In this document: one piece after another, positions 1 through 64,000 of the stretch
How positions within the stretch are numbered: the first letter of the stretch is position 1
How the letters are laid out: every line of letters begins with the position of its first letter
Assembly: GCA_002104935.1 (NCBI GenBank)
Contig: MCGT01000009.1
Span: 434,001 to 498,000, forward strand
DNA length: 64,000 nt
DNA from: Hesseltinella vesiculosa
Lineage: Eukaryota > Mucoromycota > Mucoromycetes > Mucorales > Cunninghamellaceae
Direction of reading: 5' to 3'
Notes under the pieces: model-generated
Seen by the model: only the letters and a program-made list of their open reading frames with translations
Database searches by the model: none
Told to the model about the DNA's origin: nothing
Translations under genes and position numbers: made by a program

Positions 1-875
1 CATTCATACTGAACTCACCCAACTTTATTCCATTTTTGTTAGTTTGTTCTGCGACATCTTTCCTTTTGAATTGCGACATTTTTACTTCAATAAAGTGTAT
101 ACCAGCACGACCCACTTCCACACTCCCCTATCCTTACCAACGGTGACAAGGTCATGAAACCCGACGAAGTCACGTAGCCTTCCGCAAGTGGACGAATAAA
201 ATTTGATCCGCACCGGTGGAGATTGAATTTGTTCTCTCACTTCCCTGAGACATGGTGTTTCCAAAAGGATTGACACCCACGCAAAATCTCAGGTCCACTG
301 TTCCATTTTTTTTTTTTTTGCATCGCCCCGTACAGTAAAACCAGACGAATGGATCTGCTGAGATTTTTTTTATTGGGCCGCGGCCTATTATTTAGGAGGA
401 CAACCCAGATTGCTGGGATTACTGACACAGCATGCGCTGGGTTTTGGGCGGTGGCACGATGAATAATCCAACTTCACAATCCTCATATCAAAAAAAGGAA
501 CACCAAGGTAGCAGCAAAGAGAGAAAGAGAGACGAGAGGCTTGGCCATCGTTTGCTTTTTTGTCTTGCCATCAGCCACCAGCCATGGGGTGTGTTTCCAG
601 ATGGATTGGCTTGCTCGCGAGCTTCTTCCTTCTTGGCCAGGGTCGATGCTTTCGAGTCGATCTACCATTGACAGAGCTCTGGGACAAGGGCTATCCTTTT
701 TCTGCAGCGCAGTTTGGATGGCCGGCAAAGATTTGATGCAAAGATCAACTTGTCAAATTTATTACGTCAAAAAAATGACAAATCCCAAAAATGGTATAAA
801 TATCGCCAGGTGTTCCTTGATCTAGATTTTCTTCATCTTCAAAAATCATCTACAAACCAAACATCTACACAAACA
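1..875. other. 5' flank, no supported gene
   Basis: No reading frame here shows a recognisable domain or a convincing exon chain. A T run lies near 307-320. A short hydrophobic minus-strand stretch near 480-545 could pass for a signal peptide but leads nowhere. The last 80 bases act as the promoter and leader of the OYE gene, with a TATA-like TATAAATA at 795-802 upstream of its ATG at 876. Confidence 0.5.
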
Positions 876-2215
<1,340 letters not shown>

Positions 2216-2740
2216 ATTCCATTTTTATTAGACCTCTTTCAATAATAAACCACCATCGATTTCATCTGTACGACAGCTCTCGAGAATGGCATTTGTCAAT
2301 GTCAAGGTTGAATCCAAAGTCCGAGTCATTTGTGGATCAAGGTCGGTGCTGTTGCAGAAAATGGTGGGGGTAAACGATACATTGGCGATGGTGGTAACAA
2401 GACGGATTTCACGAGGCCGTCGTCTCTGGTGGAGAGGATCGGTGGTTGAATGGAACGAACAAAAAAAAAAAAAAGAAGGGAGACTCTCACGTCCATTGGA
2501 AAGGACCGAAGACCCTCCAGCCATTGATGAGAAAAAAATGAACACAAAATAAGTAAGGAAGTTGCTTACCGAAAAGCTTTCATTGTCATGTGGGAGGCAT
2601 AAAAGAGGCGGGTAAGCTGCTGCGGTTCATCGAAAAAATAGGTTAGAAACAATTCGTGGGCTGGTCGCTTGGATCATTACCATTGAAATCCATGTGCCCA
2701 TTTATGAGCATAGCTGAAAAAAAGTATAAATATAAAACTG
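2216..2740. other. OYE 3' flank, shared with the promoter at 15.65-16.19 kb
   Basis: No gene is supported. The stretch is homologous, with many small changes, to 15.65-16.19 kb, which is the immediate upstream region of the membrane-protein gene at 16308. A TATA-like TATAAATA at 2725 matches the TATA-like box at 16178. The homology stops where the tandem array begins, so this is an orphaned promoter segment cut off from its gene. Confidence 0.7.
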
Positions 2741-5700
2741 ACTTGACATACTATTTTTTTTTCAACGCTCATGTTTTCTGTGCCATGTTGGTTGATCATA
2801 AACGTCGATTTTGCAACTATCTTGCCAGGTTTTCTTTTCTCAGCAAAGCGGCGGCGTCACAGCTATTTTGGCCCACGTCCATTTTTCAACCGCCAACGTC
2901 CATTTTTTTTTTTTTAAGCTGGGGCTCTCCGCTTAATTTTCTCTTTCCAACGTCCATTTTTCTTCTTCCACATTCCATTTCTGTTTGGCCATGCCAAAGT
3001 CATTCTTTGCTTGACATCCCTTTTTTTTTTTCGACGATCATGTATTTCTGTGCCTTGTTGGCACTGTCAGCTACTTTGTTTTTCATAAACGTCGATTTTG
3101 CAACTATCTTGCCAGGTTTTCTTTTTTCAGCAAAGCGGCGGCGTCACAGCTATTTTGGCCCACGTCCATTTTTCAACCGCCAACGTCCATTTTTTTTTTT
3201 TTAAGCTGGGGCTCTCCGCTTAATTTTCTCTTTCCAACGTCCATTTTTCTTCTTCCACATTCCATTTCTGTTTGGCCATGCCAAAGTCATTCTTTGCTTG
3301 ACATCCCTTTTTTTTTTTCGACGATCATGTATTTCTGTGCCTTGTTGGCACTGCCAGCTACTTTGTTTTTCATAAACGTCGATTTTGCAACTATCTTGCC
3401 AGGTTTTCTTTTCTCAGCAAAGCGGCGGCGTCACAGCTATTTTGGCCCAACGTCCATTTTTCAACCGCCAACGTCCATTTTTTTTTTTTTAAGCTGGGGC
3501 TCTCCGCTTAATTTTCTCTTTCCAACGTCCATTTTTCTACGTCCACATTCCATTTCTGTTTGGCCATGCCAAAGTCATTCTTTATTTGACATCCCTTTTT
3601 TTTTTTCGACGATCATGTATTTCTGTGCCTTGTTGGCACTGCCAGCTACTTTGTTTTTCATAAACGTCGATTTTGCAACTATCTTGCCAGGTTTTCTTTT
3701 CTCAGCAAAGCGGCGGCGTCACAGCTATTTTGGCCCACGTCCATTTTTCAACCGCCAACGTCCATTTTTTTTTTTTTAAGCTGGGGCTCTCCGCTTAATT
3801 TTCTCTTTCCAACGTCCATTTTTCTTCTTCCACATTCCATTTCTGTTTGGCCATGCCAAAGTCATTCTTTGCTTGACATCCCTTTTTTTTTTTTCGACGA
3901 TCATGTATTTCTGTGCCTTGTTGGCACTGTCAGCTACTTTGTTTTTCATAAACGTCGATTTTGCAACTATCTTGCCAGGTTTTCTTTTTTCAGCAAAGCG
4001 GCGGCGTCACAGCTATTTTGGCCCACGTCCATTTTTCAACCGCCAACGTCCATTTTTTTTTTTTTAAGCTGGGGCTCTCCGCTTAATTTTCTCTTTCCAA
4101 CGTCCATTTTTCTTCTTCCACATTCCATTTCTGTTTGGCCATGCCAAAGTCATTCTTTGCTTGACATCCCTTTTTTTTTTTCGACGATCATGTATTTCTG
4201 TGCCTTGTTGGCACTGTCAGCTACTTTGTTGATCATAAACGTCGATTTTGCAACTATCTTGCCAGGTTTTCTTTTTTCAGCAAAGCGGCGGCGTCACAGC
4301 TATTTTGGCCCAACGTCCATTTTTCAACCGCCAACGTCCATTTTTTTTTTTTTAAGCTGGGGCTCTCCGCTTAATTTTCTCTTTCCAACGTCCATTTTTC
4401 TACGTCCACATTCCATTTCTGTTTGGCCATGCCAAAGTCATTCTTTGCTTGACATCCCTTTTTTTTTTTCGACGATCATGTATTTCTGTGCCTTGTTGGC
4501 ACTGTCAGCTACTTTGTTGATCATAAACGTCGATTTTGCAACTATCTTGCCAGGTTTTCTTTTTTCAGCATAAGTGGCGGCGTCACAGCTATTTTGGCCC
4601 AACGTCCATTTTTCAACCGCCAACGTCCATTTTTTTTTTTTAAGCTGGGGCTCTCCGCTTAATTTTCTCTTTCCAACGTCCATTTTTCTTCTTCCACATT
4701 CCATTTCTGTTTGGCCATGCCAAAGTCATTCTTTGCTTGACATCCCTTTTTTTTTTTCGACGATCATGTATTTCTGTGCCTTGTTGGCACTGTCAGCTAC
4801 TTTGTTGATCATAAACGTCGATTTTGCAACTATCTTGCCAGGTTTTCTTTTTTCAGCAAAGCGGCGGCGTCACAGCTATTTTGGCCCAACGTCCATTTTT
4901 CAACCGCCAACGTCCATTTTTTTTTTTTTAAGCTGGGGCTCTCCGCTTAATTTTCTCTTTCCAACGTCCATTTTTCTACGTCCACATTCCATTTCTGTTT
5001 GGCCATGCCAAAGTCATTCTTTGCTTGACATCCCTTTTTTTTTTTCGACGATCATGTATTTCTGTGCCTTGTTGGCACTGTCAGCTACTTTGTTTATCAT
5101 AAACGTCGATTTTGCAACTATCTTGCCAGGTTTTCTTTTCTCAGCAAAGAGGCGGCGTCACGGCTATTTTGGCCCACGTCCATTTTTCAACCGCCAACGT
5201 CCATTTTTTTTTTTTTAAGCTGGGGCTCTCCGCTTAATTTTCTCTTTCCAACGTCCATTTTTCTACGTCCACATTCCATTTCTGTTTGGCCATGCCAAAG
5301 TCATTCTTTGCTTGACATCCTTTTTTTTTTTTCGACGATCACATTTTGCTGTGCCTTGTTGGCACTGCCAGCTACTTTGTTGATCATAAACGTCGATTTT
5401 GCAACTATCTTGCCAGTTTTTCTTTTCTCAGCAAAGAGGCGGCGTCACAGCTATTTTGGCCCACGTCCATTTTTCAACCGCCAACGTCCATTTTTTTTTT
5501 TTTAAGCTGGGGCTCTCCGCTTAATTTTCTCTTTCCAACGTCCATTTTTCTTCTTCCACATTCCATTTCTGTTTGGCCATGCCAAAGTCATTCTTTGCTT
5601 GACATCCTTTTTTTTTTTTCGACGATCACATTTTGCTGTGCCTTGTTGGCACTGCCAGCTACTTTGTTGATCATAAACGTCGATTTTGCAACTATCTTGC

Positions 5701-8700
5701 CAGGTTTTCTTTTTTCAGCATAAGTGGCGGCGTCACGGCTATTTTGGCCCAACGTCCATTTTTCAACCGCCAACGTCCATTTTTTTTTTTTAAGCTGGGG
5801 CTCTCCGCTTAATTTTCTCTTTCCAACGTCCATTTTTCTACGTCCACATTCCATTTCTGTTTGGCCATGCCAAAGTCATTCTTTGCTTGACATCCCTTTT
5901 TTTTTTTCGACGATCATGTATTTCTGTGCCTTGTTGGCACTGTCAGCTACTTTGTTTTTCATAAACGTCGATTTTGCAACTATCTTGCCAGGTTTTCTTT
6001 TCTCAGCAAAGCGGCGGCGTCACAGCTATTTTGGCCCACGTCCATTTTTCAACCGCCAACGTCCATTTTTTTTTTTTTAAGCTGGGGCTCTCCGCTTAAT
6101 TTTCTCTTTCCAACGTCCATTTTTCTTCTTCCACATTCCATTTCTGTTTGGCCATGCCAAAGTCATTCTTTGCTTGACATCCCTTTTTTTTTTTCGACGA
6201 TCATGTATTTCTGTGCCTTGTTGGCACTGTCAGCTACTTTGTTGATCATAAACGTCGATTTTGCAACTATCTTGCCAGGTTTTCTTTTTTCAGCATAAGT
6301 GGCGGCGTCACAGCTATTTTGGCCCAACGTCCATTTTTCAACCGCCAACGTCCATTTTTTTTTTTTAAGCTGGGGCTCTCCGCTTAATTTTCTCTTTCCA
6401 ACGTCCATTTTTCTTCTTCCACATTCCATTTCTGTTTGGCCATGCCAAAGTCATTCTTTGCTTGACATCCCTTTTTTTTTTTCGACGATCATGTATTTCT
6501 GTGCCTTGTTGGCACTGTCAGCTACTTTGTTTTTCATAAACGTCGATTTTGCAACTATCTTGCCAGGTTTTCTTTTTTCAGCAAAGCGGCGGCGTCACAG
6601 CTATTTTGGCCCACGTCCATTTTTCAACCGCCAACGTCCATTTTTTTTTTTTTAAGCTGGGGCTCTCCGCTTAATTTTCTCTTTCCAACGTCCATTTTTC
6701 TTCTTCCACATTCCATTTCTGTTTGGCCATGCCAAAGTCATTCTTTGCTTGACATCCCTTTTTTTTTTTCGACGATCATGTATTTCTGTGCCTTGTTGGC
6801 ACTGTCAGCTACTTTGTTGATCATAAACGTCGATTTTGCAACTATCTTGCCAGGTTTTCTTTTTTCAGCAAAGCGGCGGCGTCACAGCTATTTTGGCCCA
6901 CGTCCATTTTTCAACCGCCAACGTCCATTTTTTTTTTTTTAAGCTGGGGCTCTCCGCTTAATTTTCTCTTTCCAACGTCCATTTTTCTACGTCCACATTC
7001 CATTTCTGTTTGGCCATGCCAAAGTCATTCTTTGCTTGACATCCTTTTTTTTTTTCGACGATCATGTATTTGCTGTGCCTTGTTGGCACTGTCAGCTACT
7101 TTGTTGATCATAAACGTCGATTTTGCAACTATCTTGCCAGTTTTCTTTTCTCAGCAAAGAGGCGGCGTCACAGCTATTTTGGCCCACGTCCATTTTTCAA
7201 CCGCCAACGTCCATTTTTTTTTTTTTAAGCTGGGGCTCTCCGCTTAATTTTCTCTTTCCAACGTCCATTTTTCTTCTTCCACATTCCATTTCTGTTTGGC
7301 CATGCCAAAGTCATTCTTTGCTTGACATCCTTTTTTTTTTTCGACGATCACATGTATTGCTGTGCCTTGTTGGCACTGTCAGCTACTTTGTTGATCATAA
7401 ACGTCGATTTTGCAACTATCTTGCCAGGTTTTCTTTTTTCAGCATAAGTGGCGGCGTCACGGCTATTTTGGCCCAACGTCCATTTTTCAACCGCCAACGT
7501 CCATTTTTTTTTTTTTAAGCTGGGGCTCTCCGCTTAATTTTCTCTTTCCAACGTCCATTTTTCTACGTCCACATTCCATTTCTGTTTGGCCATGCCAAAG
7601 TCATTCTTTGCTTGACATCCCTTTTTTTTTTTCGACGATCATGTATTTCTGTGCCTTGTTGGCACTGTCAGCTACTTTGTTTTTCATAAACGTCGATTTT
7701 GCAACTATCTTGCCAGGTTTTCTTTTCTCAGCAAAGCGGCGGCGTCACAGCTATTTTGGCCCACGTCCATTTTTCAACCGCCAACGTCCATTTTTTTTTT
7801 TTTAAGCTGGGGCTCTCCGCTTAATTTTCTCTTTCCAACGTCCATTTTTCTTCTTCCACATTCCATTTCTGTTTGGCCATGCCAAAGTCATTCTTTGCTT
7901 GACATCCCTTTTTTTTTTTCGACGATCATGTATTTCTGTGCCTTGTTGGCACTGTCAGCTACTTTGTTTTTCATAAACGTCGATTTTGCAACTATCTTGC
8001 CAGGTTTTCTTTTTTCAGCAAAGCGGCGGCGTCACAGCTATTTTGGCCCAACGTCCATTTTTCAACCGCCAACGTCCATTTTTTTTTTTTAAGCTGGGGC
8101 TCTCCGCTTAATTTTCTCTTTCCAACGTCCATTTTTCTTCTTCCACATTCCATTTCTGTTTGGCCATGCCAAAGCCATTCTTTGTTTGACATCCTTTTAT
8201 TTTTTCGATGATCACATTTTGTTGTGCCTTGTTGGCACTGTCAGCTACTTTGTTTATCATAAACGTCGATTTTGCAACTATCTTGCCAGGTTTTCTTTTT
8301 TCAGCAAAGCGGCGGCGTCACAGCTATTTTGGCCCACGTCCATTTTTCAACCGCCAACGTCCATTTTTTTTTTTTTAAGCTGGGGCTCTCCGCTTAATTT
8401 TCTCTTTCCAACGTCCATTTTTCTACGTCCACATTCCATTTCTGTTTGGCCATGCCAAAGTCATTCTTTGCTTGACATCCCTTTTTTTTTTCGACGATCA
8501 TGTATTTCTGTGCCTTGTTGGCACTGTCAGCTACTTTGTTGATCATAAACGTCGACTTTGCAACTATCTTGCCAGGTTTTCTTTTCACAGCAAAGCGGCG
8601 GCGTCACGGCTATTTTGGCCCAACGTCCATTTTTCAACCGCCAACGTCCATTTTTTTTTTTTAAGCTGGGGCTCTCCGCTTAATTTTCTCTTTCCAACGT

Positions 8701-8896
8701 CCATTTTTCTTCTTCCACATTCCATTTCTGTTTGGCCATGCCAAAGCCATTCTTTGCTTGACATCCTTTTTTTTTTCTCGACGATCATGTATTGCTATGC
8801 CTTGTTGGTACTGTCAGCTACTTTGTTGATCGTAAACGTTGATTTTGCAACTATCTTGCCAGGTTTTCTTTTCTCAGCAAAGCGGCGGCGTCACAG
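2741..8896. repeat. Tandem array of about 287 bp units, 21 full copies plus partial ends
   Basis: The landmark AAGCTGGGGCTCTCCGC recurs about every 287-288 bases: near 2917, 3204, 3490, 3778, 4065 and so on to 8663, 21 times. Each unit carries two T runs of 10-13, a conserved CGTCGATTTTGCAACTATC block, and three ACGTCCATTTTT boxes. Units differ at a few diagnostic sites: CTTCTTCCAC or CTACGTCCAC at the box end, GTTTTTCAT or GTTGATCAT before the CGTCGAT block, and CAGCAAAGCGG or CAGCATAAGTGG. These variants recur in mixed order, which points to recent amplification and homogenisation. Long open frames on the plus strand simply follow the repeat and are not taken as genes. Left and right halves of one further, diverged unit lie at 12048-12222 and 14436-14495. 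Confidence 0.97.
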
Positions 8897-8940
8897 CAAT
8901 TTTTAACAGCTTTCAACTGTTTAGTGAAAACGATGAACAC

Positions 8941-9050
8941 CAGCATAATATTTTTCACTATCAACTTTTGTTAGGTGCTCCAAAGCTATTTTTTCTTGAC
9001 ACCAATTTTTTATTATAAATGAAATGGAAAAATTGGTATTAATTATGCTG
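8941..9050. repeat. 110 bp inverted-repeat segment, MITE-like
   Basis: CAGCATAAT at 8941-8949 is matched by its reverse complement ATTATGCTG at 9042-9050. Inside lies a second inverted repeat, ACCAATTTTT at 9001-9010 with AAAAATTGGT at 9028-9037. The segment is AT-rich and non-coding, and sits between the end of the array and the minisatellite. The terminal inverted repeats suggest a small non-autonomous transposon, but I see no clear target-site duplication. Confidence 0.45.
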
Positions 9051-9103
9051 TGGCCCTGTATGAAATTACAATAGGTCGTTGATAAATAAAATCTTGCTCA
9101 GAA

Positions 9104-9214
9104 CGTGGAAAAAACGTTGCATGTGTGTTTATCTTAAATAGGATGAAATTAATGTCGAAAAAAAAGTTGAATGTTAAACAAAATTGGCCGTGACAACACG
9201 AACAGCTACTCGGT
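9104..9214. repeat. Leader block also present at 14.50-14.58 kb
   Basis: This stretch contains GTTTATCTTAAATAGGATGA and AACAAAATTGGCCGTGACAA. A close match lies at about 14498-14578, including the same AACAAAATTGGCCGTGACAA. In both places it is followed at once by TGGRCGCTGGGC-type repeats. It therefore marks a repeated boundary around the two zinc-finger genes. Confidence 0.75.
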
Positions 9215-9376
9215 AAAAAATGGACGCTGGGCATAGCGGAAACTGAGCAAAAGTAGATGCTGGGCAAAAGTGGACGCTGGACAAAAAGTGGACGCTGGGC
9301 AAAAAGTGGACGCTGGGCAAAAAGTGGACGCTGGGCAAAAAGTGGACGCTGGGCAAAAAGTGGATGCTGGGCAAAA
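9215..9376. repeat. 18 bp minisatellite, consensus AAAAAGTGGACGCTGGGC
   Basis: Eight or so copies of an 18-base unit run head to tail. The first copies are degenerate (AGATGCTGGG, GCATAGCGG) and the central four are near-perfect. The core TGGACG after an A run is the reverse complement of the ACGTCCATTTTT box of the 287 bp array, so two different repeat classes share one short motif. The block lies about 145 bases upstream of the C2H2 gene at 9520 and could be its regulatory region or a binding platform. Confidence 0.9.
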
Positions 9377-9519
9377 TTCTGACCATGTTCAAAAAAGTGC
9401 GATAAGAGGTGAAAGAGAGAAGAAAACCCTGCCTGCTTTTTCACTTTGTCTTTGCTATTTCCAGTTTTCCCTTGTCTTTTACTGAAAATCAAGCACATCT
9501 AATCTTTGATTTTATTCGA

Positions 9520-11216
9520 ATGACGCGCACTCTCCATAATGAGGGAGCAGGATCGTCAATGGATGACACTTGCACTGAACTAAAGTTTTTGATTGCAGAG
9601 GATGGTAAGAATGAATAGATTGAGATAACTGCCGTGTAACTTTTTTTTTTAAAACAGCAATCGTGTTTGTACCGAAAGTCAATGGCAAATACACATGCCC
9701 GCTGTATGATTGTCGAAAGCAATATGTAAGCCTTGATTCATTTCGAAAACATGCTTGCCAAAAACACAAAGACTCTCAAGTTCATGGCGAAAGAGCAGCC
9801 AAGAAAAGACGAATGGAGTCAATTGCGCGTCTGCCTTCATTCTCGAAAGCTCAAGGTTGTCAACAAGTGTTCAACTTGGACAACGGCTCTAGATCTCTTA
9901 ATTTGTCCGCTACCTTTGATTGTGAACCCTTCGCTCTCAACATTGCCTTGAATTCTACCGAGGACCCTCTCACTCTTTATGCCGTCGCTCAGGCCGAAAC
10001 TCTACAACAAGCCTTTGCCATTCTACCTCGTGAGACTGCAACAACGACGCAACCAATGCTATCGTCTCTCCAAATCCATGATGTTGTAAAATTGTGCCAA
10101 GGCACAGAAATTGGCACGGAAGACAGGGCTGTGATTCTCGGGGAAGCTGGAGCGCGACTCCAAAGAGTGATGAAAAATTCTTGGTTGCCACGACTTTCAG
10201 AAAAATATGGAGATTATGCGGAGCCCGGTGAACCCCTCCTGGCTGCTTTGAATGCCGATTTTCGGTTTCAACCTGGCCTTTTGAAGGCTGTGGCTGAATT
10301 GCATGCGGGTGCAATCGTTGTGGATAAAGACGTCACTCTTGCCTTGGTGTGTGAGGCATATGCGCGAAGCAAATCTGTCGACGTTCACAGCGAATCTTTA
10401 AACCTGTCCTTGCCCTCATCAAACCCTTCATCGGCCTACCCCTCCACCCTCACTGCTGGGGTTTTCAACGAAGCAGACGGCCATGGGACCAAAGCAAAGC
10501 TAAAGATTGCAAGTAAGACTATGAATATACTTGTGACGATGGCCGCATCATTGCTGCATGATAGGCACGTCGATGTTGGGCCCTCATCCTCTTCCACCAA
10601 TCTTACTCTTCGCCCAGGCAAAGTAAAAGTATTTTACCTGAAAGAAAAGATGGAGGCATTTTTGGCTCGTGCTCATGGTGAATGCCCCTTGTCAACTCAG
10701 CTTACAATTTCGTCACTCCGCCAGCTGACGTCAAGTTTCAACGACCCTAGCACATTCATGCCATGGCGAGCGCATCTTGAAAGCCTTCTTGCTAATGACC
10801 ATGAGTTACCAGCGACGGTTTTCACCCTTTGCGATTTGCCACATAACCAAGGGTATGGCACAGGTAATATGTCACCTGAAAAACTGGCATCTCGCTTGCT
10901 ACAAGCAGTTGCCCAATCATTTTTGGATCGGAGCAAAGCTGTTGACTTCTGCACCCCCCTGAAGTTGATCAAAGCACTCTTGCGACAGCGCGTTGAGAAA
11001 TCAATGCAGCCAAGCAAAGAGTGGTCAACTTTAGCGAGGATTGCTGAAAAGCTCGACGGTTTAGCTGATGATTCCCTGTCTTCACCTGAATATGTGACCT
11101 CCGTTTGCGACTTCACCGCCTTGGCAAGCATTGCTGCAGCCAAACTGGCCAATGCAAATGCCAAGGTCAAGGAGATTGTGGAATCCAAACTGATCCATCA
11201 GTTTGGTGAAGAATGA
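9520..11216 (+). CDS. Unrecognised protein with one N-terminal C2H2 zinc finger
   Basis: Two exons, 9520-9604 and 9658-11216, give 547 aa. The first exon ends in a clean GTAAGA donor and the second starts after AAAACAG. I do not recognise the family. A single C2H2 finger is visible near the N-terminus, Cys42-x4-Cys47-x12-His60-x4-His65. It is followed by a basic patch (RAAKKRRMES) that could be a nuclear localisation signal. The rest is a mixed helical protein with no transposase, polymerase or nuclease motif that I can name. It lies between the array/minisatellite and a broken OYE copy. Like the gene at 12427 it pairs a C2H2 finger with an unknown body, so both may belong to the same mobile or repeat-associated unit. 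The open frame is intact and long, which argues against a relic. Confidence 0.75.
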
Positions 11217-11499
11217 CTCCTTTCGCTCCCCTCCTGATTCCCTTCCCCCTGCTGCCTCACCTTAAAAAAAAAAAAAAAAAAAAAAACTGTTCCCCCCACT
11301 TGAAAATGAAAGGTTGCTTCCGACCATCCTCCACAATATCCACAGAAAATGGCACCTGCTTCCGTTTTAATCGCGGGCGTCACTGGCAACCTGCACTGGC
11401 ACGGCCTCGCCCAGCCCTACAACTAATAAAAATCATAACATTCATTCTCACTTATTTTTTTGCAACTTCCCTTTTATTTTTTTCAATTTTATCCAGATC
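11217..11499. other. Spacer with A run and a short block shared with 14.66-14.75 kb
   Basis: An A run occupies about 11263-11285. At 11349 a short frame starts with VLIAGVTGNL, which resembles the start of a Rossmann-fold NAD(P)-binding protein, but it ends after 25 codons. The stretch 11420-11480, around CAACTAATAAAAATCATAAC, is repeated at about 14660-14725. It abuts the truncated OYE copy at a CTTGTG microhomology near 11500. Confidence 0.6.
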
Positions 11500-12047
11500 C
11501 TTGTGGATCAATTCATCAACTCCTCGAGCAACAACCGCACCGACGACTACGGCGGCAGTAGCGCAAACCGTGCTCGCTTTGCCCTGGAGATCACCGACGC
11601 GGTTGTCAGCAGAATCGGCGAAGAAAAGACCGCCATCCGTCCATCACTCATTTCTTTTTTTTTATTGGCTAGCTGGTAACTACTCGGAAGACTACAAGGA
11701 AGCCTATGCCCAAACCGAAAAGCATGCCAACACCATCATTGCCATTGGCCGTGCCTTTTTAGCCAATCCTGATCTGGTAGAACGTATCCGTAACCATTGG
11801 CCGCTGAATAAGTATGACCGCGACACGTTTTACGCTATCGGCACCCCACCTACCAGCAAACCATGCAAGCCTAGATTCCATTTTTATTAGACCTCTTTCA
11901 ATAATAAACCACCATCGATTTCATCTGTACGACAGCTCTCGAGAATGGCATTTGTCAATGTCAAGGTTGAATCCAAAGTCCGAGTCATTTGTGGATCAAG
12001 GTCGGTGCTGTTGCAGAAAATGGTGGGGGTAAACGATGCATTGGCGA
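11500..12047 (+). pseudogene. Truncated OYE copy 2 with its 3' flank
   Basis: The sequence follows the intact OYE gene from its third coding exon (CTTGTGGATCAATTC) but is broken. A deletion of about 270 bases removes the third intron, the fourth exon and part of the fourth intron, joining ATCCG to TCCATCACTC near 11641. A further gap of about 22 bases lies near 11845. The 3' flank is kept up to about 12047, where it changes abruptly into a diverged array unit. There is no start region and no full barrel, so it cannot encode an active enzyme. Nucleotide identity in the retained parts is very high, so the duplication is recent. Confidence 0.9.
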
Positions 12048-12222
12048 TGGTGCACTTTTTTTTTTCAACGATCATGTTTTCCTGTGCCTTGTTGGTGCTG
12101 CCAGCTACTTCGTTTTTCAAAAACGTCGATTACGCAACTGTCTTGCCTGGTTTTCTTTTCTTCAGCATAACGGCGTCACAGCCATTTTTGGCCCGACGTC
12201 CATTTTTCAACCGCCAACGTAA
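12048..12222. repeat. Left half of one diverged 287 bp array unit
   Basis: This piece runs from the T run and CAACGATCATG through AACGTCGATTACGCAACTG to ACCGCCAACGT, in the array unit order but with about a dozen differences. The missing right half of the same unit appears at 14436-14495, on the other side of the gene at 12427-14363. The unit therefore appears split by an inserted block. Confidence 0.85.
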
Positions 12223-12244
12223 AAAAAAAATAAAAAATTCAAAA

Positions 12245-12347
12245 TGAGATTGCCCCAAGATTGCCCCAAGATTGCCCCAAGATTGCCCCAAGATTGCCCC
12301 GCGAAAATATTTACCCGGGAACGCGGTGCAATCTCAGGGCAATCTCA
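12245..12347. repeat. GATTGCCCCAA tandem repeat with flanking inverted repeat
   Basis: Five head-to-tail copies of the 11-mer GATTGCCCCAA fill 12248-12300. TGAGATTGCCC at 12245-12255 pairs with GGGCAATCTCA at 12337-12347, so a hairpin with several registers is possible. It lies about 80 bases upstream of the ATG of the C2H2/nuclease-like gene and may be the end of the inserted block or a binding site. Confidence 0.85.
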
Positions 12348-12426
12348 AAAAAAAAAAAAGAGAGAAACTGGTTTCTCCCATCTGTTTTTTTTTTTGTCAA
12401 CTTTACATATCAACTTGTTTACTATC

Positions 12427-14363
12427 ATGGCAACTAAGAAAATATTTCTCGATATTTCGTGTTATTTATGTGTATCTAGTTTCCAACGTAAACAAAAATT
12501 GCGTGTTCATTTACAACAACGCCACAATGTTTGCCTGAATGCAGCGAAACAAGGTGCATTTTCTATGCCTCTGCCAAACTCATCGTTCGTTGATGAACGT
12601 AAAGATGCTGATACGGTCATGTACAGCTGTCCTTCCTGTGTCCTTTATTTTGAATCCTTGGAACAACTTGAATCCCATATTAATAATCATCATTTACAAG
12701 CCCCAACAATTGCAGAGAGCAGCAACAGCAACAGCGCGTCCAGCGACATTCCTTTGCAAACAGCGGATACTTCACTCTCTCAAGAATACCGGCTCCTTTA
12801 TGCTCCTCCATCAGATGATAACGAATTTAATGCTTCATCTCCATGCTCAAACGTCACCGAAGATTATAATCCGAAACGACGTGCTGAATATGTCCTGGAA
12901 GTAGAACTGGCAATAAGCGAGAGTGAAAAGCAGCTTGTACGTCAAGAATATCGATATGACGAAGTGGAGCCGCATGATCAAGTGCTTTCCAGCAATTGGT
13001 TACTTAACGATTATGATATTTCTCAAGCATGTATCCAATTTCAGTCAAGTACACGAAAATTACCAATGAAGCCTCAAGCGTTATCTGATCTGCGTTTACT
13101 GTAAGTTTATGGAAGCCGTAGTAATTTGAAACATCTCCTTGATCTTATTTTTCTCCCACGTCACAGGGCCTTGAATAATGTGTTCTTATTCGACAATGAT
13201 TTGCGATATTCTGTATCAAAATATTTTCAAGACAGCATGCACGACGCCATTATCAAAGAGTTTGAACAATATACCACATACATACCTCCTAACCCCAAGA
13301 TGGCTTTGGAATGGTGCAATGATATATCGTTGGTAATAAATAATAAAGATAAGATTATGTAAAGGTGGTTTACTTTTTTTGTATTGTAGACACCACCAAA
13401 AACATGGCTGCAGGCATTATCTTTGTCAGCCGACTGCTTGACGACGGCGACCAAGAATGGAAATGCGTGCGATGTGCAAACGGCACATACCCTTGTTCAA
13501 ATGTAAGTATTACAAAAATGAATTCTGCGTACGTTTCTTTGACTGATCATCCATCGTTCTATTTTAGTTTACCCATGCTTGTATCGCGTCCTCCAGACTC
13601 ATCTCTTGAAGATTCTCATGTCCACAACTTTGTTGCTCCATTGATCAAAACTGTTTTTGGTGAAGAATTCCAGATTTTTTGGTATGCAATTCTTTAATAC
13701 GCGATGATTTTTTTTGGAAATACTCATCGTGTTTTTGCATTGTTTGGGTGTTAGGGCGAACGGATCTTTGTCATCCGACCTGAAACCGGACTTTCTGGTT
13801 TCCAAGGAAGCAGCAAGTTCCAAATACAACCTCGTTGTTGGAGAAGTAAAGCGCCCAAATCATCGAAGCAACCAAGAAGAATCGGATCTCGTCAAACTTG
13901 GCAAGGAGCTAAAGGTAATGTATAATCAATTGGTCGTGCAACGTGTTTCCTCTCCCGTCGTTTGTGGTATTTTGATCGATGGCTTCCAATTGTCCACGTA
14001 TACGTTTGATCTGGCAGCACCGATAGTTTATCGTATGTATCGTGTTTGCGAGGTCCAGCTCTTTCAAAACATTATGCAATTGATGACGTTACCTGTGATC
14101 TTGAATCGCATTGTGCAATTAAAGGTATGCGATGCATATATACAGAAGTTTGTCAATTATAATGTTTGTTTTTTTATGGGTAATCGAATTAGAACATCGT
14201 TATGGAAACTTCCAAGAAGTCCAAACAGGCAAGCATTGAGAAGCATTGCGGACAAAATCTTAGTCCCCATTTACCACCGCTTCATTGGTTATCAAATCAA
14301 ACATGCTCATTGTCAAGAAAAAAAGCGTGCAAAATTATCAAAAATGAAATTCTGGAAGGCTGA
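12427..14363 (+). CDS. Two C2H2 fingers plus PD-(D/E)XK-like nuclease core; putative novel DNA-acting protein
   Basis: Six exons (12427-13100, 13167-13332, 13390-13502, 13568-13681, 13755-14124, 14193-14363) join without frame errors into 535 aa. Two C2H2 fingers are visible: Cys12-x2-Cys15-x12-His28-x4-His33, and Cys68-x2-Cys71-x12-His84 with His88/His89. The C-terminal third contains SSDLKPDF followed by NLVVGEVKRP. This matches the PD-(D/E)XK pattern, with Asp368 and Glu386-x-Lys388 on predicted strands, and is followed by ESDLVKLGKELKVM. The nuclease reading is inference from this motif. I recall similar blocks in unnamed Mucorales proteins but cannot verify it. All introns are canonical and there are no stops, so the gene is probably functional. 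It lies between two halves of a single array unit. It could be a site-specific endonuclease of a mobile element, a repeat-binding factor, or a domesticated nuclease. Confidence 0.7.
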
Positions 14364-14435
14364 GCATCTCTCCATTAATCGTTGCCGTTCCCTTTGGTTT
14401 ATTTTTTATCTCCCTGACATCGTGCATTTCATCGC
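14364..14435. other. 3' flank of the nuclease-like gene
   Basis: A short AT-rich tail ends in a T run that merges into the right half of the split array unit. I see no inverted repeat matching the hairpin at 12245-12347. Confidence 0.5.
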
Positions 14436-14495
14436 TTTTTTTTTAAAGCTGGGGCTCTCCGCTTAATTTTCTTTACGTCCGTTTTTCTTCCGTGG
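14436..14495. repeat. Right half of the split 287 bp array unit
   Basis: A T run followed by AAGCTGGGGCTCTCCGC and TTAATTTTCTTTACGTCCG reproduces the second part of an array unit. Together with 12048-12222 it accounts for one complete unit. Confidence 0.85.
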
Positions 14496-14888
14496 AAAAA
14501 AGTTGGGCGTGTGTTTGTCTTGAATAGGATGAATGTTTAACAAAATTGGCCGTGACAACTCGAACGACTACTCGGCAAAAATGGGCGCTGGGCAAAAGTG
14601 GCTGCTGGGTAAAATTTGACGACGCCAAGGAGATCTACTCTCGCCTCTGCTCTTCAACTAATAAAAATCATAACTTTCATTCTCACTTATTTTTGCAACT
14701 CCCCTTTTATTTTAATTTATCTTCAGGCACCAACCACGAGGCATTGCCAGATCCTTGTGTTTATTTCGCCAAGTCTGGGTCGATGGTGCTGAGACGATCT
14801 GTCATTGATCGAGTTCCGGCTGGATCGAGTCGTCCTCAGCCATCAGAGGCGCTCCCGCCCAAGACATCGCAGCTAAAGCGATGCCTAC
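14496..14888. other. Mosaic spacer: leader block, minisatellite-like copies, fragment of unknown origin
   Basis: The first 80 bases match the leader at 9104-9214, followed by three degenerate GGGCGCTGGGCAAAA-type repeats near 14580-14615. The stretch 14657-14725 matches 11416-11485. The rest has no recognisable homology. A frame across it has intron-like borders (GCAACTCC... to CTTCAG) but no domain I can name. Confidence 0.6.
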
Positions 14889-16190
<1,302 letters not shown>

Positions 16191-16307
16191 CTTGCGGCGC
16201 CCGTGAATTTCTTTCCTTTTCTTCCTCCACCTTTTTTTTTTTTGAACCTTTTGCCCCACGCTTTTCTCCTTTCCTTTTGTAAGTCTCTTTTTTTGTTCCA
16301 TTGACCA

Positions 16308-17511
16308 ATGACGGTGTCCGATACGGAAGAAGCCTCCAAGGCGCAACGACGCAATGCTAAACGCCAGGCCATGCCCATGAACGATCCGCCTCCCACGACC
16401 TCGAATGAAATCAGCTGGCCCATTATTCTTGCCGTTGTTCCTACCTTGGGTACCTTTATTGCCGGCAGTGCGGAAATCTGGAACGACTTTGTTCTGATTG
16501 TGTTGATCCTGTATTACGTTTTTAAATGGATGACAGGTAAAAGGGGCAAAAAAGCGCATCAAACAAACCAGGGCGATTTGCAAATCCAAACAAAAAGAAT
16601 CTCTTTCACGTCATCTGATATTCCTTTTTTTTTTTTTTTTGTTTACAACAGTGCCTTGGTCGTATTATGAAAGTGCGAGAAGCCGACGCTTGATCCATTT
16701 CCACGCCACCAGAGAAATGCCCAGCAAGCAGAATCAATTAGCCAGTGAATTACGACGCCACGAAGTGACGGGGCTGCTGTGGGTGATTGCCTCGCCGTTT
16801 ATTGCAGGTTATACGTTGCAGTATAGCCGCTATTTCCTCAGTGATTATGACCGTTACATGTCCTCGTTCAACGTCGCGGTGTTTGTGCTGGCAGCCTCCT
16901 TGAAACCTTTATCCCACGTGATGATGCTGTTGCGCGAACGCACCCTGTTTCTGCAGAGCGAGATCCAAGTCAACGACACCCACGTTGTCCGGCTGCAAAA
17001 GCGCATCGACATCCTCGAAGAAGAGCTGTTCGCTCTCAGCCAAGCCTATGCCACCAAAAAGGACCTGGGCCAGATGGCTGATGGTCTTAGCCCTACACTG
17101 CAGCAACTGTCCAAGTCGATGCGCCGGTTTGAAAAGAAAGAGCAGCTGCTACGCTCCTGGTCCGAAGACCGCTTCACCCTCCTGGACGATAAGCTGCGTG
17201 AATTCGACGATTATATTTGCTACAAGATCGAGCAGGAACAGCGCCTGAACAAATCCTCCACCATCACCACCCTGATCCTACTGCCGTTGAACATTACGGT
17301 CTGGGTAGCCAAGACCATGACGGGGCTGCTGCCGTCGCCTACGCGGGCGTTACTCAGTGGCCCTTTGGACGATGTCCCTCTGCCTTCGCTCATGAAAACC
17401 AAATCCTTGTCGCATCGACCCTCGACTGCCTCGCTCAAATCAAGATCGTCCCATTTCGCCTCGTCCGATCTGTTGTCTTGCCCCTCCACGCCCGATCCTG
17501 CCACCATTTAG
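16308..17511 (+). CDS. Conserved fungal membrane protein with coiled coil, function unknown
   Basis: Two exons, 16308-16536 and 16652-17511, give 362 aa. Two hydrophobic segments near residues 36-75 (IILAVVPTLGTFIAG and FVLIVLILYYVF) are followed after the intron by VPWSYYESARSRR. Two more hydrophobic segments lie near residues 115-160. A long charged helix containing RLQKRIDILEEELFALSQ suggests a coiled coil, then a further hydrophobic stretch (TTLILLPLNITVWVA) and a Ser/Pro-rich tail. The layout resembles conserved uncharacterised fungal transmembrane proteins. I do not assign a function. Its promoter is part of the OYE-linked duplicated block. Confidence 0.85.
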
Positions 17512-17975
17512 AAACCCTCCTAAAAAAATTTATTTTTATTTGTGTCACTTTATGCGTTTCCATTTTTCATATGATTATCCTCTTCTGAAACTCCATCTTT
17601 TATTTCCCCCTTCTCATCCACTCGATTCCTCATCTTCATATCCATTCATTTAGCTTTATATCATGTTATCTATATTATCACTCTTAGTTAAAAACGTTGA
17701 AAACAAGCATGGTCCTCGGTGAAAAAAAAAAAAAAAGTACCTGGTGGTACAAAAGAGGAGTTGGGAAAGCGATTCATTTCATTGTCAACAGCGTGGCACT
17801 TGTGGAATCCTTCACGGCGGGTGAAAACAGGTTGCGGCGACCTGGTTTGACAAGGTCGTTCCAATCTCACGTGCAACTCCGAGAACACGTACCAAAATCA
17901 AGGCGGCTCCCCCATTTGTATCCTTGCATTCTTTTTTTAATGTTATCCAATCAAGAAGTGGAGGAAAAAAATAAT

Positions 17976-20104
17976 CTAGTCTACTTTGATGCTGGCGAAG
18001 ATACGCTGCAAGAATACAAGACAAGCAAGGTATCCAATGGAGCCTATGAAAAGAAAAAAAAAATAGATGTCAGCCGTCGTTTTTTTCTCAAAAGAGGACT
18101 TGCCGGTCATGACCATGAGCAAAGCACTGATGATAGACGAGTATCCCAGGTAAAGGATGGAGCTGGTAAAGGTGTTGATGTCCAGCTTGTTAAAGTAGTA
18201 ATAGACCGAGTACAGAAACACGTAGAAGCCGGCGGCGCCTGAAGTCATAAAAGCGCGCCATGACCAGTGGTAATCTTCATTGCACAGGTGGAAGTAGCAC
18301 ATCAGAATGGTGACTTGCGAGCAGGTCAGCACCAGTACCACAAAGACCAAGAACAGGAAGCCGATGCCATAGTAGATGCGATGGAACCAGATGCTGTTCA
18401 TGATAAAGTACAGCTCAATAAAGATGGCGCCAAAGGGCAAGGTGCCGCCCATCAGGATGGAGGGTAGGCTCTTGAGATAGGAGGGCTGATCGGGGATCTG
18501 GCGCGGAATTTGGTTGGTTCGGACGGGGTGTTCGATCTTGGGCCGGCGGAACCCAAGGTAGGAGCCCAGCACGCTCAAGGGGAAGGCAATCAAGCCCCAC
18601 ATGCCAATCAAGGCGACCATGGTGCCAAACGGCACGGCGCCCGACGCTTGCGATCCAATCAATAAAAAGTTCAATGCAAACAAGGCCCCAAAGATGGCTC
18701 TACAAGAAAATTGATGAGCTCGGTTTCTACCTTTGGTCATGGTACTTGCCCTGGGAAAAAGACGGCGGTCAGAAGCATGTTGGTTTTCCAGGATTCACCA
18801 CCGTTCATCTTGTACAAGCGAGCCGACACAAAGCCGGCCAGGCCGCTGTAGATCATGAACAAGATGACCATGACGGTTGCCAAGGCGCCACGGTTGGAAG
18901 GGGACAGAAAGCCGAGGGTGGCAAACACTAGGAGAAGGAGGTCAGATGGCGTCTTTCCGTGATCCGACGTTACCGAGCACAGAGGCAGCCATGGCGACCA
19001 ACTGAGCGCCGTTGCCAACAATGACGGCCAGCCAGATCGAGCGCGTCGGTGGGCGGAACACATCGCCATGGACCAATTTCCAGCCATAGTCTTCTTGCAC
19101 ATCTTCTTGCACTTCCGAGGCATTGTAGCGGGAGATGTCCTTGTGCAAAGCTCGGATCAAAATCATGGCCACCATGCCGGTCAAGAACAGCACAATGACA
19201 ATCGAATTGACCAAGGAGAACCAGTGAATCGAGGGGTCCAGGATATTCAAATAGTCGTCCCAGCGCGTCGCCCAAGCTGTTTCAGAGGCCTGGCAAGGTG
19301 GTCAGTGCCTCGGTTTTTTTTTTTTTTTTTTCTTCACTTACTTTCCAAGTCACAGAGTAGGTGTAAACAACACGGTCAGCTCCATCGGCCTTGAGTTTGA
19401 AGCCAGCTCGGCTGGGCATGTCGGCACACTGGGGCACATTGTTGACCAGGGGAATGTCTTTGCTGGCCGTGTTGACTTCAACCCCGACGACTCGGTATTT
19501 GTTGTTGGGGCGTTCATGGTACTTGATGGTGATTTCATAATGGTTGTTGAGCATGCTAGCATCAGGATCGCCCAATGGCACGCCGATGCTCTTGTAGGTT
19601 TTTTGCGAGCGTTCGTCATAGACATCATGGGCGGCGGGCAGGCCATCGACCATCCAGTTGAGGGAATATTCGTCAGCGATGCATTGATTGATGAATTCAG
19701 CATCGGGTTTGGCAATAGGTTCTGTTTGGCAGAGTAATTGACAGCTGACATCGTTTTTCATATGCAACTAGCACACAAAGATGAGATTGTAGTTCTTGGC
19801 ACCCGTCTCAATGTATACTTACGCTAAAGGGGGAATTGAAGATACGATCACCAAAGAGGATGCTGCCCAGCGATTCCGATTGCTTCTCCGGGCCCTTGGC
19901 TGGCTGACAAAAGTGGAAGCGTTCGTCATAAAAGTCATACGACACCACAGATTTGATTTGAGATGACATTGGCGTCAGCGAATTGACGTACAAAGCGACG
20001 GCCTCGTTGTCAGCATAGTCCACGGGCGCCATCCCCGGCAAATAAAAGGCATTGACGTTGAAAGCCAGTGCTAACAACCCTAGGCACCTGATTGTATTGA
20101 CCAT
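17976..20104 (-). CDS. Transmembrane 9 superfamily protein (nonaspanin, EMP70/TM9SF)
   Basis: TM9SF proteins are Golgi/endosomal nine-pass proteins involved in sorting of membrane proteins and adhesion. Exons in transcript order are 20104-19823, 19767-19342, 19289-18974, 18927-18750 and 18699-17976, giving 641 aa. A signal peptide (LGLLALAFNVNAFYLPG) is followed by the luminal domain with NSPFSLHMKNDVSCQLLC. The membrane domain has the hallmark SGAVPFGTM and NPVRTNQIPRQIP segments. The C-terminus SIKVD matches the KxD/E COPI-binding signal known in the family. The last intron (18700-18749, 50 bp) must use a GC donor (GCAAGT) to keep the FFPG-AIFGALF frame. It faces the TCTP gene across a shared 284 bp promoter. 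Confidence 0.95.
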
Positions 20105-20388
20105 GCTGGCGTTGTCCAAAGAGTTGACCAAAAAAAAAAAAAAAAGGAGGAAGGAACGCTCTCCTTTTTGAAGTTCAAAATTCAAGCACTGCGCTTTTTT
20201 TTTTCCTTGGCTGGGGAGCCAATGTTGCCAATTCCTATTGGCCAGGGTGGAGGGACCACGGGCAGCAATAAAGCGTTCTGACTGGCCAATCACTGGGCGA
20301 CAAATGCTTGATGTGTTCAAGAGAAAAAAAAAGCGAAAGCTGCTGTTCTTCTTCTTTCCTTTTTTTACTTCAACCTTATCCATCCATC
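20105..20388. promoter_or_regulatory. Divergent promoter of TM9SF and TCTP genes
   Basis: The spacer carries CCAAT at 20228-20232, ATTGG at 20237-20241 and CCAAT at 20286-20290, which are candidate HAP/NF-Y sites readable in both directions. A pyrimidine-rich leader (TTTCCTTTTTTTACTTC) just before the TCTP start recalls 5'-TOP leaders of translation-factor mRNAs. Confidence 0.55.
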
Positions 20389-21173
20389 ATGCTTTTGTAC
20401 GAAGATCTCATCACCGGTAAGCCATCCATACGAGCATCGAGCGATCCATCCTTTTATGGACTATAAATAAGCGTTGTCCCCGTCAAACTGACTCGATTTA
20501 TCTTTTGTTAGGTGACGAATTGTTCTCGGATGCCTACGTACGTCTCCATTGTGAACAAACAAACAAAAAAAAGATCGCCCATGCTCATGCTTTTCATTCA
20601 CATAGCCCCTCAAGCTTGTCGAAAACGTTGCCTACGAAGTCGACTGTGCCATGATCACTGTTGGTGGTGACAATGTTGACATCGGTGCCAACCCTTCTGC
20701 CGAAGGTGGTGATGAAGAAGTGGATTCTTCCTCTGAAACCGTCAACAACGTCGTGTACTCCTTCCGTTTGAGCCAAACCAGCTTTGACAAGAAGTCCTAC
20801 TTGACCTACTTGAAGAGCTACATGAAGTCTGTCAAGGCCAAGTTGATGGAAACCAACCCTGATGAAGCTGCCGAATTCGAAAAGTTGATCACTCCCTACG
20901 CCAAGAAGATCATTGGTAACTTCAAGGACTATGACTTCTACGTTGGTGAATCCATGAACCCCGATGGCATGGTTGCCCTTTTGAACTGTAAGTTGGTGCA
21001 GCTTTCACCCCAGGCCTATCACTGACCTTATCTTCTGTTTATAGACCGTGAAGATGGTGTCACTCCCTACTTCACCTTCTTCAAGCACGGTTTGAAGGTT
21101 CAAAAGCTCGTAAGTTTTGATAAAATAATCACGGCCGCTCTTGCGAAGCTCACTCTTTTTTTTTTTTTAGTAA
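20389..21173 (+). CDS. Translationally controlled tumour protein homolog (TCTP/Tma19)
   Basis: TCTP is a small, abundant, Ca2+- and tubulin-associated cytosolic protein linked to ribosomes and stress responses. Five exons (20389-20416, 20512-20537, 20606-20987, 21045-21109, 21171-21173) give 167 aa, the usual length. The family signatures are MLLYEDLITGDELFSDAYP near the start and the C-terminal half TPYFTFFKHGLK. The last coding exon contains only the TAA stop, directly after a 3' splice site. Without this splice the frame would run on for over 200 unrelated codons, while the normal TCTP end is HGLKVQKL, as obtained here. The internal glutamate/serine-rich loop (GGDEEVDSSSETVNNVV) matches the flexible TCTP loop. 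Confidence 0.95.
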
Positions 21174-21406
21174 ATTTTTCCCATCACGTTTCTTTTTTTC
21201 TTTTCCATTTGCAGCACTCGTGTTTGATTTGTTACATCCCTCTACTTACCAATAAACCCATGTTTTTTTTAAATATCTCGTCCATTGCTTCAACGTGCAC
21301 GCGCCCAAAGACGCATTTTTTTTTATTTTTTTATTTTTTGTTTACTGGGCGCTGCAGCCTTTTTCTTCTTTTTTCCGTTATTTTTTTTTTTTCAAGCCCT
21401 TTTTCC

Positions 21407-22784
21407 ATGCCCCCCAAACAAACCACGATATTCCACTCCTTTCCGGTCATTCAAACGAAACGACGGCTGCTAAATCGATCTAGGACCATCCAAGATCATT
21501 CTGCACCAGCACCTGAATCCAAACCCATGGAAATCCCTGTGCATGCCCCTCCCCGGTCGCAATCCCCTCCGCCTTCTCGCCAACGCCATTCATCACCTGC
21601 CGCCATCGCCAATCGACAAGCAACGTACCTTGATGGTGTTGTTGCTTGCATTGATGTCAGGTATGCCCATCCCTCCTTCAAAAATCGTCCGGCTTCTGAC
21701 CTTTTCGTTTTCAATGGATCCAGGACCGATGATGGGGATGATGTCTCGCTCAACTTTGAAAAAGCACTACAAACCATGGGTGCAAAGGTAAAGGTAGCAT
21801 TGTTGATCCTTGTGAGCTCACTTGTTTTTTTTTTGTTCTTGATCACCGTAGACCCGACGAACGTTCAGTGGTAAAGATGGCGTGCCTTTTTTTTTTTTTT
21901 TAGACAAACTGTTGAACAACTTTTTTTTAGATAACGTCACACATCTGATTTTTAAGAATGGATCGGCCACCAACCTGCGAAAGGCGCTGCAGAAAAAGGA
22001 CTGCAAGATCGTCAGCCTGCTGTGGATCACCAACTGCAAAAGCAAAGGCGCCCGACTACCCGAAGACGGCTACTTGATCGAGAAACCCGAAAGCCTGCTG
22101 TCTGGCAGCAATCGACGGCGGAAATCCATGGAGCCTGGCGAAGTGCGAGCCTTGATGTACTCTGAGGCGGAACAGCTACAACAAGCCGACGCAAAACGCC
22201 CATCGCTACCCGAGAAACGCTCGCTCCTGGCCCAGTCGTACGATTCTCTGCCGAAACGCCTCAAAGCCCCAGCCTCCATCCGATCCAAATCCGTCCCACA
22301 TCCCCGTCGAAAGACCCTGCCCGTGTCCCATTGGGAAAAATCCGCCATCATCCCTCCTACCAATACCAACGCCCGCTCCTTTGCCGAGCTGGACGAGCTG
22401 GACGATGACCAGCCTGAAGAGCCAATGCAGTCGTCCACCTCGTCCCCCTGCCTGCCCACCTCCGACCAACCCACCCTGCCCACCGCCCCATCCAATGTCC
22501 TGTCCTCCTTTGCCAAATCCATGCGCCGCCTTTCCTTTCGCGACAAGCTCCTTGCCCACCGGTCCTCCAAGTCCATTGCCAAACCAGCCCCCTTGTCCTC
22601 TCCTTCGTCTTACCAAGCTGCCGCTGCCGCTGCCGCTTCCTCCAAAAAGAAACCCACCGTCAACCAAAGCATCAAAGATAGCTTCTATATCCCCACCGAC
22701 CCTCCAGCCGACCTGCCTTCTGCCAGCCGAAAACCCAAGCGGCCCTCCATTCCCGTCCGACTCACCCGGGATCCTCCCCAGTAA
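21407..22784 (+). CDS. BRCT-domain protein, microcephalin-like
   Basis: Four exons (21407-21660, 21724-21787, 21852-21870, 21931-22784) give 396 aa. A single BRCT domain spans about residues 75-165: GVVACIDVR, then DDVSLNFEKALQTMGAK, VTHLIFKNGS and IVSLLWITNC, with the typical invariant Trp. The order and wording are closest to the N-terminal BRCT of microcephalin (MCPH1), which acts in chromosome condensation and DNA-damage signalling. The rest is a long Ser/Pro-rich disordered tail with an Ala run and basic patches, with no second BRCT. The third exon is only 19 bases, but it is needed to join GAK to SDNVTHLIF. A nuclear phosphopeptide-binding or chromatin role is inferred. Confidence 0.85.
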
Positions 22785-22871
22785 ACCCATGCCCCTCCTG
22801 CATAAACGTTTTTAAATAAACACGCCCGGCGCCGTTGGCACATTGGTATCGATTTAGTGATAAACCCATGG

Positions 22872-23745
22872 TTATTCGCGTCGTAAATTGTCCAAGCGAG
22901 CTTGCAAAGCAGCGTCGTCCGCCGACATCGCACCTTCCGCTTGAGCCACGCGTTCGGTTTCTTTTGGCGCAGCCGACTTGATACCTGTTGGCACGTCCGC
23001 AAACTACAAACAGGTGAGACCAAAAGTAACGCCGCTGACCCCTCCCCCCTTACCTCTTCACTAAGATTGATGCCAATTTCATCCAAGACCTTGTTCACGA
23101 TTTCTTCGCTTTCGACTTCATCGTCATCTTCTTCCATGGCATCATCGATCGCATCGCTCATCATTTCGTCCTTCATGTCCATCATTTCGCTTTCCTTTTC
23201 AAAATCCATCATGATTTTTTGGATTTGCGGTAAATTCATTTGTCGGTTCATCGACGCCATCGCCCGGGTCGCCCCACGCATCGCATCGGCCATCTGCTGG
23301 CTGGATCGCAACGTCTTTTTGAGAAAAGTGAGTCTCTGGTTTTTTTTTTTTTTTGGGTTTACCTGGATACGTAAACCAACAGCTTGAAGTTGTGTTTTCA
23401 TTTGGTAAAACTTTTGAATATACCGGCGAGTTCTGACAAGATCCATCGCCATGACCTTGCAGGCATTCTAACAAAAAAGGGGATGAGGCCCAGACATGCT
23501 CATCTTTTTTTTTTCCCTTTACCATTTGGTTTGCTTTGGCCGACTTTTTAATGTCGGCAATCAGCTTCTTTTCTTGTCTTTCCAACCGATCCCGTTCTCG
23601 GTCCAGCTCACGCTGAGCCTTGTTGATGCTGCGTTGATGTTGACGAAGCATTTCTGCTGGTGTTTTCCTACGACCAAAGAGTGATTCCTAAAGATAGGGT
23701 AAGTGCCTACCCTTGTTACTTCCTTGTCTCCACACTCACCAACAT
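22872..23745 (-). CDS. ESCRT-III subunit Vps2/CHMP2A
   Basis: Vps2 is an ESCRT-III subunit that polymerises with Snf7/Vps24 on endosomes and recruits the AAA ATPase Vps4. Exons in transcript order are 23745-23740, 23687-23523, 23467-23363, 23314-23054 and 23003-22872, giving 222 aa, the same length as human CHMP2A. The first coding exon is only ATG TTG, joined to ESLFGRRKTPAEMLRQHQR, which matches the conserved Vps2 N-terminus. The basic N-terminal half (QEKKLIADIKKSAKANQM) is followed by the acidic half (MEEDDDEVESEE). The C-terminal ALQARLDNLRRE is the MIM1 motif that binds the MIT domain of Vps4. All phases agree. Confidence 0.95.
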
Positions 23746-23976
23746 TGCCAAGGAGATAGAGAAAAGGCGCGGAAACGAAAAACAGGGAAAATGAAAAGTA
23801 AAAAAAAAAAGAAGAAAAAAAAAAGAAAATGAAACGCAAGCAACGACAGCCAAGTCCGCCAAGAGCCGTCTGTCTTTGCCAATGCTCTCCAGAGTGGATA
23901 AATGAAATTTATTGGATGTGGTAGGGAATGAGTAAATTATATACAGTAGGGCGGTCTAGTTTCGTTTTTGCGATCT

Positions 23977-24590
23977 TTACTTGCGCATTAACAAGTAAAT
24001 ATGTTCCCCAACGTTGATCTTCTGCAAGTGTCGATAATCCCCTTCCAAGCACATCAACAGCCCACCAAAGGAGGCATACACAGACCTATCATAAACGTGA
24101 GACATCCTCCGACGTGCCTAATCAGCATGGCTTACACTTTTTGACCGTTGCCAGAGGCACCGGCGGAATCTTCATATCGATACACCTTGCCGTACATGAC
24201 GTATTCATATTCGTCGCTCAAATCGTGTTCACCAGGAGCCCGTTCTCTCCAGCTTTCGCGTGTGTCGGTCCCGGCACTGGCATCCAAAGACAATGTGCTG
24301 GCCAGCACAAACGAAACCTTGTCGGCAATGTCCACAGGATACAATTCAGAATTGATATCCAATGTCAGTTCCATTTCAAAGTTTTCCGACCGAGCAATCA
24401 CTCGCGACACTGTCAAAAAAGTGATGAGTCTCAAGATTCTGTTTATCGAAAGATGACGTTGAAGAAAAGCCGGACGACAATGGCGCGTGCTCCTTTGTAG
24501 AATCTTCTTACCTCGATCAAAACGTTTGCCATTAGGATTGACATCTTTAATATCAAAGATATCCTGGAATAAAATGTTGTCTTCAGACAT
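23977..24590 (-). CDS. RPB8: RNA polymerases I/II/III subunit RPABC3 (Rpb8)
   Basis: Rpb8 is a shared small subunit of the three nuclear RNA polymerases, with an OB-type fold. Exons in transcript order are 24590-24512, 24409-24136 and 24085-23977, giving 153 aa, within the family range. The N-terminus has LFQDIFDIKDVNPNGKRFDR, and the middle has VSRVIARSENFEMELTLDIN. The C-terminus has YASFGGLLMCLEGD and ends in LLMRK, the invariant Rpb8 tail. The gene is divergent from the L1-domain gene at 24771 across about 180 bases. Confidence 0.96.
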
Positions 24591-24770
24591 GACAATGATT
24601 AAAGAAGAAGAAAAAAAAAAAAACAAGAAAAACCGGAAGAGAGACCCACACACTCAATTTTTTTTTTTTTTCGTTCAAACAGGGCAAGCCACTTTTTCCC
24701 GCCTGGACATTCAATGGCCGCAGTCAGCTTTTTTTTTTTTTCTCTCTTCTTCATTCTTTTCGGTTTTCTC

Positions 24771-25710
24771 ATGGACACACTGGGCATTAAAGAAAAAGAG
24801 GTACTATCCATCCCAAATCAAATACAAAAATCACTTATTGTTTTCACATGTTTTCTTGCAGGCTCGTCGCACGATCAAGGCTCTGTACTCGCATGTTGCT
24901 AATCAAGATCAAGTGGAACCGATCTGGCTCATGGTCAATGCTATGCAAGATATTCTTCGACTACGAGACCACCCTGTGTCCATGTACGTCAACGGCCCGA
25001 TGCAATAGAAAAAAAAAAATAGTGAGCGGCAGACAACGACCGGCATTCACCGTTTTCTTCTGTCAGACCCTTGAAGCACTCGATCCAAGTCCCAGGCACC
25101 AAACGTTGCTTGATATCGCGCGACCCGCAACAAAAAATCAAGGATTTATTGACCACCAAGAAAATCAAGGGCATCCACAAGGTCATCGGCCTAGGCAAGT
25201 TCCCCAAGGGCCAAATCAAACAACTGCTGGATCAATACGACGTTTTCTTGGCCGATAAGCGGCTAAAACGCGTCCTGGCCGCCTCCCTCGGCAAAGCCTT
25301 TAAAGAACTGTAAGCAACGACCCTGTCGCTCCCACCCAGCCTTACCTTCCTCTCTCTCTCTCTCTTCAGAAAACCGGTCTACATAGACCTGGATACGCCT
25401 GAACTGCAGGCCGAGGTCATCCGCTCAATCCACAGCAGCTGGATGAACTTTCGCAAAGGTTCCACCTGGTAAGCCTCTCATCTTTCTTTTCTTTTCTTTT
25501 TTTTTTTTGCTTGCTAAATCCTTTCCTAGTGGTGTCAAAATCGCGCTGTCTTCACATTCGCCTGAACAGGCCTATGAGAACATCAAGAAAGCCCTGCCCA
25601 CGATCCTGGCCGAGATGCCTGGCGGCGTTGAAAACGTCCGCTCCCTGTTCATCAAGACCAGTACGTCCTCGAGCTTACCGATTTACCAATACCTGGACGA
25701 ACACCTCTAG
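24771..25710 (+). CDS. Ribosomal L1-domain protein, Utp30/RSL1D1-like
   Basis: L1-domain proteins of this group are nucleolar and take part in pre-ribosome assembly. Five exons (24771-24800, 24862-24983, 25067-25309, 25370-25468, 25530-25710) give 224 aa. After a helical start (ARRTIKALYSHV) come PIWLMVNAMQDI, the core IHKVIGLGKFPKGQIKQLL, YDVFLADKRLKRVLAASLGK, and then KGSTCGVKIALSSHSPEQAYENIKKAL. That order is seen in Utp30, Cic1 and RSL1D1. It is shorter than Cic1 and lacks a long basic tail, so Utp30 is the nearer comparison. The ATG was chosen because the first exon codes just ten residues and sits downstream of a T run. An upstream in-frame Met would add a hydrophobic stretch unlike the family. 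Confidence 0.85.
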
Positions 25711-26306
25711 TGACGGAATAAAACATAGATGAATTGGTAGCTGCAGATGGGCCACGGGGAGCTCCGAGATGCATTACAAAAAGAGGGAGGTTACCAAGGG
25801 CAAAAAGAACCCATGGAACAAATGTCCGGTGGATCGGGATGCACTGGAAACAGTTGCGGTTGAAATCATCGAGGCACCTTTTTTTTAATGAACTGCGCTT
25901 CTGCAGACCCAAATGGAAGCTGCCTGCCATTTTAAAATGTGCTAGATGGAATGCAACACAAAAGATGCTACTTTTAAAGAGTAGCCTTTCTCCTTTACCA
26001 CCCGACCCCTTCTTTTAAAGCGTCGTTTTCTATTTTTGAATCAGCAGCATTGTTTTTTTTTTCTTCACCTGATCATCCATGACTCATCAAAGGGGAGACA
26101 GACAAAAGGGATGCCTTAAAAACCTGTCACATCCCAATAAGCGGTGTGTTCATGCAGATTTTAAGTTTTTTCTACACCGGGGAATTGCCCAAAAACGAGC
26201 GCCGATTTTCAAAGCCAGCTTCTTCGTTTCCCCTTTTCCACTTTTCTTTGTTCTCTCTTTCTCTTTCTCTCTTCAGCACTGGTGGTTTTCCCATTACCAT
26301 TGCATC
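25711..26306. other. Intergenic spacer
   Basis: No gene is seen. The spacer holds the 3' flank of the L1-domain gene and the leader of the MFS gene, with a CT-rich tract (TTCTCTCTTTCTCTTTCTC) shortly before its ATG. Confidence 0.6.
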
Positions 26307-27881
26307 ATGACCGATCAGCCACTCAATGAGCATACCCCATTGCTCGAACAGCAAATCAACAAAAAACAAGAATCTTGGAAAGACACCATTCCTTACCTGA
26401 GGTCCATCTTTTCCTCCAACTTTATTCTACTCTGCGCTGGGTTGAATGATGGCAGTGTAGGCATTGTAAGTCATCCATCATCACAAATAGCCGAATGCAT
26501 TGACATTGTCCTATCTAGATCATTCCACAATTGAAAGAACACTATGGCATCTCCAACTCGGTCGTGTCCAGCCTCTTTTTAAGCTCGGCCTTTGGCTTTT
26601 TTTCTGCCGCTCTGTTCAACGGTTACTTGGTGCACCGCCTTGGTCAACGTGGCACGATGTACCTTGGTGGATCGGTGATTGTCTTGGCTTACATTGTCCT
26701 GGTACAGGGCGTTGCTTTTCCCGTCATGTGCCTGTTCATGCCCTTGCTTGGTGGAGGCTACGGCTTGTTGGATGGCGCCGTCAACGTCTATGTGGCCAAT
26801 ATCCCCATGGCCACCATGAATCTGAATATTTGCCATGGTACAGATCACTTCTTTGTTCCATCCAAAACGAATCTGACCCATCTTCCTTTCTTCAGCTGTC
26901 TACGGCCTTGGTGCCATGATCTCGCCTTTGGTTGGCACCTACCTGATGGCACACCACATTTCCTGGCGTGGCATGTATGTGTTTTTGCTTGCCATGGCAT
27001 TGTTGGATATCTTGCTGATCGTCATCTGTTTTTACGATGTGGATATGGAAGGCCAAGGTGCTGAGAAAGACTTGCCTTCAAGCCCAGTCAGCGACGGAGA
27101 CCCCGCCCTGCCCGGTCCCACCACCCCCCACCATGGCTCTTCACTCCAGCGCCGGGCCATCCTGAACCGCATGACCTTGCTGGGTGCTGCTTACATTTTG
27201 ACCTACGCTGGCGTCGAAGTGTGTATTGGCGGCTGGGGCTACACATACCTACGCGACGCTCGAATGGGCGACCCCATTGCCATGGGCCACGTGATCTCTG
27301 GCTACTGGGCTGGCCTCTGCCTCGGTCGCTTGGTGCTCGGCTGGGTGGCTGGCCGCTATGGTGAAAAGCCCATGGTGTCTCTCTTCACCATGACTGCCAT
27401 TGTTTTGATCTTCCTGATCTGGCTGATCCCCGTCATTTGGGTCGATTCGCTCTGTAAGGACGGATCTTGTTGACGAACCTCCCTTATGTATTTACCCTGT
27501 GATAGGTATGCTGCTGATCGGTTTCTTCATTGGCCCCATGTTCCCGTGCTGTGTGACCCTGGCGTCCAAAGTATTACCAAGGCGGATGCAACCCACCGCC
27601 ATTGGGTTCATGGCAGCGTAAGTTGCTTTTTCCGTGGCAACCGATGGTTCTCATGCTGACCTTCTTTCCTGTAGTTTTGGTGCAGGTGGGGCTGCCTTTT
27701 TCCCTTTTGTGTCAGGTCAACTGGCTGGCGTCATTGGCATTCAGTTCATGCCCCTCTGCTGGTTGGTCTGTGCCGTCATCATGCAAGGTAAGAAATGAAA
27801 CAAAAATACGCACCTTGACTTTTTTTTTCCGTAGTGTTCTGGACCTTTGTGCCTAATGGCAAGAAGAAAATCGACGAATAA
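26307..27881 (+). CDS. MFS transporter, fucose-permease/Bsc6-like
   Basis: Six exons (26307-26465, 26519-26837, 26896-27453, 27506-27617, 27675-27787, 27835-27881) give 435 aa. The protein has the two-bundle MFS layout: six hydrophobic segments, a central acidic/Pro-rich loop (about residues 215-255) and six more. The first motif LCAGLNDGSVGIIIPQL and the pattern FGFFSAALFNGYLVHRLGQRGTM with the A-motif resemble the fungal Bsc6/FucP-type carriers. The second half has GYWAGLCLGRLVLGWVAGRYGE, typical of this branch. The substrate is unknown. The N-terminal TPLLEQQ contains an acidic-dileucine-like signal (EHTPLL), which can send carriers to vacuole or endosome. Confidence 0.88.
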
Positions 27882-28007
27882 ACCCCACTGGCCCATAGAT
27901 TCCCTCCTTCCTGGCTTCCTTTAAATAATGAAAAAAAAACAGCGCCAAGGATACATATATATATATATATATATATAAGAGCCTGTTGTCTTTATAAAAT
28001 GCGAAGC

Positions 28008-29533
28008 CTAGTGTGGAATGTAATAATTCTTTTCATAGGCTTTCTTGTTTTGTTGCTGGTGGTTAGTGGTGGGGGAGTTAGGAGAGGAGGGCGGCCGGTC
28101 CTGGCCGCTGTTGGCCTTGGGCTGATTGCTATTCAAGAATTGCTCCACAATGGCCTTGGCCGCAGCTTGCGAGGACTGGCCCATGATCTGACCAGACTGG
28201 TCCAAGAAATAAATGGACTCCATCAACATCGGGTCTTCCTGCTGGATCTGCTGCTGATGATCTAGCTGGCGCTGCAGCTGCCGCACTTGCTTGGTGAGCT
28301 GCTGCACCATGGCTGCCAGCGATGCTTCGTCTTCCACAACGGCATCGTCTTCGGTCGGTGCGGGCTCGCTTGCAGCCCGTTGCTGCTGCTCGGTAGCTAT
28401 TTCCTCGTCGGCTTCCGGCACGTCCTCGCTGGTTTGTTGACGGTCGGTGGGATCGGGCTTTTCACCGGCTCGCTGGGTATGGTCGGCGCGCTGGCCATCC
28501 AGAAGCAAATGCTCAGGCACAACAGGGTTACATTCAATGGTATGGGCCAATTCGTCACTTGTGTCAGAAAGCAGCTGATCGTCACAGAGCCGCGGGGTGG
28601 AGATCGTCATCAGATAATGGCAGGTCGACACCTCTTCAAACATAGCAATGTAATCCTTGGCTTCGCGGTCACACTGGTACTGGATATCGATGGAGCGTGG
28701 CCGGTTGGTCAGGTCGCAGTTGGTACCGTCCGTCCAGTGCTGGATCAGCAGCCGTTTGCCACCGACTTGCTTCAACGATGTGGTCATGGCTGAAGGCGGC
28801 TTTTCTTGTTGAGGATCCAGAAACGGGTTGACGGCTGTGCCATAGAGAATGCCTTCCTTATCAATGGGAGCGACCAGGTTGGTGCTGGCTTCGTGATAGT
28901 CCGGCTGCTCGTAATGGCCCAGGATGAAGGAAGTCTTCGCGTCGACCATGTATCGGTCGTTGCTGTCCGTCTTGCTGGCATCAATATGGAACTGGCGTAC
29001 ATGCTGACGATGGCAATATTCATACGTCCAGTAACCATGGGTCTAGTAAAAAGCCGTGAGTGAGCTTCCAACGGTCGTCTTTTTTTTTTTTTCCTACTTG
29101 AAAATAGAGACACTGGTGGTCAAGTGGTTTCAGGAGAGCAAGGCCACGCTCGATGGTTTGTTCGACGTCAGGCTCCGGGCTTTTGGTTGGTTTTGTTCGA
29201 GAGGTGATGGCTGGGATGGTGCAGAGGAATGGCTGACCAGAAGCACTCATCATGGTGACCTGGCTGCCGTCTGGGTGATCCGCCGGTGGGTCCAATGGGA
29301 AATCTTGTAGCCAAGAGAGCTGTTGTGAAGTAGCCATGGACGAAGTCTACGCAAGCAAGTTTATGAGAACCAGAGCTATTGTACGGCTTTTTTTTTACCA
29401 GTTTGGATTCAGGGATTTTCTTCTCCGTCAGCTTTAATCGGTACCTTGGGTGAGCAAGGAAATCTTCATACACAAACGATGAGCCATGGCACACTGTGGC
29501 CAAGAATAAAAGTAAAGGTATCCGTAGAAGCAT
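28008..29533 (-). CDS. YOS9: ER lectin Yos9/OS-9 homolog
   Basis: Yos9/OS-9 recognises trimmed N-glycans on misfolded glycoproteins in the ER lumen and hands them to the Hrd1 ubiquitin ligase for ERAD. Exons in transcript order are 29533-29399, 29346-29098 and 29042-28008, giving 472 aa. The signal peptide is LLRIPLLLFLATVCHG. The MRH (mannose-6-phosphate receptor homology) domain begins at THGYWTYEYCHRQHVRQFH and continues through FILGHYE and YQCDREA to CHYLMTISTPRLCDD, with the expected cysteines. The C-terminal part is acidic and Gln-rich with a probable coiled coil (QQLTKQVRQLQRQLDHQQQ). It ends in YYIPH, so there is no HDEL-type signal, and retention must depend on partners. Confidence 0.93.
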
Positions 29534-29753
29534 GTTTTTTGAAAAGTAAAAGGGAAAAGAGAGGAAAAAAAAAAATGGCAGCAAATCAAACAGGGCCACC
29601 CAAAAAAAAGTGGAGAAACTGCCAAAACGGGCACGCGCTTCTTTTTTTTTTTTTTTTGTTTTTTCTTCTTCTTCCTTGCTTTTTTGTTTCTTTGCAGTTT
29701 ACTGTTTTTTTGGCCAGGCATTACCCTTTTTCTTTCTTGTTTTTTGATTGGCA

Positions 29754-32700
29754 ATGATTATATTCAAACCCGACTGGATCTACCATGGAGGTAACAATAG
29801 AAGATTTGTCACCATTTTCTGCACGGCTAACAAATCAATCTTGCTGGATTTTCGTACGTATAAACTTGGTGTAGACGCTCAGCAGACAAAGGGCAAGAAA
29901 CAATGCATATACTCTGTGGATGTTCATCCAGATGGCAATCGATTAGCTACTGGCAGTCTAGGTAAAGCAATAAAGAGAAAATGCAAAGATCCTCTTGGCT
30001 TTTTTATCAAGCTGACGCTTTTTTTTTTTCTTGCTGTTCTAGATACCACCATCAAGATTTGGAACACCCTTCCAATTTACGATGAAAAAGCTGAATACGA
30101 TTCTACTTGCCACAAACTCCTCTGCACAATGACACTTCACAACGGTAAAAAAAAATGTCTAGACATAAAAGCGTGCTCACTCTTTACTTCAGGTGCCGTT
30201 CTTTGTGTACGGTGGTCGAAGGATGGACGATACCTTGCCTCCAGCTCAGATAATGACAATGTGATTATCATTTGGGAACTCGACCGTGAAGCCACCACGG
30301 GCTCGGTCTTTGGCAGCAACGATGTCAATCACGAAACCTGGCGTGCCGTCAAATACCTACGCGGCCATAATTCCGATGTACAAGACTTGGCCTGGTCTCA
30401 CAATCATCAATACCTGGCTTCCTGTGGTGTCGATGGCTTCATTATCATTTGGGATGCTCGCACATTCGGTAAACCTAGACGCACGCCAAACCAGGACCTG
30501 ACACCCTTTTTCCATAGAACAAGTACATAAAATTGATCAACATACCGGTTTTGTCAAAGGCATTACATGGGATCCTGTCAGCAAATACTTGGCTTCTCAG
30601 GTAAAAAAAAAAAAAAAAAAAAAGGGTGGAGAAGCAGAAATATAACCTTTTATACTGTAGTCGGACGACAAAAAGGTCAAGATTTGGCGAACCTCCGATT
30701 GGCAGGAAGAGGCCGAGATTGAAGGACCTTTTTATAATGCACCGGGCACCACCTTTTTCAGCCGTCTCAGCTGGTCACCTGAAGGCAGCCATATTGCTGC
30801 TGCCAATGCCGTGAATGGTAGCCAATGTGTCGCTGCCATCATCAACCGTGATCACTGGGAATCCGATGTGTCGTTGGTGGGCCATGCCATGCCTGTCGAA
30901 GTGACAGTAAGACCTCTCTGGTTTTATTGTTGCTGTACACTCATTTTTTTTATCAGGCATTTAATCCCAAGATGTTCTATGTACACCGAGAAGAATCCTC
31001 CAACGAGGACGACGGCGACGAAAGCGACAGGGAAGAAAAAAAAGACGACAAACCAGCCGATGAAGATACCGTCATGAAAGATACCGAGACCGACCGGCCG
31101 TTGGAATTGGTGGATGTGTGTGCGCTTGGCGGTCAGGACCGTGGGATCTCGATCTGGATGACTGGCCGATCTCGCCCCATGTGTGTGGCCCGCGATTTGT
31201 TTGAAAACAATGTCTATGATTTATCTTGGTAACGTCTAAACGGCCGACCACGGCGGCTCCTTACTCTTTTTTTTTCCCTAGGACCCCGGACGGAACCACT
31301 TTGTACGCCTGCTCTCAGGATGGCTCCGTCGCTTGCATCGAGTTGAAAAACGAAATGAAACAGCCTGCTGATCACCAGGACGTGGTAAGTTTAAGAAAAA
31401 TCACTTGGCTGCATCGTGCTGATCCTGGTTTCCAGCTGCAACGATTAGAGCAATATGGCTATGGCCGCAAACACACCATGCTTCCCGAAACCCCTTCACA
31501 GCTGGACCTTGAAGGCCAACAAGAACAAGAAGACCTGCAGGCCCGACCCAGCACATCACAACGCCTGGAAAGCCTGATGAGTGGCTCCCAGAGCGACATC
31601 CGCATCGGTGCCGGCAGCTCCAGCATGGAAGTCGACGGCGATCAACCAGCCTCGCGTGACTCTGTCGCCGACATCACCAACACCTCAAGCTTCTCCTCCT
31701 CCTCCAGTCCCTCCACCACCATCCTCGAACAAAAAGTCACCGTCACCAAAGACGGCAAACGCCGGATCCAGCCCGTTGCTGTCGTCAAGTCCCTGGCCAG
31801 CAACGAGCCAACGTCCTCGGCCGCTGCCTCATCGTCCCGCACCACTGCCTTGGAGACCCTCGACCATGCCTCGCCTGTCGCTAACCTCCGGTATGATATC
31901 CCCTCCCTTGCCCGTGGCAACCGACGCCGACCCGACGACGACGATCCCTTATTGTCTCTCAATGGCCCGCCTCCAGCCTCCCGTTTTTGCCCAGCCTGGC
32001 TGGATGCCGCCGTGCCTCCGCCCACCGCCAGCCAGATCCACCTCGGCGCCCCCAAAGTCAAATCCTCCCTCCTGTACCGATTCGACGGCGACTCCCAAAC
32101 GGCCGTCATAGAGTCCCACAACCCGCGTTCTGGTAAGAAGACAAAAAACACTGCCATGATACCTGACCCAGGCCACCTCTTCTTTTTTTTTTTTTTTGGT
32201 CAAGCAGGCTCAGAATGCGCCAAAGTATTGCTCAGCAAAGGAGGGAAAATGGTTTGGAAAGACTATTTGCCACATGCTGTTTTATTGATGACTGGCAATC
32301 GTCAATTCAGTGTTGTTGGCTGTGAAGATGCTACCATTGTGGTGTATTCTCCTGCGGGTCGACGGTAAGTGCCCTTGCCTCTGCCCACTGGTGCTCATGA
32401 CCCCTCTCTTTTCTGTTGCCTTTAGACTCCTTCCTCCGATCGTTTTGGAAAGCACGCCTGTTGTTTTGAACTGCAAAAACGAATGGCTACTCTGCTTGAC
32501 CGAAACTGGCCTTTTGTATACCTGGTAAGTGACGTGATTGGCTACAGACTGTGCTTACGCATACTGATATGGCCCAATCCCAATAGGAACATCTTGAAGC
32601 AAACCTGTTCATTGGCCGATGTGTCCGTGGCTCCTCTATTGCGAGTGGCTCAACTGATGAAACCCGAGGACGACGAGGACGACCAACCACAGCCCAGCCC

Positions 32701-33580
32701 AAGCCTTAAGGATGTCCGGCTCCAAGACAACGGCACACCCTTGATTGTGACCAGCTACCACCAAGTGTTTGCCTACAGCCAGCCCATGCGGTCCTGGCTA
32801 CGCATCAGCGATGCCTGGTTCATCCTGTCCGAATTCTGGGGTTCCGGCCATGGCGATACTTTGGAAAATCATCCTCTTGGCTGGTTGTCCAGTGCTCTAT
32901 CCAAGTCGGGCGCCACCGACCCCACCCACGATTGTATCAAATCCTTGGCCAATCTTGACAGCCAAATGGCAGGCACGATCACGCTGAGCCATATCGAGGT
33001 ATGGCACCAAAAAAAAAAAAAAAAAAAAAGGGGGGGGGAAGGGCTCCGAGCCTAATTTTAATTTTTTTTTTTCCATTAGAATCAATTGGCAGCTTGCATG
33101 GTTCTGGGATCGGCTAAAGAATACAAGGACTGGATGAAAATCTACGCTCGTCGTTTATCCGAAGAAAATGCACATGCCAAGGTCCAAGAACTCTGCCAAT
33201 GGCTGGTAGGCCCTCCTTTCATGTAAACTCATTGCGTAGCATTTCTCTTTGCACCACCGTAGCTCATGCATGTTTCTTTTTAGAACGTTGGAACATGGTC
33301 AGCCATGGTCGCCTGATATTTTGGTAAAAGAAAGATGAAACGAAAACATCACATCACTCATTTATTTTTCCTTGAACAGAGCAAACTGTCCAAGCACGAA
33401 CTGTTGAGTGAATTGTTGCCCATTTTAGGTATGGCTCATTACTCTGATGCCAAAAAAAAAAAAAAAAATGAGGCTAACCCTTTTTACTATTTTTTTTTTT
33501 TTTTGGATGCTTCTCTTTTTCTAGCCCAAAATCGACATTTACAACGACTTACCACCGAGTACAAAGCATTCATTGCATGA
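29754..33580 (+). CDS. HIR1: Histone chaperone HIRA/Hir1 family protein
   Basis: HIRA is the core of the replication-independent H3-H4 deposition complex and represses histone genes in yeast. Sixteen exons give 952 aa: 29754-29790, 29875-29961, 30043-30144, 30193-30468, 30518-30600, 30661-30906, 30957-31228, 31282-31384, 31436-32132, 32208-32364, 32426-32524, 32587-32998, 33080-33222, 33284-33323, 33380-33428 and 33525-33580. An N-terminal seven-blade WD40 propeller is visible (SVDVHPDGNRLATGS, VRWSKDGRYLASSSDD-like, LAWSHNHQYLASCGVDG, WTPDGTTLYACSQDGS). The HIRA-specific segment QYGYGRKHTMLPETPSQL follows, then a Ser-rich linker. The C-terminal Hir domain has GGKMVWKDYLPHAVLLMTGN and GCEDATIVVYSP, ending in LLSELLPILAQNRHLQRLTTEY. 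The acceptor of exon 10 may be at 32204 instead of 32207, which would change one residue. Confidence 0.95.
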
Positions 33581-33886
33581 GCGTTTTACGTTTTTCAATA
33601 AAAAAGTAAAAAAAAAATTAAATAAAATCGATGACGGCGATCGCTTTGGCTAATGAAACCTCGGGGACTCCTCCCTGCATTGACCAATTGGCTGCCAATT
33701 GCTTGTGCTAGTGCGTCGCTAAAAAACATAGCGTGCCTTGAAAATCATAAATTGGTTCTATCCCAAAAAGAAAAAAAATAAGCACCGACCTAAAAAAAGC
33801 GTTCTCTTCCCTTTTTCATTCATCTTGCCATAAAAAAAATACGTCGTAGCATCCATTGAAGCTGACGACCTGTGTATTATCTAATA
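33581..33886. other. Intergenic spacer
   Basis: This AT-rich spacer has several A runs of eight or nine. It contains the HIRA 3' flank and the leader of the LRR gene. No gene is seen. Confidence 0.6.
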
Positions 33887-35601
33887 ATGGGACAGACCTC
33901 TAGTACAAATAAGCACCACTTGCCATTGACCTTTGGCTATGTGGCCAGCAAACAACAACAACAACAACAAGAGCCCGAAGAAGACCACGACCCTGACCAG
34001 CCCCTGGACAGTGTGCTGGCCGACCATGTGCTCACCCATCCCGAACTGTACCGCCTGGAATTAACATGCCAATGCAGCCATGCCGACGATCGAGGGGCCG
34101 AATGGATCGTGGCCACCCAAAAGCAAACCTGCCGCACCTGTCGCCAACAAAAACGCATGTCCTTGGTGCGCAACAACCTGGCTCGGGACCTGGCGTACAT
34201 CGATGAAACCTACTACGAGGGCCTCCAGCCCTTTGCCCAGGACGATGGCCCAGCCGACAGCGTCATGGACCAGCCTCTCGAAGAAGACGAGGACGATGAC
34301 GAGGCCGAGGTCCGTGCTCATTGGTCCAAAGTCACTGTTGGCCAAGTCACCTCGTATTCCCAACGCATCTTTCGCAGCCACAACGACGGTCTCTATCGCG
34401 GCCAGACCTCCTTGGGCGCCCGCTTGGCAGCCGCGCATCAATCGTCGCTCGTGCTGGATCTGTCGGACCACCGTCTGGTCAAACTCAACAGGAGCATCGG
34501 CTACCTTGGCCATCTGACAAAACTCAACTTGTAAGACAGGGAGGCTGAGACATTTTCTGTGGGAAAGATAGAACTCATCTCTTTTTTACCTGATTCAGAT
34601 CAAACAATCAGTTGACCAAACTGCCCAAATCCATTGGCTATCTCAACAACCTGACGGTGTTCAATGCCTCGCACAATCAGCTGACCCACCTTCCTCTGAC
34701 GATGATGCATATGTCCAAACTCAAGGCGATCAACGTGAGCCATAACCAATTGACCCAGCTGCCAGCCAACCTCGGCATGTTGCCCGATTTGATGATCCTG
34801 ATCCTCAACAACAACCAACTGACCTCGATCCCCTCGTCCTTGGCCAGCCTGCACCAGCTGATCTCGCTGAATGTCGGCCACAACCCCCTGGCCAGCCTGC
34901 CGGCCGAGGTGGCCACCATCAAATCTCTGCGAAAACTTCTCACCGAAGACTGTCCCTTTATCGACGCCTTTGAAACACCACTGAAACATGACCCACCGTC
35001 ACTGCTGGAGCTGTGTGCGCGTCAGCTGGTCGTGCGGCCCCCGCCCTCCGCCCTCGAAGTCTACCGGACCTTGCCGGAACACTTGCAAGAATATCTCATG
35101 ACCTCCCAGCCCTGTAGCTCTTGCCAGGGCCCCTATTTCGAATCCTTTGTGCGTCGTGGCCGCTACATCGAGCGCCTGGCCAACCACCCCGTCGCCCTGG
35201 AATACCGGCTGTGCCGTGCCCACTGGTCCGACGAGCAGGACCGCTTGCTTGCCATGTTCTCCTCTCATCCCACCTCGCCCTCGCCTGCCGCTGCCTCCCA
35301 AGACGCCACCCCAGAGCGACTGCACGCCAACCGACCGATGCGCAAACGAGCCGCCAGCGACCTGTCCTTCCATGCCTCTCTACCGCCCCTGCCCAGCCTG
35401 CATCTGCCATTGTCGGCTCGCCCCAGCCCTGCCAAACCCATTGACTCCCTTTCCTCCCATACCAACGACCGTGCCCAAAGTACCCCAACTTTGGCTGACA
35501 AATCCTTATACCTCCAAGACGATGTTGTGTCCTCCATGGCCGGCTCCATTGACCACATTCATTCTCTGCCCCAAGATCGACCTCCTGTGTCGGCCTTTTA
35601 G
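33887..35601 (+). CDS. Leucine-rich repeat protein with N-myristoylation signal, LRRC58-like
   Basis: Two exons, 33887-34530 and 34599-35601, give 548 aa. The N-terminus MGQTSSTNK fits an N-myristoylation site (Gly2, Ser6), suggesting membrane attachment. A Gln run and an acidic stretch follow, with a CQC and CRTC pair (about residues 65-90) that could bind a metal. Five or six LRRs follow from about residue 195 to 310, for example LSNNQLTKLPKSIGYLNNL and NVSHNQLTQLPANLGMLPDL. A conserved C-terminal module (PPSLLELCARQLV, then CSSCQGPYFESFVRRGRYIE and CRAHWSDEQ) is like that of LRRC58-type proteins. The last 100 residues are Pro/Ser-rich. The function is unknown; a scaffold or signalling role is inferred. 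Confidence 0.8.
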
Positions 35602-35788
35602 AAGTTTCCTGTAAAAAAAAATAAAAACCATCCCCTTGCTGTACTACCAAGCAAACCTTGTCATCTTCAAATGAAAATCAAAAAATGAAAATAAACCCAG
35701 CTCGCGAGTTCCTCCCCAACAGATAAAACCTCGCCAGGCTTGCTTTGCACTTTCTTTTCCCGTGCACTTTTTTTTTTTTTTTTTTACC

Positions 35789-36350
35789 ATGAGCATTCTT
35801 GATTATTCTTTTCTACTGGCAAGTCATCTGGAAGACTGTTTGAGTGATCCTGGATGCTTATGTGTTTTTCTTATGAATAGCATGGTGTCATTGAAGGTCT
35901 TGTAGGTCTTTTGTACTTGATCCGTCCAGCCGATGTCCCTGATTTGAAGATTAATGATCCCTCGGCCGTGTTTCTGGCACAAGCATTCGGTGCCTCATTG
36001 ATTGCCTCGGCCATCCCAGCCATCTTTATGTTTGGTCTGCCCAACATGCTTCCTTGCAAACGGACAGCCGGTAAGCGACCCTGAGCCGATCGGTTGGAGC
36101 TCACTAGGCGAACCATACCTCTTTTTTAGGCTTGGGTTACATGGTGTTCCATAGCCTGATTGCTTGGATCTTCTTCCAGTCACGGATGGACGGACCCTTT
36201 GACACCACGACGGCCTGGACCATGTGTCTCTTGCACTTGGGCCTGTTCACTCCTTTTTATCTGTGGTACAAGGTTACTGGCGACCAAGTCACCAAGTTTA
36301 TCAAACAATCCAAAAACCAAGCCGTAGGTGGGCCAGGCAAAGCAAAATAA
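35789..36350 (+). CDS. Small conserved membrane protein, function unknown
   Basis: Three exons (35789-35818, 35881-36070, 36130-36350) give 146 aa. The first intron (35819-35880) needs a GC donor, CTG followed by GCAAGT, to reach the HGVIEGLVGLLYLIRP frame. The body has hydrophobic segments near residues 11-25, 42-60 (AQAFGASLIASAIPAIFMFGL), 76-92 (YMVFHSLIAWIFFQ) and 105-120. It ends in a Lys-rich cytosolic tail. No family is assigned. If the GC intron is not real, the protein would start elsewhere and lose the first ten residues. Confidence 0.7.
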
Positions 36351-36552
36351 ATAAAAGTGAGATACCTTCCTTGTCTTGCCTCGAGCATGATACCGAGAAT
36401 GCCGACGGGGAGATCTTTAGGCGCAGCAAATCATCCACCCAATGGCTAGAGCAATAAATAACGTTTATTCTTTTCTTTTTTTTTTTTTTAGAAAAGAGGT
36501 GAGAAGGAAAGGGGTATGATGGGAGAATGCCAAGGAGGAGGAAAGGAGAGGA
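36351..36552. other. Convergent 3' spacer
   Basis: The spacer holds the 3' ends of the small membrane protein gene and the acyltransferase gene, including a T run near 36478-36490. Confidence 0.5.
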
Positions 36553-39287
36553 TCATGCTGAGAGGGAATCGTCATCCATGTCTTGAATGTGAAACGTTGG
36601 GCGGCGCTTGAGTTGGATGTCGGGCTCCAGAGAAGCCAGGGTGGAGATGGAGGTGGACGAGGAGGAGTCGGCCATGGTGAAAGAGGTCATGGATAGGCTG
36701 GGTTCCGACATGCTGTTGGATCGGCTGCGGAAAGGCGTGCTGCTCTCCGAGCCACTACGGCTCATCCACCGAAGGATATCTTCACCTGCCACTTCGAGGT
36801 ATTCCTTGGTGGCCGACACCGTCTTGTTGCCACCCCAGGTAAAAATGTTCTTGTCGTCCAGCCATTCCATGCGCTTGGCTTGCTGGAAAAAGCCGCTGTT
36901 GAGTCGAGGCAGGCGCATGCCGGGAAGGTTGAGTCGGCTGCTGCTCTTGCTTGGCGTCGGCGACGGCGATGCACAGGGGTCCGTGCGACTGATGTAATCA
37001 GCTAGGAGAGCACACAAAGTCAGTGAATTTGTTCGTCGTTTTTTTTTTTGGTTGCCTACCGTCAAAGTCGGAAAAGGCACGAGGGCCATATTCATTGATG
37101 ACTTCAGTGATGTCATGCGATAGCTTTTCTCGGTTGTTGCGGAGCACCAGGGCACTCTCGGGGTCAAACAAAGCCATGACCAGGGGTTGGAGCGATCTAT
37201 GATAAACGATAAGTCTTGGCTGCCAAATCTTTTTTTTTTTTTTGGGTCACGTACCTGGCAATGTCCAAACCCACCTCACCCAGGCGCAGACCAGCATAAG
37301 AGACCATGGAGACAACAGCAATGGCGATCACAGGTACAGCCAGGCGCCATTGCCAGGTCATGTCGTACGATAACGTGGCCACAAAAGCCAGGAAGCCATA
37401 AAAACAATACAACGTCGGCACCAGCACCAGTCCCACCAGCAGCTTCCAGGTCGCCAGCACATCCCGGCCAGCGATCTTCACGTCCGACCCTTTAAGGGCA
37501 GCTAAGGTAAAAGTCGCGGGTTAGGCTCTTCCTTTCAACAACAGCAGCATTACCGTCGGCTTTCTTTTCACTGATGACCTTGGCCACCACAATGACAGGA
37601 AGATTGAGAATGGCACTAGGAAGAATAAATGGAAATTGGAGCAACACCTACCTCTCGTTTTTCCATGACCAACTTCAGGATGCTTACCCAGGAAAGCCGC
37701 ACAAGGTGTAGAACACAAGATAGACCAACCGCTCCAACAGGAGCATCAACGTGCCTTTGCGGCCAAGATCGGTTTTGGAGACTTGGTGATCACGTATACC
37801 ATAATATTTCAATAATTGGTTGTAAGCCAGCACACGTTGATGCAACTCTTCCACTTCCGGCTCGTGCTTGAACAGGTTATAGCCAATCAAAAACCGACGA
37901 TTCAAGTCTACCACTCTGCTAATCGGTAGCTTCCGATGCGCAGGTTTGTACAAACGTCGAGCCGCTTGGATCATCTATGAAAAAATTAAAAAACACCTGA
38001 GCAAAAAAAAAAAAAAAAGGAAGGATGGCCTTACCATGAGGGTTTCATACGATTCGGCATTGACCGTGACACTTTTCAAGCCATCATAGATGGCATCCAA
38101 CAATTTGCCGCAGGCCTGGCGTTTCTCAGGACCGCCAATTTTATATCTCTCCACCATATCTGGGGTGATACTGATAGGATTGCCAAATTCAATGACAGCG
38201 CGAGACCGGAACCGGTGAGCATGAAAGTAATTCAAGCCTACGTTACGTTTTTTAACCGTTTTGAGCTGCACTGTTCTTATCTTTGACGTCCTTTTTTTTT
38301 TTTTTTCTTTACCAACAGGCACAACTTTAACATCGAGATCGGGGTATTTGGCCATGGCACCCAACGCCATAAGGGTGACACCAGCTAAAAAAAAAAACAG
38401 ACCATTCATTTCACCCTCCTTTTTTTTTTTCCTTCCTGGCCATACCTTTTAATGGTAATAACTCGGCGCGATCATGACTGCCACCTTCCGGAAAGATGGT
38501 GATGCATTGGTTCTTTCGCAATTGGTCGTGGACATGGTGATAGACGGCCTCCTGGTCGACATGCGGCACGCATTTAAAGGACGTGCCCTCGGACAACAGC
38601 GCCAGAGCCTTCAGATCCTTGACTTCTTTTTTGATCAACAGCTCGGTATCAGACAGCACCTCGGCCACTTCCACCTGGCCGCCCTTGCTTGGCAAAATAA
38701 TCGCACTTTTTGGCCCCAGCTGTTTCAAAAACAAAGTTCCCTGACCTACAATCCGCAACGGTTCCAACTTTCGATCATGCAACTGAATGGTCCCTTGACC
38801 TGCCACTGCCAGATCTTGTGGCCGAATCACTGGAACTATTAAAAAAATAAAACCGAGGACGGTCGGTGACAGTCGTAAAAAAAGGCAGTCTCTCCCTCCT
38901 TTTTTTTTCCTTACTGGCATTCAACATCCGAGCAAATTGCCCCACACCTTTCTGATGCATCGATTTCTCGGCAATTAAAAAGGACACTTGACGTTTACAT
39001 TCACGCATCACCATGATAGGATCAACAAACTAGAGAGAAGCCAAAAAAAATAAGAACACATGGCGCACAGACATTTTTGGCGCTTATCAAAAAATAGAAA
39101 AGAAAGTAATAAATGGACCCAACTGGCCACTTGCCTGATTGGAATGTGGCCCCACAACAAAAATAATGACGTTCTCCGTAGGAATTCGATGCGACCCTCG
39201 AGACCGGATTTCTCGAAAGAAAAGGTCGGCCAGCATGTTTAGCACCGACAATACAATTGTGTAGGTGATTTTCTGAACGTCCACCAT
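36553..39287 (-). CDS. SCT1: Glycerol-3-phosphate/dihydroxyacetone-phosphate acyltransferase, Sct1/Gpt2 type
   Basis: This ER membrane enzyme catalyses the first acylation in phospholipid and triacylglycerol synthesis. Ten exons in transcript order (39287-39135, 39029-38915, 38835-38446, 38384-38313, 38237-38035, 37974-37688, 37615-37554, 37501-37255, 37196-37060, 37001-36553) give 704 aa. The PlsC-type motifs are GPHSNQFVDP (His-containing block I) and IFPEGGSHDR (block III). AIPVIRPQDLAVAG and the later LNYFHAHRFRSRAVIEFG match yeast Sct1/Gpt2. Two to three C-terminal membrane segments (LLLERLVYLVFYTLCGFPGA, LLVGLVLVPTLYCFYGFLA, VPVIAIAVVSMVSYAGL) follow, then a Ser-rich tail with likely phosphosites. 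The first intron uses a GC donor (CAG followed by GCAAGT), the only way to join SNQ to FVDP. Confidence 0.93.
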
Positions 39288-39953
39288 CAAAAAAAAAAAA
39301 AAAAAAGAAAAACCTGACGGAAAACAACCAAAAGATAAAAGCGTTCAGGAAAAGAGAAAAGAAAAAAGCAAAAGTAAAAAAAAAAAAATCTTTTTTTTTT
39401 GTGACGCTGTCAAGGTGACACGAAGCTCTGGGAACAGTTTTGAACTTTGAACTTTAAATGACAAAGTGTAAGAAAAAAAAAGTCATGAAAAGAAGGTTTT
39501 CTTTTTTGACCCAGTTGGAGCACGGTCCAAGAAGTCAAAAACAATAATAATAAACAGAAAGGAACTCGAAACAGCATGACAAATTTGCTATGACATTCCT
39601 TCACATGCTCAGGTGGATCTGCACTGCCTCGAATTTGTGACGCCGCCGCTTGGAAAATGAAGATGACGGATCCTGCAAAAAAATCATGCCATCGTTCTAA
39701 TTTTTGACAGCTCCTGTGCACAGACGGTTCTCCCTTTCCTGCTCTTTAGAAACTGGTAGACCGGTGAAGGCGCCTTTCCCAATAGATATATAGTAAAAAA
39801 AAAATAGCCCCTGCGCTTGATCCTCCTTGTGCTTGGTCGTGGCATCTGCCTGTCATAACGACGCTGTCATGAAATCGCATTGAAGGCCAGTATAAGCAAA
39901 AATAACTCTGATTTCCATGGAGTGGATCGAGAAGGATGAGAAATCCTTCCGCA

Positions 39954-39998
<45 letters not shown>

Positions 39999-40067
39999 AT
40001 CATTTTTTCTATCCAGCATGCCTTTTGCGTCCATTTTTTTTTTCGTTCCGTGCGCTGGTACTACAGT
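39288..40067. other. Intergenic spacer with very long T run
   Basis: No gene is seen. A T homopolymer of about 41 bases fills 39956-39996, and shorter A/T runs are scattered through 39280-39480. Confidence 0.6.
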
Positions 40068-40590
40068 ATGTCTGGATTGGATTCGAGAGACGCCTTCGTT
40101 AGTGCTCTGTCATGGTTGCATGCGCTGTCACCGCTGAGCATGCCCGTCAGGTTTTTTGAGCCGCAAACAATATTTTTGTCGGGTGAACCAATCGGACGAA
40201 CCGACTCTTTCATGGCACGAGAAAAAGGTACAACCTTGATGAAGGAAGACTTTCGTTTTTCATCAAATCGGGACTTTGAACCTTTGGATTTAAGACAAGG
40301 TAGGAACGTGGGCTCTTTGAAACGATGACTGCACAGGAATGGAAGACACGGTGCGGAAATTGAATTTGGCAACAAGCGACACAGCTCTTTTGAGTGACCT
40401 GATCCATGTTAAATTTTATATGGGTATGCAAAGACATCATTGGCATAGAGCTGTGATTTTTTTGATCGACCAGGGAAAAATGACCGATTTTTTCGGAGGT
40501 GTCCAAACGAAGCCGATTAAAAGTTGCTGGGTAGTCTCATTGAATACGCCAGCATGTGCTGGAGTTGGCCGTGAGACGGAAAATGTTTGA
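40068..40590 (+). CDS. Unrecognised small protein, two exons
   Basis: Exons 40068-40299 and 40337-40590 join through a 37-base intron (GTAGGA to TGCACAG) into 161 aa. I do not recognise the family. The N-terminal half contains LSPLSMPVRFFEPQTIFLSG and the C-terminal half a His-rich segment (FYMGMQRHHWHRAVIFLIDQG). No signal peptide or membrane segment is clear. The intron is shorter than most in this window, so the model is tentative, but the frame stays open on both sides and the spacing to the next gene is normal. Confidence 0.5.
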
Positions 40591-40653
40591 ACAGATGCGC
40601 GAATTCATTTTTTTTGGGGGCGGTTTTCGGGTTTATTTTAGTCAAAAAGAAAA

Positions 40654-40944
40654 CTACTCGATATTGTTGAGCATGGTGGAGATGGCGTCATGGATGACGT
40701 TCAGTTCGTTTGATAGCTGGGCTTCGCCGGGGATTTCATAAGGATCCATTTGCTTGTCTTGAAGAATAGTGCTCTGATACTTTTCATCCACATTATGCAG
40801 CTTGTTCTGGAGCTTGCGCACGTCATCGGCGGTGTACCTGGCATGGGATGTCTCGGAGCACTTTTTGGCGATGCCTACCAGCTGCTCATGCATATGAGCA
40901 ATCTGCTGTTCCATTTGCATATTGGCTTGTTTGTTCTTTGGCAT
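40654..40944 (-). CDS. Small coiled-coil protein, function unknown
   Basis: A single-exon 96 aa protein. It is almost wholly helical and charged: QANMQMEQQIAHMHEQLVGI, a central YTADDVRKLQNKLHNVDEKY and an acidic end LNVIHDAISTMLNNIE. The size and heptad pattern recall small subunits of kinetochore or BLOC-type complexes, but nothing specific identifies it. It converges with the unknown gene at 40068. Confidence 0.55.
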   Translation of the reverse strand: MPKNKQANMQMEQQIAHMHEQLVGIAKKCSETSHARYTADDVRKLQNKLHNVDEKYQSTILQDKQMDPYEIPGEAQLSNELNVIHDAISTMLNNIE

Positions 40945-41205
40945 AGTAGATTGAGTTGACTTATGTAAAGAAGTAAATGCCAGAGGTCTGGAGGTTTATT
41001 TATAGTTTGCTGAACCAAACCCTTGAAAAGGCGGGAAAAGGGCGCCGCAAAACCTTGCAACCAAATCATTTGAAACGGTGTGAATGGTCAAGTGCTGCAT
41101 GAAAATAAAAAAAAGGTTGCGTGGGATTCTTTTTATTTATTCGTTTTGCTTAATGGAGGGGGAAAAAAAAAGGTGGGGTAGAAAAGAGTTGGGGAAAGGG
41201 ATTAT

Positions 41206-42953
41206 TTATAAGACGACTCGAGCGACACGCTTCCTTTTATCGGACCATTTCCTTCGAAGAGATTTCATTTGATCATCGTGGGCAGGATGGGCAGGATGGG
41301 CAGGGTCGCGAGATTTGGGGTGGCCAGGTTGACTGGATGGCGATTGCAGTTGGCCGTGCATCATACGGGATCCGAGGACCTTGACGTCGATCTGGAGATA
41401 TGAATCGCAGTGGGCTGAAGTGTTGACGGGGCAAAGAAGCGACAGGGTCGAGTCAGGATCGGGTTGGAGCAGTGGGGAACCCGACAGTGCGACCTGGGAC
41501 AGCTCCTTTGCATACAAGTAAAGATGAGGAGGGGTGTCGGGGTCGTGCTGCTGAGGATGTATGGAGGGGTTGTTGTGCCATTGCACCAAGTCGGTGGATT
41601 TGTTCTGTTCCATAGACGATTCGATCCAAGTTTGCAAGTCACCAGGACGCACAGGGTTGATCAGGACAAGGTCGGTGGTCGTGGCTGGCATCTGGTCCAA
41701 CGTGGGATTGGGCAAACTTTTAAGGAAAAAAAGGTGAGCTATACGCTTGCTTATTCTTATTATTATTATTATTATTATTTACCTAGATTCAATCAATGGC
41801 ATTGTGACCGAGCTGCCGCCAACGGTGAGTTGATCATGCATGTGCGAAGAAGGCAATGTAAACAGAGCAAAGGAAAACAGAATAATCTGAAAGAGGATGT
41901 CAGCGAGGGCTTTTTTTTTTTTTTTGGAGGACTTACCATAAAGACCATACCAGTGGTCTTGGCATGTTTAGGGGTGGCTAGGGAGGAAGGTGTTGGCGAG
42001 ACTTTGACGGGCAAGGCTAGTTTTCGCTTGAGTTCAAGGTTTTCCTGTTCCAAGGACAGCACGCGGGTTTCCAATTGGGCGACTTTGGATACCAAGGCAT
42101 CATTGTCGGCGATGAGGTTCTGCCGTTCTTGTTCGAGGCTGGTGAGGTGGTCCCGTTTTCGTTTCCGGGATAACAGGGCAGCGGCTCGATTTTTGATCAG
42201 ACGTTCTTGACGTTTGGCATAGGCCAGTTCGGCAGCGGATTTTTCGGGCGGATGGGAAGGATCAGGAGTAAGGGTATTGTCCAGCGAGGTGATGAGGATG
42301 GGTATGGTGGGTGACGAGGAAGGGGAAGAGGGCTCTTCGGATTTGATAGGAGCCAAGGGTTTTAACGGAGCAGGCGCAATGTCACGTTTTTTGATGCTGC
42401 TGTTGCGTTTCTTTTTGGGCTGGTGGTCGTCGTTGAAGGCTGAGCAGGTGGACAGGGAGCGGGAAGGGGGAGGAGAGGTCGAGTAGGGTAGGGCGGGCGG
42501 CAGGAGGGGCAGGGCAGAGCCGCTGGGGAAAAAGGGCATGGCCGGCGGCATCATCAAAGGGTGGATGTTCATGGACTGGAGAGAGTCCTGGCCCAGATCC
42601 ATGGGTGGCGAATGGTTGGCCATGGTAGGCAAGGCGGCGGTCGAGGCAGGCCATGGCAACGGCTGTTCACTGAGCACCTGCTGCCAATGAGAAAACAAGG
42701 GATCTTGTGCCAACAAGGTTTCAGGATCGGTTTTCAGCGGCTCGGCGGTGGGTGACGTTGAGGCGCAGGTGGTGGTGGCAGATGAAGTCGAGTAAGGAGG
42801 GGACGGCATATCGTTTGCTGGAGGCGTCGTCAGATCATTGGAAACGTAATCTTCATTCAGGTAGGACAATACTACATCGTCATCTTCTTGCATTGGTTCC
42901 TCTTTGACCATCACCAGCTCAGGTGATGATCCAACAGTCGTTGAATGGGCCAT
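41206..42953 (-). CDS. Membrane-tethered bZIP transcription factor, ATF6/CREB3-like
   Basis: Three exons in transcript order (42953-41937, 41886-41783, 41716-41206) give 543 aa. The N-terminal 250 residues are acidic and Pro/Ser-rich (activation domain). The bZIP has the basic region YAKRQERLIKNRAAALLSRKR followed by a leucine zipper (LEQERQNLIADNDALVSKV, LETRVLSLEQENLELKRKL). About 20 residues later comes one hydrophobic segment, GMVFMIILFSFALFTLP (about residues 335-352), created by splicing exon 1 to exon 2. The C-terminal 190 residues would then be luminal. This order is that of ATF6 and CREB3, which are released by site-1/site-2 proteolysis under ER stress. The membrane role is inferred from one hydrophobic span. 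A (TTA)n microsatellite lies in the second intron. It is divergent from Efm4. Confidence 0.85.
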
Positions 42954-43161
42954 TGAAAAATCAAAATCAAAAAAAAAAAAAAATAACAATAAGAAACAAA
43001 AATAAACAAAAGGGAACAGGCGGAAGCTCCTTTTTTATTATTTTTTGAACGGGGTCGAAATTCGTTGGATGAAGCAAATTCAGCATTTCCAAAACGAGCA
43101 ATTTTTCACTCTTGTGGCCAACTTTTTTTTTTTTTCCTTCCAAAAAAAAAAAAAAAGAAGA

Positions 43162-43922
43162 ATGAGCGTTCCAACCGACGACAGCTTTGAAGCCTCAGCC
43201 TTGGGCACCAAAGAATAGTAAGCCATGGACGATGATATCTTTTGAAGGCAAAGTTTAATCATCATTTTCTTGGTAGCTGGGATCATGTCTACGATCGAGA
43301 AAATAACAATTTCAAGGAACTAGGCGACATTGGCGAGGTGTGGTTTGGGGAAGACAGTGTGGATCGCATGATCTGCTGGGTGCTGGATCAACCCGACATT
43401 ACCACCAGTACCTCCACGCTGGATCTTGGCTGTGGCAATGGGCATTTGTTGCTGGGACTGGCGGATCAAGGCGACATGACAGACTTGACAGGCATCGATT
43501 ATTCGGCGTCGGCCATCCAGCTGGCCAAGGCGGTGGCACAAGATCAAGACCGACAGGCCATTGTGTATGCAACAGCCAACTTCTTACAACCCGACGAAGA
43601 GTGCAGCTGGCGGCCGGATGACAAGACGTTTGGGCTGGTGCTGGACAAGGGCACGTTTGATGCCATCTCGCTGGATCCTGCCCAGGCACAAGCGCAGGCT
43701 GAGCACCGGCCAGGGCCTCGGGATGCCTATGTCGAAGCCGTACGAGGGCTGATGCAACGGGATGGCAAGTTCTTGATCACCAGCTGCAATTGGACCATGG
43801 ACGAGCTGATCGACCATTTCAAACCTCACTTTCAATATCATTCCCACGTCAAGTACCCCACGTTTAGTTTTGGTGGCCACACGGGTTCCAAGATCTGCAC
43901 GGTGGCTTTTGTTCCTGTTTAA
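43162..43922 (+). CDS. EFM4: eEF1A lysine methyltransferase Efm4/METTL10
   Basis: This is an SAM-dependent class I methyltransferase that modifies a lysine of elongation factor eEF1A. Exons 43162-43217 and 43277-43922 give 233 aa. The N-terminus (SALGTKEYWDHVYDRENNNF) with FKELGDIGEVWFGEDSVDRM is the family entry segment. SAM motif I is LDLGCGNGHLL, motif II the acidic GIDYSASAI, and post-motif DKGTFDAISLD is highly typical of Efm4/METTL10. The final SFGGHTGSKICTVAF closes the domain. It shares a short divergent promoter of about 200 bases with the bZIP gene. Confidence 0.95.
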
Positions 43923-44025
43923 GGTTGGCCATAGAAAAAGTAAAGCAGTGTTTGGTTTTTTATTGGAGGGAGTCCTTTTTTTTTTTTGGGTGAAAAAGAG
44001 AAAAAAAAAAAAAAAAAAAAAAACG

Positions 44026-46120
44026 TTACTGGGGCCAAGGGTGGTTGGGTTGATCACGGTGAAGCATAGGAAAAGGAGGAGGGTGCATGATGGGATTGGG
44101 ATGCATTTGTGGATGGGGAGGCATGGGCATGAAGGGGCGTTGCATATGCATGGGGATGGCGTCGGGCGACATCATGGGCGGTATGCCCATCATGGGAGGA
44201 GGAAAGGGCGGCTGAGGATGAGGCAATGGCTGCAGATGGGGCGGCAAGGGTCTAGGTTGTTGGGACATGTTGGGGGGAGGCATAAAGCCAGACTCCATGG
44301 GCGAGGCGAGGTCGGAAGGATAGGCCTTGGGGCTTGGGAAATGGGATTGTTTGAGCACAGGTGACGACTTGCTGGGCGAGCGCTTGTCGCGGGTCATCTG
44401 TCGCAAGACAGAGGTGGGTAGGTTGGCAAATTTGGGCTTGATGACGGGCGAGTCGGCTTTGCTGGGCGACATTGGGTGAGGACGAAGTGGTTGGGAGAGC
44501 AGATGATGTGGAGGTTGGTGGGCTTGTTCTTGGACGGCGGCAGGTAGGTCGACGGCGGGAGCGGCCAGAGGAGGGGAGGGGCCGGTGGATTCGGTGCTGG
44601 GCTGAGGTGGCGAATGGACCTTGGGCTAAAAGAAGACGTAAGCGGCCACGACGATGTTGGTAACAAGTCTTTACCTTTGGTTGGGACAGGATTTGAAGGA
44701 CCTTGTCAAAGCCCATGGTGGGAAGCTCCGAGGTGGGGGTTCGGTTGGCGCCAAACGATTGCAAGAGCTCTTCCTCGGAAAGGGCCCGTTTGGGAGAGGC
44801 GGGTGGAGGGGGTTGGAAGAGGTCGTTGACGGAGATGGATTTGGTGGCCAAGGGTTCCTCGTCACGTTTGTTGAAGAACTTTGCAAAGCGAGAGCCTCGC
44901 TTGTTGGATTCGGTCGAGGATTTTTCAAACAAGGAGGAGCTGATGTCCAGGTTGCTGAAGAGCTGGTCCACCTTGTTGAAGCCCGGGCTGGCTTGGCCAA
45001 AGGGGGTTGCGTCGGGGGATTCAAAAATGGAAGTGGGGGTGGAAGGATGGTCTTGAGGTGGGGTATGGACGACTTCCTCTTGGGCTAGGAAGGGGAGGTG
45101 AGCGGCTCGTCGACGGAAAGTGACCTTACCTTTTTCCAAAGCTTCTTTTTGTTTCATGGATGATTTCCAAGCTTCCAGGTCTTTCATCTTGTCGTTTTTG
45201 TCTTCTGGGTTATAATCCATCCATTCAGGTACGTGATTGTCCGTGTTGTCTATACGGCCATGATGGGGTCGAGGATCTAAAAGAGAGAGTGAGTGACCGG
45301 TAAGGGCCGATAAGAAAAGGGGGAAAGGGAAACGGTACATTCTTTTCGTCCAGCGATTCGGTCATTATGGCGTCGATGATTGTTGCTGTTGTTATTGGTG
45401 TTATTCTGAAGGTTGCCATGGTTATTATGATATGAGACATAGCCTTGTTTGTTATTGTTGTTATTGCTGCTGTTGCTGTTACTATTGTTGTTGCTGTTGT
45501 TAGTGTTGTGGTATCCATTTTTATCAAACCCTCGTCGATGCTGTCGATTGGAATCTTCCGACTGGAATAACAGCGTGAGTGGCTCCTGTCTGACTGTTTA
45601 AAAAAAGGAGGGGGGCTTACCTGACGTATACGACCAGGTGAAGCTTTGACATTGTATTGGTTTTCCATGGATCGTTTCATCCCGCCATAAAGTGAAGATG
45701 CAAAGTTGGTTTTTGGTGGATATAGAGCGGTGTCTTTGATATCTAGATGCAACAATGAGTGACTCGGGTAGTCGACTATGTCTTTTTGTTTTTACCATGC
45801 TGTTGTGGCTGTTGTGGTTGTGGTTGATTGGTAGGAAGGGATCCGTTTAATAACAGTTTGGCCATGGTAGGGGAACCAGCTTCCTCACTTTGTAAAAGCA
45901 TTAAAAGCAGTAATAAGTACAAAATGAAATGAGGAAGGGGAAGACCTTTTTTTTTTTTTTACCCAAACCAAGTAGTAAGAGGAGGCATTGACTCTGGTTT
46001 AGAGACAAGTGGGCTTTGGTAAAGAGCAATCAGGGTTTCTTTCGAATAGCGAATGGTGGAGGTGGATGAAGGATCGCTGGCGGATTCATTTATGCAATCG
46101 GATGGCTGGTTCTCTGACAT
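44026..46120 (-). CDS. eIF4E-binding protein, 4E-T-like
   Basis: Seven exons in transcript order (46120-45963, 45887-45796, 45742-45621, 45561-45339, 45276-45130, 45084-44675, 44625-44026) give 583 aa. Near the N-terminus RYSKETLIALYQSPLVSKP contains the canonical eIF4E-binding motif Y-x4-L-phi (YSKETLI), in the same setting as in 4E-T (EIF4ENIF1). There follow an Asn-rich low-complexity stretch, the PEWMDYNPEDKND segment, an acidic/Phe-rich middle (FNKVDQLFSNLDI) and a Pro/Met-rich tail (HPQPPFPPPMMGIPP). In animals such proteins link capped mRNA to decay and silencing machinery in P-bodies. That role is inferred here from the motif and the low-complexity layout, not from a full-length match. 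Confidence 0.75.
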
Positions 46121-46458
46121 TCTACAGTATGTACGCAATGATGGCTGAACAGGATGATGAACAACAAGAAATAAAAAACTAAAATAAAAATAAAAATAAA
46201 AAAAAAGGAATCTAAAGAAAGGGGATGGAAAACTGGACTTTGAGGTGTGGGAGAAAGGGAAAAGAAAAGAAAACAAAAAAGGCTTTTTTTTTGGCTTCCT
46301 TGTCATTGTCGCCCCACCTGTCTTTTTTTTTTTTTTTTTTTTTTTTTTGGACCGATCAGCCAATCATTGGTCATGCCGACTCACAGCTGTAAATTGCATA
46401 AAGGGCGCTTTTTCGCTTTCACACCCTTGCTTTTTTTTTTAAGAGAATAAAAGAAAGG
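46121..46458. promoter_or_regulatory. Divergent promoter of the 4E-T-like and APSES genes
   Basis: The spacer holds a T run of about 27 near 46322-46349 and a CCAATCATTGG-type inverted CCAAT pair near 46360-46370 (CAGCCAATCATTGGTC), a candidate NF-Y/HAP site for both directions. Confidence 0.5.
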
Positions 46459-47150
46459 ATGAGCGACGCTGCTTCTACTAGCAAGGTGCCAGTGATCTTA
46501 TTAAAGTCGTACGCTACATCAATGGACAAAAGACTGCAAGTGCCTGTCTTTCAATACACTTACAAGGGCCATATGATCATGTGGGATCGCGAAACAAGTA
46601 AAGAAAAGAAAAAGGAGGAAACAAAGGCTGACGACGGTTTTGTTCTGGGGATTCTCAAGAAGACGTGCATCTGCCTGGACTATGGCATCTGTTCAAACTA
46701 CCGAAACATGCCATGGCTGGATTCCTCAAAATCAACATGGCAATGAAATACAAACGTTTCCATGGTGGCTCACTCAATATCCAAGGCACGTGGATCCCTT
46801 GGATGATGGCCAGACAGCTGTGTGTCCAAATGGGTTGGCCGGTGCGGGAAGCCCTGGTGCCAATGCTTGGCAGAGCCTTTTTGACTGCCTGTTTCCCTCC
46901 TGACCATCCTCACTATCGTAGCCTCAAGTTAACGAAACGTCGCCAATGCCGTGTGGTGCCCAACCCTTTCCAGCCTCTTCTAAAAGACGACCAGGTGAGC
47001 TTGTCTGTGCCGTCTTGCACCAACATGCGCCAAGTCATCGATATGATCCAATGTACCGTCACCTTGCAATCATTGAAATTTGGCCAGCCTACCTCTATCC
47101 CTCAGCATGTTGTTGTCCAAGGCACTCGCTATGACATTGAATGGTCTTGA
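46459..47150 (+). CDS. APSES/KilA-N DNA-binding domain protein
   Basis: Two exons (46459-46597 and 46663-47150) give 208 aa. The joined sequence reads MIMWDRETNVHLPGLWHLF, then HAMAGFLKINMAM, RFHGGSLNIQGTWIPWMMA and QMGWPVREALVPMLGRAF. This is the order of the fungal APSES/KilA-N helix-turn-helix domain (I-Q-G-T-W followed by the arginine/aliphatic helix). The protein has little beyond this domain, unlike Swi4/Mbp1 with ankyrin repeats. It resembles the small APSES-domain proteins of the Xbp1/Bqt4 kind. A nuclear DNA-binding role is likely, but the target is unknown. Confidence 0.82.
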
Positions 47151-47334
47151 AGGTCTTTCCAACGGCAGCTTGCTCTCTTTCGGATTTGAAACGCCGGTGG
47201 TCGGTTTTTTTTCTTTGTTTTTTTTTCAGTGTCCTCCTGTCGTGTGTCTTCTTCCTCCATTGCCTTCTTTTTTTTTTTCATATACCAAAAAAAAAAAAAA
47301 AAAAAAAAAAAAAGAGTAATCATACTAATAAAAC

Positions 47335-48908
47335 ATGAATGTACCTGATCCAACGACATCCAGCTCCATGGATACCCAACAGCAAGCAGCAAGAGTGGAT
47401 GACATTAATCAAATCCTGGCAGACGATTCGTTTTTCCCCAATGACCAGCCGTTTTTTCAAAATCTGGTGCAAACCATGTCCAACGAAGATCAACAGCCGC
47501 AAACAGAATTCAAAATGCCTTCTGAACTAGAACACCTCTTCAACAATGACGAACTGAATGACTTTCCACCTTCCAACGATTTTCTATGGTCCCAACCTCA
47601 GCCATTCCTACGACAGCCCGGGGCAGCCAATCCAGCCTCGTCGTTTGTTACCCCAGACACATCGTTTCCCTACACCCCCACCGCTACCCCTACGTTTTCC
47701 ACTCCGGTCGCCCCTCCTCCATCCTCCATGACACTTCTTGAATCCCTCACCCTGAATCTGCCCCAAGACCGCAAATCGCAATTCCTTGTGCTCTTCCAGC
47801 AGCTCCAGGTAACATGACTCGTCCTGCGTTGGCATGGCACCCACCGGTTGTTTTTTCATTATTTTCTAGCGCAATGCCATCTCCACCGATGAATTCTTTA
47901 CCCAGGCAAAATACGTGCTCGATGAGCGAGGATACCAGATACTGGAAAAACAAAAACAACAGCCCGACATGGACAATAAAAAGCGCAAGGAACCTGTCAT
48001 TGCGTACGCAAGCATCCAACATCACCACTGGTTCCGCTGACCCCCTGTTTTCTCTAGGACGCCTGCAAAGAACGTCAAACGGGTCAAACAAGAAGCCAAA
48101 TCCATGCAAATTGCCACCCCACCGCCTACCACCGCTGCCGTCGTGCCTCCTCAGGAATTCAAACAGCCCAACCTTCCTCAAACGTCAAGGCTATCTCAGT
48201 AAGTGACAAGAAGGAGGGCGTTAGGCTGACAGGGTTTTCATGGCTTGTAGGAAACCAGCATCGACAGCGAATGCGTCATCCAGTATGATTGACTTTGATA
48301 ACATTACGGACGTCATGGGGTATGCGGGTGTGGATCTCAAGGAGGAAACGGAACATTTTATGAAGCAGGGCGACGCCTGGACAGGCGTGCCCATGAATGT
48401 GGTGGACCAATCCAAAGCACAAGACTTTATCAACAGCTCAAGGCTGCAGCAACGCATGCTCAGCATGGCCAAGCCGCTGTCGGTGGCCCATATTGACCCA
48501 GATGTGCTTGCCTATGTTGCCATGGCGACCCAAGATCGACTGCGCACCCTGGTGGAGAACATGATCCAAGTGTCCAAACACCGCTCGCACCCTTTGCCGT
48601 TTGAGGCCAAGTCGCCCTGCCAGGTCTTGGTGCACTCCTACCCAAAGCAAGCTCTGCTGGCTCTGGACCGGGCCACGTCGCTGGCCTACGAAGACGATCA
48701 TCAAGAAGAAACCGATTGGCCGGCGCCAGCCAATTGGCAGCTGGTCGATGGACCAAGCTCTTCCCCTCCTCCGCTAGATACCACTGCCTGCTCTCGGTCT
48801 GTGACCGTCTTGGATGCCATCTTTGCTCTTGAACGTGAGCCCATCAACGCCAAAGGCAGTGGCAAAAAGACCCTTTTAAAAATGTACAACCAGAACATGA
48901 CGCAATAA
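47335..48908 (+). CDS. TAF4: TFIID subunit TAF4
   Basis: TAF4 forms a histone-fold pair with TAF12 in TFIID. Exons 47335-47808, 47870-48003, 48058-48198 and 48251-48908 give 468 aa. The N-terminal half is acidic and Pro/Ser-rich. A short conserved helix block (LLESLTLNLPQDRKSQFLVL, QLQRNAISTDEFFTQAKYVL) leads into a basic linker with KKRKEP. The C-terminal domain has the TAF4 hallmarks: YAGVDLKEETEHF, then SVAHIDPDVLAYVAMATQDR, ENMIQVSKHR and the final SVTVLDAIFALEREP followed by GSGKKTLLKMYN. All four joins keep the frame. Confidence 0.92.
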
Positions 48909-49008
48909 AACCCCCCTCCCCATCTGTATTTAACATGCCTGTATCGAGAAAGAAAAAAAAAAAAGCCATGGCTCTAAACCGTTTATTTCTTTTCCTACTG
49001 GTTCATCT

Positions 49009-50411
49009 TTATTTCTTTTCCTTCTTGGGCGCAGGCTTGGCATAGGGAATAAAGGTGCGACCGTCCATGTAAGGCACCAAAGGAGGAGGCACTTCAAGAC
49101 CTTCGGGACGCTGCCAGGTTTCCAACAGAGCACAGATGGCGCGTTCGGTGGCACACAAGGTGGAGTTGAGGCAGTGGACATACTTCTTTTCGCGGTCAGA
49201 CATCTTCTTGATGCCACAGCGGATTTCCAGGCTGCGGGATTGGTAATCGGTACAGTTGGAGCACGAGACCAGTTCCTTGAATTCGCCTTGGAAGGGGAAC
49301 CAGGCTTCAAGATCGTGCTTCTTGGCGGCGGCGTTGTTCAGGGCACCCGACACGATGGACACCACACGGTAGGAAAGACCCAAGGATTGGAAGAATTCTT
49401 CCGAGGCACCAATCATTTGCTCAAACATTTCCCAGGACTTGTCGGGAGCCGACAGCACGAACTGTTCGACCTTTTCGAATTGATGGACGCGGAAGATGCC
49501 CCAGGTGTCTTTGCCGTGGGCGCCGGCTTCCTTGCGGAAACAGGTCGAGTAGCCGGCATATTTGATGGGCAGCTGTTGGTCGGGCTGTTCGAACCATTCG
49601 CCGGCGTGGAAGGCTGAGATGGGTTGTTCGGAGGTGGCAATCAAGTACTTGTCATCGCCGTCGCCCGTGACCTTGTAAAGCTCTTCGTCGAATTGGGACA
49701 ATTGGGCGGTCTTGGCCATCATTTCCTTGCGCATGAAAAAGGGGGTCATGAGCTTCTTGTAGCCGCGCTTGGCTAGGAACGACAAGCCGTAGTTGATCAT
49801 GGCCAAGTTCAGGTCCACACCCACACCCGTCAAGAAATAGCCACGATGACCGGCCACATTCGCACCGCGTTCTTGGTCGTAGCCGTCCAAGCGAGCAAGC
49901 ACTTCGTGATGAGACAGGATATCCGTACGCTTCACAGGGGCCACGTCGTTGTGGTTGTAGGTTTTGATGATTTCATTGTTGTCCTGTCGTTGCCAAGTCG
50001 TAAGCAAAGGGCTGGGTTTTTTTGTTTTTTTTTTTATCTTTTTACCTCATCCATGGAGATGGGCACCGAGTCGTGGACAAGGTTGCCAATGGTGTTGAGT
50101 TTAGCTTTCCAGTCAGCTTCTTCTTCCTTGGCTTGGGCAGTCAAGGCTTCCTTTTCTTTTTGGAGGTCGTTCTTTTTGGCCACCAGTTCCGAGGCATCTT
50201 CCTTGGCCTTGAACTTTTTGCCGATTTCCTTTTGCAAGGCATTGAGCTCCTTGTTCTTTTGATCGGTGTTGAATTGGGTTTTGACCCATTGTTTGTAGAT
50301 GGCCAGGATCTCATCGACAATTTCCACAGGTGCGCCGCGACGACGTTGCGATTCCTTTACGATCTCGGGATTACCACCACGGTCTTCCAATAACAAATTA
50401 ATATCAAGCAT
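49009..50411 (-). CDS. SES1: Cytosolic seryl-tRNA synthetase
   Basis: This class II synthetase charges tRNA-Ser with serine. Exons in transcript order are 50411-50046 and 49983-49009, giving 446 aa. The N-terminal arm is a long coiled coil (about residues 30-110, rich in Lys/Glu) that reads the long variable arm of tRNA-Ser. The catalytic domain shows motif 2, [20 protein letters not shown], with the following FEKVEQF, and motif 3, [20 protein letters not shown]. The C-terminal Lys-rich tail (KPAPKKEKK) is the eukaryotic extension. The gene lies just upstream of OXA1 on the same strand. Confidence 0.97.
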
Positions 50412-50681
50412 GATGAGGGGTAAAAATAAAAAATAATAAAAAAGGGAGTGACGAGAGAAAAAAAAAAATAAAAAATAAATACAAAAAAATTTTTAAACTC
50501 GCCCAGCTGCACTACTTGACAGGGTGGCAAGAAAATTGCGGCAAGCAAAAATGAGTCAAGTTGGATCATGACTTGTTGAGAAAAGGAGGTTGTCCTTTAT
50601 TAGGACGTGGCATGGAGAGAGGAGGGGAAATCTAAAAAAAAAAAAACAAAAAATCTATACAAAAATAAACACCCACGACAT
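50412..50681. other. Spacer between SES1 and OXA1
   Basis: AT-rich, with A and T runs. It holds the promoter of the seryl-tRNA synthetase gene and the 3' flank of OXA1. Confidence 0.5.
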
Positions 50682-52011
50682 CTAGAAGCGTCGCTTGGAG
50701 GCACGTCGAGCCATGGCAGCAGCTTGCTGTCGCTCGCGCAACACACGATCTTTTTCCTTGCGCTCGTACAACACTTGCTGTTCACGGAAATTATCCATAA
50801 AACCCTTGGAGTCTTTTTGCAGCTCCTTGGCAGGCTTGATCAACTGGGGAATATTCAGGCCCTTGCGGATGGCAGGGTTCTTCAACGCCAGGATTTGGCC
50901 AATGGAATACACATTGGACGTCAGCCAGTAAATAAAAACGCCCTACAAGGAAGATGAAGACAAGGAAATGATCCAACAGACACTTACGCTGGGCATCCAG
51001 GCTGTAAAGGGCACCATGAGGACCGTGACACCACGCATGAAGTTCTTCATGCCTTTGGATTGAGGGGTGGCGGAGCCAGCCTCGGTGCCGGCTTCGAGCA
51101 CAGCCAACATACCGGCAGCACTGACGGCTGGCAGGACATAGTAGGGATCTTTGGCTGTCAGATCGGTGAACCAGGCCAGGCCCCCGTCGACCATGCCAGG
51201 GACAGGCAATTCGGCCATGGCCCGCAGGGCCATGAAAAAGGAGATCATGACAGGCATCTGGATCAAGGGCAGGCCGAGAGACTTCATGGGGTGGCATTCG
51301 TTCTTTTTGAAAAGCTCTTGTAGCTCGCCCGAGTATTTGGTGGTGGCGAGGGTGTCGCCTTCGGACTGGGCGGTTTTGAGGTTGCCCATGATGCGCTGGA
51401 CGTCTGGGTTGATGTTCATCAGGCGGGCGTTGTTGCGTTGGAGCTTGATGATCAGGGGCAGCAGCGCAGTGCGGACCAGGACGGTGGCGGTGGCAATGGT
51501 AGCCCACCAAGGCAAGCCCATGCTGACATGGACGGCTTCCAGCATGGCTTCCAGGCCACCCACAGGGGTGAAGTTGCACAGGCCCATGGCCTTGAAGTCG
51601 CCCATCTGAGGTGCTACCTCGGCAGCCGCAAGCACGGCATCGGCTGTGGGTGTCTGGGCTACTGTTTCGATCACGTTGGTGCCAATGGGGTCTTTGATGT
51701 CTTGCAGTGAAGTCACTGTGGCGGATGCTTGGTCGTCATTGGTGGGGGTTGCGTACGATCGGAGGTGCATGCCCACAGCCATGGGTCGCATGGCCATCTA
51801 CAATCTCTGGGTTAGACCTTTTGTCTGAGAGAGTGTTGGTCTTACCAATCGTGGGGTAGATCGCACGGTCAAGCTACAAGAGAATGAAAAAAAAAAAAAG
51901 AGAGAGAAAAAGACAATCAATGGCGATCAAGCTAGGAGCTGCAACACTCTCTATCCAAGAAAGGAAGAAAGGCATCACTTACAGTTTGGAAGCCAGGCGT
52001 CGTTGGAACAT
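50682..52011 (-). CDS. OXA1: Mitochondrial inner-membrane insertase Oxa1
   Basis: Oxa1 inserts mitochondrial and nuclear-encoded proteins into the inner membrane (YidC/Oxa1/Alb3 family). Exons in transcript order are 52011-51983, 51873-51846, 51797-50988 and 50942-50682, giving 375 aa. Two tiny leader exons of 29 and 28 bases encode MFQRRLASKLLTVRSTPRL, an Arg-rich presequence. They are joined to MAMRPMAVGMHLRSYAT. The core has the five-helix fold: GLPWWATIATATVLVRTALL, SLGLPLIQMPVMISFFMALR, then the loop GGLAWFTDLTAKDPYYVLP, and GVFIYWLTSNVYSIGQ. A basic C-terminal helix (QQAAAMARRASKRRF) would bind mitochondrial ribosomes. Confidence 0.95.
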
Positions 52012-52224
52012 GATAAAGAATGGGAAAAAAAAAAAAAAAGAGAAAATGAAGGGACCAAGAGGCTTTCAAAAAAAAAAATCAACAAGCAAGGCACCAAAAA
52101 AAGTCCGACTGCATGGAAAAAAATGGCGGGACGAAAGCCACCGGCTGTGGTTGACATGTAGGGTAAAGAAAAAAAAGGCATTTATTACGGAGTGTTAGGT
52201 ATGGTACAAATAAAAGGGGTAAGG

Positions 52225-53944
52225 CTAAGCCAATCTAGCTTTTCTCAGGCGTTCACCATAGATTTGTAAAATTGGCAGGCAGAGCAAGATCGAGGCGACA
52301 AAGAGAATGGCGCCAGTGGTGCTAAGAAAGAGGCGTCAGTCAAGGTTTTTTTTATCGAGGAATCGGACGACTTACTAGGTCCAGCCATCGCCAAGGCCGT
52401 TGCGGACGGTGTCCGAAATTAAACTGAAGACCATGGCAAAGAGACAGCGGAAAAAGTTGACGGCAGACAAAGCCGAGGCTGAGAGAGGGAAATAGGCTTC
52501 AGCCACGTAGGTGCTGGCGACGGACATGAAGAACATTTGACCAAAAGTGATGATGCCCATGGCCACAACAGGTGCAATCCAAGGGTAGGTGCGAGCTTCC
52601 AAGAACCAGCCGTACATCAATAATCCGGCCAGAGCCACAGGCACGCCAATGTAAGCTGCATACAGGCGATATTCAGGCTTGGCTGTGCCTCGGCTTTTTT
52701 TCATCCGCAAGTACACCATGTCACAAATAATACCGGAAATCACACTTCCAATACAGTTGCCGATACCAGAAGCTAAAGGAGGCGGGAAAAAAGGATGAGT
52801 CAAGTGACACGTGGTAATAAGAGGTACTTGCACAAGAACAACAGGCCGATGGTGCCCGACTGGAAATGATAAATTTCACCAAACGCCACAGGCAGGTTGG
52901 TGACCAAGAGATAGAACCAGCCAAAAACGATGCCTTGAGGAAAACTGGCAAGCAGCAATTCCCATGTTGCCAATAATTTCAAACTGACAAACTAAGGAAA
53001 AAGCGTCAGCGTCTTTGTTCTATTTTCAGAGGGGGACTTACGGGATTGAATTTGAACCGGGCCAGGCCGGTGGGCAAAGGGTCGTTGGGAGCACGGTAGA
53101 GCGTTTCCTTGAGAAAGAGCACATTGATGACGCTGACGGCGGCACCAAGAATGGCACAAATAAAAAAGATCCATCGCCATCCCAAGTATTGATTGACAAA
53201 GCCGCCTACGAGTCGTAAAAAAACAAGGTTTGACTTTAATCCCGCACCGAGCAACAAAAAAAAAAAAAAAAAAAACGCCAACTTACCAACAAGAGGGCCA
53301 ATGGCAGGACCAATGATGACTATGGACAAGAACACGTCAGCTTCTCTCTTTTTCTTCACGCCACAGCACTTACCGCCAAGTAAAAAGATGCCCATGGCTT
53401 TGCCTCGGACAGCAGGTTCAAAAATATCAGCGACTGTGCCACCACCCACCCCAACGGCAGCGGAACACGCGATGCCTTGCAAGATTCGAAAGATGTAGAA
53501 CATGGGTAAATTCACAGCAAAGCCGGTGATCAGCGAGAACACAGCATAAAGTGCTGTGGATACCAAATAAGTCCATTTTCGTCCAATGCGTTCAGACAGA
53601 GGTGACCAGATCATTGGGGCCACGCCCGTCACCACAATGAACACAGACACGGTGGAATTAATCGTCTATGACCAAAAAAAAAAAAGAGCTTAGTTTCTTT
53701 TCTGCCTTATTTTTCTTTTTACCGTCAAGTCCACATTAAAAATGGCTTCAAGCGTGGTCAGGGCTGGGATGTAGACCGATGAGCTAAACGAAAGCGGGTC
53801 AGCGGTTTTCTTTTTCATTTTCACTTTTTTATTACCTAAAGTAGCATAGAAAAGCATTTAAAAAGACAATGGCGAATTGTAGGTATTTTTTGCTATTGCT
53901 CCATTGCTATGAAACAACAGGGTGAGTTTGGCATGACATCGACG

Positions 53945-53979
<35 letters not shown>

Positions 53980-54062
53980 ATGGGCATGTCGGTATCTAGG
54001 TCTTTTTCAGGTATTTCTTCCTGTTTGATTGTGGCTTCTTCTAGGTCGTCTTGAGAATGCAT
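52225..54062 (-). CDS. MFS multidrug transporter, DHA1 type
   Basis: Nine exons in transcript order (54062-53979, 53906-53836, 53783-53723, 53665-53374, 53319-53287, 53205-53042, 52991-52832, 52772-52376, 52321-52225) give 452 aa. A hydrophilic acidic start (DDLEEATIKQEEIPEKDLD) precedes the membrane part. SPLSERIGRKWTYLVST is the A motif after helix 2, and FRILQGIACSAAVGVGGG matches motif B. GPAIGPLVGGFVNQYLGWRWIFFI is the proline/glycine-rich motif C of drug/H+ antiporters. The fifth exon is only 33 bases, and the seventh intron needs a GC donor (TTGT followed by GCAAGT) to keep LLFLSSGIGNCIG. Twelve helices are expected. The substrate is unknown. Confidence 0.88.
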
Positions 54063-54475
54063 GATAAATGATAAAAGAAAATGCGTAATGAATCAAGAAA
54101 AAGAAAAAAAATGGCAAGCCATTTGTGATCACACCCTTTTATATTGCTTTTTTTGATCTCGGGTGGAATTTTTCCGCGTTATCCCAAAAAGGGTCGGGTC
54201 GGCCAATCAAAAGAGACGATCGCGTTGGTCACTCAGGCCTTACAAATCAACCCTCCACCACACGGCCGAGCTTGCCCACGATTGCCCCTGGCATGGATGG
54301 CAGATCACTTTGACAAAACTGCCTTTCACTGGTAACGTTTCAAAAAAAAAAAATTGAACTATTGAAGCCCAGGGCACTCCAATCGCTTTTTTTTTTTTTT
54401 TTTTTTTTTCATCCAACGTGGCCCAGTTTTTAACGGTTTTTGTCGTACAGAAAAGGCTTGTTTATTTTATTACAT
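54063..54475. other. Promoter region of the MFS gene and convergent end of LEU1
   Basis: No gene is seen. A CCAATC box lies near 54201-54206, and T runs are present, notably about 22 T near 54388-54409. Confidence 0.5.
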
Positions 54476-56758
54476 CTACCAATCTAATTTGGGCTGGTTG
54501 GTGTCACGAGCCTGGAGCTTGGTGGCCTTGCCTTCGTAATTCTTGCCATCGAGCCAGGGCCAGGTGTTGGTGCGGCGGGTTTCGAACTGGGCAATGAGAT
54601 CCGCTTTTTGCATGGTAAGGCCAATGTCGTCCAGACCGTTGACCAGACAGTGCTTGCGGAAAGGCTCGACATCAAAGCTGAATTCATGATTGGGCGAGCG
54701 GACGAGCTGGTGGACCAGGTCGACTTGGACAGACAAGCCTTGTTTGGCGTCGGCGGCCAGCTGCTCGAGCTGGTCTTGAGGGAGGGTCAGGGGCAACATG
54801 CCGTTCTTGAAGCAGTTGTTGAAAAAGATGTCGGCAAAGCTAGGGGCGATGATGCAGCGGATGCCAAAGTCGTTAAAGGCCCAGGGGGCATGTTCGCGGG
54901 AGCTGCCGCAGCCAAAGTTGGGGCCGGTGCACACCAGGATCTTGGCTTGGCGGTAAGGTTCTTGGTTGAGGACAAAGGTGGGCTTTTCTTCGCCGGTGGA
55001 TTGATCAAAGCGGATGGTATAGAACAAGGCCTTGCCCAAGCCGGTGCGCTTGATGGTCTTGAGGAATTGCTTGGGAATAATCATGTCGGTGTCGACGTTG
55101 GCAATGTCCAGGGGCGCGGCAATGCCTTCCACCACGGTGAAGGTGGGCATGCCACCGGCGCCGGCAGGGGCGGGCGTGGGGGCCGTGTTTTCTTGTTGTG
55201 GTTGACGTTCGGCAGGTCTGGCTTCTTGTTCTTCAAATTCTACCGTGGTAGACGACACCTGCGTCGAGGGCTTGACAATGTCTTTGGCAGGTTCAAAATC
55301 ACGCACGTCGGCCAAGTAACTAGGAAAGAAGGATCAGCACGGGTTCTTTTTTTTTTTTTTTTTTTTTTACCCCTTGATGCCGGCAGCGGCTGCCATGGCA
55401 GGACTACACAGATGGGTACGGCCAAGGGCACCTTGACGGCCTTCAAAGTTGCGATTGCTGGTGGAAGCACAGCGTTCACGAGGCTTGAGTTGATCCGGAT
55501 TCATGCCAAGGCACATGGAACAGCCGGCTTCGCGCCAATCAAACCCGGCCTCCTTGAAAATGACATCCAAGCCTTCCTTTTCAGCCTGGCGCTTGATCAG
55601 GCCAGAGCCAGGCACAATCATACCATAGACCCAGTCGGCAATTTTGCGGCCCTTGACAATGCTGGCGGCGGCGCGGAGATCCTCGATGCGGGAGTTGGTG
55701 CAGCTGCCAATGAAGACCTTGTCGATCTTGACATCCGTCATGGGGGTGTTGGGGGCCAGGCCGATGTAGTCGAGCGCCCGTTCGATGGCCAGGCGGCGTG
55801 CTGGGTCGGTTTCTTGGGCTGGGTCGGGCACCTTGTCGGTGATGGCCACGACGTCTTGGGGGCTGGTGCCCCAGGTCACGGTGGGAGCGATGTCGGCGGC
55901 ATTGATGTCGACGTTGATGTCAAAGTGGGCATCGTCGTCGGTGGCCAGGGTGTTCCAATAAGCGACGGCACGGTCCCAGGCGTCGCCTGTGGGGGCCAAG
56001 GGGCGGCCCTTGATGTAGTCATAGGTGGTTTGATCTGGTGCAATCATCCCTGCACGAGCGCCAGCTTCGATGGCCATGTTACAGACGGCCATGCGGCCCT
56101 CCATCGACAAGCTGCGGATGGCCGAACCGCAGAATTCAATCACACAGCCAGTGCCGCCAGCCGTGCCAATCACGCCAATGACGTGCAGCACAATGTCCTT
56201 GCCGGTGACACCCGACACCAAGTCGCCCTCCACTCGGATGCGCATGTTCTTGGACTTGCGTTGCAGGATCGTCTGGGTGGCCAACACATGCTCCACCTCC
56301 GAGGTACCAATCCCAAAGGCCAAAGCACCAAAAGCTCCGTGGGTGGAGGTGTGCGAGTCGCCACACACCACTGTCGTAGCCGGCAGCGTGAAGCCTTGTT
56401 CAGGACCAATCACATGGACAATGCCTTGACGGGCATCTTCCAAACCAAAGTACGTCAGGCCAAAACGCTGCACATTGTCTTCCAGCGTTTCACATTGGGT
56501 GCGGCTGTCGGGCTCGTCAATGAACGATTTGATATTTTTGAAGTGCTTGCGGGGAGTGGTGGGGATGTTGTGGTCGACCGTCACCAAGGTGCAATCCGGT
56601 CGACGCACAGGACGATTGGCATTGCGTAGACCTTCGAATGCTTGAGGGCTGGTCACTTCATGCACCAAGTGGCGATCGATATACAAAATGCAGGTGCCAT
56701 CTTCTTGCTGGTTTACCACATGGTCAGCCCATACCTTGTCATACAGTGTCTGGCTCAT
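54476..56758 (-). CDS. LEU1: 3-Isopropylmalate dehydratase (isopropylmalate isomerase)
   Basis: Leu1 converts 2-isopropylmalate to 3-isopropylmalate in leucine synthesis. Two exons in transcript order, 56758-55371 and 55319-54476, give 743 aa. In fungi the large and small subunits are fused, and both parts are present. The large part has the [4Fe-4S] ligands in FIGSCTNSR and [12 protein letters not shown], and the substrate region [20 protein letters not shown]. The linker is Pro/Gln-rich. The small part has [20 protein letters not shown] and [19 protein letters not shown]. Three ATTGG (reverse CCAAT) boxes lie upstream (56854-56929). A Leu3-type CCGG-N4-CCGG site is not seen. Confidence 0.97.
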
Positions 56759-56960
56759 TATTTCAATGGTTTAAAAAAAGTGAAGAGAATAGAAAAAAAA
56801 AAAAAGTAGCAGATCGTTTTATATCCTTTTTTTGTTGATTCACTGGTTGGTTGATTGGTTGACATCTCGATTTTGATTGGTAGACATTCAGCATGACTGA
56901 CCCACTTGGCGCCCAAGGCATTTGATTGGTCTGGGGTTGGTTGACTCAATCGGCCGGGGT
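56759..56960 (-). promoter_or_regulatory. LEU1 promoter with three CCAAT boxes
   Basis: ATTGG occurs at 56854-56858, 56876-56880 and 56925-56929. Read on the coding strand these are CCAAT boxes, clustered within 80 bases. Confidence 0.5.
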
Positions 56961-57609
56961 AAACTTTTAGCTCTTGGCTGCCTCATTTTTAAGAGAGGAA
57001 AAAAAAATAGAAAGTTTTTTTTTTATTATTACGTTGGGGATATCAGAAAATGTGAATTTTTTTTTCTTTGAGAGAGGGAGGGGGAATATAGAAAATGAAG
57101 AGGGGAATTTTTTACTACGGTTTTTTCGAGGGATGCATTTTTTTTTTATGAGAGATCACAGATCATCAATGGGTCAATGTGGGCAATGTGGGAAGGCCTA
57201 TAGAAAAGTGGGTTATTTCGTGTGACCAGCAAAAAACCCTAACCCACTTACCAGGCCTTGAAAAGAGGTTGTTTTTTTTAAAGAGGGTGGGTTTGTTTTA
57301 GTGTCTGCATTCTGGGCACCAACTTGTTTCAAAGTATCGTCGATGTACCAAGCAGTAGTTCTTGCTACGGGAATGGCATTCATGTGAAGAAGTTTCAGGG
57401 CAGGCCATTTTTAGTTGTAATGAAGAGAGCGAAAGAGACATGAATCAGCTTGGCTATTTTTTTATTTTTATTTTATATTTATACTTTTTTTTGGCCCTCC
57501 CCCAAAAAAGGTGGTTACAAAGAGGAGTTTCTTTAGAATTCAATGAACCAAAAGCATAAAAGAATAGTCTTTTTTAGTCCTGTTCTATCAGCTGCAGATT
57601 CCTTTGTAA

Positions 57610-57642
<33 letters not shown>

Positions 57643-60600
57643 ATCATGGGCTAACGGTGAGATTCGGGTCCCTGCTCTTCTCTCCCCCCTCTCTTCTCGT
57701 CAACCCCATGACCCAGTTACATAAAAGACCGTGATACCTTCCTTCATCAACGCGGGCAATCGTCGCTGTTAGTTGCGTTCTAAGCCTGACTCTGATTGGC
57801 TCGAGCGCCAATGCGCTAAAAAAGAAAGCCCTTTGCTGCCTTTTTTTGAGTAAGGCACCCAAAAAAAAAAAAAAAAATAAAAACGACTTGGAAATGAGTT
57901 CAATTTTGTCAAACAATGAAAAAAGTGACACCAAAGTATGTATTTTTTTTTCATCCCATGATCTCCTGGGTAACAAACTGGCAAATAAAATCTGGGTGCG
58001 AAAGAAAAAGAGGGGACCCTTTTTCTTCTTCACCATTGACTTGCTCTGCTGGTTACTTGTCGGACTTATGAAAAAGGCATGTTTTCACGAGGACGTCTTA
58101 TTTTTTCTCATTCCCGTTCCCGTGATGCTGCTCATGAGTTTTTTTTTTTTTTTTGTGTCCAATGCCTTTTTTCAGGATCTACGCTTGGACAATCACCCAT
58201 GTTTCTCTTCATAACAACGTGGCCGCGATTGTCCTATTTTCTTTGTCATCCAACAAGTCTTTATCAACACCATTCCATCTCCTTCATCCAAGGAAGATCA
58301 CCATCCATGGAATTCTGGAAAAAATAAAATAAAATTGCAACCAGAGCAATTCACATGATAGGTGATCTCTTTTTCAAAAAAAAATAAAATAAAATAAAAA
58401 AATGAACCACAAATAGACCACGGGTACCCAATCCCGACCTTTTTTTTAACGAGTTACATTGCAACCATCATCCGATGACAACAAAGTGCATTTTTATCGA
58501 TGAGGGCTTTTTTTTCATGATCACCGAAAATCTGTTTTTGGATTTCGTCAAATTCACGGGGCACCGACGCTTATTTCGTTTCTGGAAATCACTCGACAAT
58601 GGGGGGGGGGGGGGACTTGCTCGATCAATCCTTTGCAAGAACTCTTTTTTCTCCAATTGTCTCCAAACATAGTCATGATCTACCATTGTTCAAAAAAGGG
58701 TCCCCATGAGAGAATCAGCTCGCTCGCCACATGTCCTTGTCTTTTTTCACACCTGAAAATCAGCCTCGTTCGCCGGAAAAAATAGCTTCTTTGTCCCCCA
58801 CCTCTGTTTTACCTAAACAAACAAATAAAACACGCACTGGCCATCTCTTTGCATCACATGACTCCTCCTTCTCTCCCTCTTCCCACACAGCCCATCCCAA
58901 ACTTCTTGCTGCGTCCTCTGGCCGCTAGTCTTTTTATTCTTTTTTTTTTTTTTGTTCTGCCTCTCTAGCAGCTTACTGTTTCGGAATCACCCGATTATCT
59001 CCCGTTTTTAAAAAATGCACAGACCAACCAAGCCCCCCAAATCATCTCTTTTCAAACGAGGCGGATCTCTTCCGGACTTCGCCATAGCAACGCATAAACA
59101 AACATGGTCATCGACTTGGTCTCCTCTCTTTTCCATCGTCGCTGCATCCACCACCCCCGACCTGTCACTGTTTAAAAAGTGACAGGCAAGAGGCACAACT
59201 TTTTTTTTTTTTTTGACATCATCCATGCCGCCACCAGCAATAGCACCTACCAAAAAAAAAAAAAAAAAAAAGAACACCTCTCACCCTGTTAAATTTATTT
59301 TCACGCAGCAACCACACACATGACCAACGCTGATCTTCAACTGCGCCATCCGATCGTCTCTGTTTTTTTCATCTCCCCCCTTCCTAGCCCAGACCATCCG
59401 CCGATCCAAGCCCACCCACGTCGCCGTGCGTCGGAGAGTCAGGCTGATTTTTTTTTTTTTTCATGGGCTCTATGCTACGACAAGGTCCACGAAGAAGATG
59501 GTTCACCTACAGACTCGCTGGAATGAGGAAGGAGCGATTCAGGCGTGCCATGAGAAAGAAAAAATAAGCCCATGGCTGTGCCCTGGCATGACTCCCAGGC
59601 GTATGTCTGAAGACCAGGTGGTCAATGTTCAACACTGCCATTTTTGGCCCCAAGCTTTTCTTTACAGAAAATGCTTCATCCCACTTCTGAGCCCTTCGAT
59701 GTGAAACATTGCTTGCAAGCATGCTTTTGTGAAACGTCTGGCTACTGAAAAAAAAACAAGTCAGTGGATGGAGGTCGTAGCCAGGCCTCCACTCAAAAAA
59801 AAAAATCCCAAATTTGATCTCGGTGACACCACTCAGACGTTGACTTTTTTGTCACCTGATGAAAATGGATGAACGGGGTTGATGGATGCCAAACTTTGCA
59901 TAAATCCACTGCACGATCAGGAGCGAAGATGGGCAAAGGAGCAGACCTGCTGGCAGATCTTGCCCTACTGACATAGATCAATCCTTCGGGCAAAGTGGCT
60001 GGACAACTATCGCTTGTGGTACTTCTGGCTTAGCATCCCTCTGTATTCAATCATATTTCTTGTTACCAAAATGCATGTATCATCAAGCACAGGGAAAAAA
60101 AAAGGTTAGCTTTGGCCAGCCATCTACAAGCATCCGCTTGCGGAGTTCGAACTTGGAATGACTGAGGAGCCTTTTGGCCAGGTCGCCCTGGCGGTCCCTT
60201 GGGTCGTTGAAAAAAAAAAAAAGAAATGCTGGTACGTTTTTGAGGGATTGAATCGACATGAAATTTTGCATGTAAACAATTATTTATTAGCACATTGATT
60301 CTGAAAAAAAATGCATTGATTGCTGGAGGCTACCCTGTCAACTTGCTGCATGTTTGATTGTGGCACCTCCGGCTCCCCAGCTAAAAAATGAAGCAAAAAA
60401 TCAAAAAAAAAAAAAAACGTCAGCCAACAACAATTTAAAGTCCGGGCCGCCTGCTTTTGCTGCTCTGGTTTTTTTTATTCCTCTTCTTCATCCACTTGGA
60501 TTCCCACCAGCGTCTTTCTCTGTTCCTTTCCTTTTTGCTCGTTCTTGTCACCCTGCTCTCCATCTATTTGCTGATGTTTTTCGAGTATCGCCTTCCCCTT

Positions 60601-62320
60601 TCAACTCCTAAACGCTTGTGATCTCCACACCAATGCAAAGCTTGATCAAAAAAAAAAAAAGCAAACTAAATGGGCTCAACATATGCTAATGACGATCCAA
60701 TGTAACAGCATACAACGCAAATGAGACTAGGACATGGTCTGGAGGCTGGAAGTTTGTAGCAACTTCAGGAGATCCAACCTCACCCCGCGCGAGTCTGGTT
60801 CAATGAAAAAAAAAAAAAAAAAAGCCCTATTCTTAATGTTTTGTCCAGATCACTTAACAAGAATCTCTGCATCGATGCCAAGATAGGCTTCTGATATTCT
60901 GTAGACATACAGATTTGTTTAAACTGATGGACTCGTCCCAGCCGGTAGGATACCAACCAGAACAGCTGCGGACTGGCACAGAACCGCCTAGTGAGCTAAG
61001 CATCCGGCTGCCGTGTTATGGAATGGACTTGAATGTCATTCTGGCTGACCTTCTGCAGGAACCCTTTCATATGGTTAGCTCAAAGGCCCCCTTTCAATTT
61101 GTGTTGATGTCATCACGAGGTCGTCCTATCTCTCAAATCCAAAGCACCAGAGCTATACACCGCAGCGCCACAACCACCACGTTCGCCATACACAATCGAC
61201 TTGCGCTTGTGATGGAGACTTGCGCCAACGGTCTGGGTAAAGCTGGTGGAGGTAAACGCTAGCCCAACGGACGACAGATGTTCTGTAGAAACCGCGAAAT
61301 TACCAATGAGCAAAGTGATGTCTGAAGCAGATGAATGGGAAGAGAGTGAGGGCAATGGGGGATTGGTTTTTTTTTTTTTTGCATTTTACAAATAAAAAAA
61401 GGCACGACAAACTACCACCTCAAAAAAAAAAAAACCGGACCGTCGTTATTTTAGTAATTCATTGTGTCTGTTCCAAAATTGGAATATTGCTAGTGTTCTT
61501 TGATCAGGACACATCAATTCCACTCCAACCAGCCGTATAAATGACCGGTTCCGCAATTCGGATGATCTTAGAGGTGATTATTACTTTGAGAAAGAGCATT
61601 CAATTTGCTCTTATAAAACAAAAGTACACTCAGTCGCAGCTTTTTATGCTGAAAAAAGACGACGGTCCAATTATGGAATTGATTCGCTGATATCCTAAGC
61701 TCATCATGCTACCTGAGCTTTTTTTGCTGGACAATGACCTTTTTTTAATTAGCGACAGTGACCGCTGCCACTGAAGGATATCTGGCCAATCATATCATTT
61801 CTGTCTTTGAATTCTGTGTCACAAGGCCTATTTTTTTCCAAGCCAAAACATTTCCTTTTCGTAGCCTTTTCCGCCCTCAAAGGCATTCTACAATCATTAT
61901 ACTTTGAGGAATGCATATCACAATGTATGTCAACACACCCAATGCATAAAAACACCAAAATTTAACAAAAAATTCTTGTGGAAAGCTGATGGATGTCTGC
62001 CCACTTTTAACATCATGATATGACGGCACGTGTGGGTGTATAGGGAAAAGGGTTTCGGACTGCAGGAATAGAACAAAAGTACGGGTTTTCTCCTTCTTTC
62101 TGTTGACCTTTCACTTCCGCTTCAAAACGTCAAAAAGAGATGTGTTTAATCAGGGTTCAGATGTCAAAAAATAAAATAAGAATTGGAAGCGGAGAGAGAA
62201 AAAAACAAAAAAGGGAAAAGGAAAATGGCCAATCACAATTATTCGGCAATTCGGGCCGAATCGGGCGCCGAACTGCCGATTTCACAACAAGGCCCTTTCT
62301 ACGGTCTATCAATCATCAAA
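56961..62320. other. Long non-coding, homopolymer-rich stretch
   Basis: I find no gene with a convincing exon chain in this 5.4 kb. Frames of 60-120 codons occur but are rich in Phe/Lys from A/T runs and show no domain. A faintly coding-like area lies at about 58730-59180, with Ser/Pro-rich frames in two registers and an intron-like tail, but no family fits. T or A runs of 12 to 34 recur (for example near 57611-57641). It may hold a degenerate gene, an untranslated RNA or simply spacer. Confidence 0.5.
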
Positions 62321-62394
62321 GGGACTATGGCCCAATTGGACAAGGCATCTGACTACGAATCAGGGGATTGCAGGTTCGAGTCCTGCTAGTCTCA
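62321..62394 (+). tRNA. tRNA-Arg (anticodon ACG), copy 1
   Basis: The 74-base gene folds as a cloverleaf. The acceptor arms GGGACTA and TAGTCTC pair (one G-U), with discriminator A. The anticodon arm TCTGA-CTACGAA-TCAGG has anticodon ACG (read as ICG after editing). The T arm is GCAGG-TTCGAGT-CCTGC. The D arm GCCCAATTGGACAAGGC holds box A, and the T loop holds box B. No intron is seen. A T run downstream (62422-62433) fits polymerase III termination. Confidence 0.93.
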
Positions 62395-63236
62395 TAACAA
62401 ACCAACCTCTTCGGGGGTTGTTTCTTTTTTTTCGATGCTGTTTGGCTTCGTTTTGAAAAGGCTACTTTTTTTTGGTGGCCAGAGTTTTTTTTTTTTACTC
62501 GGCATGCTCAGTGGCTGAGCCCGGCACCACAGGCAATGGCAAGTCCATTCCGGCACTTTCCTTAAATGGTCTTGGACTCATGGTCAATGAATCTGGTGTC
62601 CATCGGTCGACTTTCTTTTTTTTTTTTTTGCTGGGAATTTCTGGCCCCTCATTATTATGTCATGTCTCTCTCTTCATCAAGCCATACATCGATGCTTAAA
62701 AAAAAAATTGCCAGGAACAGTGCTCGTTTACAACGATCGTGCAAATTTCAAGCCAATCCACCAGAATTCATTTTAGCTTGACAGGCTTGGTCAGCGTCCA
62801 TTCCCGCGTTTTGACTTTTGAGTACTCTAAAAAAAAAAACAAGGTGCTATAACAACGGCATTATGTGCCTTTTTTTTTAATAAAAAAAATAAAAAAGCGA
62901 ATCCATACTGTAGTTCTACAAAAAAAAAAAGTGATATTGCATGCTTGTGCTCAAAGGGAAGGACAGGAAGTCTTGGAGAAAAAAAAAAAAGAAATGGTCA
63001 TTTGCAATAAGCCTGAACAAGCAGATACAACAGGCTACTGTGTACACATTCTACAAGCCAAAACATTACATATTTTACTGTATGAACTTCATGATACCGT
63101 ACCTCTTTATACAGCGTAGGTCATTTTTATTTTAACGGGACCCATGCATAGCAGTACTCGCCATATAAGGAAAAAAACAGCCATCGGCAAAAAAAAAAAA
63201 AAAAAAAAAAAGAGGCCCGAAAAGGGCAAAAAGAAA
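62395..63236. other. Spacer between tRNA genes
   Basis: AT-rich with many homopolymers, and no gene is seen. A-rich low-complexity tracts lie near 62830-62920 and 63190-63211. Confidence 0.5.
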
Positions 63237-63310
63237 CGCTCCTGGGAAGGCTCGAACTTCCAACCTCTCGATTAACAGTCGAACGCGCTAGCCAATTGCG
63301 CCACAGAAGC
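63237..63310 (-). tRNA. tRNA-Asn (anticodon GTT)
   Basis: On the minus strand a 74-base cloverleaf is seen. Acceptor arms GCTTCTG and CAGGAGC pair with one G-U, and the discriminator is G. The anticodon arm TTCGA-CTGTTAA-TCGAG gives anticodon GTT, reading Asn codons. The D arm GGCGCAATTGGCTAGCGC is typical of eukaryotic tRNA-Asn, and the T arm TTGGAAGTTCGAGCCTTCC fits. No intron is seen. Confidence 0.92.
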
Positions 63311-63858
63311 TGATGAATGTTCAATTCACCTAGACTTACACCAGTTGATCACGATTTTTTTTGGCCAAAAAATTGAAGATATACATAAACGGAGGTGATA
63401 TGACTAATGATGAAACGGGCATCTTGTTTATCATTGCTTTTTTTCTTTTATTTTTGTTGGAAAAGAAGACAATTACTGTGCAACTGATAATTTTTTTATT
63501 GGTTACACAAAAAAATTTCGACTTCCCAAAATAGGATGGTCAGTATAGTATTGTTTCGGGCAGCCCCTCAGATTCCTTAAATACAAACAATCTATTGGCT
63601 GTCAACGTCGATATACTATCCTGGCAAGCCTCTTTTTGGGTGAGTCTTTTTTTTTTTTTACTGTGACCAAAAATAAAACGTGGAAGACAGCATAGCTGGC
63701 AAGCTACAACTTATCACAAGGACTCTGCTGGTTCATTAAAATAATCCTCGATGTTTGGCCATGAGATCTGACCATTTTCCATTTCGAAAAAGACAAAAAT
63801 AAAAAAAAAAATTCGGTGGAAACAATGAGTTTGCCTTCCCGCTTTTAACATCATCAAA
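63311..63858. other. Spacer between tRNA-Asn and the second tRNA-Arg
   Basis: AT-rich, no gene seen. It ends in ATCATCAAA directly before the tRNA, a 9-base leader also found before tRNA-Arg copy 1. Confidence 0.5.
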
Positions 63859-63932
63859 GGGACTATGGCCCAATTGGACAAGGCATCTGACTACGAATCA
63901 GGGGATTGCAGGTTCGAGTCCTGCTAGTCTCA
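63859..63932 (+). tRNA. tRNA-Arg (anticodon ACG), copy 2
   Basis: The 74 bases appear identical to the copy at 62321, with the same ATCATCAAA leader and a similar GGGGTTGTTTC trailer. The anticodon arm CTGACTACGAATCAG gives ACG. A T run downstream (63965-63970) fits termination. Confidence 0.92.
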
Positions 63933-64000
63933 TAAATAACCAATCCCATCAGGGGTTGTTTCCTTTTTACCTTTTTTTTGATTCAGTTTAACTGAGTTTT

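Follow-up and report, generated by a model that had tools for sequence, protein, structure and literature searches.

The window analyzed here is a 64-kb stretch of the Hesseltinella vesiculosa genome (Mucorales, Cunninghamellaceae; assembly of 27 Mb in 85 contigs). It carries a forward-strand gene whose six exons, as the preliminary description had claimed, join through five GT..AG introns of 57–73 nt into an intact frame of 535 codons and a stop. The gene encodes two C2H2 zinc fingers followed by a predicted PD-(D/E)XK core, and its features, with the basis of each call in brackets, are as follows.

12221..14435, no strand: gene-holding segment, interrupting one 287-bp repeat unit (parts at 12056–12220 and 14436–14490)
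12247..12300, +: array of 11-bp units (AGATTGCCCCA, 4.9 copies), 127–180 nt before the ATG
12427..13100, +: exon 1, two-finger header (residues 1–90) and linker to residue 224 (without counterpart in the deposited model)
12460..12525, +: C2H2 finger 1, residues 12–33 (ligands 12/15/28/33), C-x2-C-x3-F-x5-L-x2-H-x4-H (consensus spacing)
12628..12690, +: C2H2 finger 2, residues 68–88 (ligands 68/71/84/88), C-x2-C-x3-F-x5-L-x2-H-x3-H (spacing, Pfam)
13167..13332, +: exon 2 (sequence joining, comparison with the deposited model)
13390..13502, +: exon 3 (sequence joining, comparison with the deposited model)
13568..13681, +: exon 4, start of the predicted nuclease core; helix 1 with E332 and H337 (alignment, model)
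13608..14058, +: predicted PD-(D/E)XK core, residues 332–457, split by the intron at 13682–13754 (AlphaFold model, VIA-align)
13755..14124, +: exon 5, remainder of the predicted nuclease core (sequence joining, model)
13786..13791, +: P367-D368, expected catalytic Asp (D in 37 of 39 occupied alignment rows, own row counted)
13843..13851, +: E386-V387-K388, ExK motif (E in 39 and K in 38 of 40 occupied rows, own row counted)
14193..14363, +: exon 6, basic C-terminal tail and stop (sequence joining, comparison with the deposited model)

Residues 249–535 are 100% identical to a deposited H. vesiculosa protein, DM01DRAFT_299896 (P0009), and thus junctions 2/3 to 5/6 were called by the depositors too. 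The finger exon was left out of that model; a database protein, P0010, corresponds to exon 1. Because residues 141–524 are matched within a single unbroken frame of the paralogue L007 (38% identity), and because intron 1 (codon 225, phase 2) recurs in the paralogue models L041, L045 and L050, we conclude that the finger exon is part of the gene. Altogether, paralogue models share four of the five introns, at matching position and phase: besides intron 1 these are the introns at codon 318/2 (L042, L046), codon 356/2 (L038, L040, L042, L043, L046) and codon 480/0 (L039). Intron 2 (codon 281) has a counterpart in none of the nine models. Coinciding introns make up 11 of 53 across these models, in which many other introns lie near doubtful gene ends. 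Our own protein-to-DNA aligner recovered all five introns, a check of the program only since the query was the same protein.

Both fingers lie at the residues given in the preliminary description, with consensus spacing. Finger 2 also matched the Pfam family zf-C2H2_4 (E=1.9e-5; 25.4 bits, below the gathering cut-off of 27). Six of the eight ligands (C12, C15, H28, C68, C71 and H84) are invariant among 11 headers of the genome, and the second His of finger 1 is missing in the headers L047 and L054. With a gap of 34 residues between the fingers, the layout does not match that of a close DNA-reading array. Of the earlier proposal of a finger-guided nuclease, the fusion is confirmed, with further instances among paralogues, and guidance by the fingers is conjectural. 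It is plausible that the header acts as a target-choosing adaptor, its widely spaced fingers binding DNA, RNA or protein.

The residues D368, E386 and K388, previously read by eye as a PD-(D/E)XK catalytic pattern, are at the positions claimed, and the set is conserved in homologues. Among the aligned rows D368 is missing in P0029 and P0043, E386 in P0035, and K388 in P0031 and P0035; other rows have gaps at these positions. The AlphaFold model places helices (H) and strands (E) at H84–100, E105–108, E121–127, E130–140, H152–169 and E177–183 (add 248 for residue numbers of the full protein), an alpha-beta-beta-beta-alpha-beta order as in the PD-(D/E)XK phosphodiesterase superfamily, with the Asp before strand 2 and the (D/E)xK on strand 3 both present and conserved in relatives. 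The fold assignment therefore stands on both points on which it had been staked, residues 332–457 being modelled in this fold and the Asp/Glu/Lys set being conserved.

The top VIA-align matches to the model were the nuclease domains of the type IIG enzymes BpuSI (3s1s) and DrdV (7lvv, 7lo5), whose motif is of the PD-(D/E)XK kind. The predicted likeness is one of fold: identity is about 10% in the aligned part, and, unlike these enzymes, the window protein is fungal, has a C2H2 header, and has no detected methyltransferase or target-recognition domain. Mitoribosomal large-subunit chains (PDB 5ool_5, 9uwh_s and others) align over more residues than the nucleases at a nearly equal Z, and for this reason the fold by itself is insufficient as proof of cutting. 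Foldseek searches with the model gave nothing at E≤0.001, and the 42 rows of alignment A7 gave no nuclease-family match in Pfam or NCBIfam (best E 0.008, to an unrelated family). Two sequence and profile searches of the PDB left the core unmatched, one returning a single zinc-finger match (E 0.18) and the other nothing, and PHROGs yielded nothing useful (best E 0.085). Taking the conserved motif and the predicted fold together, we conclude that the gene product belongs to the PD-(D/E)XK superfamily, in a family that is undescribed in Pfam and NCBIfam and present in many Mucorales proteins.

A genome-wide search with the gene gave 46 matches at E≤0.01. Cores of its own type (class I) occupy 22 places in the 27-Mb genome, counting the window and counting separately two places on contig C24 that are pieces of one gene; the copies are 25–45% identical to the window gene where matched, and some diverged copies have stops inside the matched stretch, which introns could also produce. 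Elsewhere, protein searches that took the core or a full-length profile as query identified 41 homologues besides two proteins from the locus itself; those bearing an organism name come from Spinellus, Mucor, Rhizopus, Parasitella, Gilbertella, Benjaminiella, Phycomyces, Pilobolus, Backusella or Thamnidium, all Mucorales, and many are deposited under names such as “hypothetical”, “uncharacterized” or “unnamed”. Much of the core is covered at 36–83% identity in several of these genera (39–83% against P0008), and the core without the header is widespread in the order. A C2H2 regular expression run over all 43 proteins found fingers only in P0010, a result limited by partial proteins and wrong deposited N-termini; searches with the header by itself covered this genome. 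The two-domain layout that was to be sought in other Mucorales was recovered as to its core but not its fingers, which were absent from all 41 homologues and so appear dispensable for the wider job of the core. A prokaryotic or viral origin was considered and rejected, since tblastn confirmed none of the 397 and 101 stretches that fitted the patterns drawn from alignment A8. We found no description of the core family in the open-licence PMC literature, where one may still exist. What is new here is a core family uncurated in the libraries searched, together with an exchangeable finger header.

The same two-finger header precedes other cores in this genome. In L052 and L037 it is followed by a core with the motif RPDI/RPDA..EVK (class II), in L053 by a “VDGLGID..LVLEISGG” core (class III), and in L051 by the C-terminal part of the family of the neighbouring gene (window 9624–11216); in L052, L053 and L051 a single unbroken frame joins the header to the downstream part. 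Class I and class II profiles matched each other over 163 columns (E 2.6e-5) and over 126 columns (E 2.6e-4) with the PD and ExK residues matched, and class III (L053) matched class II weakly (E 0.014, probability 3%). For 19 of the 30 header places, a listed place lies within 3 kb downstream on the same strand (0.2 expected): class I in six cases, class II in nine, class III in three and the neighbour family in one. The remaining header neighbours lie upstream (three) or on the opposite strand (two), and 11 of the 30 headers have no listed core behind them. The header closest to that of the window gene is that of L037 (49%), whose core is class II, and a tree of 16 headers rejected a single clade of class I headers (p-AU 0.00014), although most forks of that tree are weak, with two of its 13 inner branches well supported and some branches long. 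The simplest reading of these observations is that header and core have recombined more than once. The header would thereby have been joined repeatedly to two or more core classes that are homologous (KPDF..GEVK and RPDA..GEVK), to a possible third, and once to an unrelated domain.

The window gene and L037 also each have an upstream array of 4.9 copies of an 11-bp unit at a similar distance from the ATG (about 153–206 nt in L037), with different units; an exact 20-mer from the window array occurs once in the genome, here only. These two were the only such arrays among 13 upstream regions, and it is possible that they are self-binding sites. As a general hallmark of header genes, upstream tandem arrays were rejected: they occurred before 3 of 13 such genes, compared with 21 in 100 control pieces.

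Around the gene, the 287-bp unit forms an array of 21.3 copies at 2791–8903 (97% match), and loose pieces of it flank the gene on both sides, where partial copies of a flavin oxidoreductase-like gene also lie. The interrupted unit fits an insertion; recombination between repeats would look alike. The 64-kb window contains no inverted repeat of at least 100 nt and, by eye, no target-site duplication is visible at 12220/14436; the mobile system suggested earlier is conjectural. Inverted repeats were found in 7 of 15 family loci (four searched at ≥60 nt and 11 at ≥80 nt), with arms that contain or flank family sequence in L035, L037, L039, L045, L052 and L058 and lie downstream of it in L046.

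We consider it probable that the window gene encodes an intracellular, probably nuclear, metal-dependent PD-(D/E)XK nuclease whose header is an exchangeable, target-choosing adaptor. The core is likely an active nuclease, in which D368, E386 and K388 would form the active site, bind metal and cut a phosphodiester bond, with E332 and H337 on the predicted helix 1 and a predicted helix 2 from D400..K403. The header would pick the target, whether DNA, RNA or a protein partner. A nuclear location is probably indicated by basic tails such as KKQKK in the homologues P0007 and P0008. The least certain step is the role: our guess, from the number of copies, how far they have diverged and their resemblance to the SPOK and Crinkler proteins discussed below, is that the protein acts in conflicts involving foreign or selfish nucleic acids, and the genome-defence system once suggested for this locus would go no further than this guess. 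If the core cuts, early-diverging fungi possess an extensive and so far unstudied set of nucleases whose finger header is exchangeable.

It is rather unlikely that the protein is an ordinary Mucorales housekeeping nuclease, for example of DNA repair or RNA processing, with copies multiplied in this species and the fingers gained as a neutral addition. Relatives covering much of the core without fingers in several Mucorales genera would agree with such a role, but a single such gene would not need so many copies as the 22 class I places (two of them one gene) at 25–45% identity, and the exchange of the header among cores also speaks against it. Inactive members are common in the PD-(D/E)XK fold, and the fold could be correct for a protein that binds nucleic acid without cutting it, a reading to which the mitoribosomal matches and the loss of catalytic residues in a few homologues would lend some weight; we give it little credence because the set of D368, E386 and K388 is complete in this protein and in almost every aligned row. 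We regard as similarly improbable an endonuclease of a mobile element that cuts its target so that its own gene is copied in. The interrupted repeat unit, the transposon genes beside L036 and L047 and the inverted arms around or beside several paralogues are consistent with such an element, but the window lacks inverted repeats of 100 nt or more and a target duplication visible by eye, the copies are too diverged for recent spread, and the arms at other loci vary in length and layout. R2-type non-LTR retrotransposons likewise combine zinc fingers with a restriction-like endonuclease in a single protein, and an R2-type reverse transcriptase domain was unmatched in the window protein (Pfam up to E 1).

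A selfish killer of the Spok type or a Crinkler-type effector, with a core that harms cells or nuclei lacking the gene and a header that varies target or delivery, is a quite improbable reading that has some precedent. The SPOK spore killers of Podospora, as described in parts of PMC6660238, are multi-copy fungal genes with a PD-(D/E)XK domain, as is the window family, and parts of PMC6660238 and PMC9972908 report that this domain is needed for killing, which disrupts DNA. Crinklers (CRN/CR), as described in parts of PMC5289972, carry a common N-terminal header on varied C-termini, often of restriction-endonuclease fold, the same modular plan as here. The many diverged copies, some with stops in the matched stretch (which introns may also explain), would suit such a gene as well. 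Against this, an antidote gene is not known, and Pfam revealed neither a kinase nor any other resistance domain in the protein. The SPOK proteins of that source additionally have a coiled coil, a cysteine cluster and a kinase domain, whereas the window protein starts with zinc fingers and its Pfam search up to E 1 left both the SPOK C-terminal kinase and a Crinkler-type NTPase or kinase domain unmatched. The Crinkler header, in the parts cited, is ubiquitin-like with an LFLAK-type motif, whereas the header here is two C2H2 fingers and the letters LFLAK are absent from the 535 residues. We conclude that none of the hallmarks checked here for Crinklers, SPOK proteins and R2 elements was found in the window protein. 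If its core cuts, it adds an early-diverging-fungal case to the plan of variable header plus nuclease core known from Crinklers.

Returning to the nuclease with an exchangeable adaptor, an extension that we hold to be unlikely is a modular nuclease arsenal, in which a travelling two-finger header is swapped among restriction-fold core lineages to give tens of diverged finger-headed nucleases engaged in nuclear conflict as spore killers and/or transposon restrictors, and inverted partial copies at six loci could give hairpin RNAs that restrain them.

Several further arrangements were observed. The inverted arms at L045 (568–2691 and 5375–7459) are about 2.1 kb long and 99–100% alike, hold the header and flank the rest of a class I gene; those of L037, L052, L058, L039 and L035 are shorter. 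At L036 (1459–4139) a MULE transposase frame is followed by one header finger and then by a class I core in frame with a retropepsin-like domain, and on the reverse strand of L047 fewer than 300 nt separate the end of an integrase-chromodomain frame from the start of an orphan two-finger header that follows it on that strand. The neighbouring gene at 9624–11216 (+) is a 530-aa open frame that has a single C2H2-like finger and in which no Pfam family scored above cut-off; it was rejected as a further nuclease (hhalign E 0.46), and it has 26 matches in the genome including itself, several in a single long frame. Finally, a local segmental duplication (880–2215, 11490–11890 and 14946–15694) comprises a gene that by eye resembles a flavin oxidoreductase, together with two partial copies of it.
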